Source: a virus. From it: a stretch of DNA of 47,933 bases. The stretch covers positions 1 to 47,933 of the IMG/VR virus record IMGVR_UViG_3300050132_000241; one strand, written 5' to 3'. The translations under genes were made by a program, and so were the position numbers. This document shows, in pieces, positions 1 through 47,933 of the stretch (its first letter is position 1; each line of letters begins with the position of its first letter). The notes beneath the pieces were generated by a model. That model was not told the DNA's origin. It saw only the letters and a list, made by a program, of their open reading frames with translations, and ran no database searches.

Positions 1-131
1 TGGATTCAACAAGGGAGGAGAGAAGAGAAGAGAATACGAATCTCTCGATTCATATACTCCTCTTAAAGCAGTACGTATTTGGTGCCCTTCTGGATGATCT
101 TGTGCCCCGAGGGCTAAGTCTTTGGAGCTGC
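1..131. repeat. direct repeat unit A, first copy
   Basis: This stretch recurs at 239-364, identical except for a 5-base deletion within the purine-rich GA tract. Its first 14 bases also form the last 14 bases of the window (47920-47933). No gene is seen. Together with unit B it makes an A-B-A arrangement at the left end and B-A(partial) at the right end. It contains a short hairpin around GAATC/GATTC (about 40-53). Confidence 0.9.
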
Positions 132-252
132 TCAGAGTTATATCCCTTTAAGGGATATTCTCTTCTCTCCTCCCCTTAGAATCATTGGCTTAATGTGTTG
201 AGGGCGGAGGATTAAGTTCCCTCTTCACACCTGCAACTTGGATTCAACAAGG
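126..252. repeat. 127-bp exact repeat of the right contig end (unit B plus edges)
   Basis: Positions 126-252 are identical to 47807-47933; the match stops at 125 versus 47806. A 127-base exact overlap equals a common assembler k-mer size, so it probably marks where a circular or terminally redundant genome was cut open inside a repeat. Biological terminal repeats cannot be excluded. Unit B contains the near-palindrome ATATCCCTT-T-AAGGGATAT at 139-157 and no gene. Confidence 0.9.
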
Positions 253-269
253 GAGGAGAGAAGAGAATA
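156..269. repeat. 19-bp perfect inverted repeat spanning units B and A'
   Basis: Bases 156-174 (pyrimidine-rich) are the exact reverse complement of 251-269 (purine-rich), with a 76-base spacer. The arms come from two different repeat units, so the A-B-A order produces a large hairpin. It may act as an mRNA end or processing signal between early genes, or be a recombination hot spot; neither is shown. Confidence 0.75.
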
Positions 270-364
270 CGAATCTCTCGATTCATATACTCCTCTTAAA
301 GCAGTACGTATTTGGTGCCCTTCTGGATGATCTTGTGCCCCGAGGGCTAAGTCTTTGGAGCTGC
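239..364. repeat. direct repeat unit A', second copy
   Basis: Second copy of unit A, 5 bases shorter. The 3' end of the minus-strand gene at 347-553 lies inside it, so the last seven residues of that protein are encoded by repeat sequence. Confidence 0.9.
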
Positions 365-553
365 GATTCCGTCGATAGAAATTAGAGTAATCCCTACCTC
401 CGGAAAGAAGTTAATCGCCAGATCCCCCTGGAGGTTATCCGTGGGGTCTTTTGAGAGGAAATATTTCTCCTCATCTAGTGTATTAACACGAGCGAGGAGA
501 GTAATGGAACGTGCAATGGTTTTAGGGTAAAGAGGGGTAGGGAGAGTTGACAT
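347..553 (-). CDS. hypothetical early protein, 68 aa
   Basis: Not recognised. Its ATG overlaps the stop of the upstream acidic-protein gene as TAATG at 551-555, which implies translational coupling and supports the reading. No membrane segment or known motif is visible. The C-terminus runs into repeat unit A', so the stop may have been created by the repeat. It is the last gene of the leftmost early unit before the contig junction. Confidence 0.6.
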   Translation of the reverse strand: MSTLPTPLYPKTIARSITLLARVNTLDEEKYFLSKDPTDNLQGDLAINFFPEVGITLISIDGIAAPKT

Positions 554-801
554 TAGTCCTCTTCATCCTCTTCTTCATCCTCATCGTATTCTCCAAAATC
601 TGCATCCTCCGCTTCCCTGTCTTCAATATACACGAGAGCAGATTCCCAGGCTTCATCTTCAGTTTTCTCGCGGAACCCAAGCGAGATTGCATCCTCTGTT
701 TTATCAGAGAGAATAACATACTCAGCATCTTCGATATTCCATGCGTAAGCTTCGGGGTGTTTTGCGAGAACTACATCTTTTGTACTAATTTCACTGGGCA
801 T
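553..801 (-). CDS. acidic hypothetical protein, 82 aa
   Basis: A small acidic protein whose last 20 residues are almost all Asp and Glu. No family is recognised. Such acidic tails occur in DNA-mimic or protein-binding early phage proteins, but nothing here proves that. It is the first gene behind the promoter and dyad at 820-878, with a GTGAGGAAT ribosome site just upstream of ATG. It is coupled to the following 68-aa gene by a stop/start overlap. Confidence 0.75.
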   Translation of the reverse strand: MPSEISTKDVVLAKHPEAYAWNIEDAEYVILSDKTEDAISLGFREKTEDEAWESALVYIEDREAEDADFGEYDEDEEEDEED

Positions 802-819
802 AGATTCCTCACTTTCTCA

Positions 820-848
820 ATGTTACGCCCCGCGAGGGGGGTTGTCAA
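820..848 (-). promoter_or_regulatory. sigma70-like promoter P1 (minus strand)
   Basis: On the minus strand, TTGACA (843-848) is followed after 17 bases by TAACAT (820-825). It lies directly upstream of the 82-aa gene starting at 801. The dyad at 854-878 sits 5 bases behind the -35 box, as at the two sister promoters. Confidence 0.75.
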
Positions 849-853
849 GGGGT

Positions 854-878
854 TAAGTGCGTGAAAAAGAGGCATTTA
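854..878. promoter_or_regulatory. putative operator dyad 1, TAAGTG-N13-CATTTA
   Basis: Half sites at 854-859 and 873-878 separated by 13 bases, with one mismatch in the distal half. Two further copies with the same 13-base spacing lie at 3825-3849 and 41881-41905, each behind a minus-strand -35 box. An additional CACTTA half site lies at 890-895. A second inverted repeat, GTGAAAAAG/CTTTTTCAC (861-869, 884-892), overlaps and could act as a weak terminator for the upstream gene. Confidence 0.7.
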
Positions 879-888
879 GGCGGCTTTT

Positions 889-1134
889 TCACTTATTTTT
901 CACATGCAAAGAGGCGGCGTTCTGCGCTACCCACTGAGAGAGATGTGTTTCTCCACAGAGGCATATATCCCCCTTAGTGAAAGCTCCGATACTAAAGGGG
1001 GATATGTTAATAGCTATAGGATAGGGAATAACGAACCCTGGTAGCTGCCTGCGAACAAGGAACCAGTGATTAGTTTCCTTTCTCTCCTCTTTACACCCAG
1101 GATAATCACACGTTACACGTGTGGATATTCCCAT
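889..1134 (-). CDS. small zinc-finger-like protein, 81 aa
   Basis: Cys9, Cys14, Cys58 and Cys60, with a nearby His64, could form one zinc site. The spacing does not match a named finger that I recognise. The ATG is preceded by GGAGG at good distance. The stop abuts the dyad/terminator region at 854-895, so this gene ends the transcription unit upstream of P1. Function unknown. Confidence 0.75.
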   Translation of the reverse strand: MGISTRVTCDYPGCKEERKETNHWFLVRRQLPGFVIPYPIAINISPFSIGAFTKGDICLCGETHLSQWVAQNAASLHVKNK

Positions 1135-1136
1135 TT

Positions 1137-1490
1137 TTACCTCCGGCTAAGGAGTTCCTCCGTAGCGTTCTTCGTGGGTTGGATTTTGTTCAGCCAGATT
1201 TTCTTCAATTCCTCCAAGCACTCGATGATGGTGTCTTGGCGAGAGTTGAAGATAGCGTAGGAGTTCTTTCCGTATTGCTCCCGAAAACGAACTACAGAAG
1301 CGTAGTATTGTTTCATCCCTGGGAGGTAAGAGATAGTAATCCCAGGGCAGGAGGGGTCGTTAGGGTAGAATTCCTGAAGAGATCGTACCATGAGGTCAAG
1401 ATCAAGGAGAATCTGAGAGGGGGCCTTGACTTTCCGGGTACGTTTGATACCAGCGCGCGTAGTTGTTGAAGTTGGATTCTTAGTGGCCAT
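1137..1490 (-). CDS. basic hypothetical protein, 117 aa
   Basis: I place the start at the ATG at 1490, which has AAGGAG nine to ten bases upstream; an 18-residue extension in the same frame has no ribosome site and overlaps the neighbour. The N-terminal 25 residues are rich in Thr, Lys and Arg; the remainder looks like a compact alpha/beta domain with no known motif. It lies 2 bases downstream of the membrane-protein gene and 2 bases before the zinc-finger gene, so it is one link of an early operon. Confidence 0.75.
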   Translation of the reverse strand: MATKNPTSTTTRAGIKRTRKVKAPSQILLDLDLMVRSLQEFYPNDPSCPGITISYLPGMKQYYASVVRFREQYGKNSYAIFNSRQDTIIECLEELKKIWLNKIQPTKNATEELLSRR

Positions 1491-1491
1491 G

Positions 1492-1698
1492 TTAGCGTTG
1501 CTCCTTTTCCTTGTATTCGTGATATGCGTAATCCAAACCGCCACCTATCCAGAGAAGGATTATGATAGCGGCGAGGATTATTTCCCGCGAGAAATCAGAT
1601 TGGTAGTCGCAGATTGCTATAATAAGTAACACGTCTGCGAGCCAGATTGTTATGCGAAGAGCTGAACGTTTTACACTCATGCGCATTTCGCTGTTCAT
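1492..1698 (-). CDS. small membrane protein, 68 aa, two TM segments
   Basis: Start chosen at 1698 because AAGGAGG precedes it; an upstream in-frame start lacks one. Two hydrophobic segments (about residues 16-30 and 38-53) are separated by a short polar loop and followed by a charged Tyr/Glu/Lys-rich tail. Could be a superinfection-exclusion, holin-like or host-takeover membrane peptide. Its place among early genes argues against a main holin, but this is inference. Confidence 0.75.
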   Translation of the reverse strand: MNSEMRMSVKRSALRITIWLADVLLIIAICDYQSDFSREIILAAIIILLWIGGGLDYAYHEYKEKEQR

Positions 1699-1745
1699 TC
1701 TTAATCCTCCTTGGATTAAAATGTAGCCTGGAACTTGAGATCCAG

Positions 1746-1816
1746 TCCCCTTTAGGGGGAGCCACATTACATGAGTGAGTTATGGGGTAATACTGCGACT
1801 GTAAAACTCACTCATG
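1746..1816. repeat. intergenic stem-loops (12-bp perfect inverted repeat and a small hairpin)
   Basis: Arms 1770-1781 and 1805-1816 are perfect reverse complements with a 23-base loop. A second hairpin, TCCCC/GGGGA, sits at 1746-1760 directly before the next gene's ribosome site. There is no T tract, so this is not a standard rho-independent terminator. Confidence 0.8.
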
Positions 1817-1839
1817 CTCTCTGTGTTTAGGGAGCTTTA

Positions 1840-2304
1840 TTAAGGCGTCTCCCGCATATACGCCTCCTCTCTAATTGTGATCTGCAAGTCTCTATCTCCT
1901 TCGGAAGGAGAGGAAAAGTCATTATCGAGTAGGGAAAGAAAACCCTTGTACTCTGCGTTACTCCAGTGTGTTACTGCGGAGATGATTTTGTCTCTTGTCT
2001 TTCCAGTGCATTTAAAATCATCCACGATGATAAAAGAAGTAGCAGCAACGTCCCCTTCGATCATGTGCGGAGAGTGCTTACTCGTGTCAGTATCTTTCCG
2101 TACTACGATGAGGGGTTTTTTGAGGAGAAATGCAACCACTGGAGCGGTGAGGCCACCTGAAACGCCGGTATAAGCAATGGCGTCAAATTCTACGTTGCTC
2201 TCTTGAAGAGTTTTAATGCTTTTGGTAAAATGCTCTTCTACTTTTTCCGAATCAAGAGCGAAGCCTAGATAGTCTGAGCGAATAATAGGCTCATGTAAGT
2301 TCAT
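1840..2304 (-). CDS. phosphoribosyltransferase-like protein, 154 aa
   Basis: Residues 91-103 match the PRPP-binding loop of type I phosphoribosyltransferases: a hydrophobic strand, two consecutive Asp (95-96), then a small residue, Thr-Gly-Lys-Thr. An upstream Thr-Gly-Val-Ser-Gly-Gly segment (46-51) fits the pyrophosphate-binding loop. These enzymes transfer ribose 5-phosphate to a base; the substrate here (purine, orotate or other) cannot be read. The start overlaps the upstream gene as ATGA (2301-2304). A role in nucleotide salvage is likely; a regulatory role is possible. Confidence 0.75.
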   Translation of the reverse strand: MNLHEPIIRSDYLGFALDSEKVEEHFTKSIKTLQESNVEFDAIAYTGVSGGLTAPVVAFLLKKPLIVVRKDTDTSKHSPHMIEGDVAATSFIIVDDFKCTGKTRDKIISAVTHWSNAEYKGFLSLLDNDFSSPSEGDRDLQITIREEAYMRETP

Positions 2305-2516
2305 AGAGAGTCCTCCTCTTTTTCCTCAGCTTCTCTTAAAAGCGTAACCGCGTCGAGTGGGGAGAGGATTCCTTCGAAACGCGGTGCTGGGTTTTTACGG
2401 AAAGCAGAGGGGGTATATGCTCCTGGTTCATTTGCGGGAGGAGCATTTACGGAGAGGGAATCCGCTACGATACGATGCGCGATTGCGCGTGCGAAGGTTT
2501 CACAAGGTTTGGGCAT
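2301..2516 (-). CDS. hypothetical protein, 71 aa
   Basis: Not recognised. It is rich in Pro and Ala, with a Glu-rich C-terminus. GAGGGGAT precedes the ATG, and the gene sits between two closely packed genes with a 4-base overlap downstream, so it is very likely translated. Possibly a small regulatory or structural early protein. Confidence 0.7.
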   Translation of the reverse strand: MPKPCETFARAIAHRIVADSLSVNAPPANEPGAYTPSAFRKNPAPRFEGILSPLDAVTLLREAEEKEEDSL

Positions 2517-2517
2517 T

Positions 2518-2760
2518 TTATTTTAATCCCCTCTTCGCCTTGCGTACGAAACGGACAGCACGGATAAGAACTTCGCGTTCGTGCTTCAACGCTTCCAGGG
2601 AAAGATTCATGCGATTCCGAACAGGCTTCCTGATCTCAACAGAGAGAGAAACCTCTTTCCCGTTCTCATCCTTCGTTAGGCGCTGTTCCTCTACGGTTTT
2701 ATACGTAGTAGGAAGGATTCCAATTCTGCGAATTCGACGTGCGAGAGTAGTGCTGCTCAT
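2518..2760 (-). CDS. basic hypothetical protein, 80 aa
   Basis: Highly basic (many Arg and Lys), with a predicted helix over the last 35 residues. Such composition would suit nucleic-acid binding, but no fold is recognised. GGAG precedes the ATG at a suitable distance. The gene ends 1 base before the next start. It follows the structured intergenic element at 2848-2921 and probably begins a new operon segment. Confidence 0.7.
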   Translation of the reverse strand: MSSTTLARRIRRIGILPTTYKTVEEQRLTKDENGKEVSLSVEIRKPVRNRMNLSLEALKHEREVLIRAVRFVRKAKRGLK

Positions 2761-2784
2761 ATGATTCTCCGATTCTTTTTCAAG

Positions 2785-2810
2785 TTTCTCCCCCCTTTAA
2801 GGGGGGGGAT
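2785..2810. repeat. CCCC-TTTAA-GGGG hairpin upstream of the 80-aa gene
   Basis: A run of C, TTTAA and a run of G form a short strong stem just ahead of the ribosome site. The same C-run/TTTA/G-run design recurs in other early gaps (1746-1760, 46391-46411, 47098-47121). Confidence 0.6.
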
Positions 2811-2847
2811 TCTTCCTCTTTCGAGGGAGCACAAGCTAATAATGCTG

Positions 2848-2921
2848 TGCCCTCGACGCACCGTATGAGGTTATTACCTCGTCTACGAGGAGTGTTAATT
2901 TTAACTCATGCGTCGAGGGCA
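2848..2921. repeat. branched stem-loop element in an early gap
   Basis: A 13-bp perfect stem (2848-2860 with 2909-2921) encloses 48 bases containing three smaller hairpins: GAGGT/ACCTC (2867-2880), CTCG/CGAG (2878-2889) and GTTAA/TTAAC (2894-2905). The first two overlap by three bases and are therefore alternatives. No reading frame covers it. It could be a structured RNA, an mRNA processing site or a protein-binding DNA element. Tissue of the 2761-3016 gap outside this and the 2785 hairpin shows nothing else. Confidence 0.7.
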
Positions 2922-3016
2922 GAGCACCTGCTCCACAGGGACTGCCACTTGAAAGGTTAATACTGCTTATTCTGCTTATACCCCAGGGGTTGAAGAAAGA
3001 ACCTATAGAATAGCGG

Positions 3017-3562
3017 CTACGCCGCGCTTTCTTCTTCAGGGGGTGGATCTGTAGCTTGCGCTACTTGTGTATCCTCAAGATACTGCTCTTCCTTTCCCGC
3101 ATACCTCTCAGGTATAGTTCCTGAAAGACCAGAGAGGAAATCAATCTCATTAGAATCCCCTTCAAATGGAGTTTCTTCCGCTGTCTGGAGTTTAATCCTC
3201 GCAGCAGCAATTGCATCAAGATCCACATCCCTTAAAATAGAGGGAGATTCAAGAATCTCAATCGGACGAATAAATCCTGAGAGAGAGACCCCGATTGTTT
3301 TCGTAAGCGTAGGAGCTTGATAGCTAAATCTCCCGCCTGCATCCTTCTCCGCTTTCCGAAACATCGCAATAACTCCTCCCATTAGGGAATCTACGAGGGA
3401 AGGAGTATAAGAGATCGAAGCCGCATCAAGGCGCCTTCGGAGAAGCATACATATCCCTTGCTTCAACATCTCAGGAGAGGGATCTTTCTCCATTCTCCAC
3501 TCAAGAGCCTCTTGATATACCTCTCGGCATATAAGCTGTGTTGGTGTCTTAATTCTTGGCAT
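3017..3562 (-). CDS. hypothetical early protein, 181 aa
   Basis: Not recognised. A helical N-terminal half and an acidic Pro/Glu-rich C-terminal 30 residues are visible. AAGGAAT lies before the ATG, and the start overlaps the end of the upstream 71-aa gene by 14 bases. It is the second gene of the unit driven by promoter P2. Confidence 0.75.
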   Translation of the reverse strand: MPRIKTPTQLICREVYQEALEWRMEKDPSPEMLKQGICMLLRRRLDAASISYTPSLVDSLMGGVIAMFRKAEKDAGGRFSYQAPTLTKTIGVSLSGFIRPIEILESPSILRDVDLDAIAAARIKLQTAEETPFEGDSNEIDFLSGLSGTIPERYAGKEEQYLEDTQVAQATDPPPEEESAA

Positions 3563-3764
3563 TTAAATTCCTTCCCTCATGAACGGACCTAATAGCCCCA
3601 ATTATAGAACTAATAAATCCATGTGATTGAGAAATCCCATGCTTTGCATGATATGCTTTTACAATTCTCTTAAGAGAATCGTAGGGAATATCCCTGAGAA
3701 TAAACTCTTCTCTTGGGATTGAATTATAAATCTTTTCTGCTAACTCAGGTATTAGTAAAAGCAT
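3549..3764 (-). CDS. hypothetical early protein, 71 aa
   Basis: The start at 3764 is chosen because TGGAGAT precedes it and because promoter P2 (-10 at 3789-3794) would start transcription near 3783, inside the longer in-frame reading that begins at 3842. No function recognised; two helical segments are likely. First gene of its unit. Confidence 0.7.
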   Translation of the reverse strand: MLLLIPELAEKIYNSIPREEFILRDIPYDSLKRIVKAYHAKHGISQSHGFISSIIGAIRSVHEGRNLNAKN

Positions 3765-3788
3765 GGGCTTATCTCCAGTTATGTGTAA

Positions 3789-3818
3789 AGTATACTCCTG
3801 GGGGGTAGGGGTTGTCAA
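3789..3818 (-). promoter_or_regulatory. sigma70-like promoter P2 (minus strand)
   Basis: TTGACA (3813-3818, minus strand) and TATACT (3789-3794) are separated by 18 bases. The putative operator dyad lies 6 bases behind the -35 box. It drives the 3764-3017 unit. Confidence 0.8.
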
Positions 3819-3824
3819 GCGGGG

Positions 3825-3849
3825 TAAGTGGTTTGTTTTCATGCACTTG
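3825..3849. promoter_or_regulatory. putative operator dyad 2, TAAGTG-N13-CACTTG
   Basis: Half sites 3825-3830 and 3844-3849 with a 13-base spacer, the same geometry as the dyads at 854-878 and 41881-41905. Confidence 0.75.
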
Positions 3850-3898
3850 TACCCCCCCTACCCCCTACCGACCGGAGTGAACCCGTCCACACCAAAAA

Positions 3899-4206
3899 CT
3901 CGCCGACCGCTGCCCATGAAAAAGGGAACCGAGTGCGCTTGCACTCTTCTCCTCTATTAAGCCTCTCTGGTATAAATCTCCGCTAGGAGAGAAGAAGCTT
4001 AATAGAATAGAAGTTTTATAAGAATATAAAATAAATATATATAATAAAATAAATATATATAATAAAAAATATATTAAAAATCATATATTTTATAATAAGA
4101 TAAAAAGAAGAAAGAGAATAAGAAATCCTCTCCTCTTATATCTCTCCGTTATAGGAGAATGAGAAAAGTTAACTTGGTCCCTTTTTCCAGCCAAGTGGTC
4201 GGCGAG
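3899..4206. other. candidate replication origin: AT-rich tract within a two-block inverted repeat
   Basis: Outer 10-bp blocks at 3899-3908 and 4197-4206 are exact reverse complements, as are inner 10-bp blocks at 3918-3927 and 4178-4187; the gap between blocks is 9 bases on both sides. Inside, CTCC/GGAG hairpins flank about 100 bases of nearly pure A and T (4015-4115), including a repeated AAATAAATATATATAATA. There is no gene. Paired protein-binding arms around a DNA-unwinding element is a typical origin design; function is inferred. Confidence 0.6.
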
Positions 4207-4421
4207 AAAATGGGGTGGTAGGGTTCAGACTCTCAGTAGGTAGGTAGGTACCCCTAACTAACTGAAAACACTGAACTTATCTCCCCCTGGGGTACCCACC
4301 CCCCAATACACTAAAAAGAGAGTTCATAAGAGAGCCTACTCCGCAGGAGAGTCCCCTTCGGGGAAGAGAGAGTGTATCTCCCTGAGAGGAGACAAGGAGC
4401 TATACTAGCCTCCTTCTCCTC
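4207..4421. other. gene-free stretch with short repeats and hairpins
   Basis: Contains tandem TAGG tetranucleotides (about 4235-4250), a CCC-loop-GGG hairpin with a TTC core (4351-4365), and AGGAGCTA/TAGCTCCT arms (about 4395-4435) that overlap the end of the next gene and may terminate or stabilise its mRNA. No reading frame with a ribosome site is seen. Confidence 0.5.
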
Positions 4422-4772
4422 TTAGAGCGTAGCTCCTTTTCTTAATTGCTCACGGATTCTATTATACAGCTCCGTAGCAACTATCCTCTCTTTCGTTGAC
4501 GTGAGAGAATCCCAATATGAGAATCCCATGAACTCTACCACGTCTTCTGTGATAATCCTCCGCACGATATGCTGTACAGAGAGTTTCCCATTTGACGGCC
4601 TATCCTCTCTTGATGCTTTCCCATCAAAGGATGATACTCTTCGAGCCTCTCTCTGTGAGCTAAGATGTAACCGTTCCCCTTCCGCTATCAACTCCGCAGT
4701 AGAGAACGGCTTAGGGAGTTTACTCAACTTCGCAAACGCTAACTCCATTGCAGATACCTTAGAGAGAGGCAT
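4422..4772 (-). CDS. hypothetical early protein, 116 aa
   Basis: Start at 4772 preferred because AGGAGGTG precedes it; a 31-residue upstream extension overlaps the neighbour. A helical N-terminal region resembling a small DNA-binding or winged-helix domain is possible, but no motif is certain. Its start overlaps the end of the upstream gene by 14 bases. Confidence 0.75.
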   Translation of the reverse strand: MPLSKVSAMELAFAKLSKLPKPFSTAELIAEGERLHLSSQREARRVSSFDGKASREDRPSNGKLSVQHIVRRIITEDVVEFMGFSYWDSLTSTKERIVATELYNRIREQLRKGATL

Positions 4773-4968
4773 GGTATAACACCTCCTCTTTAGTATCCGG
4801 TGCGATGAAAATCCGTGCATGCTCCACGATGAAAGACTCCGCCGCATGTATCCTATTCCGTCCAAGCGGTCTTACCGTCACCGCGCAGATGTTATCTTGA
4901 CACGCAATAGATACATTCCTGTACCTATCCCTAAGCGTGAGCGCTAACTCGTCCTCAAATTCTTCCAT
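4759..4968 (-). CDS. hypothetical protein, 69 aa
   Basis: Not recognised; a mixed alpha/beta pattern with two Cys (23, 28). GGGAGGAT precedes the ATG well. Lies just downstream of the 5016-5065 stem-loop, so it may be translated from a processed or reinitiated transcript. Confidence 0.7.
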   Translation of the reverse strand: MEEFEDELALTLRDRYRNVSIACQDNICAVTVRPLGRNRIHAAESFIVEHARIFIAPDTKEEVLYHASL

Positions 4969-4993
4969 ACTTGTATCCTCCCAGACTCTTCAG

Positions 4994-5065
4994 TATGTGC
5001 ATAACACATAGACACTTAAGCGTATCAGGTATTAACCAATCAAGGTATGAACCTGATACGCTTAA
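4994..5065. repeat. intergenic stem-loops with a 15-bp perfect inverted repeat
   Basis: Arms 5016-5030 and 5051-5065 are perfect reverse complements with a 20-base loop. A smaller hairpin TATGTG/CACATA (4994-5010) follows in the minus direction. No T tract. Located between the 164-residue gene and the 69-aa gene. Confidence 0.85.
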
Positions 5066-5088
5066 ATGTTTCGTCTTTTACTGACCTA

Positions 5089-5580
5089 TTACTTCAGGCT
5101 TGACGCCGACACGTCAAACAACTTGCACGCTGCTACAATGCCCGCGTCCTGTGATGTGCGGTCAAGCTGAATCTTAACGCTCTTGAGGCATTTAATTGCC
5201 TCTTTCACATCCGGCATTTCATCTGCAATCGCACTCAGACGCCGCTCACTCTCTGCCTTTGATGCGCTGTTACTCGACGTTAGTGCTGGAATATTGAGAC
5301 GAATGGATGTAATCCATCCAGGTCGCAAAGATGACGCAAGTTTACCATTCGCCTCTTTGACCATCTGTCGAATCACATACAGCATCACCGGATTAGTAAT
5401 CGCCGGATACTTCGCAGCCGTAACCTGTTGCACTTCCGATGGGAGCGCTGCATACTTCAATTCCAACGCTCCCTTCTGCTCTTGCGTCAACACGTCAAGT
5501 ACATTCGATGCACTCAGGGAAGCAATCGCTTCCAGCGCTGCCACTTCAACGATTGCGCTACCGCTCTGATTCTGACTCAT
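5089..5580 (-). CDS. hypothetical early protein, 163 aa (first minus-strand gene)
   Basis: Start at 5580 (Met-Ser-Gln) with GGAGGAT before it; a 7-residue extension is possible. Ala/Ser/Lys-rich and largely helical; no known family. Its codon choice is richer in G and C than that of its neighbours. As the first gene left of the divergent region it is likely expressed very early. Confidence 0.75.
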   Translation of the reverse strand: MSQNQSGSAIVEVAALEAIASLSASNVLDVLTQEQKGALELKYAALPSEVQQVTAAKYPAITNPVMLYVIRQMVKEANGKLASSLRPGWITSIRLNIPALTSSNSASKAESERRLSAIADEMPDVKEAIKCLKSVKIQLDRTSQDAGIVAACKLFDVSASSLK

Positions 5581-6347
5581 TTTGAATCCTCCAAGATTCA
5601 CGCGCTTTCGCGCTATTCAATCCAGTTACAAATGGACTGACCTATGCGGAGGTAAACCATAGGTCAGGCCACTCCCCTTGCTATCAGGGAACCTGCTGCC
5701 AGCTTAGACTCTGGTCTTTACTATGCTTCAATCCGTTCTATGGGCCATGCAAAGGCATGACCAAAGGAAAGCTAAGCGTAGTGAAATAAATTATCAAATA
5801 ACAATTACATCCTTCCCCTGGGGGAAGCTCGCATGATGCGCACGCGATACGTTCTCTCTTCCGAGATTCCTGTGAATCCTTCACAGGTAGGTCTTACATA
5901 TAGCGCGATATTAGAATCGCATGGACTAAGGTTTGATGTACTTTGCCCATGCTTTAAATATACTCGCATCTAAGGACGATTGCAAGCGATTAGGATATTT
6001 ATTTTCATTCATTTTATCCTTGACAACTCTATGCTAACTATGCTAGGCGAACAGCTATATGATTACTCTTAACTCAATCGTTACTACCTTTGGAGCTATT
6101 AACTATTTTATAACTACTAACTCGCCCGCCTCAAAAATTCGAGTTAGTGAAATTTATGAGGGGGACTCTAAACATAAATTTTTCCTAAAATAGTACCTCC
6201 CCCTAATACAAGAGTGATATATAGTAGAGAGGGGAGTTAGGGGAATAACCTCTAAGCAGCGCGCTTCCCCTCCGGGGGTGGGTGGAATTTTAGCCTCGAA
6301 AATACATCCAGCCGCCTGTGCGCGGCCTGCTTCGTGCCTAAAGATGC
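5581..6347. promoter_or_regulatory. divergent control region between early and late genes
   Basis: About 770 bases without a convincing gene. Perfect inverted repeats: 5637-5646/5658-5667 (10 bp, 11-base loop), 5812-5818/5821-5827, and 5869-5876/5880-5887 (8 bp, 3-base loop). A direct repeat CTATGCTA occurs at 6029-6036 and 6038-6045 just after a TTGACA (6020-6025). AAATTTATG/CATAAATTT arms lie near 6150-6180. The early promoter for the 5580 gene must be here, but I cannot assign it. Confidence 0.55.
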
Positions 6348-6377
6348 TTGACACGCGCCCCACGTAAGGGCTATCAT
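6348..6377 (+). promoter_or_regulatory. late promoter (plus strand)
   Basis: TTGACA (6348-6353), 18-base spacer, TATCAT (6372-6377). It lies just upstream of the AGGAGGG ribosome site and ATG of the first late gene at 6400. It lacks the TAAGTG dyad found behind the minus-strand promoters, which fits separate control. Confidence 0.7.
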
Positions 6378-6399
6378 TAAAAGATAGGAGGGCACTCCA

Positions 6400-6582
6400 A
6401 TGTCTGAGTCTCATGCGATCCCGGAATCTATCGACCAAAAGAGAGAGAATTCCTCGCGGATACCTGACGAAATCGAGCCACCGCATCTTTCGGATGCGCT
6501 CGCTCGCTCGGAGATAGGGAGTGCCCTCCTGAAGCATTTCTCGAAGTATGGGGATATATATGTAAGACCAAGGGAGCTTTAA
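6400..6582 (+). CDS. hypothetical protein, 60 aa (first late gene)
   Basis: Strong AGGAGGG seven to eight bases before ATG. Hydrophilic N-terminus and one helix near the C-terminus; not recognised. It ends 1 base before the TerS start, so it is translated from the same late mRNA and might be a packaging accessory. The longer opposite-strand frame 6154-6537 is rejected. Confidence 0.7.
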   Translation: MSESHAIPESIDQKRENSSRIPDEIEPPHLSDALARSEIGSALLKHFSKYGDIYVRPREL

Positions 6583-6583
6583 G

Positions 6584-7255
6584 ATGCCTCTTCATTATGG
6601 TGGTTCAATCTCAAAAACAGGACTCTCTTCTCGAAAGCCGCGTTACGGGATGAAGTTCTCGACGCAAATTAAGATTGAGAAAGTTGTGCAATTTGATCTA
6701 GCGATTCTTTCTGGGCTAGTTCTTACGGATAAGGAAATAGGCCGCGTTATAGGATGCTCCGGATTCATGGTGCGCTGTCTTAGGCAGAAGCCGGAATATT
6801 TAATACTCCGGACAGAACTAACGACTGGTATTAGTATTCGTGCGGAAGATTCAGTAAGATCCTTTGTCACTCTCCGTAAACAAGCAATGGTGGATATGCT
6901 TCCCCTTGCGATGAGAGTTGTGGCTGATACTCTAATGAACACAGCCACTCCTGCCGCGCTTCGAGCGAAGATGGCTATAGAAGTTATGGACAGAGAGGGA
7001 TCTCATCCTAAAATCTCACGTACAGATATTCATGCTAAAGTAGAGCATGACTATGCGAACGCGGATGGGGTTTCAGCCGAGCTGCTCTCCTTCATGTCCC
7101 AACCAGGAGCTACGAATGAGATTGATCCTCTTATCACGAAAGCGCTGGAAGCGAATAGGAGTTTCTCCAATAACGAAACCATCTCCGCCTCGACGCAAGA
7201 GAGAGCGATGAAGATGCTTGAACTCATCCCTGAAGAGGGAAATACAATTCAATAG
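6584..7255 (+). CDS. terminase small subunit-like protein, 223 aa
   Basis: Residues about 46-70 fit a helix-turn-helix typical of small terminase N-termini (Leu-Thr-Asp-Lys-Glu-Ile-Gly then a turn and recognition helix), followed by a helical oligomerisation-like region with a conserved-looking Ala-Leu-Arg-Ala-Lys. Small subunits recognise the packaging site and regulate the motor. Position directly before TerL is the strongest support. A later ATG at 6650 is possible but has no better ribosome site. Confidence 0.75.
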   Translation: MPLHYGGSISKTGLSSRKPRYGMKFSTQIKIEKVVQFDLAILSGLVLTDKEIGRVIGCSGFMVRCLRQKPEYLILRTELTTGISIRAEDSVRSFVTLRKQAMVDMLPLAMRVVADTLMNTATPAALRAKMAIEVMDREGSHPKISRTDIHAKVEHDYANADGVSAELLSFMSQPGATNEIDPLITKALEANRSFSNNETISASTQERAMKMLELIPEEGNTIQ

Positions 7256-7264
7256 GTTCTCAAA

Positions 7265-9142
7265 ATGCCCCCTCTAACTCTCCCGAATTCGCTGCTTAAA
7301 GAAGTTCGCGCTACCATGAGTGCAGTAGCGTCGGGAGAGTTTGATAGGAATGAAATCGGCGCAACGATGGTTCCGAGGAAGGAGATTCTCTCTTATAAAC
7401 TCCTCCCGGTTCAACTTATCCAAGGGGTAGAAGCGAAGCGCGCTGCTTATAAGATTAATTCTTTGCTGGACCTTTACTTCTTCTCTACCGTAACGCTTAA
7501 CAAGACTCGAATTCAAAGAGGTCCAGGTTACACGAACTCCCTTCATTATCAGATGTGCTTAACTGTAATGAAGGATGGGCTTAAGGAAGTAATTGAAATC
7601 CCTCGTGGACATTTTAAGTCTACTATTTATAGTGAGTGCTTTCCTATCTGGAGAGCGCTCCCTTTTGGTCCTCGGGAGGAAGATCTTTTTGCCTCTCTTA
7701 ACTACTCCGATCTCTTCATCGAGTGGATGCGGCGTACTCATTCACAGGATATACGAATTCTCCTCGTCTCAGAAACCATCCTGAATGCTACAAAGCTCGG
7801 TGTAAAGATTTCTAATCACTACGAGAATGGTTCCCTCTTCCGGGAAATCTTTCCTGAAATCCTTCCGACCAGCAAAGAAACCTGGACTGCTAACTCTCTC
7901 CACCAAAATCGCACTGGAGCAGGAAAAGCTCACGGAGAAGGAACCTTCGATTTCATCGGCGTAGGGGCGGCGCTTCAGAGCCGGCACTACGATGTAGTAG
8001 TTCAAGACGATCTTCCTGGAATGGCGGCTCTTAACTCTGATACCGTAATGAAGGGTACAATCGAATACCACCAGCTCCTCCCAGGAGCAATGGATGCTAA
8101 TATTCATACAGGAGGAGATTTTGACGAGATTGTCGTTGGAAATAGATGGAGTCACAAAGACCTTAATTCTTACATCCGAGAAAATGAAAAGTATTTCGGA
8201 TTTACAACACACAGCGCTCTTGGTGGATGCTGCTCTCTTCACCCTATCGGGACTCCAATCTTTCCAGAGGCATTCTCAAGAGAACTCCTCATGCGAAGAA
8301 GAAAGAGCCTTGGCTCCTATTTCTTCTCCTGCCAGTACCTCAACTTCCCAATTGATCCTTCAAAAGCGAAGTTTAATATGGGAGACTTCAGATTCTTCCA
8401 TTTCGAGCAAGTAGGAGGGGCACTTGCGAATCCTAAGGTTTCTCCGCTGCTCTCAGAGATTGATACATCTGTACATCAGAAGAGAACAGTCCTCCGACAC
8501 CACGTAGCAGAGGGGGATGTAATCAACGACACATACCCGCGTTACCTTGAGCGTTATCTCGTCGTTGATCCTAACCACGGCGGCCAGCATGATAACTTCG
8601 CACAAGGGAGATGTAGACATGCAATAATGGTTTCTGGAGTTATGCGAGATCCACGTCGTGTCTACATTCTTGATACCTGGGCAGAGGCTGTTCCTATTGA
8701 GCAATTCGTATTTAAGATCTTTGAGATGGCTCTTAAGTGGAAGCTTACAGAGATCCATGTAGAGGCAGTTGCTGCTCAAAAGTTTCTCCTGTACCACTTA
8801 CGCTATTTCATCGAGCAAGAAAAAGGAAACCGTCCAGAGCTTACGAATCTACGAATCGTAGAACTCAAATGCTCCCAAGCAGCAAATGCTAAATTTGAAC
8901 GCATTGATGCTACGGTCCCCGTAGTAGAACGACATGAAGTCTGGATCAATGCGACCACCTCTGATAACTTCAGGGAAGAAGCTGAAGCCTATGGGCAGAA
9001 GAAAGGGCTCATTGACCTCCTAGATGTATTTGGGCATTCAATGAATCTCTGGAAATTCGATACTGTTACAGAAGATGAAGTTGAGGATTTCCTCTCTCGA
9101 CGCCTTGCAATCTATAAAAGGGGCGTAGGGAGAATGTCCTAG
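7265..9142 (+). CDS. terminase large subunit, 625 aa
   Basis: Packaging ATPase/nuclease. A Walker A-like Pro-Arg-Gly-His-Phe-Lys-Ser-Thr lies at 113-120, a Walker B-like hydrophobic strand ending Gln-Asp-Asp at 244-249, and a C-terminal RNase H-fold nuclease starts near Leu-Val-Val-Asp-Pro-Asn at about 437, followed by the expected strand/helix pattern and a second acidic cluster near Glu in the His-Val-Glu-Ala strand. Length fits podoviral large terminases. It acts at the portal to fill proheads with DNA. Frame and start are unambiguous. Confidence 0.92.
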   Translation: MPPLTLPNSLLKEVRATMSAVASGEFDRNEIGATMVPRKEILSYKLLPVQLIQGVEAKRAAYKINSLLDLYFFSTVTLNKTRIQRGPGYTNSLHYQMCLTVMKDGLKEVIEIPRGHFKSTIYSECFPIWRALPFGPREEDLFASLNYSDLFIEWMRRTHSQDIRILLVSETILNATKLGVKISNHYENGSLFREIFPEILPTSKETWTANSLHQNRTGAGKAHGEGTFDFIGVGAALQSRHYDVVVQDDLPGMAALNSDTVMKGTIEYHQLLPGAMDANIHTGGDFDEIVVGNRWSHKDLNSYIRENEKYFGFTTHSALGGCCSLHPIGTPIFPEAFSRELLMRRRKSLGSYFFSCQYLNFPIDPSKAKFNMGDFRFFHFEQVGGALANPKVSPLLSEIDTSVHQKRTVLRHHVAEGDVINDTYPRYLERYLVVDPNHGGQHDNFAQGRCRHAIMVSGVMRDPRRVYILDTWAEAVPIEQFVFKIFEMALKWKLTEIHVEAVAAQKFLLYHLRYFIEQEKGNRPELTNLRIVELKCSQAANAKFERIDATVPVVERHEVWINATTSDNFREEAEAYGQKKGLIDLLDVFGHSMNLWKFDTVTEDEVEDFLSRRLAIYKRGVGRMS

Positions 9143-9157
9143 GGGGTATACCAGGGA

Positions 9158-9364
9158 ATGACAAATCTGGAAGAGCGAGTAGATAAGCTCTACATGGATA
9201 TGTATATAGGGGAGGGGAAGTCAAACCCTCCTATGACAACACGTCTCTCCCTTCTGGAGGATCAGATGGAAAAGATCAATAGGAACCTGGCAAAGATAAC
9301 ATGGCTGCTCGTAGCTACGCTATTATCAACTATCGTAGAGCTTGTTATGAGAGGAGTGCATTGA
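9158..9364 (+). CDS. coiled-coil plus TM protein, XhlA-like, possible holin component
   Basis: 68 aa: heptad-like N-terminal 45 residues, then one hydrophobic segment (about 48-64) and a short tail. This layout resembles the XhlA haemolysin/holin family. It lies between terminase and portal, where lysis or accessory genes are sometimes found. The stop overlaps the next ATG (TGATG), indicating coupling. Function is inferred from topology only. Confidence 0.6.
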   Translation: MTNLEERVDKLYMDMYIGEGKSNPPMTTRLSLLEDQMEKINRNLAKITWLLVATLLSTIVELVMRGVH

Positions 9365-9651
9365 TGGTTTCATTTCTGACGAGTCCAACTTTTACAACCG
9401 GCGTTGAAGTATATCTTGCTTTGATGCTCTATAGTGCTCTTGTGCAGAACTTACCAAATCCCTCTACTTATGGAGGTGTATGGTATAAAGCCATTTACGG
9501 CTTTCTCTCAGTGCTTGCGAGTGATTTTAAATCCTTCGCGACTTCTCTTCCTTCGAGCACAGCGAATCCCCAGCTTAGTGGGATTATTCAAAGTGCTTCT
9601 GCTACAATCACAACCACAGAATCTACCAGCGTTGCTGGAGAAACAAAGTGA
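9364..9651 (+). CDS. small membrane-associated protein, 95 aa
   Basis: Start at 9364 preferred: AGGAG upstream and overlap with the previous stop. One hydrophobic segment near residues 10-30 and a second weaker one near 43-55, then a Ser/Thr-rich tail. May work with the XhlA-like protein (holin pair) or be an unrelated virion component. Confidence 0.6.
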   Translation: MVSFLTSPTFTTGVEVYLALMLYSALVQNLPNPSTYGGVWYKAIYGFLSVLASDFKSFATSLPSSTANPQLSGIIQSASATITTTESTSVAGETK

Positions 9652-9661
9652 GGTTTTAGAA

Positions 9662-10018
9662 ATGGCATCTTTTGAGACGGTACTTTCTCATATCGGGCAT
9701 GACTTGAAGGTTTTCTTTACTGGAGCAGTGAAAGTTGCTACGGTAGCAGAACCTTTCGTGGACATCATGTTCCCTGGGATTGCTTCCTTGTATAACCTCA
9801 CCGTAACTGCGGTAGCACAAGCAGAAACGGCGGCTATTGCAGCGGGGGCACAGAATGGCTCAGGGGCACAGAAATTGGCTTTCGTGGTCTCAGCTATTGA
9901 TGCTGATTTCCAGGCTTATGCAAAGGCTAATGGAATTACATATAATAGTACCGTGGTAGAGAACTACGTCAACGCCGCAGTAGCTACTCTTAACGCGCTT
10001 CCTAAGGCAACAGTTTAA
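9662..10018 (+). CDS. Ala-rich helical protein, 118 aa
   Basis: ATG at 9662 preceded by GAGGTTTTAG; in-frame upstream codons belong to another gene's shadow. Two amphipathic or hydrophobic helices (residues 15-50) and an Ala-rich C-terminal half. Not recognised. It precedes the portal by 12 bases in the same operon. Confidence 0.65.
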   Translation: MASFETVLSHIGHDLKVFFTGAVKVATVAEPFVDIMFPGIASLYNLTVTAVAQAETAAIAAGAQNGSGAQKLAFVVSAIDADFQAYAKANGITYNSTVVENYVNAAVATLNALPKATV

Positions 10019-10030
10019 GAAGGACAAGAG

Positions 10031-11959
10031 ATGCCATTTCCAGCTCCGAAGAAAGTATCAGATGTTTGGTCGAAGGAGGAGTGTGATGATTTATACTCCT
10101 TTATTCGAACGAGGGTCAAGACGATTGATGATAAACTAGAGACCTTTCGCTCTGATACTTTACCGGAGTATGTGAGGCTCTATAAGGGACTTCCGAAAGA
10201 GAAGGAAGCGAATTTCCCTTGGCCCGGCGCGGCTAACTTAGTTGTGCAGCTTATCGGAACATTCTCGGATGAATTGCTTGCTCGTGTTATGGGAGGGATT
10301 TATCAATACGATCCCCTGTTTCCCGTAGCGTTGAGTGGAGATAATCCCTCGATGGAGGGAGAAGAGATGAAGCGCTCTCTGGAACGTTTTCTCATGGATG
10401 AATCTTATGATCCTGATTCCTTGGATCTATATCGAACGGAGAATGCTTTTTACTCCAGTGCTATTCGATATGGAACTGGGGCAGTTTCTTTCCCTTGGGA
10501 ATATGACGTGCAGAAGGAATATGTTTATATCGGAGGAGGAACCTCTGAGAAGGACGCTGTTCGGCATGAGTTTAAGGAAACTGTTCGGAGGGATGGTCCG
10601 CATCCGGAGATAATTCCACTAAACAAATTTGGAATTGATCCCAGAACTTCTTGCCTCGGAAACTCAGATTTCTTCTTCCATATCGAGACTCTTGATTATT
10701 GGAATCTCAAGAATCTCCCAGGGAAAGATCCTTTTGTTTCCACTGAAGACATAGCGAATGTACTTAATGCCCCTGACCGCACGGAGCATGACGAGATGCA
10801 ATCTGTTACAGCAGATGAACTTGGGCTCTCTACCTCTTCGACGTATAAGGGATCAGCTGAGTATGATATATACAAATGCTACCTGACGTATCAAAAGGGG
10901 AATGAGAGTTACTCCTTGATGGCGAAGTATAATAAGAGGACGAAAAAGATCCTCTACGCTATCTTTAACTTCTACCCATCGAATGATTTCCCAGTAGAGG
11001 ATGTGAAGCTGGCTTACGACGAGGAGAGTTACTTCGGATATGGTTACGCACAGATGCTCCGAGCATATCAGAAGGAGCTGAGTCAGAATTCTAACTGGCG
11101 CACTAACAATCGTAACATGGCGATGATGCAACTCCTAAGAGTTGATCCCCAGTCAAAGCTCTCTTCTATTCTTCAAGTCTTCCCAGGATGTATGATTCCT
11201 GCGAAGGACGGGGAGGTAGAGGTTCTTAAAACTGGAGCAGATGTAGGATACTCTAGTGAAGCGGATCAATTTATCATGGCTTGTGCGAAGGAAAGGGCTG
11301 GAGTTGATCCGGCTATTGGAGGAACGGGTGGAGGTATAGTTAATAACAAGCGCGGGATTTACTCCGCGAGTGGAACCTCCATGATGCTTCTGCAACAGAA
11401 TAACAGGAATAACCTTCGCATGTCAGATATGAGAAGTGCTCATATTCGTATCGCGAAGAAGTTAGTAAATATGTACGCGAATTTCGGGATCGGCCCGAAG
11501 CTGAGGAAATATGGAGATGGTGCGGATAGCCTTAAAGCAGCGCTCTCTGCGTATAAAACTGAATCTCTCGGCTTCCGTCTTCGTCCAGCTAGTGCCTCGA
11601 ATAACCGGGAACTTGAGAGGCAGAACGATATCCTTCTCTCTAATTCCCTCGCTGGATTCTACGAACGTAGCGCACAGATGATTCAGGCGGCAATTACACC
11701 TAACTGCCCGCCTCAACTCGTAGAGTTCTATAATCAAACCCTCCTGGCAAATAATGCCTTGTTCAAGGGAATTCTCAGGAATTTCAACCATGATGACGTA
11801 ATGAGGTTACTGCCGAAAGTTCCTCAATTCGCGTCACCGCAAGGAGCATCTAGTGGACAATCTGGAGGGGCTAGTCAACAAGCTCCAGGCGCTCAAGGAG
11901 CTGTACCGGCTGGAGGAGTTCAAAGTCCTGGAGGAGTTCCTTCGATCCCTCCGGGATGA
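10031..11959 (+). CDS. portal protein, 642 aa
   Basis: Assigned by position after TerL, size and sequence character typical of podoviral portals: an N-terminal Trp-Pro-Gly-Ala-Ala-Asn, a long acidic middle with Tyr- and Asp-rich segments, and a Gln/Gly/Pro-rich disordered C-terminus of about 45 residues. The portal ring docks terminase and then the tail adaptor. GAAGGAC precedes the ATG. The C-terminal disordered part is read in a second frame by the next gene. Confidence 0.85.
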   Translation: MPFPAPKKVSDVWSKEECDDLYSFIRTRVKTIDDKLETFRSDTLPEYVRLYKGLPKEKEANFPWPGAANLVVQLIGTFSDELLARVMGGIYQYDPLFPVALSGDNPSMEGEEMKRSLERFLMDESYDPDSLDLYRTENAFYSSAIRYGTGAVSFPWEYDVQKEYVYIGGGTSEKDAVRHEFKETVRRDGPHPEIIPLNKFGIDPRTSCLGNSDFFFHIETLDYWNLKNLPGKDPFVSTEDIANVLNAPDRTEHDEMQSVTADELGLSTSSTYKGSAEYDIYKCYLTYQKGNESYSLMAKYNKRTKKILYAIFNFYPSNDFPVEDVKLAYDEESYFGYGYAQMLRAYQKELSQNSNWRTNNRNMAMMQLLRVDPQSKLSSILQVFPGCMIPAKDGEVEVLKTGADVGYSSEADQFIMACAKERAGVDPAIGGTGGGIVNNKRGIYSASGTSMMLLQQNNRNNLRMSDMRSAHIRIAKKLVNMYANFGIGPKLRKYGDGADSLKAALSAYKTESLGFRLRPASASNNRELERQNDILLSNSLAGFYERSAQMIQAAITPNCPPQLVEFYNQTLLANNALFKGILRNFNHDDVMRLLPKVPQFASPQGASSGQSGGASQQAPGAQGAVPAGGVQSPGGVPSIPPG

Positions 11960-12146
11960 TTTCTACTCCCAGCTATTAGCGGTTAAGGTTACTACTGAGG
12001 CCGTGCCTGAGATAGCAGCTCTAACCGCGCAGCTTAATCTTATAGCTTCTCTTTATGAGCTTCCAAAGCTTGTAGAAGCAGCTCAGGTTAGAATGGAAGA
12101 GTTTAAGAAACTCCAAGCTCAACGTATTACTTCACAAGAGGATTAG
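11853..12146 (+). CDS. coiled-coil protein overlapping the portal gene, 97 aa
   Basis: GTG start at 11853 with AAGGAG six bases upstream, inside the portal gene in another frame; the overlap is 107 bases. The product is almost entirely helical with Leu heptads, so both frames are constrained: the portal frame there encodes low-complexity Gly/Gln/Pro. It may assist scaffold or head assembly. A later start is possible but would lose the good ribosome site. Confidence 0.7.
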   Translation: MDNLEGLVNKLQALKELYRLEEFKVLEEFLRSLRDDFYSQLLAVKVTTEAVPEIAALTAQLNLIASLYELPKLVEAAQVRMEEFKKLQAQRITSQED

Positions 12147-12152
12147 AAAACA

Positions 12153-12866
12153 ATGTCAATGGAATGGTGGCAGAGAGCTAAGAAGGAGGAGCCTGTAGAA
12201 CCAGAGGCTCCTAAGGAACTAATCGAAACACGAGCAAAGGTAGAAGCTCTTGACTCTCGAATGACCGAGATGCTCAACGGGCTGTCTGCTATTACAAGTT
12301 CCATCGCTGCGGATAAGGCGGAAAAAGAAGCTGAGAAGACCGCACGAGCGGAAGCTGTGAGGAGAAAGCAGGTTGAGGATTCTAAACTCTCTCCTGAAGA
12401 TCTCGCCGCGAATATGTTCGCTGATCCGGAGGGAACGGTTAAGAAATTGACTGACCCTCTAGCGGTTGAACTTATGGAAATGCGAGCTAATACCGTCCGG
12501 AGAGATGTCTTCGAGGATACTGAGAAGTATGAGTACTACACAGGGGATTTTAAAGCGGAAGTTGATAAGCTTCTGGCAGTTCAACCTCTTGCTTTTCGGA
12601 ATAACCCTGCTTCTGTTGAGAATGTGTATTATAATGTTCTAGGCAGAAAGCAGAAGGAGATTACAGAGGGAAGGCTGAAGAGTCGTTTTGCTTCCTCTAC
12701 TGGAGCTACCTCTTCGAGTGGTAAGGTGGCAGGAACTGAGGACACGTTTACTATCGAAGTTGACGATCAGATCCGTAGAGCTGCAAAGCTCGTAGGGATG
12801 AAACCAGAAGAGTACGCGGCTCTCGTAGCTACGGAAGCGAAGGAAGGAAATATCGCGTATGTCTAA
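12153..12866 (+). CDS. scaffold-like protein, 237 aa
   Basis: Charged, strongly helical N-terminal half (Glu/Lys/Ala-rich, residues 20-80), flexible Ser/Gly/Thr segment near 180-195, and a small C-terminal helical domain. This charge pattern and its position between portal and capsid genes fit a prohead scaffold. No protease gene is recognised nearby. Scaffold identity is inferred. Confidence 0.6.
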   Translation: MSMEWWQRAKKEEPVEPEAPKELIETRAKVEALDSRMTEMLNGLSAITSSIAADKAEKEAEKTARAEAVRRKQVEDSKLSPEDLAANMFADPEGTVKKLTDPLAVELMEMRANTVRRDVFEDTEKYEYYTGDFKAEVDKLLAVQPLAFRNNPASVENVYYNVLGRKQKEITEGRLKSRFASSTGATSSSGKVAGTEDTFTIEVDDQIRRAAKLVGMKPEEYAALVATEAKEGNIAYV

Positions 12867-13596
12867 TATTCCAAATGTTCAAACAATGGAGAACAAGGAG
12901 GCTGTAGTTAATATCAAAGCTGCAGCCTCGGTAGCGCAAGCTGCTGCTCAGAGTAAGGCTAATCCCCTTGCAGATCTCCCCACGGATGTAGTAGCTAAGC
13001 TTCTTGAGCAGTTTAAAGAGCTTAAAGCTACGAATGAGGCGCTAGCTGCTAAGGTAGCGGCCTCCTCTCCAGCGGCTCCGTCAAAGAAGACTTCCCCCCC
13101 TCAAATTGATTGGTCGAAAGTCTCGGAAGCGGATATTTTTACGATGGACATTCCGGTTCCTACCATCGAACACGCACTTGAGACTTATCTGGATGTTTAT
13201 CTCGCAGATAAGAATTTCGTCGCAAGATGGGTGCATAAGAACCAGCATAACATTGGTCCGAAGTTGAATGCTGGTTATACATTCGTGACGAAAGAGGATC
13301 TTGATCCGAATAAGGCTCATGCACTCCTCTTTGACACGAATGGACATTACTCCTTTGACGATGTAATCTGCCTCAAGATTCCGAAGCAGATTTACTTCGC
13401 AAAGATCAAAGCGAACTTTAACAGAGCTACTTCTGTTCAAAGAGGGAAGGAAGTTCGACAGAGACAATCGAATCAGGATATTAATGTCGAAGCCATCTCT
13501 GATAATCCATACGTGAACGCAGCTCAGCAGCGAGGTTCTTTGCAGTTCTACGAGCCCTCCGCGCCGTCACTAACAGTAGCACAACAGGTTGGATAA
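12859..13596 (+). CDS. hypothetical head-module protein, 245 aa
   Basis: Start overlaps the scaffold-like stop by 8 bases. N-terminal 90 residues Ala/Lys-rich and probably helical; residues about 95-190 look like a compact mixed domain with many Tyr, His and Asp; Gln-rich tail. Not recognised. Could be a second scaffold, a capsid accessory or an internal head protein. Confidence 0.65.
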   Translation: MSNIPNVQTMENKEAVVNIKAAASVAQAAAQSKANPLADLPTDVVAKLLEQFKELKATNEALAAKVAASSPAAPSKKTSPPQIDWSKVSEADIFTMDIPVPTIEHALETYLDVYLADKNFVARWVHKNQHNIGPKLNAGYTFVTKEDLDPNKAHALLFDTNGHYSFDDVICLKIPKQIYFAKIKANFNRATSVQRGKEVRQRQSNQDINVEAISDNPYVNAAQQRGSLQFYEPSAPSLTVAQQVG

Positions 13597-13625
13597 CATC
13601 ACGTTAATAGAAAGGTGGTAACCAA

Positions 13626-14270
13626 TTGGCAGGGCCGAACCTTACAACTCACCTCCCTATCATTTGTGCTCTGAATCGAGCGAATACCGCTCCTCTCACG
13701 AACGCAATGGCTGAAGCTGCTTCGCAGACTTTTCAGTTTGGAACTCCGGTATATATCAACTCCGCTGGTTATGTCGCAGCTTGGCCTAATCTAGCTTGGA
13801 CGAATGCAATTCTTGGAATCTCGGAATCTCCGGGTCAGAATCTTGCTACGGCAGGAGCGGGTGCCCCTGTAGCGCCGTTTGGAGGTATCACTGGAACTGG
13901 ATCGCAATCTACTTATGGTTCCGTTCCAAATGAGCCTTCCGCGGTTAATATTCCTCTCGGCGCTCCAGTAGCGGATGGACGAACCTTGTTCATTGAAGCT
14001 AACCTGGATAACGTCTTTGAGGTTATGTGTGATAACTCTGCTGGAACTGGGGCTGCTTCTTGGACTCCAACGCAGGCTACTCTTGCTCCTGGAACAAATC
14101 AGTTCGGCCTTACGCTTGATAGCGGCGGGAAGTTCTGGTATGTTGATCTTGGCGTAACAGGTGCTCATGCTGTTGTTCAGGTCGTAGGAATTAACCCCCT
14201 GGATGGTTTCATTGCGAATGCTCGTCTTCGCGTGAAATTCCTCGTAGCGGCAATTCAGAATCTTGGTTAA
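13626..14270 (+). CDS. putative head decoration protein, 214 aa
   Basis: TTG start at 13626 with AAGGTGG upstream. Beta-rich, Gly/Ala-rich sequence with a Gly-Thr-Pro-Val-Tyr motif followed by an isoleucine-leucine-Gly strand, a pattern seen in phage head decoration or capsid-stabilising proteins directly preceding the capsid gene. Assignment is from character and position. Confidence 0.55.
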   Translation: MAGPNLTTHLPIICALNRANTAPLTNAMAEAASQTFQFGTPVYINSAGYVAAWPNLAWTNAILGISESPGQNLATAGAGAPVAPFGGITGTGSQSTYGSVPNEPSAVNIPLGAPVADGRTLFIEANLDNVFEVMCDNSAGTGAASWTPTQATLAPGTNQFGLTLDSGGKFWYVDLGVTGAHAVVQVVGINPLDGFIANARLRVKFLVAAIQNLG

Positions 14271-14288
14271 GAAAGGAGGACTATCTAA

Positions 14289-15245
14289 ATGGCACAAGTA
14301 AGAGCAAAGTTCCCGCAGTTGATGCAGACTGGTATGAAGAAGATTTGGTTCGACGCCATGCAGTACCAGTTGAAGAGTTCACGCTATCCTGAGGTCTTCC
14401 ATGAGGAGACTTCTGATAGCCAATATGAACAGGAAATGGAGATGGCAGGTATTTCTGCTCTCCAGGAGAAGCCGGAAGATTCCCCGACTGCGTATACGGA
14501 GATGATTCAAGGACCGTCGAAGCGGTTTATTCACCTTACCTATTCTCTCGGAATCCGTACCTCGAAAGAGCTTATGGATGATGATAAGTATGGCTTGGTG
14601 AAGAAGGGTCCAGTTCTCCTTGCCCGCTCCGCCGCGTTTACGGAAGAGATGATTGCTTGGAATGTATTTAATCTAGGCTTTACCTCTGCTGTAACCACGG
14701 GAGATGGACTCTCTCTCTTTAACAACCAGCATCCTCTCCTCGGAGGCGCAGCGGCTACTAACCTGGCTCCTGGAGCTTCTAACGTGATTTCCCTCGCGGG
14801 AACCTGGCCTAATCGTCCTTCTACGGATATTGATTTTAGCGTCGCTGGCCTCCAGCTTGCTACGAATCATGCCGCTAGGATGATTGATAACCAGGGATTC
14901 CCGATTAACCTCCGGTGGAAGTATCTTATCACTCCTCCTGAGCTTCGGTTCCTGGTACGTGAGATTCTGGGTTCTCCTGGCAAGCCTTATACCGCAGATA
15001 ACACGATTAACTCGCTGTTGCCTGAGGATTATAAGAACCTGGAGATTCCGTGGCTTACCTCCCCCTCGGCGTGGTTCCTTGCTGCGGAGAAGGAAGATCA
15101 TACTCTCCGTGTGTATCATCGTGAAAGGGCGAAGACGGATTTTGACGATGACTTCGACTCTGATGCGTTGAAGCAGAAGACAAGGCTTCGTATCTCTGCC
15201 GGTTCTACTCGTTGGCAGGGTGTTTGGGGCACGTCCGGACCGTAG
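14289..15245 (+). CDS. major capsid protein (probable), 318 aa
   Basis: Very strong AAAGGAGG ribosome site, as expected for the most abundant virion protein. Size and sequence fit an HK97-fold capsid: N-terminal arm, a Phe-Phe/Ile-Thr-Glu-Glu helix region near residues 115-130, an Asp-Gly-Leu-Ser-Leu-Phe-Asn loop at about 140, and a beta-rich C-terminal half ending in basic residues. No N-terminal cleavage domain is obvious, consistent with a separate scaffold. Confidence 0.8.
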   Translation: MAQVRAKFPQLMQTGMKKIWFDAMQYQLKSSRYPEVFHEETSDSQYEQEMEMAGISALQEKPEDSPTAYTEMIQGPSKRFIHLTYSLGIRTSKELMDDDKYGLVKKGPVLLARSAAFTEEMIAWNVFNLGFTSAVTTGDGLSLFNNQHPLLGGAAATNLAPGASNVISLAGTWPNRPSTDIDFSVAGLQLATNHAARMIDNQGFPINLRWKYLITPPELRFLVREILGSPGKPYTADNTINSLLPEDYKNLEIPWLTSPSAWFLAAEKEDHTLRVYHRERAKTDFDDDFDSDALKQKTRLRISAGSTRWQGVWGTSGP

Positions 15246-15260
15246 GGAAAGGGGATTCAA

Positions 15261-15518
15261 ATGGGGGATGGGCTTCGGCATACAAATCTCACGGGGGCAT
15301 GGCATTATTGCCCCCGGTGTGATGAGAAGACGAAGATCGGAGACATGCAGTGGCAGAGGGGATTACTCCTCTGCCCTACTTGCGTGGATAAGAAACTTCT
15401 AGGGGATAGGGAAATTGCTATCGCAGCGGTTTTAGAGGATGGGAAAGAAGAACTTGCCCCAGTGGAGAAACTTCGTCTCCCGTATGAATACACAGAAACT
15501 GAGGATTTTATCGTTTAA
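15261..15518 (+). CDS. zinc-ribbon protein, 85 aa
   Basis: Cys17, Cys20, Cys38 and Cys41 form two CxxC knuckles of a zinc ribbon. The acidic C-terminal 35 residues follow. Lies between capsid and tail genes with a good GGG ribosome site at 15248-15253 and clear spacing. Possibly a virion assembly or head-completion factor; role unknown. Confidence 0.7.
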   Translation: MGDGLRHTNLTGAWHYCPRCDEKTKIGDMQWQRGLLLCPTCVDKKLLGDREIAIAAVLEDGKEELAPVEKLRLPYEYTETEDFIV

Positions 15519-15550
15519 CGAGGCAGCGATGCTGCTGAGAGGAGTCAGAT

Positions 15551-16261
15551 ATGAGCTTTACCGATGGACGTTGGGAGGGGAATGTTTCCTTTCCAGATCT
15601 ACAGGTTTTTGTAGATGCAACGTGGTTTAATAACATTGGAGGAGTAAGCACTATCGCAACTGATGGTGCTGGTTCTCTTTATGCTGCTCTTGGGAATTCT
15701 GCTGTAGGCGCATGGTATGCGAATCTGGCTCTGTTCCTTCGTACTGGGATTCTAGCCTCTTCTTACGATCAAGAGCAATTTGGAACGGCGGCTGGCGTAG
15801 CGGGGCCTTCTTCCGTAGCGAATACCTCTGGACCGTTAGCGCTCCCTCCTGGGCAGCCTCCTATCATAGCTGCGAATATGGCTACAATTGCGGGTTCGAT
15901 AAATGGAACAGGAACAGGAATCCAAAGGGGTGCAATTCCAAAAGGAATGCAGATTGATTCTGTTGATGTAATTTACTCCGTGGCTGGTCTTGCTGCGGTT
16001 ACTCCTACAGTCGGGCTTACGAAGACTGTATTTGCTAATAACGTAGCTCCGGCAGTTACGAATCTGATTGCGCTTGGAACGAATGGCCTTGCCACAGCAA
16101 TCCAGGCGAATCCATACGTAATCAATGTTCCTGTAACCAGCCCTGCTATGATAACTTCCGTAGATACAGAACAGACTCTAAACGTTAACATAACTGCTGG
16201 GGCTACTGGAACTGTGAAATTCTACGGCGCAGTTATCAAAGCGCACTTTAACTTCAACTAA
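15551..16261 (+). CDS. virion protein, beta-rich, 236 aa
   Basis: AGAGGAG precedes ATG. Gly/Ala/Thr/Val-rich with beta-strand periodicity over the C-terminal 120 residues, resembling capsid-associated or head-fibre proteins. No diagnostic motif. Neighbours are structural on both sides, so a virion role is likely. Confidence 0.65.
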   Translation: MSFTDGRWEGNVSFPDLQVFVDATWFNNIGGVSTIATDGAGSLYAALGNSAVGAWYANLALFLRTGILASSYDQEQFGTAAGVAGPSSVANTSGPLALPPGQPPIIAANMATIAGSINGTGTGIQRGAIPKGMQIDSVDVIYSVAGLAAVTPTVGLTKTVFANNVAPAVTNLIALGTNGLATAIQANPYVINVPVTSPAMITSVDTEQTLNVNITAGATGTVKFYGAVIKAHFNFN

Positions 16262-16272
16262 GGAGGCTTCAA

Positions 16273-16542
16273 GTGGCGAATGATTTCACAGGGAGAATCC
16301 TCCGAATTACAAATACAGGAACTATTCCACTGGCTAACTTTAAGGTAAAAGGTGGTAGCTGGACTGGTGGAACTCCTGCAGATGTATTCACGCTAACTGA
16401 CGTAGCCGGGCGATCTTATAGTTGGACATTTCCTGCTGATGGTAGCGAAGTCTCTATCTATGAGCTAGGGTGGCTGTCCGGTCCGGTTGTTATCACTGCA
16501 ATTCCACATGGGCAGGTTCTTCTGTTTCTTGCAACGAAATAA
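16273..16542 (+). CDS. small beta-sandwich-like virion protein, 89 aa
   Basis: GTG start at 16273 with AGGAGG upstream. Alternating hydrophobic residues suggest one small all-beta domain. Not recognised; possibly decoration or head-tail joining. Confidence 0.6.
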   Translation: MANDFTGRILRITNTGTIPLANFKVKGGSWTGGTPADVFTLTDVAGRSYSWTFPADGSEVSIYELGWLSGPVVITAIPHGQVLLFLATK

Positions 16543-16560
16543 ATCCAAAAAGGAGCTTCT

Positions 16561-19302
16561 ATGGGACATGTTAAAACCATTCCACAGGTAGATGACAAAG
16601 GCCAAGAGACTGGAAACATTGGCCTTGAGATTACCTATGGGGGAAAAGAAGCTCCATTTGGAGGGATGGATGCAAGTGCGCCGCCGGCGTATATCGCACC
16701 GAACTGTGCAGTTTTAATGAGCGGAATGCTGGTTGTAGATAATCAACTAGTATGTGTTGCGTTTGAGAGTTTGCCAACTCCCACTCTCTGGGGGGGAGTT
16801 ACTGGAGTTTCGCTTCTGGCCGCAGGGTCGTTTTATTCTTCTATTTATGGGACGCTGAATTATGTTCTTGGCGGGAAAGCAACTGCTGTTACTGGACCTC
16901 CTGCAAGGGTTGACTATACATATTATATGACTGCATGGGTTCCTGTTCCTAGGGGGACTCCTACTGTAGTTTATGATGATACATTGGAGTATACACTATA
17001 CAACGAACTCGTACTAGCAGTTTCAGCCTCCCTTACGCTTCCACTTCTTGCAGTAGGGCAGGCTTCCATTGCACTTCAAGGAGCTGGAGCGGTTGTTACG
17101 ATTGAGACGATTACCTCGTATAATGCCGCTGATCCTCACACGCTTACGTATTCAGGTCAGATCTTAACAGCTTCGATCTCCGGCGGAACTGGATATACTC
17201 CTGGACAGGTTTGTTACATTCAGCAAGGGGATAATGCTTCTGGGAGTATCACAGTTGATACCGTGGGAACGGCTGGAAATATTCTTACGGCTACGCTTAA
17301 TCAGAATTTCTCCTTCACTACTACGAATCAAGTTCCTTGTACGAGCTGTGGATATGGATATTCTGTCGGGAGCGCCGCTCTGGTAACTCCTGGGACTTTA
17401 AATACGTCCTTGAAGATTACGAATGGAGCTAGTACTAATACATATACTGTCGTATCTCCCTCCATCGAGACGATAGCAAATGCGAATGCGAATGGGACTG
17501 GATCTCGCCCGCTTATTGAGATTACCAGATCTGGGTTGTTAGTGCAGTTTAATACGACAGCTTTCGTAGCTTCTCCGGGTTCAGGTTATGCTGTTGGGGA
17601 TTACTACTATGTCGTAAGTGGGGCTGACTCAGCTGCTATATTCCTTATTACAGGAATTACCTCTTCTGGCGGGATTGTAACAGGAATCATTGTTAACTCT
17701 GGAACTCCGGGAGTGTCTACTTATGCCGAGGGAACAACAGCAATGCTTGTTCCTGTTCCGATAACGCAGGTTATCAGTAGTGCATCCTCAATTCTTACCG
17801 CGATGGCTACCGCTATCGATGGAGGGGGAACTTATGCTGCTGATCCAAATGTAATTGCAGCTATATCTTCTGATGGAAGTTCGCTTGTGCTTTCTGCAGC
17901 ACTTCCAGGAGCAGCAGGGAATGCGATTGCGATTCAGGATCTGTCCTTCGTTACTGGAGCTACTACGCCGTACTATTACTTCCCTGCGAGAACTCCATTG
18001 TATCTTTCAGGGGGGAAGGATGCGTATACCGCGGCTAATCCTACGGATAACCCACCCGCGTCTTGTGTTGCTGTTGGTGGGACGCTTTATATCGGGAACG
18101 TAGGGCCAGCGATTTTAAAATACGTTCCTGAGTCTTTCCAGGTTTCTACCTTCTACCAAGGAGTTAAGACATTAAGGCGCTTTGCGGGTTCTCTGATTGG
18201 CCTGGGAATGATTTCAGCTTCTGGAGTGGTTAATACAAACCAGGATATGATGTTCCTCTGGAGTGCAGCGCAAAATCTTGATATCTGGGCGCCTATAACT
18301 GCAACTGGGAATATTACGGGGGCTGGATTTGAGCAGCTTGCGGATATCAATGACTTTCTCACGGGGTTGATCGTCTCGAATAACACAGCCTTTATCATCC
18401 GTTCGCAAGGTCTTAGCTACGCCAGCGCACTTGCTAGTGGAACTAATCCTTATCAGATCTCACACGTAGCTCTTGGAGATAAGGGAGAGGGAGGGCAACT
18501 TCCAGCCCTTATTACGCAGTATAATGAGAGCGGAGTCTTCGTAGGAAATACGGACATCTACCGCATAGCTGGTTCGCTTACTTCGATTGGAGCGAAGATT
18601 AAGGCTGCTTTTTACACGACCCTAGCAACTAATGCTGGGGCGCTGCTCTCCTCTGGAGCTTGTTCCGTTTACATCGGAGAGCAGGTTTTTCCCCTTGTGA
18701 TTCTAGCTATTGATGGAACGCTGTATACATTCGTAGCCATGAATGATACCTGGGGGCAGATTGTATTTTTTCCACCCTTGTATCCTGATACGGGGCCAGT
18801 AGCACAGCTTCTTTGCCCTCTGGCTCTTGGGCCTTCTGTTTCTGGAGATGGAAACTTCTCTCAGACCGGAATGGCATTAGTACAACAAGCCTCTGGTGCT
18901 GAAGGGAGTGGGATAGCAGTTTCAATTCTAACTGACGCAGTTCCTGGCCCAGCTAGTTCTAGTACGAGTTTTATTGTCTTTGGTCAGGAAGAGATTGCCT
19001 TTGGAAGAGACGTTACGATTGAGTCTGTGTATCTTGCGTATTTTGCTGTAATCACAGTTCCACTTACTGTGGTAGTGCGGATTTCAGGAATAATATTCTC
19101 AACTCTAGTTATCAGCGCATCTTCTCCTGGAACAGTTCCACAGGAGGTTAAAGTGTTTTTTAACGCTCCTGGGATTTTTACTGCTCACTCTCCCCAGCTC
19201 TCTCTCGCAGTGCAAGCGAATAATGCAGAGGGAGTGGATCAACTCTACTTCACGAAGATCCAGATGTATGGCTCCTTTGATCCGAATCAAAGCCCTGTAT
19301 AG
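16561..19302 (+). CDS. tail nozzle/hub-like protein, 913 aa
   Basis: Large, almost entirely beta protein. The C-terminal two thirds contains repeated strand-turn units (for example Ile-Gly-Asn-Val near 517 and Val-Gly-Asn-Thr near 660) reminiscent of the beta-propeller of podoviral tail nozzles (T7 gp12, P22 gp10 type). Residues about 208-245 and 336-400 look like two inserted copies of a Gly-Tyr-x-x-Gly-turn beta-hairpin module. It would extend the tail tube below the adaptor. Fold is inferred, not proved. Confidence 0.6.
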   Translation: MGHVKTIPQVDDKGQETGNIGLEITYGGKEAPFGGMDASAPPAYIAPNCAVLMSGMLVVDNQLVCVAFESLPTPTLWGGVTGVSLLAAGSFYSSIYGTLNYVLGGKATAVTGPPARVDYTYYMTAWVPVPRGTPTVVYDDTLEYTLYNELVLAVSASLTLPLLAVGQASIALQGAGAVVTIETITSYNAADPHTLTYSGQILTASISGGTGYTPGQVCYIQQGDNASGSITVDTVGTAGNILTATLNQNFSFTTTNQVPCTSCGYGYSVGSAALVTPGTLNTSLKITNGASTNTYTVVSPSIETIANANANGTGSRPLIEITRSGLLVQFNTTAFVASPGSGYAVGDYYYVVSGADSAAIFLITGITSSGGIVTGIIVNSGTPGVSTYAEGTTAMLVPVPITQVISSASSILTAMATAIDGGGTYAADPNVIAAISSDGSSLVLSAALPGAAGNAIAIQDLSFVTGATTPYYYFPARTPLYLSGGKDAYTAANPTDNPPASCVAVGGTLYIGNVGPAILKYVPESFQVSTFYQGVKTLRRFAGSLIGLGMISASGVVNTNQDMMFLWSAAQNLDIWAPITATGNITGAGFEQLADINDFLTGLIVSNNTAFIIRSQGLSYASALASGTNPYQISHVALGDKGEGGQLPALITQYNESGVFVGNTDIYRIAGSLTSIGAKIKAAFYTTLATNAGALLSSGACSVYIGEQVFPLVILAIDGTLYTFVAMNDTWGQIVFFPPLYPDTGPVAQLLCPLALGPSVSGDGNFSQTGMALVQQASGAEGSGIAVSILTDAVPGPASSSTSFIVFGQEEIAFGRDVTIESVYLAYFAVITVPLTVVVRISGIIFSTLVISASSPGTVPQEVKVFFNAPGIFTAHSPQLSLAVQANNAEGVDQLYFTKIQMYGSFDPNQSPV

Positions 19303-19310
19303 GAGGGGAC

Positions 19311-19727
19311 ATGGCACGTAGTGTAAATCCAGTAGACATGGCTATGGGGCTGCCCAGACAGCAGCTCCAGTGGGCGCAGTCTCTTCATAATGTTGTTAAT
19401 GGGGGGTTAGATCAGGGAGTTCCTACTGGGAAGGATTCCACCGGGAATTTTAATACCTTTACCCAAGGGAATGCGAATGGGGTTCTTGTCCGGGTAGGGG
19501 CATCTGGATCTACGGGGAATCAGTATACTTGGAGTTCCTCGAATGCTCCGCTTGTGATTAACCATGGTTTGGTGGATACAAATGGGAAACCAAGACAACC
19601 AATCGGGGTTCATGTTGTGAATAAGAATAAGAGCTTGGATGTTTATCTTCCTGTGACTCCGAATGAATCTACTATCACGATACATCCTACCGACGCTACG
19701 GCGCACGCAACGCTTTATATTTTCTAA
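19311..19727 (+). CDS. hypothetical tail-module protein, 138 aa
   Basis: AGGAGG upstream. N-terminal helix, Gly/Asn-rich middle and a small beta C-terminal domain with an Asn-His-Gly-Leu turn. Not recognised. Placement between nozzle-like and adaptor-like genes suggests a tail component or fibre-attachment protein. Confidence 0.65.
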   Translation: MARSVNPVDMAMGLPRQQLQWAQSLHNVVNGGLDQGVPTGKDSTGNFNTFTQGNANGVLVRVGASGSTGNQYTWSSSNAPLVINHGLVDTNGKPRQPIGVHVVNKNKSLDVYLPVTPNESTITIHPTDATAHATLYIF

Positions 19728-19739
19728 GGAGGAGAGCCA

Positions 19740-20519
19740 ATGGCACTTACTGTTTCGAGTTTTTACCCTGGAATCGCCGCCCTCCTCCAAGGGAGGCCAG
19801 CCGCTTCTTATCCTAGCCCTCCGGGAGTTTATATCCGGAAAGTTATTCTGGAATTGACGGAGGATTATAAGTTTCCGGGATTGCAAACTACGGGGCCGGT
19901 GGTACAATTTATTCCGTATCAAGCGGTATACGCGCCTTCTTTTTTCCTCGCAGCAGCGGATGCTACTCTCGAGGTTAATAAGGTGGATTCTTTTTTCATC
20001 TATAACTACCCCTATGCAGGTATCACGTCGAATCAGAGTAACAGCGGGTATAACCTTCGTTTTGCTACGATTGATACGATTGAAGTTCTAATTAACACCC
20101 CAGGGCTTCCGCAGAAATGGACAAGGCATGAGGATAATGTCTGGTTTGGGAATTGTCCAGATCAATCGTATTCTTGTTACATGCGGTACCAGAAGGAGCA
20201 TCCTTTTCCGAATGCTGGGGTTCCGGATGTTTATTCTGGTGGCGTTGTAGTATCCGGCGCAGGGACTGATCCTGTTTTTCTCCCTAATTCCTGGCAGGAT
20301 ATTGTGGAATACGCCGCGGCGGGAAGAATTGCAAGGGATCTTAATCTTCAGTCTAAGGCGAATGAGCTTACTACGACCCTCAAGGGGGATGCGCAGTTTC
20401 AATCCTCCGGGGGTATCTCTGGAAGCCCGGGATTGATATTCGGGCGTACTTCTCAGGAGAATCGGGACCAAACAACTAGCGTGAAGGCTTTGAGACTTCG
20501 GATGGGAGTGCAGAGATAA
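19740..20519 (+). CDS. head-tail adaptor-like protein, 259 aa
   Basis: The segment around residues 185-205 (a Trp-Gln-Asp-Ile-Val-Glu-Tyr-Ala-Ala motif followed by Arg-Ile-Ala-Arg-Asp-Leu) resembles the helix of T7 gp11/P22 gp4 type adaptors (often written Trp..Ala-Leu..Gly/Ala-Ala). Length near 200-260 aa fits. It would bind the portal and open the way to the nozzle. Here it follows rather than precedes the nozzle-like gene. Confidence 0.55.
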   Translation: MALTVSSFYPGIAALLQGRPAASYPSPPGVYIRKVILELTEDYKFPGLQTTGPVVQFIPYQAVYAPSFFLAAADATLEVNKVDSFFIYNYPYAGITSNQSNSGYNLRFATIDTIEVLINTPGLPQKWTRHEDNVWFGNCPDQSYSCYMRYQKEHPFPNAGVPDVYSGGVVVSGAGTDPVFLPNSWQDIVEYAAAGRIARDLNLQSKANELTTTLKGDAQFQSSGGISGSPGLIFGRTSQENRDQTTSVKALRLRMGVQR

Positions 20520-20520
20520 T

Positions 20521-21288
20521 ATGGGAACAGCAACGATTCCTTTTTCTAATCCAGCGGGGAATAATCAGACTAATCCTACGAGTACTGCAAAGCCCGTTGC
20601 AGTAGCGGGGACAGCTATGCCAGGGGCTACTGGAGCATCAGCTGCGGTTAATCCGTACGTGGCTCCTGCGTCTACGGTTGCTAGCGTTCCTACCTCTGGA
20701 GGTTCAGGTGGCGATTTAGGAAAGCAACTCACAGATATTTACGGGTCTGGAGTTGGAGGGGCGCTTTCCTCCGAGCTTGGCTCTATGAGCGGAACTAACT
20801 CGGCTATCCTTCAAGAGTATAAAGCCTCTCTTGCACCTCAGATGGCAACCGCGCAGGCTAATGTAAATGCAGCTCTTGGAGCGGGGGGAGTTTCCTCTAA
20901 CTCTAGCGTAGCTGCAATTGCAGATGCTAATTTGCAGGCCCAGGAGACAGCGGCTATATCTGGGGAGAGTGCACAGTTAACAGAGCATGATCAGGATCTT
21001 ACCGCTAATATCCTTGGTTCTACGATGGGAGCCGCAGAGAAGGAAACTGCTTCTAGTGGGTGGACCGTTTTTGGGGATGTGATGGGGGCAATCTCTCAAG
21101 ATGCTGGGGCTATTCTTCACGGAGGAGCTGGGGCTACTAATACATCCCCTATGGGTAGCTCTACTGGCAATTCGGGAAATAGCGCTAATGTAGGCTCTAT
21201 GCTCTCAACTGAAACAAGAGCGGATACGAATTCAATTGGAGCACCAGAGACTGAGGGAGTCTCGGATCTAGGGAGTATATCATTATGA
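20521..21288 (+). CDS. internal virion/ejection-type protein, 255 aa
   Basis: Ala/Gly/Ser-rich with helical core (about 85-175) and low-complexity ends, typical of small internal core or DNA-transfer proteins of podoviruses (T7 gp14-like in position only). Starts 1 base after the adaptor-like stop and overlaps the next gene by 4 bases, so the cassette is translationally coupled. Confidence 0.6.
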   Translation: MGTATIPFSNPAGNNQTNPTSTAKPVAVAGTAMPGATGASAAVNPYVAPASTVASVPTSGGSGGDLGKQLTDIYGSGVGGALSSELGSMSGTNSAILQEYKASLAPQMATAQANVNAALGAGGVSSNSSVAAIADANLQAQETAAISGESAQLTEHDQDLTANILGSTMGAAEKETASSGWTVFGDVMGAISQDAGAILHGGAGATNTSPMGSSTGNSGNSANVGSMLSTETRADTNSIGAPETEGVSDLGSISL

Positions 21289-22790
21289 ACGGAGTTGATT
21301 CTTCTAATCTCGGAACTGGCCTTGGAGCTGCTCCGGCGGCTACTGTTCCCGCGGCGGCTTCAACTCCTTCTCAGCGTAGTCTTTATATGGATTCACTTAC
21401 AAAGACATTCACTGAGAATCAAGAGAAGCTTCAAGAAGCAACAAGGCAGGCTTCTATTCCTATCTCAGGGGGGCATCAAACTCAGATGCCTCTCTCTTTG
21501 ATGCCACGGAATAACCAAGCCCCTTACGCTCCCCTAGATCATAGGGAAGTCGTAGGAAAGCATAACGCGAAGATGCAAGGAATTGGGAATGCTATCACTG
21601 GGACTACGAATCTTATTGCTGCTTTTAAAACAGCAGAGGATAATAAGAAATCCCAGCAGGTAGCCTCCTCTGTGCAAACTCTTATGACCGCGCAGCAGGC
21701 TATGGACCAGGCGAAGCAGGTTCTTACTACTGACCCTACTAACGCTGCGGCAAAGGAAGCCCTTCAGCATAATACAACCGTAGCAAATGGTATCCTCGAT
21801 GGCCCGCATGGAAAGGCTATCATGAAGGGATTTGATGTTAACTATACAGATCCCTCTCAGAATAAAACCCCTGAGCATGGTATGGTGCAGAAGGCTATTG
21901 CGCTTTTTAAGCAAAAGCAGCAAGGTTCTTCTGGTGGGGCTAATCTAGAGAACTTCCAGAAGGCTACTCCAACGACGTTAGCTCCTAATGTGGCTGCTCA
22001 ACAGAGAGTTACTGAGCTAAAGGAACAGCAGAAAAGCCAGCAAGATATTATGAAGAGCTGGATTCCTCTGATACAAGAAGGGGATCGTCAGACATTTGAG
22101 GCCGCTCAGACGCAGTTGAGGCTATCTGAACAACTTAAAGAGAATGACCTCAAGTTTCAAAGAGAGGTTGCTCTTCAACGGGATACGCAAACTTTTGAGG
22201 CGAAACAGCAAGCTGCTCGCATAAATGCAGACTTTGGTCTAGCTCGGCAACGCAGTATTGATCTTATTAACCAAACAGCCGCGCTTCAGAAATTGGCCTC
22301 AGAGAATTCTGATAACATAGTAGAATCTCAGATGAAAGCCGATCATCTCTTCTCTGAGGAGATAGGGAAGCAAGATGAAAGTCGAGATAAGGTTCTCGCT
22401 GATCTGAGTAAGCCAAAGGTAGATAGCGAGGCCAAGAAAACGCTTCAAGCTGCGCTAAAAACAATCGAGACTAACCGAGCTGACTTGGTAAAAGCTCAAC
22501 AGGGCGCAAAAGTTTACTATGAGATCAGGAAACAAAAAGCCCTAGAAGCTCAGGGAATAAAACTACCAGGAGGGGATTCTAATGGCGGAAGTCCAGCAAA
22601 TAACGGGGGAAATACCAGTGGCGGCACCCCTAGCACAAAACCCCCAAACTACAATGGCCGCGGAGTTATCAATAAGGAAGCCACTAAATCCATCGACTTC
22701 CTCAACAACTACCTCCCCAAAGGTTTCCAAATCCCCCGTCCAGAGAGGGGCGAAGGCGTCTCCTTCAGCGGCAAAGAACCCTCAAGTTAG
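21285..22790 (+). CDS. internal virion/ejection-type coiled-coil protein, 501 aa
   Basis: Gln/Lys/Glu/Ala-rich helices from about 115 to 405 give long coiled coils; the last 75 residues are Gly/Asn/Pro-rich and disordered. Order (small, middle, large) matches the internal-protein cassettes of T7-like phages. Its C-terminal 70 codons overlap the next gene in another frame. Confidence 0.6.
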   Translation: MNGVDSSNLGTGLGAAPAATVPAAASTPSQRSLYMDSLTKTFTENQEKLQEATRQASIPISGGHQTQMPLSLMPRNNQAPYAPLDHREVVGKHNAKMQGIGNAITGTTNLIAAFKTAEDNKKSQQVASSVQTLMTAQQAMDQAKQVLTTDPTNAAAKEALQHNTTVANGILDGPHGKAIMKGFDVNYTDPSQNKTPEHGMVQKAIALFKQKQQGSSGGANLENFQKATPTTLAPNVAAQQRVTELKEQQKSQQDIMKSWIPLIQEGDRQTFEAAQTQLRLSEQLKENDLKFQREVALQRDTQTFEAKQQAARINADFGLARQRSIDLINQTAALQKLASENSDNIVESQMKADHLFSEEIGKQDESRDKVLADLSKPKVDSEAKKTLQAALKTIETNRADLVKAQQGAKVYYEIRKQKALEAQGIKLPGGDSNGGSPANNGGNTSGGTPSTKPPNYNGRGVINKEATKSIDFLNNYLPKGFQIPRPERGEGVSFSGKEPSS

Positions 22791-25416
22791 TCCTCAGATG
22801 CGGGCAGCAGAGCGTTGGCTTGCTCAGCCTTCCGCATCTGGAATTGCTCTTGCTGGGAGTATGATGTATGAGAGGGAGCAGGTTGCTGCAACGAGGGATG
22901 CTCTTAGATATACCAGCATCAATTCAATGCAGAAAGCAGATAAGATCAACGCTTTGAGGGATACTTCCCTTGATCCTTCAAAGCTCCTGGATCATTTTGA
23001 TGCGCACTCTAATATCCTCTACAGATGGAAAGCTATGGCTTCTGATCCTAGAAGCCAGGCTCTCTCTCCTGAGGAGAAGACTCAGCATGCCTCTTGGTAT
23101 TACGACAACTTCATAGCTCCTTCCTATCAGCAAATGGGTACCGCCCCTATGCCAAAGTCTCAGTGGATGCAAGAGGCATACGGGCAAGCCTTGAAGTATG
23201 ATATTGCAGATTCTTACCACAGCTCTCTCGTGCATGGAGTTCTTAGCGGTACTCATAGCGGGGTAGCTTCCGTTGAGAGGGCAGTTCAGTTTGTAACTGA
23301 CGTAGCTGGGTATGGATCGAAACTCGCCGCAGATGCGTGGACGAAAAAGGATTTCAACTGGTCAGATGAGTATTACGCCCTCATGTCTGGTGCTAGGAAG
23401 ACCGGAAGTCTCATGGGGGGAGTAGAGGAGAGGACTAAGACAACTGCTCCCTTGTCTGCCGTAGGAAGGATCTTAGGAATACAGGATACTACTATTCTTT
23501 CTAAAGCCTCAAAAATGTTCGGAGAGACTGCAAGCAGGCATCAATTCATGGAAGAGATAGTTCCCAATAGAGATGTTATTGAGAAAGCTACCTCTTTCAT
23601 TACTGAGCAAGCTCTTATGATGCCACTTTATATGGCAGCGGATGGAGCGGCAGGAGTCATTGCGAAGTCTGGTGGGGCTATTGCTCCAAAGACATTAACA
23701 GAGATGCTCTCTCTTACTCCTAAAGGACAGGCAGCCTCTAAACTCCTCAGAGCTGGAGCGGAGGGTGGGCTTGTAGGAATCACTACCCGCTCAAATGAGG
23801 AGAAGGGGGAAGCCTGGAAGGATGCGCTCTCCTGGATGGCTATGCACACTATGTTCTCCGTGGGAACAGTGGGACTAGGAAAAGCTTCTGTTAAGCTAGG
23901 AGAGCTGCTTGAAGGGAGGGCAAAGGATAAATTTGATAAGCTCGATGCAGAATATAGGCTTAACGAGAAAGACATGCGCTCTCAGAATTCAACTGAAGTA
24001 GCAGCTGGAGCTGAGGAGAACGTGGCTAACTCTATGATGGCAGGGGGAGTTGCTACTCCTTACTATCACTATAAGCAAGCTGAAAGTGTTCTCCGGAAAG
24101 CACAGGAATCTAATCTTAGTGAGAAGGAACTTGCTAAGAATATGGATATTCTTATCCGTCACGATCCTGATCACTGGCAGCCAGTTGTAGCAGCGATGAA
24201 ACATATTAGATCGCTGGTCGAAGATGGAGTTGTCCCAGAGGAGGGTAGTGACGCCCATCAGAATATGTGGGGAGCTATTAACAATACCATGAAAGATGCA
24301 GCTGAGCATATGCACGAGCATGTAGCTCCACTTGAGGACGCCGCAGGGGATGAAGCGTATAAAGCTGCGGCTTCCACTCCAAAGGGGCAAGCAATTCTTG
24401 AGCAGATGTATCAGAAGCACAAACTTGAATGGGAATCCTCCGGGCATCCTCCTATGAAGGAAGAGGAGTACAGAGCTATTGTATCGAAGGAATATAAGGA
24501 GTCGAATAAGTGGATGGCCAAGGAGTCTGAAAGAGAGAGGGCTAAAACTCCTGCTCAGGCAGCTTCGGAAGCTAAGGGCGCTGCGGATCAAGTAGCCGCG
24601 CATACTAGAGCTGCGGTGAATGAGGCTGCCGCTACTCTAAGGAGAAGGGAGTCCTTTTTCAAAGATCCAAGGGGAAAGGTTATAGGGTATTCATTGAGTT
24701 ATTCTAAATCCTATAACGTCTATGCCTTGGAGAAAGGGGGGAAGTCTCCTAAGACAACGGGGGCAGCTTTTAACGCATACCTCAAGAGTTACCTCACGGA
24801 TCTCTCCCCGAAAGACTTCTCAGAGGATCTTAACGACTACTGGCTTCCGAAGGTTTTACAGGAAGAGGGGATCACCTTTGAAACCGAAAACGTAGAAGGG
24901 GGGAAGGAAAACCCGAATCTCCTAGCGTTTGCTTGGAATTATAAGGATGCTATGCCGGCTCCTTTACGAGCGGAGTTAGAGAAGCGACTCTTCGATCAAC
25001 CTAAGATGCAAGCTGCTGTTGGTAAAAGAGGGACTCTTACCCATGACCACTTGCAATACTTCGCAGATACAATGCTCGGACACGTAGACGAATTCATGCG
25101 TGCAAGGCATCTTCTTCCAGATCAGACTAAAGTCTGGCGCTCCTCTAACGAAGAGTCTTTCATGAAACCTACAAGATGGCAAATGATTCTTCAGGGGCAG
25201 GTTGAGAAACTTGAGCGGGAAGAGTTAAAAGCTGCTTGCGGGGGAGATGAGAGGTTAAACTTCGATGTACAAAATCTCTTCGGGAAACTAAAAGCCCTCC
25301 AAGAGAAGCGAAAACTTGCTACGCAAAAAGGAATTAGATCCTTGCACTCAGGTTCTGATCGCTTGGATTACTCTGACCAGATCCAAGATCTACTTAGCTC
25401 AGCAGAGGAGAGATAA
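22582..25416 (+). CDS. large internal virion/ejection-type protein, 944 aa
   Basis: ATG at 22582 follows AGGAGGGG and lies 209 bases inside the previous gene. First 75 residues are Pro/Ser/Thr/Ala-rich and disordered, then mostly helical. A hydrophobic stretch (about 340-410) could cross or touch a membrane. No lytic transglycosylase signature is seen. If the overlap were spurious the next ATG (residue 73, 22798) has no ribosome site, so I keep the long form. Confidence 0.7.
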   Translation: MAEVQQITGEIPVAAPLAQNPQTTMAAELSIRKPLNPSTSSTTTSPKVSKSPVQRGAKASPSAAKNPQVSPQMRAAERWLAQPSASGIALAGSMMYEREQVAATRDALRYTSINSMQKADKINALRDTSLDPSKLLDHFDAHSNILYRWKAMASDPRSQALSPEEKTQHASWYYDNFIAPSYQQMGTAPMPKSQWMQEAYGQALKYDIADSYHSSLVHGVLSGTHSGVASVERAVQFVTDVAGYGSKLAADAWTKKDFNWSDEYYALMSGARKTGSLMGGVEERTKTTAPLSAVGRILGIQDTTILSKASKMFGETASRHQFMEEIVPNRDVIEKATSFITEQALMMPLYMAADGAAGVIAKSGGAIAPKTLTEMLSLTPKGQAASKLLRAGAEGGLVGITTRSNEEKGEAWKDALSWMAMHTMFSVGTVGLGKASVKLGELLEGRAKDKFDKLDAEYRLNEKDMRSQNSTEVAAGAEENVANSMMAGGVATPYYHYKQAESVLRKAQESNLSEKELAKNMDILIRHDPDHWQPVVAAMKHIRSLVEDGVVPEEGSDAHQNMWGAINNTMKDAAEHMHEHVAPLEDAAGDEAYKAAASTPKGQAILEQMYQKHKLEWESSGHPPMKEEEYRAIVSKEYKESNKWMAKESERERAKTPAQAASEAKGAADQVAAHTRAAVNEAAATLRRRESFFKDPRGKVIGYSLSYSKSYNVYALEKGGKSPKTTGAAFNAYLKSYLTDLSPKDFSEDLNDYWLPKVLQEEGITFETENVEGGKENPNLLAFAWNYKDAMPAPLRAELEKRLFDQPKMQAAVGKRGTLTHDHLQYFADTMLGHVDEFMRARHLLPDQTKVWRSSNEESFMKPTRWQMILQGQVEKLEREELKAACGGDERLNFDVQNLFGKLKALQEKRKLATQKGIRSLHSGSDRLDYSDQIQDLLSSAEER

Positions 25417-27284
25417 TGGGCGGATTAAGTGGCGTACTTGAAGGAGTGGGAAAAGGGCTACAGGATTGGGGGGAGAAGCTCCTTCAAAAGACTGTAGCCA
25501 CCCCGGCGGCTAGAACTGCCTGGAGTCTTGCTGGAGTTAAGCAGGATATATTCCAGGCATTTCCAGAAGGGAAGATTATAGGAGCACTTCACGCATCTTA
25601 CTTCCCTGCGAGTGATAATATCCTGGGGAAGCTAGAAGCTCCTAGAGCGAAGCTCTTCGATGGGATCTCGAAGAGAACTGACTACATGACGCAGCGTCTA
25701 GCAGAGAAACCTATGGAGGAAATTCACTCTACTCTCCTTAGGAATAAAGATCCCCTTGCGGTTCACTCTCAGGCTATCTTGGATTCAAATCTGAATGAGG
25801 CTGGAGAAACTCTTAACGGGAAAGCAACGCTGGCACAGTTAGGATTTAAAAATCGTCAACTCGCAAGTGCTCAGGCTAGAATGGTTGCCTTTGGACCTAA
25901 TATGTCTTACCTAGCTCCAGCGATTACGGCTTTGAAGAAGAGTGCTGATCCAGTTAAGAATAGCTATGCTGATCTTCTAATGGATGTAATCTCGAATGAT
26001 ACGAGGGACCTCTCGACATTCAAGGGAGCCCCAGTATCTGATGTTAAGATGCGCATTCGGGATTATATTGAGCAGGAGAATAAAGCTAATACTCTCTTAG
26101 CGAAGAGCAGGGGGCAGACTCCAAAGGATATACCCCTTCCAAAAACAGCGCCCACATACTCATCTACTGGAGAGCTTGAGCGAGCCATACGAACTTTCAC
26201 AATCATTCGCCAAGCACCTTTTGCTGCTCTTTCTCATGCTTTGATGCCAGTTAATCTTGTGATAAGCTCCCCGCTTTCTGCTGTTGTTAAGGGACTTATT
26301 ACCATGAACACTCCAGAGCTAAAGGCGCTACGAGAGGCATCTGGATATTTATTCCAAACCCAACATGCGATCTTGAATGATCGTATCTCCGCAGCTACTG
26401 GGTTAATCCAGCATAAGACTGGAAATCTGAGGGTAGCTAATTTTATCCAAAGTGCTTTTCATATGCCGGGGCTTAACTGGATACGAACTTGGCAGATGAG
26501 TCTTGCGGGAGCCACTGGGTATCATTCCGCTATCATGTGGGGAGAGGCGGCGGTTAAGGGAGATAAGGAGGCGATTCTTCAACTAAAGGGACTAGGACTT
26601 AACCCAGAGGGGATTGTAAAAAGAGGGGGTAAACTATCTGATGAGGAGTTAAAGCAAGCTGTGTATAACTTCGCTGATGATAGGATGTTTATTAACCGGG
26701 CTAAGTTTGCTTCCCTTCACTCCAATGCAAATCCCTTCATGCGATCAGCGAGTACCTTTCATGGATTCATTAACGCGCAAAGCAACTTCATGCAAAGGCA
26801 ACTTCTCTTGATGCTCAAAGCTGGAGATTACAAAGGAATCGCAAAGACCGCTGCTGTTCTTGGGGTTGCTTATCCTATGGTAGCCCCGCTAATTAAAAGT
26901 CTCGGAGTCCTCGGGAGAACAGCTAATCCTGGAACAGCTCTCCAATCTGCTTCCGATGACTACAAGCACCTCTCCTCTCCAGATAATGTAGAGGAATTCG
27001 CGAGAACGTATATCGAGATGCTCTCATACATAGGTGGCCTTGGAATGGCGCATTCTTACATCCAAGGAGCTTGGGGAGATCGTCTCGCTCTTACAGTTCT
27101 CGGACCTACTTTCGGAGCTGGGGTTCGTACAGCCCAGGATGCTATTAACGGAGCTACGAAACCTAACAACAGTGGAAAACATAACTTCAAACCCTTTGGA
27201 CGTGATCTTCTTGATAATTCTATTCCAATCATCGGAAAAGAATTAGAACATCAACTTCTTCCAACAGATAAAGAAAGCAGGTAA
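25416..27284 (+). CDS. internal virion/ejection-type protein, 622 aa
   Basis: Start overlaps the previous stop (TAATG). Helical with several amphipathic or hydrophobic stretches near residues 275-300 and 470-500, like proteins that form a trans-envelope channel during DNA ejection. No enzymatic motif. Part of the 20.5-27.3 kb internal-protein cassette. Confidence 0.65.
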   Translation: MGGLSGVLEGVGKGLQDWGEKLLQKTVATPAARTAWSLAGVKQDIFQAFPEGKIIGALHASYFPASDNILGKLEAPRAKLFDGISKRTDYMTQRLAEKPMEEIHSTLLRNKDPLAVHSQAILDSNLNEAGETLNGKATLAQLGFKNRQLASAQARMVAFGPNMSYLAPAITALKKSADPVKNSYADLLMDVISNDTRDLSTFKGAPVSDVKMRIRDYIEQENKANTLLAKSRGQTPKDIPLPKTAPTYSSTGELERAIRTFTIIRQAPFAALSHALMPVNLVISSPLSAVVKGLITMNTPELKALREASGYLFQTQHAILNDRISAATGLIQHKTGNLRVANFIQSAFHMPGLNWIRTWQMSLAGATGYHSAIMWGEAAVKGDKEAILQLKGLGLNPEGIVKRGGKLSDEELKQAVYNFADDRMFINRAKFASLHSNANPFMRSASTFHGFINAQSNFMQRQLLLMLKAGDYKGIAKTAAVLGVAYPMVAPLIKSLGVLGRTANPGTALQSASDDYKHLSSPDNVEEFARTYIEMLSYIGGLGMAHSYIQGAWGDRLALTVLGPTFGAGVRTAQDAINGATKPNNSGKHNFKPFGRDLLDNSIPIIGKELEHQLLPTDKESR

Positions 27285-27287
27285 AAA

Positions 27288-27431
27288 ATGAGTGGACAAA
27301 GCGCATCTCTCTCTATCGTTGAAGCTAAGGCATTGCAGAATCGTATTACGTGTGGCCCTGACTCTCAGGGGAAAAAGGGAACCTCGAAAGCTGGACATGA
27401 AGTAATGAAGAAGGAAAAGAAAGGTAAATAG
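27288..27431 (+). CDS. small basic protein, 47 aa
   Basis: ATG at 27288, 3 bases after the previous stop; Lys-rich C-terminus with a single Cys. The ribosome site is weak (AGCAGG), but the frame fills the gap in an otherwise gapless operon. A 15-codon frame (27433-27480) between it and the ATP-grasp gene overlaps the latter's GTG and may serve only for coupling. Confidence 0.45.
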   Translation: MSGQSASLSIVEAKALQNRITCGPDSQGKKGTSKAGHEVMKKEKKGK

Positions 27432-27476
27432 CATGAGTAGTCGAGTAACACGCGGTCAAAGCTGGAAGGAGATAAA

Positions 27477-28790
27477 GTGAAGATAGCTCTATCAAGTTAT
27501 ACGGCTATGGGAGCTTGGTGGGCATTACGTCTAATGGCCGAGGGACATAAGGTTGACTACTTTCTCTCCAAGCCTGAGTACGCCGATGTTCTTGGGGGGT
27601 TAATTCCACCCCCCAAGATGCTATCGCTAGATCATAGGCGACATCAGGCAGGGTATGGGTTTCCTTCGTATAAGGGGTATGACCTATCCCTCTTTGACGT
27701 AACAGGGAAGCCTAAACAAGCGGAGCATTCTAAGGCTCAATGCCCTACGTTAGGGGATGGTTCTTTTGAAGAGATGCTAGAGGATGATAGGAAGTTCGGC
27801 CTCGAAGCAATGGAGAGCTGTGGAATTAACGTCCCCCCTTATAAGGAGTTTCAAACTGCCTCAGAGGGGAAAGCATACATCAAGAAAGAAGGTGGGCGCT
27901 ATGTTTATAAGCCTTATGAGACTGCTGATGCCACGGACAAAGCCCTTACATACGTAGCAAAAGACGCCGAGGATCTGCTTGGAGTAATTGATAAGCTCTG
28001 GGCCTCTTCAAAGAACATGCCTTTTATCCTTCAAGAATTCGTCTCCGGAACTGAGCTTGGAGTGGAGGCATTCTTTAATGGAGAGGACTTCTATCTGATT
28101 ACCGGGACAATGGAAGAGAAGAAGTTCATGAACGATAACAAAGGGCCGAACACAGGATGCTCCGGGAATTTAATCTTCGCTATGAAAGGGGATGAGAAGA
28201 TTTACAAAGAGGGCCTTCTGAAAGTAAAGCCCTTTCTCCAAGCAGCCGGCTTCAGAGGGATCATCGATCTCAACACAATCATCACGGAGCATAAGATCTA
28301 TGGCCTAGAGTGGACACCGCGCTTCGGATATCTCTGCTGCCCTACAATTGCTACTATGTACGGGCCTGGGTATGGTGAGCTGCTTTATGATATAGCAGCA
28401 GGTAAAACTCCTCGTCTCGGATGGATTCATCCCTTCGGAGCGGCGGCTACTGTTACTATCCCCCCTTATCCAACAGAGATAAGAATCCCTAAAGCAAAGG
28501 GAATTCCTATTGACGGGATTGATCCTGATGATATAGAGTTGCTTCGAGAGACGTATCTCTATGATGTAATGGTAGAGAAAGGGAAGCTAGTTACGAGTGG
28601 GAACCTTGGGTATATTGGCGCTGTTCTGGCGGGTTCCTCTACGATAGAAGGGGCCTTTGGAAAAGTAGACCAGAGACTCAAGGGACTTCAAATTCCAAAT
28701 TGCCAATACCGAACTGATTTGGAAAAAACTGCTAAGAAGAAATACGACACCTTGGATGCACAAGGGTGGTTCTCAGGAGATGAACTTTGA
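27477..28790 (+). CDS. PurD-like ATP-grasp ligase, 437 aa
   Basis: GTG start at 27477 with GGAAGGAG. Length and layout match phosphoribosylamine-glycine ligase (about 430 aa): N-terminal nucleotide-like domain, ATP-grasp core with Tyr-Val-Tyr-Lys-Pro-Tyr (about 142-147), Gln-Glu-Phe-Val-Ser-Gly-Thr-Glu (about 188-195) and a metal-site region Glu-Trp-Thr-Pro-Arg-Phe-Gly where PurD usually has Glu-x-Asn-x-Arg-Phe-Gly; PurD-like C-terminal domain. True PurD acts in purine synthesis; the altered metal region and the neighbours (internal proteins, fibre) suggest another ligation. Substrate unknown. Confidence 0.8.
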   Translation: MKIALSSYTAMGAWWALRLMAEGHKVDYFLSKPEYADVLGGLIPPPKMLSLDHRRHQAGYGFPSYKGYDLSLFDVTGKPKQAEHSKAQCPTLGDGSFEEMLEDDRKFGLEAMESCGINVPPYKEFQTASEGKAYIKKEGGRYVYKPYETADATDKALTYVAKDAEDLLGVIDKLWASSKNMPFILQEFVSGTELGVEAFFNGEDFYLITGTMEEKKFMNDNKGPNTGCSGNLIFAMKGDEKIYKEGLLKVKPFLQAAGFRGIIDLNTIITEHKIYGLEWTPRFGYLCCPTIATMYGPGYGELLYDIAAGKTPRLGWIHPFGAAATVTIPPYPTEIRIPKAKGIPIDGIDPDDIELLRETYLYDVMVEKGKLVTSGNLGYIGAVLAGSSTIEGAFGKVDQRLKGLQIPNCQYRTDLEKTAKKKYDTLDAQGWFSGDEL

Positions 28791-28870
28791 GACTCCCCCG
28801 CTACATGCAATGGCATTACAACCTTGATCTCGTTGAAGAAGAACTTGGTCTGGATAATTTTTACAACTGA
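28787..28870 (+). CDS. possible 27-aa peptide
   Basis: TTG start at 28787 overlaps the ATP-grasp stop, with GGAGATG upstream; 27 codons end just before the fibre's ribosome site. Acidic helix in the second half. It may simply be the translated leader between two genes. Confidence 0.3.
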   Translation: MRLPRYMQWHYNLDLVEEELGLDNFYN

Positions 28871-28882
28871 AAGGATCTCCCT

Positions 28883-31800
28883 ATGACTCGACTTATCAAA
28901 ATCCTCCTCGCCCTCTGCCTCCTCCCCCTCTCAATTGCTTGGGGGCAGAATACCACCATCACTGCAACTGTAGTAGACTCAGATGGGACTGTGTGGGCAA
29001 ATGCCCCTTATTCACTTAACTTCCGGGTTAATCCATCCCAGCCCAATAGAGATGCTTACAACATCAACGGAGTTAAACTTGATCCTACCCAACTTCAGTA
29101 CTCGGGAACACTCTCTTCCCTGGGAGTGTTATCTGCTAACGTTTACCAGACAAGCGCGATTAGTCCTACGGGAGCACTCTGGACCCTCACGGTTTGCCCG
29201 CTCTCTTCTGCTACTGCTTGCGGAACTGTATACATCGGAACTGCTGGGAGTACAGAGGATGTGTCTTCTCTTATTAACTCCGCTATCACAGCGCCACGCT
29301 TTCCTGCTCTTGCTGGTGCGTATGGATATGCTGATTCTGAGGCTCAAATAACTATCCCAGTAGGAGCTACTTACTGGAACGTAACCTTGCAAGGTCAGCG
29401 ATATTGGAATGGCTCTACTTGGGTTAGCGGCGGCCTTCCTACTGGAGTTTCATGTACTGGAAGTGGCACAAGCCAGATTTGCACGTTCTCAGGCACCGTC
29501 GCGGCGAGTACCGCCTCGTTTGGTCCTATTACGCCCACATCTCCAGACGCGGCTCAATCGACGCTCGTCAACTACGCAACTGCTGGTGGTCAAGCTCCAA
29601 CGCCTGCTATCGGCGTCATCAACGATATGTGCCCCCATGTCAATCCGTCTACTAATCACATGGCCGCAGGCGTGTGCGTTTCTGGAGCGGCAACTAACAA
29701 CTGCACAGCCCTAAATGCTGCGGGCGCTCTCCACGGTAAGTGGTATCTGCCCACATCTTTACAGGGTTCGATGGGGTGGATTTACTCATCCTGCACTGTC
29801 GTCCAGAGCGTAGACAGTAACGTGCTGACTGGTGGAGGTGGCGGTATCTTCGGCGGCGACCCTATCGCCGGTACCACCACAATTGCAGTGCCAGCAGCGA
29901 GTAGTGTAGACGGCATACAGCAGAATTGTTCCGTGACCACATGCCGGGGCAACGGCGCAACGAACCTGAATATTGTGGCAGTCACAGCGGCAGGTGCAAT
30001 AGGCCAATCTACAGGCTACGCGTATCACATTACCGGACCTGCTGGCCACACTGGCAGCCGATACGATGCGTTCAATTGCCAGTTGGACCACATCTACACG
30101 ATTGGATTCACGACAGGACTCTACTCTTGGGGAGCTGCTGCCTGCACTTTTTCGCAGGGTGCGACACAGACCTACGGTTCAGGACCGGGCACAATCATTG
30201 CAGGTCCGGGCGCAAACTCCAACTCAACACGTCAGTGGCGAGCAGAGGGTGGGAACGGGGCCTCAGTTGCTCAGCAATTTGGCGACTCCGGCAGCGGATA
30301 TGCCAACGGCTTCTTTGGAGAGGTTGGCGATTCGGGCGGTGCGGCTGAATTTTCGTGGGGGACGCCCACTTTCAGCATCAAGGGATTTCTAAATATCAAG
30401 GAAGTTGAAGCACAGACTATTCCCGCTATTGCAGGGAATAACTCGTGGCTTTGGGCAAACTACGCGGGCACTGCTGGCCACTCCAATACTACCGGCCCGC
30501 ACATCAAAATGTCAGGCGCTGGTGGCCTTGCATGGGCACAGGCATCGCCAACCGGGTGGATTCCCATGCTGGCCACGGAGACGATAACAGCGGGCACACC
30601 CACGACCGGCGCGGGGACACTCGCAGCGGGAACCTACTACTACAAGGTTGCTGGTGTAAACCCGGTAGGCGCAAGCACACTGCCATCCAGTGAAGTGAGC
30701 GCCACCCTTGGCAGCACGGGTTCAATTACCATCCCGCTGACCTACGGCGCGAATGTTACCGGGTATCCCGGCGTTGCCATCTATCGTGGCACGTCCTCCG
30801 GCGCTGAAGCCTACTTGACAACGATCTGGAATGCCACGACCTACGTGGCAGACACAGGCGGATATGGTACTCCGAGCGGTTCGGTTCCGAGTGTTTCCAC
30901 TTACTACCATGCTCAAGTGGAAACGATGACCAACGATCAGGTAATTTTCTATGGTCCGCCCGCGCCTATTCAAACGCAGAATCCAACATCTTATCCTACG
31001 ATTGCACCCGCATTGGTGTATCAGGACCCGAACCATGAGTGGGTTTACGGCAATCGCGGGTGCACTGAAGTTACCTACGGCTACAGTTTAACGCCCGCTT
31101 ATGTGCATCGTATGGAGTGCTTCTTCACTCCGGCAAAGCGCAATGCAGGGGTATCCGATGTCCCGCCGCAGTGGGTCTATCGCAAGGCTGACGCAACCTA
31201 CGCGCTCACGCCAAACCTCGCTGACCCCAACGGCACAGGGCACGTTGTGCTGGATACGGGAGCGACTCTACATAGTCCGAATACTGATGGCACTGCGACA
31301 ATGCTAAATGTTACGGTGACAGGTTTATGCACTGGATGTACTGGACCTGTGACGCCGCAGTCTACCCTAATCTTCGGTGCGGTCCAAGGCGGCATTGGGG
31401 TAGGTAAATACATCAGTGGCATTACTGCAACAGGGGCCTCAAGCACGACTTGCATCTTGACTTTCGCCAACGGTGGAACGGCCACTCTTGCTTTGACAGA
31501 TACAGATGTGATTGCTGGCAGCACAGCTTACACCGTAACTGCTCCAGGCAGCAACATTCTGGAAGGATATACCACTGCAACCGTTAGTACGGGCACGGCA
31601 ACTTCCTGCTCTGGCACTCCAGTGCTGGCAACTAACCTGCAATATAGCGTGCAAGGAACAGGGTCCACAGTTACAGTGTTTACGGCCACGGTTCCCGTCT
31701 TAGCTGCGGGCCGCTGTGCGGCGTACACTGCGGTTTATGAGCGCACCGGGGCATACAACGGATCGCAAAATGCAGCCTGGTATCTCGGGGGTGGCTCGGC

Positions 31801-32065
31801 AATGTCCGCTGTCTCGGGGGCGACCTCGGCCACACTGCAAGAGATTCAGACTACGATCCATATTTGCAATAATCCAGGCGTGCAAAACGCGCAGCAAAAT
31901 ACTAGTGATCCTACGATGGTGGGTCCAGGGGCGCAGTTTTTTCCTGCTACCACATATTTCTCGGCGCTGGATTTCACAACGACGCAGACGCTGCTTTTCA
32001 AGGTGTCATTCCCGTCTACCGATTACTACTATCCCATCTCCCTGAGACAAGGGCTGGGGCAGTAG
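28883..32065 (+). CDS. tail fibre/adhesin-like protein with signal peptide, mosaic, 1060 aa
   Basis: Residues 1-21 form a classical signal peptide (Lys, Leu-rich core, Ala-Trp-Gly-Gln end), odd for a virion protein. Residues 23-130 are a beta domain resembling a carrier-type repeat. From about residue 190 (near 29450) Gly codons shift from GGA to GGC and GC rises to the end, suggesting recombination. A fibronectin-III-like module (Tyr-Tyr-Tyr-Lys-Val, Tyr-Arg-Gly-Thr, Asp-Thr-Gly) spans about 565-660. Likely host-binding fibre; secreted adhesin is the alternative. Confidence 0.65.
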   Translation: MTRLIKILLALCLLPLSIAWGQNTTITATVVDSDGTVWANAPYSLNFRVNPSQPNRDAYNINGVKLDPTQLQYSGTLSSLGVLSANVYQTSAISPTGALWTLTVCPLSSATACGTVYIGTAGSTEDVSSLINSAITAPRFPALAGAYGYADSEAQITIPVGATYWNVTLQGQRYWNGSTWVSGGLPTGVSCTGSGTSQICTFSGTVAASTASFGPITPTSPDAAQSTLVNYATAGGQAPTPAIGVINDMCPHVNPSTNHMAAGVCVSGAATNNCTALNAAGALHGKWYLPTSLQGSMGWIYSSCTVVQSVDSNVLTGGGGGIFGGDPIAGTTTIAVPAASSVDGIQQNCSVTTCRGNGATNLNIVAVTAAGAIGQSTGYAYHITGPAGHTGSRYDAFNCQLDHIYTIGFTTGLYSWGAAACTFSQGATQTYGSGPGTIIAGPGANSNSTRQWRAEGGNGASVAQQFGDSGSGYANGFFGEVGDSGGAAEFSWGTPTFSIKGFLNIKEVEAQTIPAIAGNNSWLWANYAGTAGHSNTTGPHIKMSGAGGLAWAQASPTGWIPMLATETITAGTPTTGAGTLAAGTYYYKVAGVNPVGASTLPSSEVSATLGSTGSITIPLTYGANVTGYPGVAIYRGTSSGAEAYLTTIWNATTYVADTGGYGTPSGSVPSVSTYYHAQVETMTNDQVIFYGPPAPIQTQNPTSYPTIAPALVYQDPNHEWVYGNRGCTEVTYGYSLTPAYVHRMECFFTPAKRNAGVSDVPPQWVYRKADATYALTPNLADPNGTGHVVLDTGATLHSPNTDGTATMLNVTVTGLCTGCTGPVTPQSTLIFGAVQGGIGVGKYISGITATGASSTTCILTFANGGTATLALTDTDVIAGSTAYTVTAPGSNILEGYTTATVSTGTATSCSGTPVLATNLQYSVQGTGSTVTVFTATVPVLAAGRCAAYTAVYERTGAYNGSQNAAWYLGGGSAMSAVSGATSATLQEIQTTIHICNNPGVQNAQQNTSDPTMVGPGAQFFPATTYFSALDFTTTQTLLFKVSFPSTDYYYPISLRQGLGQ

Positions 32066-32114
32066 TTGTATGCACTGCGGTACCTAATCAGGGCCGATGA
32101 GATATGGAAACTAA

Positions 32115-32154
32115 AATGCCCACCCTTCTTAATGAGGGGTGGGCATTCTTTTTT
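32115..32154. terminator. bidirectional rho-independent terminator
   Basis: An 11-bp perfect stem (32115-32125 with 32137-32147), 11-base loop, then CTTTTTT on the plus strand and AAAA before it for the minus strand. It separates the convergent late (plus) and replication (minus) operons. Confidence 0.95.
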
Positions 32155-32794
32155 ATTCCACTTTTTCCGGTACTACAAAGTCGAAAGCTCCTAGTTCCTC
32201 ACCATTATAAATGAACCCAAGAATCTCATGCTCTCTTAGGAACTTAAATGCAATCCCAGGTTCTTTCGTCGGAATCATTGTTCCGCTATAGGCGCCGTAT
32301 AAAACTCGCCCGCCGTTCTTGATGAGCTTATCCGTTACTCCAGCTCCAATTGATACTACAACTCCTGTAGTCGGGAGAGTTTTAGAGGAATCTGGAATGA
32401 AGATTGAATGCCCCTTCCCATGGCAGAGAGGGCATTCAATGTTAACGTCCATTGAATCTGGATCTCCGTGGCACTCGATACAGAGTATTCCGTAGCGTCC
32501 TTCTTCCGGAGTTGCATCAGCGTACTTATATCCAGGGCGCGCTGTTCTCTTGCATGGGCATTCAGATACGATCCTCCCAGTTCCCTTGCAATCTTTGCAC
32601 TCATATCCGCTCCTGAAAATATCCACCGCTACGAGAATCTTATCCCCAGTAGCTTCAAATTGATATGGAAGCCCAGGGATAGAGGCCCTGTTAGTCCCAT
32701 CGTCTATGACCATCGTAGAGCCGGTATTAGTTGCTCGGTAAGTCTCCCTGGATACAAGAGAGGCTGCATTCTTAAACTCAGTTGATTCACTCAT
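32153..32794 (-). CDS. GroES-fold protein with inserted DnaJ-type zinc finger, 213 aa
   Basis: Residues 51-58 (Asp-Lys-Ile-Leu-Val-Ala-Val) match GroES strand 1, and 144-195 match its remainder: Gly-Val-Val-Val-Ser-Ile-Gly, Gly-Arg-Val-Leu-Tyr-Gly, Phe-Leu-Arg-Glu-His-Glu-Ile-Leu. Where GroES has its short mobile loop, residues 64-128 hold cysteine pairs C66/C69 (CxxCxGxG), C79/C81, C105/C108 and C121/C124 (CxxCxGxG), as in the DnaJ zinc domain. GroES caps GroEL; the insertion should change GroEL or client contact. Last gene of the replication operon, ATGA overlap with the upstream gene. Confidence 0.85.
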   Translation of the reverse strand: MSESTEFKNAASLVSRETYRATNTGSTMVIDDGTNRASIPGLPYQFEATGDKILVAVDIFRSGYECKDCKGTGRIVSECPCKRTARPGYKYADATPEEGRYGILCIECHGDPDSMDVNIECPLCHGKGHSIFIPDSSKTLPTTGVVVSIGAGVTDKLIKNGGRVLYGAYSGTMIPTKEPGIAFKFLREHEILGFIYNGEELGAFDFVVPEKVE

Positions 32795-34029
32795 GGTTGA
32801 ACAATCCCCTTCGTTGGAATAGTAGTTTTAGTAACGATCGAGTAATAAACCTTCCCTTGATGACTCTGTGCTCGGCAGTAGCCGATAGCAGTGAGAATCA
32901 TTATAACTCGATCAAGAGTTTCTGGAGTCATATGTCGGTTGTTAACTCTGAGAAGTTCTGTTTTCGTAACCGCGCCATATTTCTCAATGCAAAGTTGTAC
33001 GCGAGCAGTTGGTTCTGCGAGTTGAGAGGAACCTATCCCCCGGAATACCCTTTCGATTTGAAGTTTAATCTGCTTGATAATCCAGATAGCATCCTTCATC
33101 TCCTGTCCCCTTACTATGGGGGAATCATGCTTCGCTGCTGATAGAATGAGAGCAACCTTATATACATGCGCTTTCATTCTTCCCTTGAAATTCAGCATTG
33201 CGTCTGAATCATCTGGAGCAGCGCTGGTCTCAGGATAGAAATTCCTAAATGCAAGCTGTGCGTCGAGATCAAGTTTATACTCCCCAGAGAGTTTAGAGAT
33301 ATGATCGAGGTCATTAAGGAGACGATTGTAGGTATCGAGATCCCTTTTATTATCCTCTAGTGGTTCCGCGAATGGAAGTTCTTTTGACTTCTTATCTGCA
33401 AATACGAAAATGCAGCGGCTCGTGAATCCCCCAGCTACCGAGGCATCCACATTCTTCTCCATCCCCCGGACATAATCCGGTACCGTTGCACCGATCATAG
33501 ATACACACATATCTTTGATGTGCTGTTTTCCCTTGTTTTTCGTCTCGTAGGAGTATGTACTTTGATCCCACGCTTGACATAAAAACGTCAGCATCCAATC
33601 CGACGCCCCTACTAGTGTCTGGAGTTCTGGGGCAAAGAGTGTACATGTATACTCCTTCATCATGGTAAGAGCCTGCCCCCCTACTACCTTCGGGGGCATC
33701 GCCCATCCACCTGCGATTGATTCAATTATTGATTCCGCTGTTGCCCTATCGCTTACTGTATTAGCAAGCTGATAGGAGGTTTTAGACTTCACCATCCTCC
33801 AAGCAAAGTTCATAGCGGTTCCCTTCCCAATAGAAGGGGGGCCTGTTAGGACTATGAATTGATTTGGATATATGGTATAAAGCCCATCTTTGATGTAGAC
33901 ATTGTTCTTAAGAACTCCCCCAAGAACGGAAAATGCGCTCCATAGCAGGTACGCCTTTGGGGCCTCGGTATGGGGTAGAGTACAGTTGACGAACTCTGTA
34001 AACCACGGTTGCTGTAGTAATCGACTCAA
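32791..34029 (-). CDS. DUF3987-like P-loop ATPase, probable replication protein, 412 aa
   Basis: Walker A at 63-71 (Gly-Pro-Pro-Ser-Ile-Gly-Lys-Gly-Thr); the surrounding order (N-terminal Ala-Ser/Phe-Ser-Val-Leu-Gly-Gly, Walker A, acidic strands, helical C-terminus ending in a winged-helix-like 60 residues) is that of DUF3987 proteins, thought to act as replicative helicase or primase-helicase components. TTG start at 34029 with a weak ribosome site; no ATG precedes the Walker motif. Operon with DNA polymerase. Confidence 0.7.
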   Translation of the reverse strand: MSRLLQQPWFTEFVNCTLPHTEAPKAYLLWSAFSVLGGVLKNNVYIKDGLYTIYPNQFIVLTGPPSIGKGTAMNFAWRMVKSKTSYQLANTVSDRATAESIIESIAGGWAMPPKVVGGQALTMMKEYTCTLFAPELQTLVGASDWMLTFLCQAWDQSTYSYETKNKGKQHIKDMCVSMIGATVPDYVRGMEKNVDASVAGGFTSRCIFVFADKKSKELPFAEPLEDNKRDLDTYNRLLNDLDHISKLSGEYKLDLDAQLAFRNFYPETSAAPDDSDAMLNFKGRMKAHVYKVALILSAAKHDSPIVRGQEMKDAIWIIKQIKLQIERVFRGIGSSQLAEPTARVQLCIEKYGAVTKTELLRVNNRHMTPETLDRVIMILTAIGYCRAQSHQGKVYYSIVTKTTIPTKGIVQP

Positions 34030-34065
34030 GACGGCCCTGCTTTCGGAGTTAAGAGTTACTACGAA

Positions 34066-35556
34066 TTAACTTGAAGCTCTTTCTCTCTTCTCTCTCTTCT
34101 CTTCCAGTTCCAGGAGTGCCTTCCTCAGACCGGCTTCGCTCAAGTCCTTGAACTCCACTGCATTATTAAAATCATCCCCTACTTTCGCTTCAAGCGGGAT
34201 TGTGACTGAGATTCCGTTATGGAATCTGATCTTCCGATCAAAGGCTTTCTTGATTCTATCAAGCTGTCGCATGATTGTTGGGATGTTATTTGGTATATCT
34301 TGCACGATTGAATCATGCCCTTCTTGGACAATATATCTCTCCTCCGAAGGGTAGAGCGTCTCCATTTCAAAAAGAGCAAAACCAGTAAGGCAACCCACAG
34401 TATGCTGGGGAATGTAAGCATAAGCCTCCTTGAATGCTTTGGAGTTATCTGAGTTGGGTCGAAGGGAGAGAAAATAACGCTCCATCCCAAATGGAGTACG
34501 AAGCATTCGTGTTCGGGCAAGTTCATCCTTGACGTATTTATGAAAAACTCCCCGCACAGAAGGATCAGCCCTATCTGTAATGTCAAGAAAATGCTGACAT
34601 GTAGCAACAGGAATACTCTTCCCCTCTTGCGCAAGCGCCTGACTCATCATCCCTGCGCTCTCGTCATAATTAAACGAGTGCCTTGTCTTCTTCCCCATAT
34701 ATCTCATAAAGGAATGCTTCTTCTTATCCCAATCAGGATCATCCTTCGCGGGGACATGAGTCCCAAAGATAAGAGACGCTAGCTTCGAGTGCCTATCTTC
34801 CCCAGCGGAGAGTTCTTTAAGGGCGCTGACATTCCCTGCGAGGGCACTAACGGGCCAATCTTCTGCTTGACACTGGTCAACAGAGAGGAATATGTTTCCT
34901 TCCCTTGGGATGAGGCATTCGAGGAACTCACTTGAGATCTCTGAGTGAGACGGCAGATTCTGAGCATTACCCCCGAACCCAAAGGTATGTTTACGAGAGG
35001 AACGCCTGCTCGTGACTGTTCCGCCAACGTTATACGAAGAGAGAAAATAATAATCTTCCTCCGAGAGGGCCTCTCCAGAGCGAAGAAGAAATCTGGCGTT
35101 GAGATACTGCGACATAATCTTTCCAAGCTCTCGTACCTTGAGAATAGCGCGTATGGCAGGATCACCACCGGAATGGTTAAACTGATTTTCAACGAGCATC
35201 TTCTGGAGAGCAAGTTCCCCGGTCGAATAGGCTTGGTCATAGTTTCCCTCGGCGTCTTTTTTCGTGATCTTAGGGACGTGGTAACCTAGATCTTGCATAG
35301 TTTTGAGCAGCGATCTATCACCGCTGGTCGCATTTAGGTTAACACAGTTAAGCTCCTTCTTATCAACGGAATCTTTACCGATGAATACTTTCATCCCCCA
35401 TTGGGATGAGGGAATAAGAAGTTGCTGTTCAATAAGAGAGCGAACTTTGAGCTTTGCTCTTTTTATTCGCGGATGGTCTATCCGTATTCCCCGATCCCCT
35501 ATCTCACAGTAGATAGCTTGGAGGGCGTGGAGGTAGGAGTTATTTATCCGGTCCAT
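34066..35556 (-). CDS. family A DNA polymerase, polymerase half, 496 aa
   Basis: Palm motifs: A at 226-232 (Val-Asp-Gln-Cys-Gln-Ala-Glu) followed by the usual Glu-Asp-Arg-His-Ser; B at about 285-298 (Arg, Lys289, ending Tyr297-Asp); C at 414-416 His-Asp-Ser instead of His-Asp-Glu. Aligning motif B by the Arg-Lys and Tyr spacing places His293 at the position of E. coli Phe762 and Ser294 at Gly763. Exonuclease domain is absent and encoded by the gene two upstream. Start at 35556 after GGTGGAGG; overlaps the 55-aa gene by 17 bases. Confidence 0.88.
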   Translation of the reverse strand: MDRINNSYLHALQAIYCEIGDRGIRIDHPRIKRAKLKVRSLIEQQLLIPSSQWGMKVFIGKDSVDKKELNCVNLNATSGDRSLLKTMQDLGYHVPKITKKDAEGNYDQAYSTGELALQKMLVENQFNHSGGDPAIRAILKVRELGKIMSQYLNARFLLRSGEALSEEDYYFLSSYNVGGTVTSRRSSRKHTFGFGGNAQNLPSHSEISSEFLECLIPREGNIFLSVDQCQAEDWPVSALAGNVSALKELSAGEDRHSKLASLIFGTHVPAKDDPDWDKKKHSFMRYMGKKTRHSFNYDESAGMMSQALAQEGKSIPVATCQHFLDITDRADPSVRGVFHKYVKDELARTRMLRTPFGMERYFLSLRPNSDNSKAFKEAYAYIPQHTVGCLTGFALFEMETLYPSEERYIVQEGHDSIVQDIPNNIPTIMRQLDRIKKAFDRKIRFHNGISVTIPLEAKVGDDFNNAVEFKDLSEAGLRKALLELEEKREKRERASS

Positions 35557-35707
35557 CCTCCACCGCCTTTCTGATAAGAGCAAGATGCTTCTGTATCTCT
35601 AAGATACAAGTTGAAATAGGCGGGAGGTTAAAGATGGGGAAAGAGAGACATTGAGGTAGGTAGCCCTCTAGGTAGGAGAGGGAATCTTTGATTGCTTGCT
35701 TGTTCAT
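35540..35707 (-). CDS. small protein between the polymerase halves, 55 aa
   Basis: ATG at 35705-35707 overlaps the TGA of the exonuclease gene (ATGA), and its end overlaps the polymerase start by 17 bases, so all three are coupled. Two helices separated by a Phe/Pro-rich bend, two Cys. Not recognised. Might bridge the two polymerase polypeptides. Confidence 0.65.
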   Translation of the reverse strand: MNKQAIKDSLSYLEGYLPQCLSFPIFNLPPISTCILEIQKHLALIRKAVEDGPDK

Positions 35708-36792
35708 GCTAATTGTGGCCTCGCTTTGAATTCCTCTTCCTGCTGTTCATAAATCTCATACGTGCAGCATACATCAAGGCAGTTGTAACGTCGGAGCTTG
35801 GACATATTCCTGAGGTTCCAGTTATGCCCTTCGTCCTTGTAGTATTGCTCACGGGTATACTGTCTCGTTTGAAACTGCAACTTGTGAGGAAGCTCCGGCC
35901 ATAGAACGTGATGCCGGAGCATAGTATCTTTGACCTTACGAAGATCAATCCTAAACCCCAAGGAAGACAAAAACTTAGCATCGAAGTTGAAGAAGTTCTG
36001 CCCAAGTTGAGGAATTTCGTATAGGAGTGGCTCAAGTTTCCTCCAAAGAACCTTTGTCTCCATCATCGAAGGCCGGAATAGATTAAAGCTGATCCCAAAT
36101 GTCGATGAATCTGCGAGTCCAAGCGTCAGAGGATACCCCGGATGCGGAAAGAAATCGGAATCTTTCTTTGGGTAGCAAGTCTCAATATCATTTGATAGCA
36201 GCTTCGCACTCTCGAAACGAGTTAGATAAGAGAGCAACTCATCCAAAGGCATCTCATGGTACTTCATATCCCTATAAGGTAAGGGCTGAAGAGAACCATT
36301 CTTCCTCCAGAACTCAAGCTCCACTCGTATCTTCTGCATGTCGAAGTACGTTGTGATATTACGTTCAGTCCAATTCTGGCAAGCTAAGCCTGGGCCATAA
36401 AGAGGAATCGCGTAATGGGGATAATTAAGAGAGGGAGCCTTTAGAAGCGATCCTACATATTTAGAGAGCTGAGTCTTATACGACTTTGCCCCCTTGAATG
36501 GCTTGCACTCAGGAATGAATACTTGCGCAGCTTCATCCAAGCACAGGACAAGAGGGGGTTTGTAGTGGTTAAGCTCATTCTCTAATATAGCAAAGGCATG
36601 TTTTTCATCTGTATTAGGGCGCCGGCTGGTAACGTATACATCCGAGATTCCAGCATCCTTTAACATCTTATCAAAGACATACCCCATCCCACCACTGAAC
36701 ATATATCCTTTCGCGGTATCTGTAGAGAGAGGGGATTCAGATATAACCCAGATAGGGCACTTAGGATTCCCGCGAGGGGTTATGTAGGGCAT
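35704..36792 (-). CDS. UDG-like domain plus DEDDy 3'-5' exonuclease, 362 aa
   Basis: Residues 190-350 carry the proofreading exonuclease motifs: Asp202/Glu204, Asp271 (Gln-Asn-Phe-Phe-Asn-Phe-Asp), Asp289 and Tyr336/Asp340. Residues 10-150 have the layout of a uracil-DNA-glycosylase fold (Gly-Gly-Met-Gly-x-x-Phe-Asp, Val-Tyr-Val-Thr, Leu-Cys-Leu-Asp) but the catalytic loops look degenerate. SPO1-type phage polymerases also have a UDG-like N-terminal domain ahead of exo and pol; here the protein stops after exo. TTTGGAGGAAG ribosome site. Confidence 0.8.
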   Translation of the reverse strand: MPYITPRGNPKCPIWVISESPLSTDTAKGYMFSGGMGYVFDKMLKDAGISDVYVTSRRPNTDEKHAFAILENELNHYKPPLVLCLDEAAQVFIPECKPFKGAKSYKTQLSKYVGSLLKAPSLNYPHYAIPLYGPGLACQNWTERNITTYFDMQKIRVELEFWRKNGSLQPLPYRDMKYHEMPLDELLSYLTRFESAKLLSNDIETCYPKKDSDFFPHPGYPLTLGLADSSTFGISFNLFRPSMMETKVLWRKLEPLLYEIPQLGQNFFNFDAKFLSSLGFRIDLRKVKDTMLRHHVLWPELPHKLQFQTRQYTREQYYKDEGHNWNLRNMSKLRRYNCLDVCCTYEIYEQQEEEFKARPQLA

Positions 36793-36930
36793 TCTTCCTC
36801 CAAAAAATCCTATCCGCTAGGTAGGACCACAATACTTTTAAAACTCCAACCGCGAGGATTGATTCCTCAACACACAAGATACACATGAGAACTCTCCTTT
36901 TCCTCCCCTCGGCATCGCCGGGAGGCGGGA

Positions 36931-36961
36931 AAAAAGAGGAGTCCCTCTTTCAAGGGACTCC
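36931..36961 (-). terminator. rho-independent terminator, minus strand
   Basis: 9-bp perfect stem (36938-36946 with 36953-36961), 6-base loop, followed on the minus strand by TCTTTTTT. Sits between the SSB-like gene and the exonuclease gene; probably partial, since no promoter is obvious downstream. A second CCTCC/GGAGG-type hairpin follows at about 36902-36924. Confidence 0.85.
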
Positions 36962-37003
36962 ATAAAACTGATACGCAGGGCCGAATCTACTTATCAGAGG
37001 AAC

Positions 37004-37543
37004 TTATTTGCAAAGATTGTTGGAATGACGGACGTCAGGATACCTCTCAGCACAACCGTCAAGAGCACAAAGGAATGCCCGAATTTCATTCTTCGGCTTC
37101 CCGTTAAAGCTCGACTCGATTACATCCGCCTTAAAGATCACGTTAAGCAGCGGTCCCTTATACTCTCCCCACTGCGAAGGATCTTCAGGATTCGCCGCTG
37201 CTCCCTCCCAAACTCCAGGGAGAACAAGCGTCGTATGCTGATCCGTTTGCGCATCTCCAGGGACCAGAACCTCCTCCATCTCCAGTCCGCACGCATGAAC
37301 GAAATCCCAGATCGCAATGCTGAACTTCGTAGAGAGCGGATGGAAGACCTTGATCCCCTCAAGAGGAGCACCGTTCGCGGTGAATCCAGGGTTGTTTACG
37401 ATCGTCGTCTCGACGTTATAATTAACCCCATCCCCCTTCTTCGTCAGCTTCGGGCGGAATCCATTAACCTGAAGCTCATAGAGGCCAGTTTGTGCGATTG
37501 GGGAGGTGAGGGAGGCGCGGCTGAAACCCATATCAAATGCCAT
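37004..37543 (-). CDS. possible ssDNA-binding protein (DUF669-like), 179 aa
   Basis: The N-terminal strand pattern (Gly-Leu-Tyr-Glu-Leu-Gln-Val ... Gly-Asp-Gly-x-Asn-Tyr ... Glu-Thr-Thr) is like DUF669 phage proteins, which are usually found with Sak4-like ATPases and thought to be OB-fold SSBs. The neighbours fit. Ribosome site is weak (GAGAGAAAG). Conclusion is from pattern and context. Confidence 0.5.
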   Translation of the reverse strand: MAFDMGFSRASLTSPIAQTGLYELQVNGFRPKLTKKGDGVNYNVETTIVNNPGFTANGAPLEGIKVFHPLSTKFSIAIWDFVHACGLEMEEVLVPGDAQTDQHTTLVLPGVWEGAAANPEDPSQWGEYKGPLLNVIFKADVIESSFNGKPKNEIRAFLCALDGCAERYPDVRHSNNLCK

Positions 37544-37628
37544 ACTCGTGTACTCTCGATTCTTTCTCTCTTCGTCTCTCGAAGAATGGTTCGTAGTACG
37601 TTAAGGTTTGGAAGCTGTGCAGGGGGAG

Positions 37629-37952
37629 CTACTTCTTGCTACGTTTCGCAGGCTTCTTTGCCGGAGCCACCTTAGTAGGAATCGGCTTTTGCACATTCTG
37701 GGGGTTACAATCGGGGCAAGGGCAATAAAAAGGAGGCCTTTTAACAGCTTCAATTTTTACTTCCTCTGGCCTCTTAATCAGAGTCTCCAGAAGTCTAATC
37801 TGGACTCCGTTAAAATCCAGTTCATTTTTCGCTTGCCTAATCCGCTTCTCCGCCTGTTGAATATCTTTATACGTGGACTTAATAAAAGTCCTCAGTGCAC
37901 TCTGTATTTCATACTCTTTTGACAACTTCACTGTGACAGCAACAATATCCAT
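37629..37952 (-). CDS. hypothetical helical protein with basic tail, 107 aa
   Basis: Helical residues 10-60 with coiled-coil character, a Cys-Pro-Cys-Pro-Asp-Cys cluster near 78-83 and a Lys/Pro-rich C-terminus suggestive of nucleic-acid binding. Start at 37952 chosen over the ATG two codons upstream on ribosome spacing. Function unknown. Confidence 0.65.
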   Translation of the reverse strand: MDIVAVTVKLSKEYEIQSALRTFIKSTYKDIQQAEKRIRQAKNELDFNGVQIRLLETLIKRPEEVKIEAVKRPPFYCPCPDCNPQNVQKPIPTKVAPAKKPAKRSKK

Positions 37953-37986
37953 TCTCAATTCTCTCTTTCTTCAGTTAAGAGTTAAA

Positions 37987-38877
37987 CTACTTCAGCCCCA
38001 ACTTCGCCTTTTCCGCTTTATGCTTAGCGAGCATAGCCATTAAATCCGGCGGCTCCGTAGCGTTAAGCAGAAGTGTCGTTGAGGCTAGAATCTCCTCATC
38101 CGGTTTGCAGGTTACGGTATAGACATTCTTCGGACCAATCTCAATCCGAAAAACCTCGTTAAAGAGCGAAAGAACCTTCGCAAGATACTGGGGATCAACG
38201 GTAACTTTCCCAGTAAATTTCGTTTCATCCTTCGTAGAGCGAAGCTGATCTTTCTCATTCCTCTCGTGAAAAACGAAGATGATATTCCCAAGGGAGGAGA
38301 ACTCTGAAATCCAGTATTTGATATACCGCTCTACTGCATTGATAAGATCATAGTTCTTCCCAATGAAAACCTTCCGGGATGGACCTACCTTAACAATACG
38401 CGCTAGCCCGGAATCCTGCTTCATGATCTCGTTCTCCATATACTCTTTCATATAGGTAACGGAATCAAAGACGAACGTAGCAGGAATAGGTTGACCTTTT
38501 AGCTTCTTCATCTGCCACATGGAGAGTTCGCTCTCCAGTGTAGTCATTGCGGTTGGTTTTTCCTGATTGGCGTCGTAGAGGCTGGTAATAAAGACTCCAG
38601 GCTTCCCTGCGAGACTCGCCGCTCTCCTATCAAAGTCATAATACGCGATAGGTTTTGGAGCAGTCGCAGCGAACCAGCTTTTCCCTGTCTTCGGGAGGCC
38701 AAGAATCGCAATTCTGAGGAACTCCTCTTGCTTAATCTCAGAAGTAGGGATTCCTCGCATTCCCTTGAACATGTCTCCATATTCATTACTTGGAGACTGT
38801 GGCGCTGCTCGGAGTTGTTCCTGCAACGCTACTTGTTGCTGTTGCTGCGCTGGTGTTAGTGGTGGGATTAGGCTCAC
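37987..38877 (-). CDS. Sak4-like RecA-fold ATPase, 296 aa
   Basis: Walker A Gly-Leu-Pro-Lys-Thr-Gly-Lys-Ser at 60-67, Tyr-Asp-Phe-Asp after it, Walker B-like Phe-Val-Phe-Asp-Ser near 134-138 and a His sensor region. This is the phage AAA_24/Sak4 type, ATPases that promote ssDNA annealing together with an SSB. N-terminal 35 residues are Gln-rich. GTG start (38877) has GGAGAGATGAA; the alternative ATG at 38772 would remove the 92-base overlap with the upstream gene. Confidence 0.75.
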   Translation of the reverse strand: MSLIPPLTPAQQQQQVALQEQLRAAPQSPSNEYGDMFKGMRGIPTSEIKQEEFLRIAILGLPKTGKSWFAATAPKPIAYYDFDRRAASLAGKPGVFITSLYDANQEKPTAMTTLESELSMWQMKKLKGQPIPATFVFDSVTYMKEYMENEIMKQDSGLARIVKVGPSRKVFIGKNYDLINAVERYIKYWISEFSSLGNIIFVFHERNEKDQLRSTKDETKFTGKVTVDPQYLAKVLSLFNEVFRIEIGPKNVYTVTCKPDEEILASTTLLLNATEPPDLMAMLAKHKAEKAKLGLK

Positions 38878-39178
38878 TCTTCATCTCTCCATTCAAAACT
38901 GCAAGATCAGCTTCTACTTCTTCAGGGGTTTGTGGATTCACGAATGGAACTTGCATTTGAACAGTTCCGGTATTTGCAATCGGTAGAATAGGAGCATTCG
39001 TAACTCCCACATCTGAGAGAACTTTACACCTATTACACATCTGGAATGGCGAATCAGAGCCATCCTCGTTAAGAACAACCCAAGAAGCTGGGCGCTTACA
39101 TTGGCATTTGTTTTCCAATGTCTCATTACATGAACCAATCCAATCCCCATTAACAAGGGGGCGTGTTTTATTTGGCAT
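38786..39178 (-). CDS. zinc-binding protein with disordered tail, 130 aa
   Basis: Cys17, Cys25, Cys27 and a Cys-Asn-Arg-Cys pair near 47-50 suggest a zinc site in the first 55 residues; the rest is Thr/Ser/Ala-rich. ATG at 39178 after GAGGAT. Its last 92 bases overlap the ATPase N-terminus; both overlapping ends are low complexity. Confidence 0.65.
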   Translation of the reverse strand: MPNKTRPLVNGDWIGSCNETLENKCQCKRPASWVVLNEDGSDSPFQMCNRCKVLSDVGVTNAPILPIANTGTVQMQVPFVNPQTPEEVEADLAVLNGEMKSEPNPTTNTSAATATSSVAGTTPSSATVSK

Positions 39179-39185
39179 CAAATCC

Positions 39186-39422
39186 TCAACTTCCCGGAGC
39201 TACTCTAGCACGAAATGCAGCAGCTCCCTCGTTAGCGTCACGTTGATGTTTATCGCAAATATCGAAAGACTCCATACTTCCTGATTCCGAAGAAGCTACT
39301 TGAAGTGAGTCTGCCTTTACTAAACGATAAAAGCTATCAATCAACATACCTTGAATCAGCCTTGTAACAGTTGAAACCCCTGAGTTCCTTGGGCCGGATA
39401 CTATAATATGAATATTACCCAT
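39186..39422 (-). CDS. small P-loop-like protein with degenerate Walker A, 78 aa
   Basis: Start at 39422 with GAAGGAG; the stretch upstream in frame belongs to the nuclease gene shadow. Residues 2-20 look like a kinase-type strand-loop-helix, but the motif reads Ser-Gly-Pro-Arg-Asn-Ser-Gly-Val-Ser-Thr with Val replacing the Walker Lys. Probably not an active NTPase. Overlaps the nuclease end by 8 bases. Confidence 0.65.
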   Translation of the reverse strand: MGNIHIIVSGPRNSGVSTVTRLIQGMLIDSFYRLVKADSLQVASSESGSMESFDICDKHQRDANEGAAAFRARVAPGS

Positions 39423-40530
39423 TAATCTCCTTCCCAACCATCTCTGTATCCCAGATTGGTTTTGCTTGGTACATCGAGTCAATGATAAGAAGCTCATCCC
39501 TCTTTGAACCCTGCCTGTGAATTGGTAGATACGGACAATCTCGCATGAACCAGGAATTACACATCCCTGTATTACGCTGCGCGTGTCCAGTTTGCACATA
39601 TGCGAGGAGAGAACGAAATATATCCTCCCCCGTTAAGAGCATTCTCTCTTGATAAGAAGAAAGCTGCTCTGTTGTCTTATAAATGGGAAGCCGCCGGAAC
39701 CTATCCTCGGGATTTGCTGTCGGAGCTTTTGAGATAAAATTCATAAGAATCCTATCACATTTCCTCTTCAGGATCATCTCCGGGGGAACAAGAGAAGGGA
39801 GAATCTTTCCAATAGCATAGATATACCCCGTCGGTCCCTCATCAACTTCATACTTCCCCGCAGGATCACTCCTGAATGAGTTCATCGTCTTGTGATCTAG
39901 TGGAGTTATATGCGTCCCGTCGTCAACCAATACATCAATTCGCCCACTAAGGAAGCAGGAAAGGAATCCCCTCACGATTCCTAGTGGAACTTCCTTCCCC
40001 TTCCCAAAGCCAATCTCCGTTCCTATAACACGAAGACGCTCGTTTTCAGGGCTAAATTTAAGAGCATAAGAAATAATCAGAGTCGTAAATCCAATCACTC
40101 CTCCGATTACTTTATACTCCTTATGCGCCGAGTGGAAATCCATCTCAGCAGCCTTCCACTCTTCAGGAGCACGAGTAGTAGCCCAATCGAGGATGTTAAA
40201 CCCTGGCTCCCGGAAGATGGTGTAATACTCTTCAACCATCTTATGAAAAAGTATCCCAAAATCTAGAAACCAACTCCTCCCACCTGTACGAAGCTGCACT
40301 CCATCTACGAAGGCAGTCATAAAATGAGAGGGGCAATTCCTAAAGGTACTCATTTGGTGGTTATCGAGTATCATCTCGAATATGCCATCGCTATTGGGGT
40401 ATATCCAATGAACTTCGGGGTGGGCAAGTAAAAAGGTTTCTAGTTCTCTTATTTGTTTAGTGGAGAATCCAGCCTCATGGTAAATTGGGAGGTTAAGTTC
40501 TCTTGACGATGGCGCTTGCAAGAAAGGCAT
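39415..40530 (-). CDS. PD-(D/E)XK nuclease, RecB/Cas4-like, 371 aa
   Basis: Core motifs: Cys66-Pro (motif where RecB-family nucleases have their first Cys), His96 in Gly-Ile-Leu-Phe-His, Asp199 in Gly-Arg-Ile-Asp-Val, and Asp212-His-Lys214 in the PD-ExK strand. C-terminal Cys residues (Met-Cys-Asn, Asp-Cys-Pro-Tyr) could complete an Fe-S cluster. Likely 5'-3' exonuclease for recombination with the Sak4-like ATPase. Start 40530 after AAGGAG; a longer 22-residue N-terminus lacks one. Confidence 0.8.
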
Positions 40531-40729
40531 CTTTTTTTCTCCTTGAGCGTAGCTGGTTACTTCTTTTCGGGTTTTCTGCTTTAGTAACAATCTCAAGGTG
40601 CTCAGGATTTATACAAGCCCGATTGCTACAAAGATGATCCAACTCAAACCCATCTGGAATGGGGCCACGAGTTCCACGTAGGCAAGTCTGTGGGCAAGGT
40701 GATTCCTCCTGGAGATTAGAAAGCTCCAA
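40493..40729 (-). CDS. small HNH endonuclease, 78 aa
   Basis: The HNH core is visible: Glu-Leu-Asp-His (about 29-32), Cys-x-Asn-x-x-Cys, Asn-Pro-Glu-His-Leu (about 41-45) and a Val-Thr end. TTG start with AGGAGGG. Shorter than most free-standing phage HNH proteins, and it overlaps genes on both sides (14 and 38 bases), so it may be a homing-type intruder now co-translated. Confidence 0.75.
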
Positions 40730-41018
40730 GTTTTCCCTCCTGGATTGCTTTCACTACGAGAGTAGCATACCCTGCTATGTCAGCCCAGGAATCCTCGTGA
40801 AAAGAATTACCATTCACGATTCGTGCTAGCTTAGCGGCAATCATATCAAGGGACTCGCGCTGTACAAAGGTAGCACCCTCGTAGCTAGGTCCAGCCCGCA
40901 GGATTTCTTTTATTCTCTGCGCGGTGACGGACACCTTAGAATAGCTGCCATGCGTCTTCTCTCTCTCAGCAAGGATCTCTTCTGTGCGTGTTTCCTTCAT
41001 CTCTTTCTCTCCTTTCAT
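40716..41018 (-). CDS. DUF6378-like protein, 100 aa
   Basis: Pattern Glu-Arg-Glu-Lys-Thr-His-Gly, then Gln-Arg-Glu-x-Leu-Asp-Met-Ile-Ala-x-Lys-x-Ala-Arg-Ile and Asp-Ile-Ala-Gly-Tyr-Ala, known from small phage proteins (DUF6378) of unproven function, possibly related to MazG-like helices. The start is coupled as ATGA to the upstream gene; an ATG six codons later (41000) has a better spaced AAAGGAG. Confidence 0.75.
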
Positions 41019-41599
41019 TTTGAAAGCATCTCCATGATCTGTTGCGGTGTCATTCCCGAAGCCATCATAGCTTTAAGAACCGAAGAAACCTTCGCTCCCT
41101 CAGTTGTGCTCTTAATGCGCTTCGTAGTTTTCGTAGTAACAGAGGCTTCTGTTCCACCTTCCTTCTTCGGAAGCGGAGCATTAGCAAAGCGGTGCATGAA
41201 AGCATTCTTTCGAGTTTCTCTCTCATCCAGCATTCCAGATAGAATCTCCCGATGATATTCAATCGAAAGTTCTAATTCATCATCGGAGAGAGATATGATC
41301 TTACGCTGAGAAAAGAGCCAATTTAACCCCTCAAGACGAACTTGCTTAGCTCTTTTCTTATACGTTGATGTTACATTCCCTTCCTCATCAGTGCATTCAT
41401 ATGTCTTCGTCATTGTCTCTTTGAAAAGAGTAATATCCGAAAGGCATTCAACACAATAAAGAGGGTCAATCGTTGAGGCGAAGTGCGTACAATAGAGTTT
41501 AAAGCACTTCGTACATCTGGCTATCTTTATCTCCGTGAGGAGATTCGACGCCAGACACGTTGGACAAACGGAATTCGGTGAATCCTCAAACACACTCAC
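41015..41599 (-). CDS. zinc-ribbon/treble-clef protein, 194 aa
   Basis: Cys12/Cys15, Cys29/Cys32, Cys37, His39 and Cys49/Cys52 form two potential zinc sites in the first 55 residues. Residues 60-130 helical, basic Thr/Lys linker, and a short C-terminal helix (Met-x-x-Gly-Met-Thr-Pro). Function unknown; possibly nucleic acid or ubiquitous-partner binding. Confidence 0.7.
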   Translation of the reverse strand: MSVFEDSPNSVCPTCLASNLLTEIKIARCTKCFKLYCTHFASTIDPLYCVECLSDITLFKETMTKTYECTDEEGNVTSTYKKRAKQVRLEGLNWLFSQRKIISLSDDELELSIEYHREILSGMLDERETRKNAFMHRFANAPLPKKEGGTEASVTTKTTKRIKSTTEGAKVSSVLKAMMASGMTPQQIMEMLSK

Positions 41600-41610
41600 C
41601 TTTTATCCTC

Positions 41611-41838
41611 CTATCTCTTCCCTTTACCAAACTGCTGTTCGGAGATAGCTTCCTCAGCTCTGGAGATTTCCAGCGCTAACAAGGACTCTGCTTCCGGTAT
41701 TCTCCCGTTGAAGAATAGAGTAAGCAGAACCCTTGTTAAGGCTGAGCTTTTGGATTTATATTTGGGGGTATTCAGGAGGGCGTACTGAGTTGTGGTAACT
41801 CGAATTCCAATACCACGGGTTTTTTGGGGGGTGGGCAT
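41611..41838 (-). CDS. ribbon-helix-helix-like regulator, 75 aa, leaderless mRNA likely
   Basis: Residues about 10-50 fit RHH (Arc/MetJ type): beta strand Gly-Ile-Arg-Val-Thr, helix A, turn, helix B Ser-Ala-Leu-Thr-Arg-Val-Leu-Leu. RHH dimers bind short palindromic DNA. The ATG lies only 6 bases past the -10 box of P3, so transcription should start on or within a base or two of the A; no ribosome site is possible. A candidate regulator of the dyad promoters. Confidence 0.65.
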   Translation of the reverse strand: MPTPQKTRGIGIRVTTTQYALLNTPKYKSKSSALTRVLLTLFFNGRIPEAESLLALEISRAEEAISEQQFGKGKR

Positions 41839-41844
41839 TCTTTA

Positions 41845-41874
41845 AGTGTACACCGGGGGTGCGCAGCCAGTCAA
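41845..41874 (-). promoter_or_regulatory. sigma70-like promoter P3 (minus strand)
   Basis: TTGACT (41869-41874) and TACACT (41845-41850) separated by 18 bases on the minus strand. Drives the RHH-like gene and, beyond it, the replication operon. Confidence 0.75.
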
Positions 41875-41880
41875 GCGGAC

Positions 41881-41905
41881 TAAGTGCCTTTTTTTCAGTC
41901 ACTTA
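41881..41905. promoter_or_regulatory. putative operator dyad 3, TAAGTG-N13-CACTTA (perfect)
   Basis: Both half sites are exact (41881-41886, 41900-41905), with the shared 13-base spacing, 6 bases behind the P3 -35 box. A TTGACT also lies on the other side in plus orientation (41915-41920), making the site roughly symmetrical, though no -10 box follows there. Confidence 0.8.
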
Positions 41906-41949
41906 GCCCTGCCCCTTGACTTCCCGCGCTTTTTTGCCCCTTGCCCGGC

Positions 41950-42339
41950 CTACGTGATTATGTCTCCTGTAATTACAGTTTCAGGAAGAAGCCCCGTCCA
42001 TTTACAGACATTAGCTTCATAGGAAGAGGTATTATTGTTATCGGAAGGGGGTGCCCATTTAAGGAGGGCTGCGTGAATTGTTAGCCCTAGATAGTGATTC
42101 AGAAGGAGTTCCCGCATTGCGTCGTAACCAGATTCAGGAGTGGGAAATTTAGCAAAGCGGGGAATTTCTCCGCTAGGGGTTGTCTCAAGAACTGCCCCAA
42201 GAGGAACCATCCACTTTGAGAAGTTCAAATTCCCGGGATTATTATTTCGCTGGGCACGTGAAGAGGGAATCTCAAATCCCTCCTCCCTAGCAAGAGCTTT
42301 CATCAAGGTTAACTTCACGTTCAAATTCAAACCGGTCAT
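41950..42339 (-). CDS. lysozyme-superfamily-like protein (probable endolysin), 129 aa
   Basis: Pattern Ala-x-Glu-Glu-Gly-Phe (17-22), Ser-Arg-Ala-Gln-Arg-Asn-Asn-Asn-Pro-Gly-Asn-Leu, Phe-Pro-Thr-Pro-Glu-Ser-Gly, Gly-Leu-Thr-Ile, Trp-Ala-Pro-Pro-Ser-Asp-Asn is that of small SLT/lysozyme-like proteins of phages; Glu19/Glu20 is the likely catalytic acid. Would cut peptidoglycan at lysis. No signal peptide. Start at 42339 with AAAGGA. Oddly located among early minus-strand genes. Confidence 0.75.
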   Translation of the reverse strand: MTGLNLNVKLTLMKALAREEGFEIPSSRAQRNNNPGNLNFSKWMVPLGAVLETTPSGEIPRFAKFPTPESGYDAMRELLLNHYLGLTIHAALLKWAPPSDNNNTSSYEANVCKWTGLLPETVITGDIIT

Positions 42340-42448
42340 TGTAGTTCCTTTCATCATCAAGATCATCTTGAGTTATAAGACGCCCAGACCTGTCATAATC
42401 CGGATCAGAATACCACCCTAAATCATGTTCACTTGGTGGATTCGGCAT
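42287..42448 (-). CDS. possible acidic small protein, 53 aa
   Basis: ATG at 42446-42448 overlaps the end of the upstream zinc protein; very rich in Asp and Glu. Ribosome site is weak, and its last 53 bases overlap the lysozyme gene in another frame. It fills an otherwise empty 90-base gap. Confidence 0.4.
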   Translation of the reverse strand: MPNPPSEHDLGWYSDPDYDRSGRLITQDDLDDERNYNDRFEFEREVNLDESSC

Positions 42449-42662
42449 TAGAAGGACCCCCCTTTTTCGGCTCTGCCTTTATGTAGGGATATACTCCTAT
42501 TTCATTTATGATAGTGGGATCATAGTAATGGCAGCCAAAAAATCTTTCTCCTTTGTAGGTTCCTTTCCTCACCAGATAGTGAATCCACTCTCCTTTAGTC
42601 TCTGGAAAGCTTTTCGTAATCGGGGTATTGCAATGCTTACACCTTACTGGTTTATGTCCCAT
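42429..42662 (-). CDS. small zinc-ribbon protein, 77 aa
   Basis: Cys8/Cys11 knuckle and Cys44 with neighbouring His45 could form a zinc site. Start overlaps the FtsK-like stop by 1 base (TAATG-type coupling region). Function unknown. Confidence 0.7.
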   Translation of the reverse strand: MGHKPVRCKHCNTPITKSFPETKGEWIHYLVRKGTYKGERFFGCHYYDPTIINEIGVYPYIKAEPKKGGPSNAESTK

Positions 42663-43825
42663 CAGAGAACTCCAAACTGCATTCTAAGCATCTCATGCTG
42701 CGAGATCATTGCGCTAATATCTGTCATTGAAACATAAGAGGAATGCGCTCTCTTAATCTGATCAGATGTAGCGGTGCGGTAGAGGAAATCTCCATTCCCA
42801 AGGAGCTTTTCCGCCCCATTCTCATCAAGAATAACCCGCGAATCCTGCATCGAAACTAGCTTAAAAGCTATCCTAGCAGGGAAGTTAGCTTTTAGATCCC
42901 CTTCGATGATCTTAACCGAGGGTCTCTGGGTTGCGAGGATGATATGAATTCCAACTGCACGGCAGACTTGTGCAAGGCGTTTGACGAGATCCTCGATAGA
43001 GTAAGGGCGATATTTTTTTTCAATCTGAGCGAGCAAAGCTCTATCCGCCCCTACTACATCCGCGAATTCATCAATGATAAGGATTTTGTATTTCATCCTC
43101 TCCCCAAGAGCCATCTTGTTCCACTCTGCGGCATTCCTGCAGAATCCACTCATCATCTTTGTTCTCTCCTCGTATTCAAGGAGGAGTAAATCTAGAGTAT
43201 TCCTAAGGTCAGTAACAGTAGTAACGACGCTACTAACATGAGGAAGACTCTTAAATAAAACCAAATCCAGCTGTTTCGTATCTGCAAGGATGAACTCCAT
43301 TTCTTCCGATGAGCGGAGAAGGGAAAGGGAGAGGATAAGTTGAGAAGTAAAAATACTCTTACCAGCGCCGGTAGCTCCTGCGATTAGGAGGTGAGGTTGC
43401 TTCGCCAGATCAAGATATACTGGCTCCCCCTTGGTATTTTTTCCCATAAGAAGCGGGAGAATCATTTCCCCAACGGAGGGCTCTTTGAACATATCATAGA
43501 GGCACTGGTCAAAGGGAATAAGTTCCCGATCTATTCTCGGAACTGCGATAGAAACAAGCCCTAAATCACGAGTGATAAGGACCGCCTCTACTCCGAGGGA
43601 CATGGCAATATCCTCCTCGCGGGAGGTTATCTTGCTGAGTTGTACATCGGGGAAAGGCTCAAAGAAGTAGGTCCTAACAACCGGACCTACTTCTGCCTTA
43701 CGGAAGGTAGCGTAGAATCCAAGAGAACTCATCTTCATAGAGAGTTTTACGATCTGCTCTCTTTGTGGGGAGGGGATTTCTTGGATTCCTGGGAGAAGTT
43801 TAAGGAGTTGTGCTGTGAGGTTCAA
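42662..43825 (-). CDS. FtsK/SpoIIIE-type DNA translocase, soluble, 387 aa
   Basis: Has the FtsK alpha domain (about 47-105: Gly-Pro-Val-Val, Ser-Lys-Ile-Thr, Asp-Ile-Ala) and the RecA-like beta motor: Walker A 150-157 (GATGAGKS), Ala-Asp-Thr-Lys near 181, Walker B ILIIDE 248-253, Ala-Thr-Gln-Arg-Pro-Ser 298-303, and the C-terminal Leu-Leu-Gly-x-Gly-Asp-x-Leu. No membrane segments and no gamma domain. Pumps dsDNA; role in the phage unknown. TTG start with AAGGAG. Confidence 0.9.
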   Translation of the reverse strand: MNLTAQLLKLLPGIQEIPSPQREQIVKLSMKMSSLGFYATFRKAEVGPVVRTYFFEPFPDVQLSKITSREEDIAMSLGVEAVLITRDLGLVSIAVPRIDRELIPFDQCLYDMFKEPSVGEMILPLLMGKNTKGEPVYLDLAKQPHLLIAGATGAGKSIFTSQLILSLSLLRSSEEMEFILADTKQLDLVLFKSLPHVSSVVTTVTDLRNTLDLLLLEYEERTKMMSGFCRNAAEWNKMALGERMKYKILIIDEFADVVGADRALLAQIEKKYRPYSIEDLVKRLAQVCRAVGIHIILATQRPSVKIIEGDLKANFPARIAFKLVSMQDSRVILDENGAEKLLGNGDFLYRTATSDQIKRAHSSYVSMTDISAMISQHEMLRMQFGVL

Positions 43826-44003
43826 TAGGCTCCTTCTTTACGAGTTCGTATTCCCGGAAGATTACAGCTTCCTGATTATCTCGCGGGATGTGATTCTCCC
43901 ACTTAACTTGTCGGATAGCGCGGAGGGCATCTTGCCGGGAGTGACGGATTTTGACGATCTTATTCTTGGTGATGATTGCGAAGATATGAGAGGGGAATTT
44001 CAT
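43800..44003 (-). CDS. hypothetical basic protein, 67 aa
   Basis: ATG overlaps the stop of the 59-aa gene (ATGA), and its end overlaps the FtsK-like start by 26 bases. Basic, alpha/beta pattern, not recognised. Coupling rather than an own ribosome site explains its translation. Confidence 0.6.
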   Translation of the reverse strand: MKFPSHIFAIITKNKIVKIRHSRQDALRAIRQVKWENHIPRDNQEAVIFREYELVKKEPIEPHSTTP

Positions 44004-44179
44004 CTCCCCGTCCCATCTGGAAATTGATACCGAGAAAGCAAAATCTCTCGCTTTTCAAGATTTTCAAGCTCGCGTAAGAGTTGTTCTCTCTTCTCTGGAG
44101 ACATATCCACTGACCAGCATGTAAATCCAGCAAAGGATTTCAAAGCTTGTTTAAGCGTGTAGATTTCGGTGTCCCTCAT
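44000..44179 (-). CDS. hypothetical helical protein, 59 aa
   Basis: ATG at 44177-44179 overlaps the VWA gene stop (ATGA) and follows GGAGGGG. Two charged helices (Leu/Glu/Arg heptads in 30-50). Closes the gap between VWA and the next gene, making VWA, 59 aa, 67 aa and FtsK a coupled run. Confidence 0.65.
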   Translation of the reverse strand: MRDTEIYTLKQALKSFAGFTCWSVDMSPEKREQLLRELENLEKREILLSRYQFPDGTGR

Positions 44180-44907
44180 CTCCCCTCCAAAGAAGCCCTG
44201 AAGTTCCCATCACTCAGGCGGAGCCTGTTAATAGGCGCGAGATATTTAAACGCATTCTTAAAAGAGGAACCCTTCTGAAGATCCAGGAAATACCCCCCAG
44301 TTCTATCAGCGATTTCTTTCATCAGCGCGCTGGCAATGTAGTTATCACATCTCCCGTTGATAAAGACTGTATCAATCGGGATCTTTAGCTCATTCGCTAG
44401 GGAAATAGCCCTTTCCTTCTCCTCCTGTGTATCCGGAGATCCATCAGAGAAAGCAATAAGCCTCGTGGCACGAGGGGTAGCTTTGAGTGCTCTGAGGATT
44501 GTAGGAAAGAGTGGAGTCATTCCCGGAGCTTCAATGGCTGCAATAGCGGAAGCAATCTTAATAAGATCCGAGGAAAGCTCTGCATTCCCGATAAGAGGAT
44601 CAAGATACCTCTGATCTCCTGGATTCATCAGATGAATCGCTACTGCTGTTTGTCCTGGGATACAATTACGAAGGAATTCAACACATCCCTCTTTTGCCTC
44701 CTTTATCGAAGCTCCACCCATAGAACCTGAATCATCGAATACAACTCGGATACGCTCGGGGCAATCAGAAGGGGATACGAGTTTCTTCTCCTTCGAGATA
44801 GCTGTGGAGTCACTATTCTCCACAGGTGGGATAGCGGCTACAGCAGCCGCACGAAGGGCTTCAAAGCGTGAAGCCTTGGAGATGGGCTTTTTAATATCAA
44901 AGGCCAT
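44176..44907 (-). CDS. von Willebrand factor A (VWA) protein, 243 aa
   Basis: Complete MIDAS metal site: Asp58-x-Ser60-x-Ser62, Thr131 (Gly-Met-Thr-Pro-Leu) and Asp155 (Phe-Ser-Asp-Gly-Ser-Pro-Asp). Fold elements follow the usual Rossmann order. N-terminal 45 residues are a Lys/Ala-rich arm. VWA proteins bind partners through a divalent metal, often with an AAA ATPase; the FtsK motor is nearby. Cytoplasmic, no signal peptide. Confidence 0.88.
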   Translation of the reverse strand: MAFDIKKPISKASRFEALRAAAVAAIPPVENSDSTAISKEKKLVSPSDCPERIRVVFDDSGSMGGASIKEAKEGCVEFLRNCIPGQTAVAIHLMNPGDQRYLDPLIGNAELSSDLIKIASAIAAIEAPGMTPLFPTILRALKATPRATRLIAFSDGSPDTQEEKERAISLANELKIPIDTVFINGRCDNYIASALMKEIADRTGGYFLDLQKGSSFKNAFKYLAPINRLRLSDGNFRASLEGR

Positions 44908-44924
44908 TTTTCTCTCTTTTCTTT

Positions 44925-45203
44925 TTAATTGATGAGAATCTTATTTGCTTTCTCCCGGTTAGATTCACCAATAACCTGCATACAAGCAGCAGTCATTGAG
45001 ATTACCGATCGGTCGAGTGTAGAATTGGGAATAAGCATAGTTAAAAGCACTCCAGCTACTGCAATCAAATGAACTGGCGAAAAACCACGAGATTTGTAAT
45101 CCTCCATGATCTTCGCAGCTTCAGCTTGAATGACTTCCTTGATGGCATTAAATTCCTCATCCGTTAGAGGAATCACTGGTTCCTGGCTTGAATTGTTCGG
45201 CAT
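44925..45203 (-). CDS. small membrane protein, 92 aa
   Basis: Start 45203 with GAAGGAG (a 25-residue upstream extension lies in the previous gene). Helical N-terminal half and one hydrophobic segment (about 43-58, Val-His-Leu-Ile-Ala-Val-Ala-Gly), then a helical C-terminus. Not recognised. Confidence 0.7.
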   Translation of the reverse strand: MPNNSSQEPVIPLTDEEFNAIKEVIQAEAAKIMEDYKSRGFSPVHLIAVAGVLLTMLIPNSTLDRSVISMTAACMQVIGESNREKANKILIN

Positions 45204-45492
45204 TGATTCTCCTTCTTTCTTTTTTAATAGAAGAACTTGCTTTCTCTTCCCTTCGGAGGTATTCACGAAGAACTTCATACTGGAAGAGAGAAAAGGGTCT
45301 GGATGTCCAGGAGTGAGCTAGGTTATAGCTCCATGTTACGATATACATAAAGGTATCCCTAGAGTAGGAATCTAGGAAGGAAAGAATAATCCTCTCGGGG
45401 TCGTCTAAGGGATCTAGGTTTGGGATTATACCCATTTCATGTGCAATTCCTAGAAGTTCCTTTACGTCGAGTGTGAATTGTTGATAGTTCAC
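45157..45492 (-). CDS. hypothetical protein, 111 aa
   Basis: GTG start with AAGGA about ten bases before it. Aromatic, helical middle (Tyr/Trp-rich, 40-75) and a Lys/Arg/Glu-rich tail. The last 47 bases overlap the next gene's start. No family recognised. Confidence 0.65.
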   Translation of the reverse strand: MNYQQFTLDVKELLGIAHEMGIIPNLDPLDDPERIILSFLDSYSRDTFMYIVTWSYNLAHSWTSRPFSLFQYEVLREYLRREEKASSSIKKERRRINAEQFKPGTSDSSNG

Positions 45493-45512
45493 GAGAGGAT
45501 TATTCCTTTCTC

Positions 45513-45710
45513 TTAGCTAAAATCACCAAGTTGAATACGATCTGCTGCATTTTGCCATGCAGCAGTTTCATCGAGGGTTTCTACACTTAGGACTAAATAG
45601 TCCTCTCTCACTTGATAATATGTGATATATTCCCCGAACTGCCTACGAGAATACCTCTCACAATAAGCAAAAGGAAACCTGGCCCATACTACAAGTTTGC
45701 TAGCTTGCAT
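45513..45710 (-). CDS. hypothetical protein, 65 aa
   Basis: GGAG before ATG; start overlaps the J-domain gene end by 11 bases. Aromatic, Tyr-rich alpha/beta. Not recognised. Confidence 0.65.
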   Translation of the reverse strand: MQASKLVVWARFPFAYCERYSRRQFGEYITYYQVREDYLVLSVETLDETAAWQNAADRIQLGDFS

Positions 45711-46353
45711 TATATGCGCTCCATAGCATTGTTAATTCACTCATCTTCTTTGGATCACCGCCCTTATCTGGGTGCAGGCGGATACATGCATGACGATAGA
45801 ATTTCTTCAGCTCTTGTGGGGAGGCCGCTTTTAGTTGCTCACCTGTGATGTTCATAAGTCCAGCTAAGGCTACAAAGAGCGCCTCCCCAGAGGGGATTCC
45901 AGTTCCTTTTGAAGTAGGGGGAGCGTAGAAGAAATCCTTCTCGTTATAAACTGGAGCGGGAGTTCCCCCATTATATCCCCAGGCTCCGCCATAACGACTA
46001 GCCGGAGGCGGAACATAAGGTTTCCACTTAAAATCTCCTCTTGCTTGAAGTCCTCTTAAATTTACTACTGCTTTAAGAGTAGTTCCAGAGAGAAGTCCCC
46101 CTTGAATTGCTTGGTTCAAGACACTAATAACACGGGGGCCTGCTGGTCCAACATAGGACCAGATATATGTCTTCGCATCATAGTCCCTCTCGTCGGGGGG
46201 AACTGCTTTTAAGAGGGAGCGAATAATCTCACTTTGAGCAAGTTCCTTTGGATTTTTCCAGTCAAGTTTTGTAGTTTTCCCATCGGAAGAGAGAGCTAGA
46301 TCTAGCATCTCAAGTGGCGAGTTAGGATTGAGGTGTTCGTAGTATACATACAC
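45700..46353 (-). CDS. C-terminal J-domain protein, 217 aa
   Basis: Residues about 169-216 form a J domain with the HPD motif at 194-196 (His-Pro-Asp-Lys-Gly-Gly), placed at the C-terminus rather than N-terminus as in DnaJ. Residues 1-105 are an unrecognised helical region; 110-150 Pro/Gly/Tyr-rich linker. J domains stimulate Hsp70 (DnaK) ATPase, so it likely redirects host DnaK. It lacks the zinc finger, which occurs in the GroES-fold protein. GTG start with GGAAGGAA. Confidence 0.85.
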   Translation of the reverse strand: MYVYYEHLNPNSPLEMLDLALSSDGKTTKLDWKNPKELAQSEIIRSLLKAVPPDERDYDAKTYIWSYVGPAGPRVISVLNQAIQGGLLSGTTLKAVVNLRGLQARGDFKWKPYVPPPASRYGGAWGYNGGTPAPVYNEKDFFYAPPTSKGTGIPSGEALFVALAGLMNITGEQLKAASPQELKKFYRHACIRLHPDKGGDPKKMSELTMLWSAYNAS

Positions 46354-46423
46354 GAGTGCGTATTCCTTCCCCCGCGGTGCGGGCTTTTAAGGATTCTCCT
46401 TTTAAGGGGAGCGTGTTCTTGGA

Positions 46424-46558
46424 TTATTGATCAAACGTGATAAGAAGTAGAGTTACCCAAAATGGAAAACTCCAGATTACTATCCAGGTAAGTGTTCCGT
46501 ACCATTTGGGGCCGCTGGATTTAATCATGGCCCGTTCAATCATGCAATTGCGGCGCAT
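46424..46558 (-). CDS. small membrane peptide, 44 aa
   Basis: ATG at 46556-46558, 7 bases after the stop of the 110-aa gene. Basic N-terminus and one Trp/Phe/Leu-rich hydrophobic segment (about 22-41). Weak ribosome site. Could be holin-like or spurious; the gap is otherwise empty. Confidence 0.5.
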   Translation of the reverse strand: MRRNCMIERAMIKSSGPKWYGTLTWIVIWSFPFWVTLLLITFDQ

Positions 46559-46565
46559 CTGCGGC

Positions 46566-46898
46566 CTATTTCGGTTTCAGGTTAATCAGGCACCAGTACA
46601 ACTCAAACCACGCTTCGTTCTCGGGGGTCGGTTTGCAGCGCTCCGTGCGCTGAGTATCCAACAAGTTGTACGCACTAAGCGCACGGTCGTACAGTTCACT
46701 CTGCGTTGGGCGAACAATTACCACCACGGAGTCCTTCTCTTCGGCTAGTTGACGCTTAAGTTCAATGAGTTCCCGTGCTAGCGCCTTTGCCGCCGCAGGA
46801 TTGCTGATCTGAATTCCATTGGCGATTAGCATTGCCATAGCGCTGGTAAGTTTAATCGGCTCAGGGCCGTACTCTGGTAGTTTGACTTCTGTGGTCAT
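46566..46898 (-). CDS. hypothetical protein, 110 aa
   Basis: AAGGAGC before ATG. N-terminal helical Ala/Leu segment (about 18-55), then a mixed C-terminal half. Higher G+C than its neighbours, similar to the 188-aa gene upstream. Not recognised. The opposite-strand frame 46437-46748 is rejected. Confidence 0.7.
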   Translation of the reverse strand: MTTEVKLPEYGPEPIKLTSAMAMLIANGIQISNPAAAKALARELIELKRQLAEEKDSVVVIVRPTQSELYDRALSAYNLLDTQRTERCKPTPENEAWFELYWCLINLKPK

Positions 46899-47009
46899 TT
46901 CTGCTCCTTTCTTCTTATTTCACTCATGTTGCAGAGGGTTAGATTTACGTACCCGAATTTCTCCTACGTCTTTTGGACGTAACGAATGGTTGGGCCAACA
47001 AACGAACCT

Positions 47010-47121
47010 AACCCTCTTCTCTTCCTCCCTTTTTAATGTATCTCTCCAAGAACGTCTTAAAGGACGGTAGGATAGGGATACGAGAGGAAGAGAAGAGGGT
47101 TCCCCTTTTAAGGGGGGAACC
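47010..47121. repeat. 18-bp perfect inverted repeat and GGTTCCCC/GGGGAACC hairpin
   Basis: Arms 47010-47027 and 47084-47101 are perfect reverse complements around 56 bases; hairpin arms 47098-47105/47114-47121 overlap the right arm, so the two structures are alternatives. The polypurine arm resembles the one in terminal repeat unit A. No T tract, no gene (46899-47136). Confidence 0.8.
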
Positions 47122-47136
47122 GCTCTTGTTAGGAGA

Positions 47137-47703
47137 TTAGCCTTCCAGCATCTTCAGGAAAGCAGCGAGAGCCTGCGCCTTATCCGCTGCGTTCAAGGTC
47201 TTCAGAGTGCCAAGAGCCTTCTGGAGAGGAGACTGGCCACGCTTGGAGATCGGCTCGTTGATAGCGTCGATGAGATCAACAATCTGGTCATTGGTGACAT
47301 ACTGGCCAGCTTCCTTGTCGAAATCAACCTGCGTCTGATTGGCGCGCGCTGTTTGCAGGGCGTTAATTCCCTTGTTGATAATCGCAAGGCGTTGATCCGC
47401 ATCCGGGACGAGATCAGCAAAGCCCTCTTCATTCGTGAGGGTATACCAGATGAAGGTATTCTCCACGAGACGAGTCTTTCCATCCTTCTCCATCTGCTCC
47501 CAGACGGAACCGTCCTGAGACTGCCGGCGAACAGCAGTTCCAACAGGCTGGCCCTTGTCGTCGAGAGAGCCATACGTGCGATAGATGATGTTCTCCTTCG
47601 TTACGTTCGCGGAGGAGGTACTCTCAGCAGGGACTTCCTGTACAGGGTTGGTGTTCTCTTCAGTTGCTTCGACTTCTTCAGGGACTTCGAGTTCAAAAGA
47701 CAT
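47137..47703 (-). CDS. hypothetical early protein, 188 aa
   Basis: AAGGAT before ATG. Acidic N-terminal 35 residues (Glu/Val/Pro-rich), a central compact domain (about 38-95) and helical C-terminal 90 residues. Codons are richer in C and G than in most of the window. No family recognised. First gene left of the contig junction; upstream sequence is unit B. Confidence 0.75.
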   Translation of the reverse strand: MSFELEVPEEVEATEENTNPVQEVPAESTSSANVTKENIIYRTYGSLDDKGQPVGTAVRRQSQDGSVWEQMEKDGKTRLVENTFIWYTLTNEEGFADLVPDADQRLAIINKGINALQTARANQTQVDFDKEAGQYVTNDQIVDLIDAINEPISKRGQSPLQKALGTLKTLNAADKAQALAAFLKMLEG

Positions 47704-47806
47704 ATATCCAGATCCTTCTCTCCCCCCTTTTGGGAGGAGCTTTTATGGCGCGAATGCGCAGTGGTGTTATTTTAGAGCAGCGGCTGTGCCGCCGATCCTC
47801 CATTGA

Positions 47807-47933
47807 AGCTGCTCAGAGTTATATCCCTTTAAGGGATATTCTCTTCTCTCCTCCCCTTAGAATCATTGGCTTAATGTGTTGAGGGCGGAGGATTAAGTTC
47901 CCTCTTCACACCTGCAACTTGGATTCAACAAGG
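47807..47933. repeat. right-end copy of the 127-bp exact repeat (126-252)
   Basis: Identical to 126-252. Between 47704 and 47806 only a GCGGC/GCCGC hairpin (47780-47792) and a short frame with no ribosome site are seen. Confidence 0.9.

Follow-up and report, generated by a model that had tools for sequence, protein, structure and literature searches.

The window, a stretch of 47,933 nucleotides comprising one whole metagenomic IMG/VR virus record (IMGVR_UViG_3300050132_000241), encodes a phage cochaperonin with a DnaJ-type zinc finger, which is a real domain architecture that is undescribed in the records and openly licensed papers searched. The finger sits inside the mobile loop by which cochaperonins bind GroEL, in the N-terminal arm of the loop. 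The gene (213 aa; 32,153..32,794) was recognized by its open reading frame, its Pfam matches, and a family of 40 members; it lies at the coordinates of the original prediction and is read from the minus strand, as shown by the translation and by the plus strand at this position being full of stops. It closes a leftward replication operon and starts within the end of the upstream DUF3987 gene, its ATG and the DUF3987 stop codon overlapping in a four-base ATGA (32,791..32,794). This overlap, together with the existence of 40 distinct family members, indicates that the cochaperonin is a real gene rather than a chance open reading frame.

The GroES barrel and the DnaJ-type finger that had been proposed from the sequence of the window were both recovered by sequence, profile, and predicted fold. 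Residues 130–194 match Pfam Cpn10 (PF00166; 4.6e-9, 36.6 bits against a curated cut-off of 21.1), as do 21 of the 25 family members scanned. Alignment to GroES by hhalign gave an E-value of 5e-11, and the family sequence profile alone finds Cpn20/GroES (3.5e-16). The structure predicted for the window protein is of moderate confidence (pLDDT 62 overall and about 80 in the barrel) and contains the GroES beta-barrel, with Cpn10s ranking ahead of any other fold in the VIA comparison: the best 16 rows are all Cpn10s, and the first unrelated fold appears at Z 5.9. The top row is T4 gp31 (Z 9.1, 95 residues, 17% identity), so that the earlier comparison with gp31 was an apt one, and 3nx6 is matched at Z 8.4 (1.7 Å over 68 residues, 35% identity). 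The model of a compact relative, L036 (167 aa), has a pLDDT of 83 and matches Cpn10 and gp31 at Z values of about 10, up to 10.6. The Cpn10 range aligned by VIA in the window model spans both sides of the zinc finger, which is therefore inserted into a single barrel.

The protein begins with an N-terminal extension of low model confidence (residues 1–44; 32,663..32,794, minus strand), which varies across the family. The first barrel strand follows at residues 46–58 (FEATGDKILVAVD; 32,621..32,659, minus strand; model strand 52–57) and belongs to the single Cpn10 barrel in the VIA alignments, while the remainder of the barrel, at residues 139–195 (32,210..32,380, minus strand), is located by the Pfam, hhalign, and VIA matches. 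A gap in the hhalign alignment shows a roof segment that falls about 7 residues short of that of GroES. Three members of one sub-branch (L017, L019, and L040) have long insertions in the roof region, where other members have a shortened roof. The window protein also has a weak match to a PHROG head-morphogenesis family (0.026).

The DnaJ/BSD2-type zinc finger occupies residues 66–128 (32,411..32,599, minus strand), and its cysteines are found, as predicted, at 66/69, 79/81, 105/108, and 121/124, with the first and fourth pairs in the CxxCxGxG form. Motif 1 (CKDCKGTG, residues 66–73; 32,576..32,599) and motif 4 (CPLCHGKG, residues 121–128; 32,411..32,434) are predicted to form an outer zinc site, and motif 2 (CPC, residues 79–81; 32,552..32,560) and motif 3 (CIEC, residues 105–108; 32,471..32,482) an inner one, all on the minus strand. 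The finger of the window matches Pfam DnaJ_CXXCXGXG (PF00684) at 4.9e-6 with 27.1 bits, which is under the curated cut-off of 32.7, and the same profile was matched below an E-value of 0.01 in 14 of the 25 scanned members. In the L036 model, the finger (residues 30–84) matches BSD2 (6ekb) at Z 7.5 over 55 residues with 40% identity, and it also matches 6ekc and 8ilm; across the structural alignments of L036 its identity to BSD2 is 37–40%. The family sequence profile alone finds BSD2 (4.3e-5) and DnaJ (1exk, 0.0037). The fold match comes from L036 and the family profile, as BSD2 and DnaJ rows are absent from the fold search of the window model itself, which is no evidence against the match because the Cpn10 barrel fills the list.

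The outer Cys pairs (motifs 1 and 4) are present in all 40 members, of which 31 carry four Cys pairs and nine carry the outer two only; none has three. The conserved GYEC and the mobile-loop tripeptide anchor the two motifs that are retained throughout. A tree built with the inner insert left out shows at least six changes of the inner site, each as a unit, on well-supported branches. In DnaJ, zinc site I is formed by motifs 1 and 4 and zinc site II by motifs 2 and 3, and the loss or gain of motifs 2 and 3 as a unit is what this arrangement predicts. In 2003 work, as cited in PMC4428491, the first of these sites in DnaJ was reported to be needed for substrate binding and the second for contact with DnaK. 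The retention of the outer site alongside an optional inner site is thus suggestive of client binding by the finger, although it is no proof.

The mobile loop of the cochaperonin is interrupted and extended by the finger, not absent. The original prediction had the finger standing in place of the loop; this part did not hold, as all 40 members retain the GroEL-binding end. Residues 129–140 of the window protein (HSIFIPDSSKTL) align with GroES SGIVIPDSATEK, and directly after the finger the tripeptide and the PD(S/A)xK..PTxG segment align with GIVIPDSAKEK of GroES. The tripeptide itself (I131-F132-I133; 32,396..32,404, minus strand) is aligned with IVI of GroES and is equivalent to the GroES I-V-L/I. 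The finger lies between barrel strand 1 and the tripeptide, which follows the finger in 40 of 40 members. The first position of the tripeptide is I, L, or V throughout the family and the third is I, V, L, or M in 35 members and T or A in the other five, while the middle residue is charged in three members (LKI, IEI, and LEL). The pLDDT of the window model falls below 50 at residues 130–138, as expected of a free loop.

Alignment-guided scans yielded 40 distinct proteins with the same domain order, on many contigs and in two gene contexts, in answer to the homolog search that had been suggested as a check. Neither the window protein nor its DUF3987 neighbor retrieved any relatives in plain protein searches of viral contigs; the first relatives came via the polymerase, and the same kind of protein is encoded downstream of DUF3987 in them. 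The family divides into two deep lineages with full support on the tree (100/100), lineage A (n = 22, including the window) and lineage B (n = 18). The cochaperonin gene follows those of PolA and DUF3987 in lineage A and precedes the genes for the terminase large subunit and the portal in lineage B, and the terminase, portal, and capsid families are common to both lineages. No full-length member was present in 50,697 phage or 72,556 plasmid records, and no description of a GroES–zinc-finger fusion was found in the openly licensed literature, in agreement with the earlier statement that no example had been described. A scan of genome contigs from 84,980 species, which used one motif only and which divergent forms would escape, returned one member on a 47.7-kb contig of a Sulfuriferula metagenome-assembled genome; it is found there together with a phage capsid gene, and the ordinary GroES of the same genome is on a different contig. 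As this sole genome-contig match sits with a phage capsid gene, no clear cellular member is known. Matches in two 640-kb phage records (L101, LR745206; L102, LR756502) were rejected as members, since they consist of long tandem CxxCxGxG-like repeats with no GroES part.

The leftward operon of the window reads, in order, a PolA exonuclease/uracil-DNA-glycosylase part, PolA, DUF3987, and the cochaperonin. The polymerase is split into two open reading frames on the minus strand, with a uracil-DNA-glycosylase-like domain and a 3′–5′ exonuclease at 35,704..36,792 and the PolA domain at 34,066..35,583. This family A DNA polymerase and the DUF3987 primase/helicase-type protein (32,791..34,029, minus strand) are conserved neighbors of the cochaperonin gene in lineage A, the latter immediately upstream. 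Between the cochaperonin gene and a convergent tail gene lies a terminator-like hairpin of 14 pairs followed by a T run on the plus strand (32,115..32,147); one such hairpin was found against 0.9 expected by chance, and the terminator-like reading is supported by its place at the gene end. The terminase large subunit of the window (7,265..9,142, plus strand) falls in the same cluster as the gene adjoining the zinc-finger cochaperonin in lineage B. Elsewhere in the window, an ATP-grasp protein like PurD (phosphoribosylamine–glycine ligase, 7.8e-17; 27,477..28,790, plus strand) is encoded among the late genes and is conserved in 17 lineage A loci. An FtsK/SpoIIIE-like ATPase (PHROG, 1.8e-75; 42,662..43,825, minus strand) lies in the early region, and the nearest relative of a von Willebrand factor A domain protein (44,176..44,907, minus strand) is an acidobacterial VWA family (2.8e-5), which is a weak hint at the host.

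The proposed client of the cochaperonin is the major capsid protein (318 aa; 14,289..15,245, plus strand), assigned as a PHROG major head protein. The link between the two that was suggested at the outset is supported by association. Relatives of the window capsid protein occur in 27 of 35 family records with 37–80% identity, and seven of the eight records without one are contigs under 18 kb; the capsid protein is shared across both lineages although the neighbor of the cochaperonin gene is the polymerase in one (A) and the terminase in the other (B). The same capsid type, at 24–33% identity, was found in 20 named phage records, with hosts ranging from proteobacteria to cyanobacteria and a methanogen. 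Thirteen of these were tested, near copies being left out (OK172329, MW202796, MW202785, OQ401624, OL906435, MN698239, MK929790, MW202601, BK063670, MN698241, MW202545, MW574966, and MW202675), and all 13 carry a Cpn10 over the cut-off, whereas none of 11 control phages does, the controls having been chosen by similarity to the window polymerase or terminase and lacking the capsid family by PHROG profile. Because the records are related by descent, these counts are not independent trials. In Alcaligenes phage vB_Af_QDWS535, a gene annotated as co-chaperonin GroES lies between the portal/terminase-side genes and the capsid gene, and the 13 core genes of the HTVC023P-type pelagiphages include one for co-chaperonin GroES (PMC9599517). 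The Cpn10s of these two, of Roseobacter phage CRP-902, and of their relatives go with the same capsid type but have no zinc finger, and no CxxC pair or zinc finger was seen in the Cpn10 of any of the 13 tested phages. The loop of the QDWS535 Cpn10 is strongly altered and has no GGIVL-like tripeptide.

No GroEL/Cpn60 is encoded in 33 family records, the window included, all of them linear and possibly incomplete, and it follows that host GroEL must be used. Likewise, no credible second, ordinary Cpn10 is present in the 19 zinc-finger phage records tested, so that the zinc form stands where relatives have a plain Cpn10; a second Cpn10 match at positions 700–819 of the window was weak, contained an internal stop, and was judged to be due to chance. 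On balance, the protein is probably a cochaperonin that takes over from GroES on host GroEL for the folding of the capsid protein, its zinc fingers holding the client at the rim of the chamber. Seven subunits would form a lid on host GroEL, displacing GroES as T4 gp31 does, and the fingers would form a ring at the rim between the lid and the apical domains. On its way into or out of the chamber, the major capsid protein may be held by this ring, in a manner akin to the help that BSD2 gives the Rubisco large subunit. The client holding would be done by the outer zinc site, the inner site being dispensable. At about 35 kDa, the capsid protein is small enough for a normal GroEL–GroES chamber; client size is therefore no explanation for a special lid.

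The chief rival is that the protein is a cochaperonin for the capsid protein whose finger never touches the client, but acts as a rigid, zinc-stabilized spacer in the loop that alters lid height, chamber volume, or affinity for GroEL and so favors the phage lid over host GroES. Such a role, which we regard as possible but somewhat unlikely, is consistent with the kept tripeptide and with a tolerant insert: the distance to the PTxG motif across the insert varies widely, from 43 to 93 residues in the family, and the inner zinc site comes and goes. It also recalls gp31, whose loop is likewise lengthened and whose chamber is larger (PMC6318259). However, so variable a length would be odd if height mattered, and outer Cys motifs kept throughout in DnaJ/BSD2 form, in a finger so similar in sequence to BSD2, are more than a spacer needs.

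The protein might instead be derived from Cpn10 and act outside the chaperonin cycle, without GroEL, serving in assembly or scaffolding, in replication, or in late transcription. The place of the gene in a replication operon in lineage A would fit this, as would weak PHROG matches to antitermination Q-like zinc fingers (0.0017), and GroES-like barrels also occur in unrelated enzymes, as seen from the dehydrogenase rows in the L036 fold search. A Q-like identity was nevertheless dropped in view of the GroES barrel, and a role outside the cycle is improbable given that the GroEL-binding end of the loop is invariably conserved, that the lineage B gene adjoins the terminase, and that the ordinary Cpn10 carried by related phages is here replaced by this gene. 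It is very unlikely that the CxxC pairs serve in thiol-disulfide exchange or as a redox switch borne by the barrel: DnaJ zinc domains do have weak thiol-reductase activity (PMC4428491), but the inner pairs of the family are often CxC or wider-spaced, or are missing altogether, and what never varies is the outer tetrad, the arrangement expected of a single structural zinc. Finally, although the window is a single metagenomic virus record, a misassembly joining GroES and DnaJ fragments is refuted by the homologues, which repeat the same order across the family in both gene contexts.

The cochaperonin chain of the window itself has no J-domain match in Pfam. A separate protein with a C-terminal J domain (HPDKGGD) and otherwise of unknown type (45,700..46,353, minus strand) accompanies the cochaperonin in lineage A, where a J-domain match (E-values of 1.2e-8 to 0.007) is present in each of the 12 records at least 45 kb long. 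The C-terminal HPD(K/R)..GD...M..L motif is conserved in the J-domain proteins that were read, an intact HPD motif being seen in the window, L045, L046, L048, L051, and L054, and no J-domain match was found in the one long lineage B record tested. Lineage A could conceivably possess a split Hsp40, in which the separate J-domain protein and the finger-bearing cochaperonin would couple host DnaK and GroEL, and the capsid protein, received from DnaK, would be handed directly to a GroEL chamber whose lid already grips the client, although we hold this to be a long shot. We know of no precedent for a physical bridge between the Hsp70 and chaperonin systems.

Among known systems, T4 gp31, without which the T4 capsid protein does not fold, combines a longer loop (22 residues) with a larger chamber and lacks a roof (PMC6318259). 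The window family shares with gp31 the GroES fold, a long loop, a shortened roof, a link to the major capsid protein, and the lack of a phage GroEL, but its loop holds a zinc-finger insert of roughly 40–90 residues, whereas gp31 is without a finger. The likeness to GroES, Cpn10, and Cpn20 lies in the Pfam Cpn10 match over the cut-off and in the aligned loop tripeptide and P(D/E)..K..PTxG segment; the finger in the N-terminal arm of the loop, the shorter roof, and the N-terminal extension set the phage protein apart. BSD2, the chloroplast Rubisco assembly chaperone, is a DnaJ-type finger without a J domain that is needed for Rubisco assembly (PMC7865324, PMC4428491), and a structure of its complex with the Rubisco large-subunit octamer is available (6ekc). 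The phage finger resembles it in fold, in its CxxCxGxG motifs, and in having no J domain, but BSD2 is a separate protein, whereas the phage finger is fused into a cochaperonin. With the cysteine-rich domain of DnaJ it shares CxxCxGxG motifs in the DnaJ order; unlike type I J proteins, it comes with no J domain, G/F region, or client-binding beta domains, and its inner motifs are relaxed or missing.

Cochaperonins are regarded as passive lids: GroES and gp31 each cap the chamber and lack a separate domain for client binding. In the phages described here, a virus lineage has built a known type of client-binding finger into the contact loop of the lid and has kept it through deep divergence. The resulting protein joins in one chain two proteins of chloroplast Rubisco biogenesis, the cochaperonin and BSD2. 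If the finger holds the client, the family would offer a genetically simple system for asking whether a lid chooses or guides its substrate, as well as a way to ask why one capsid-protein family needs its own lid.
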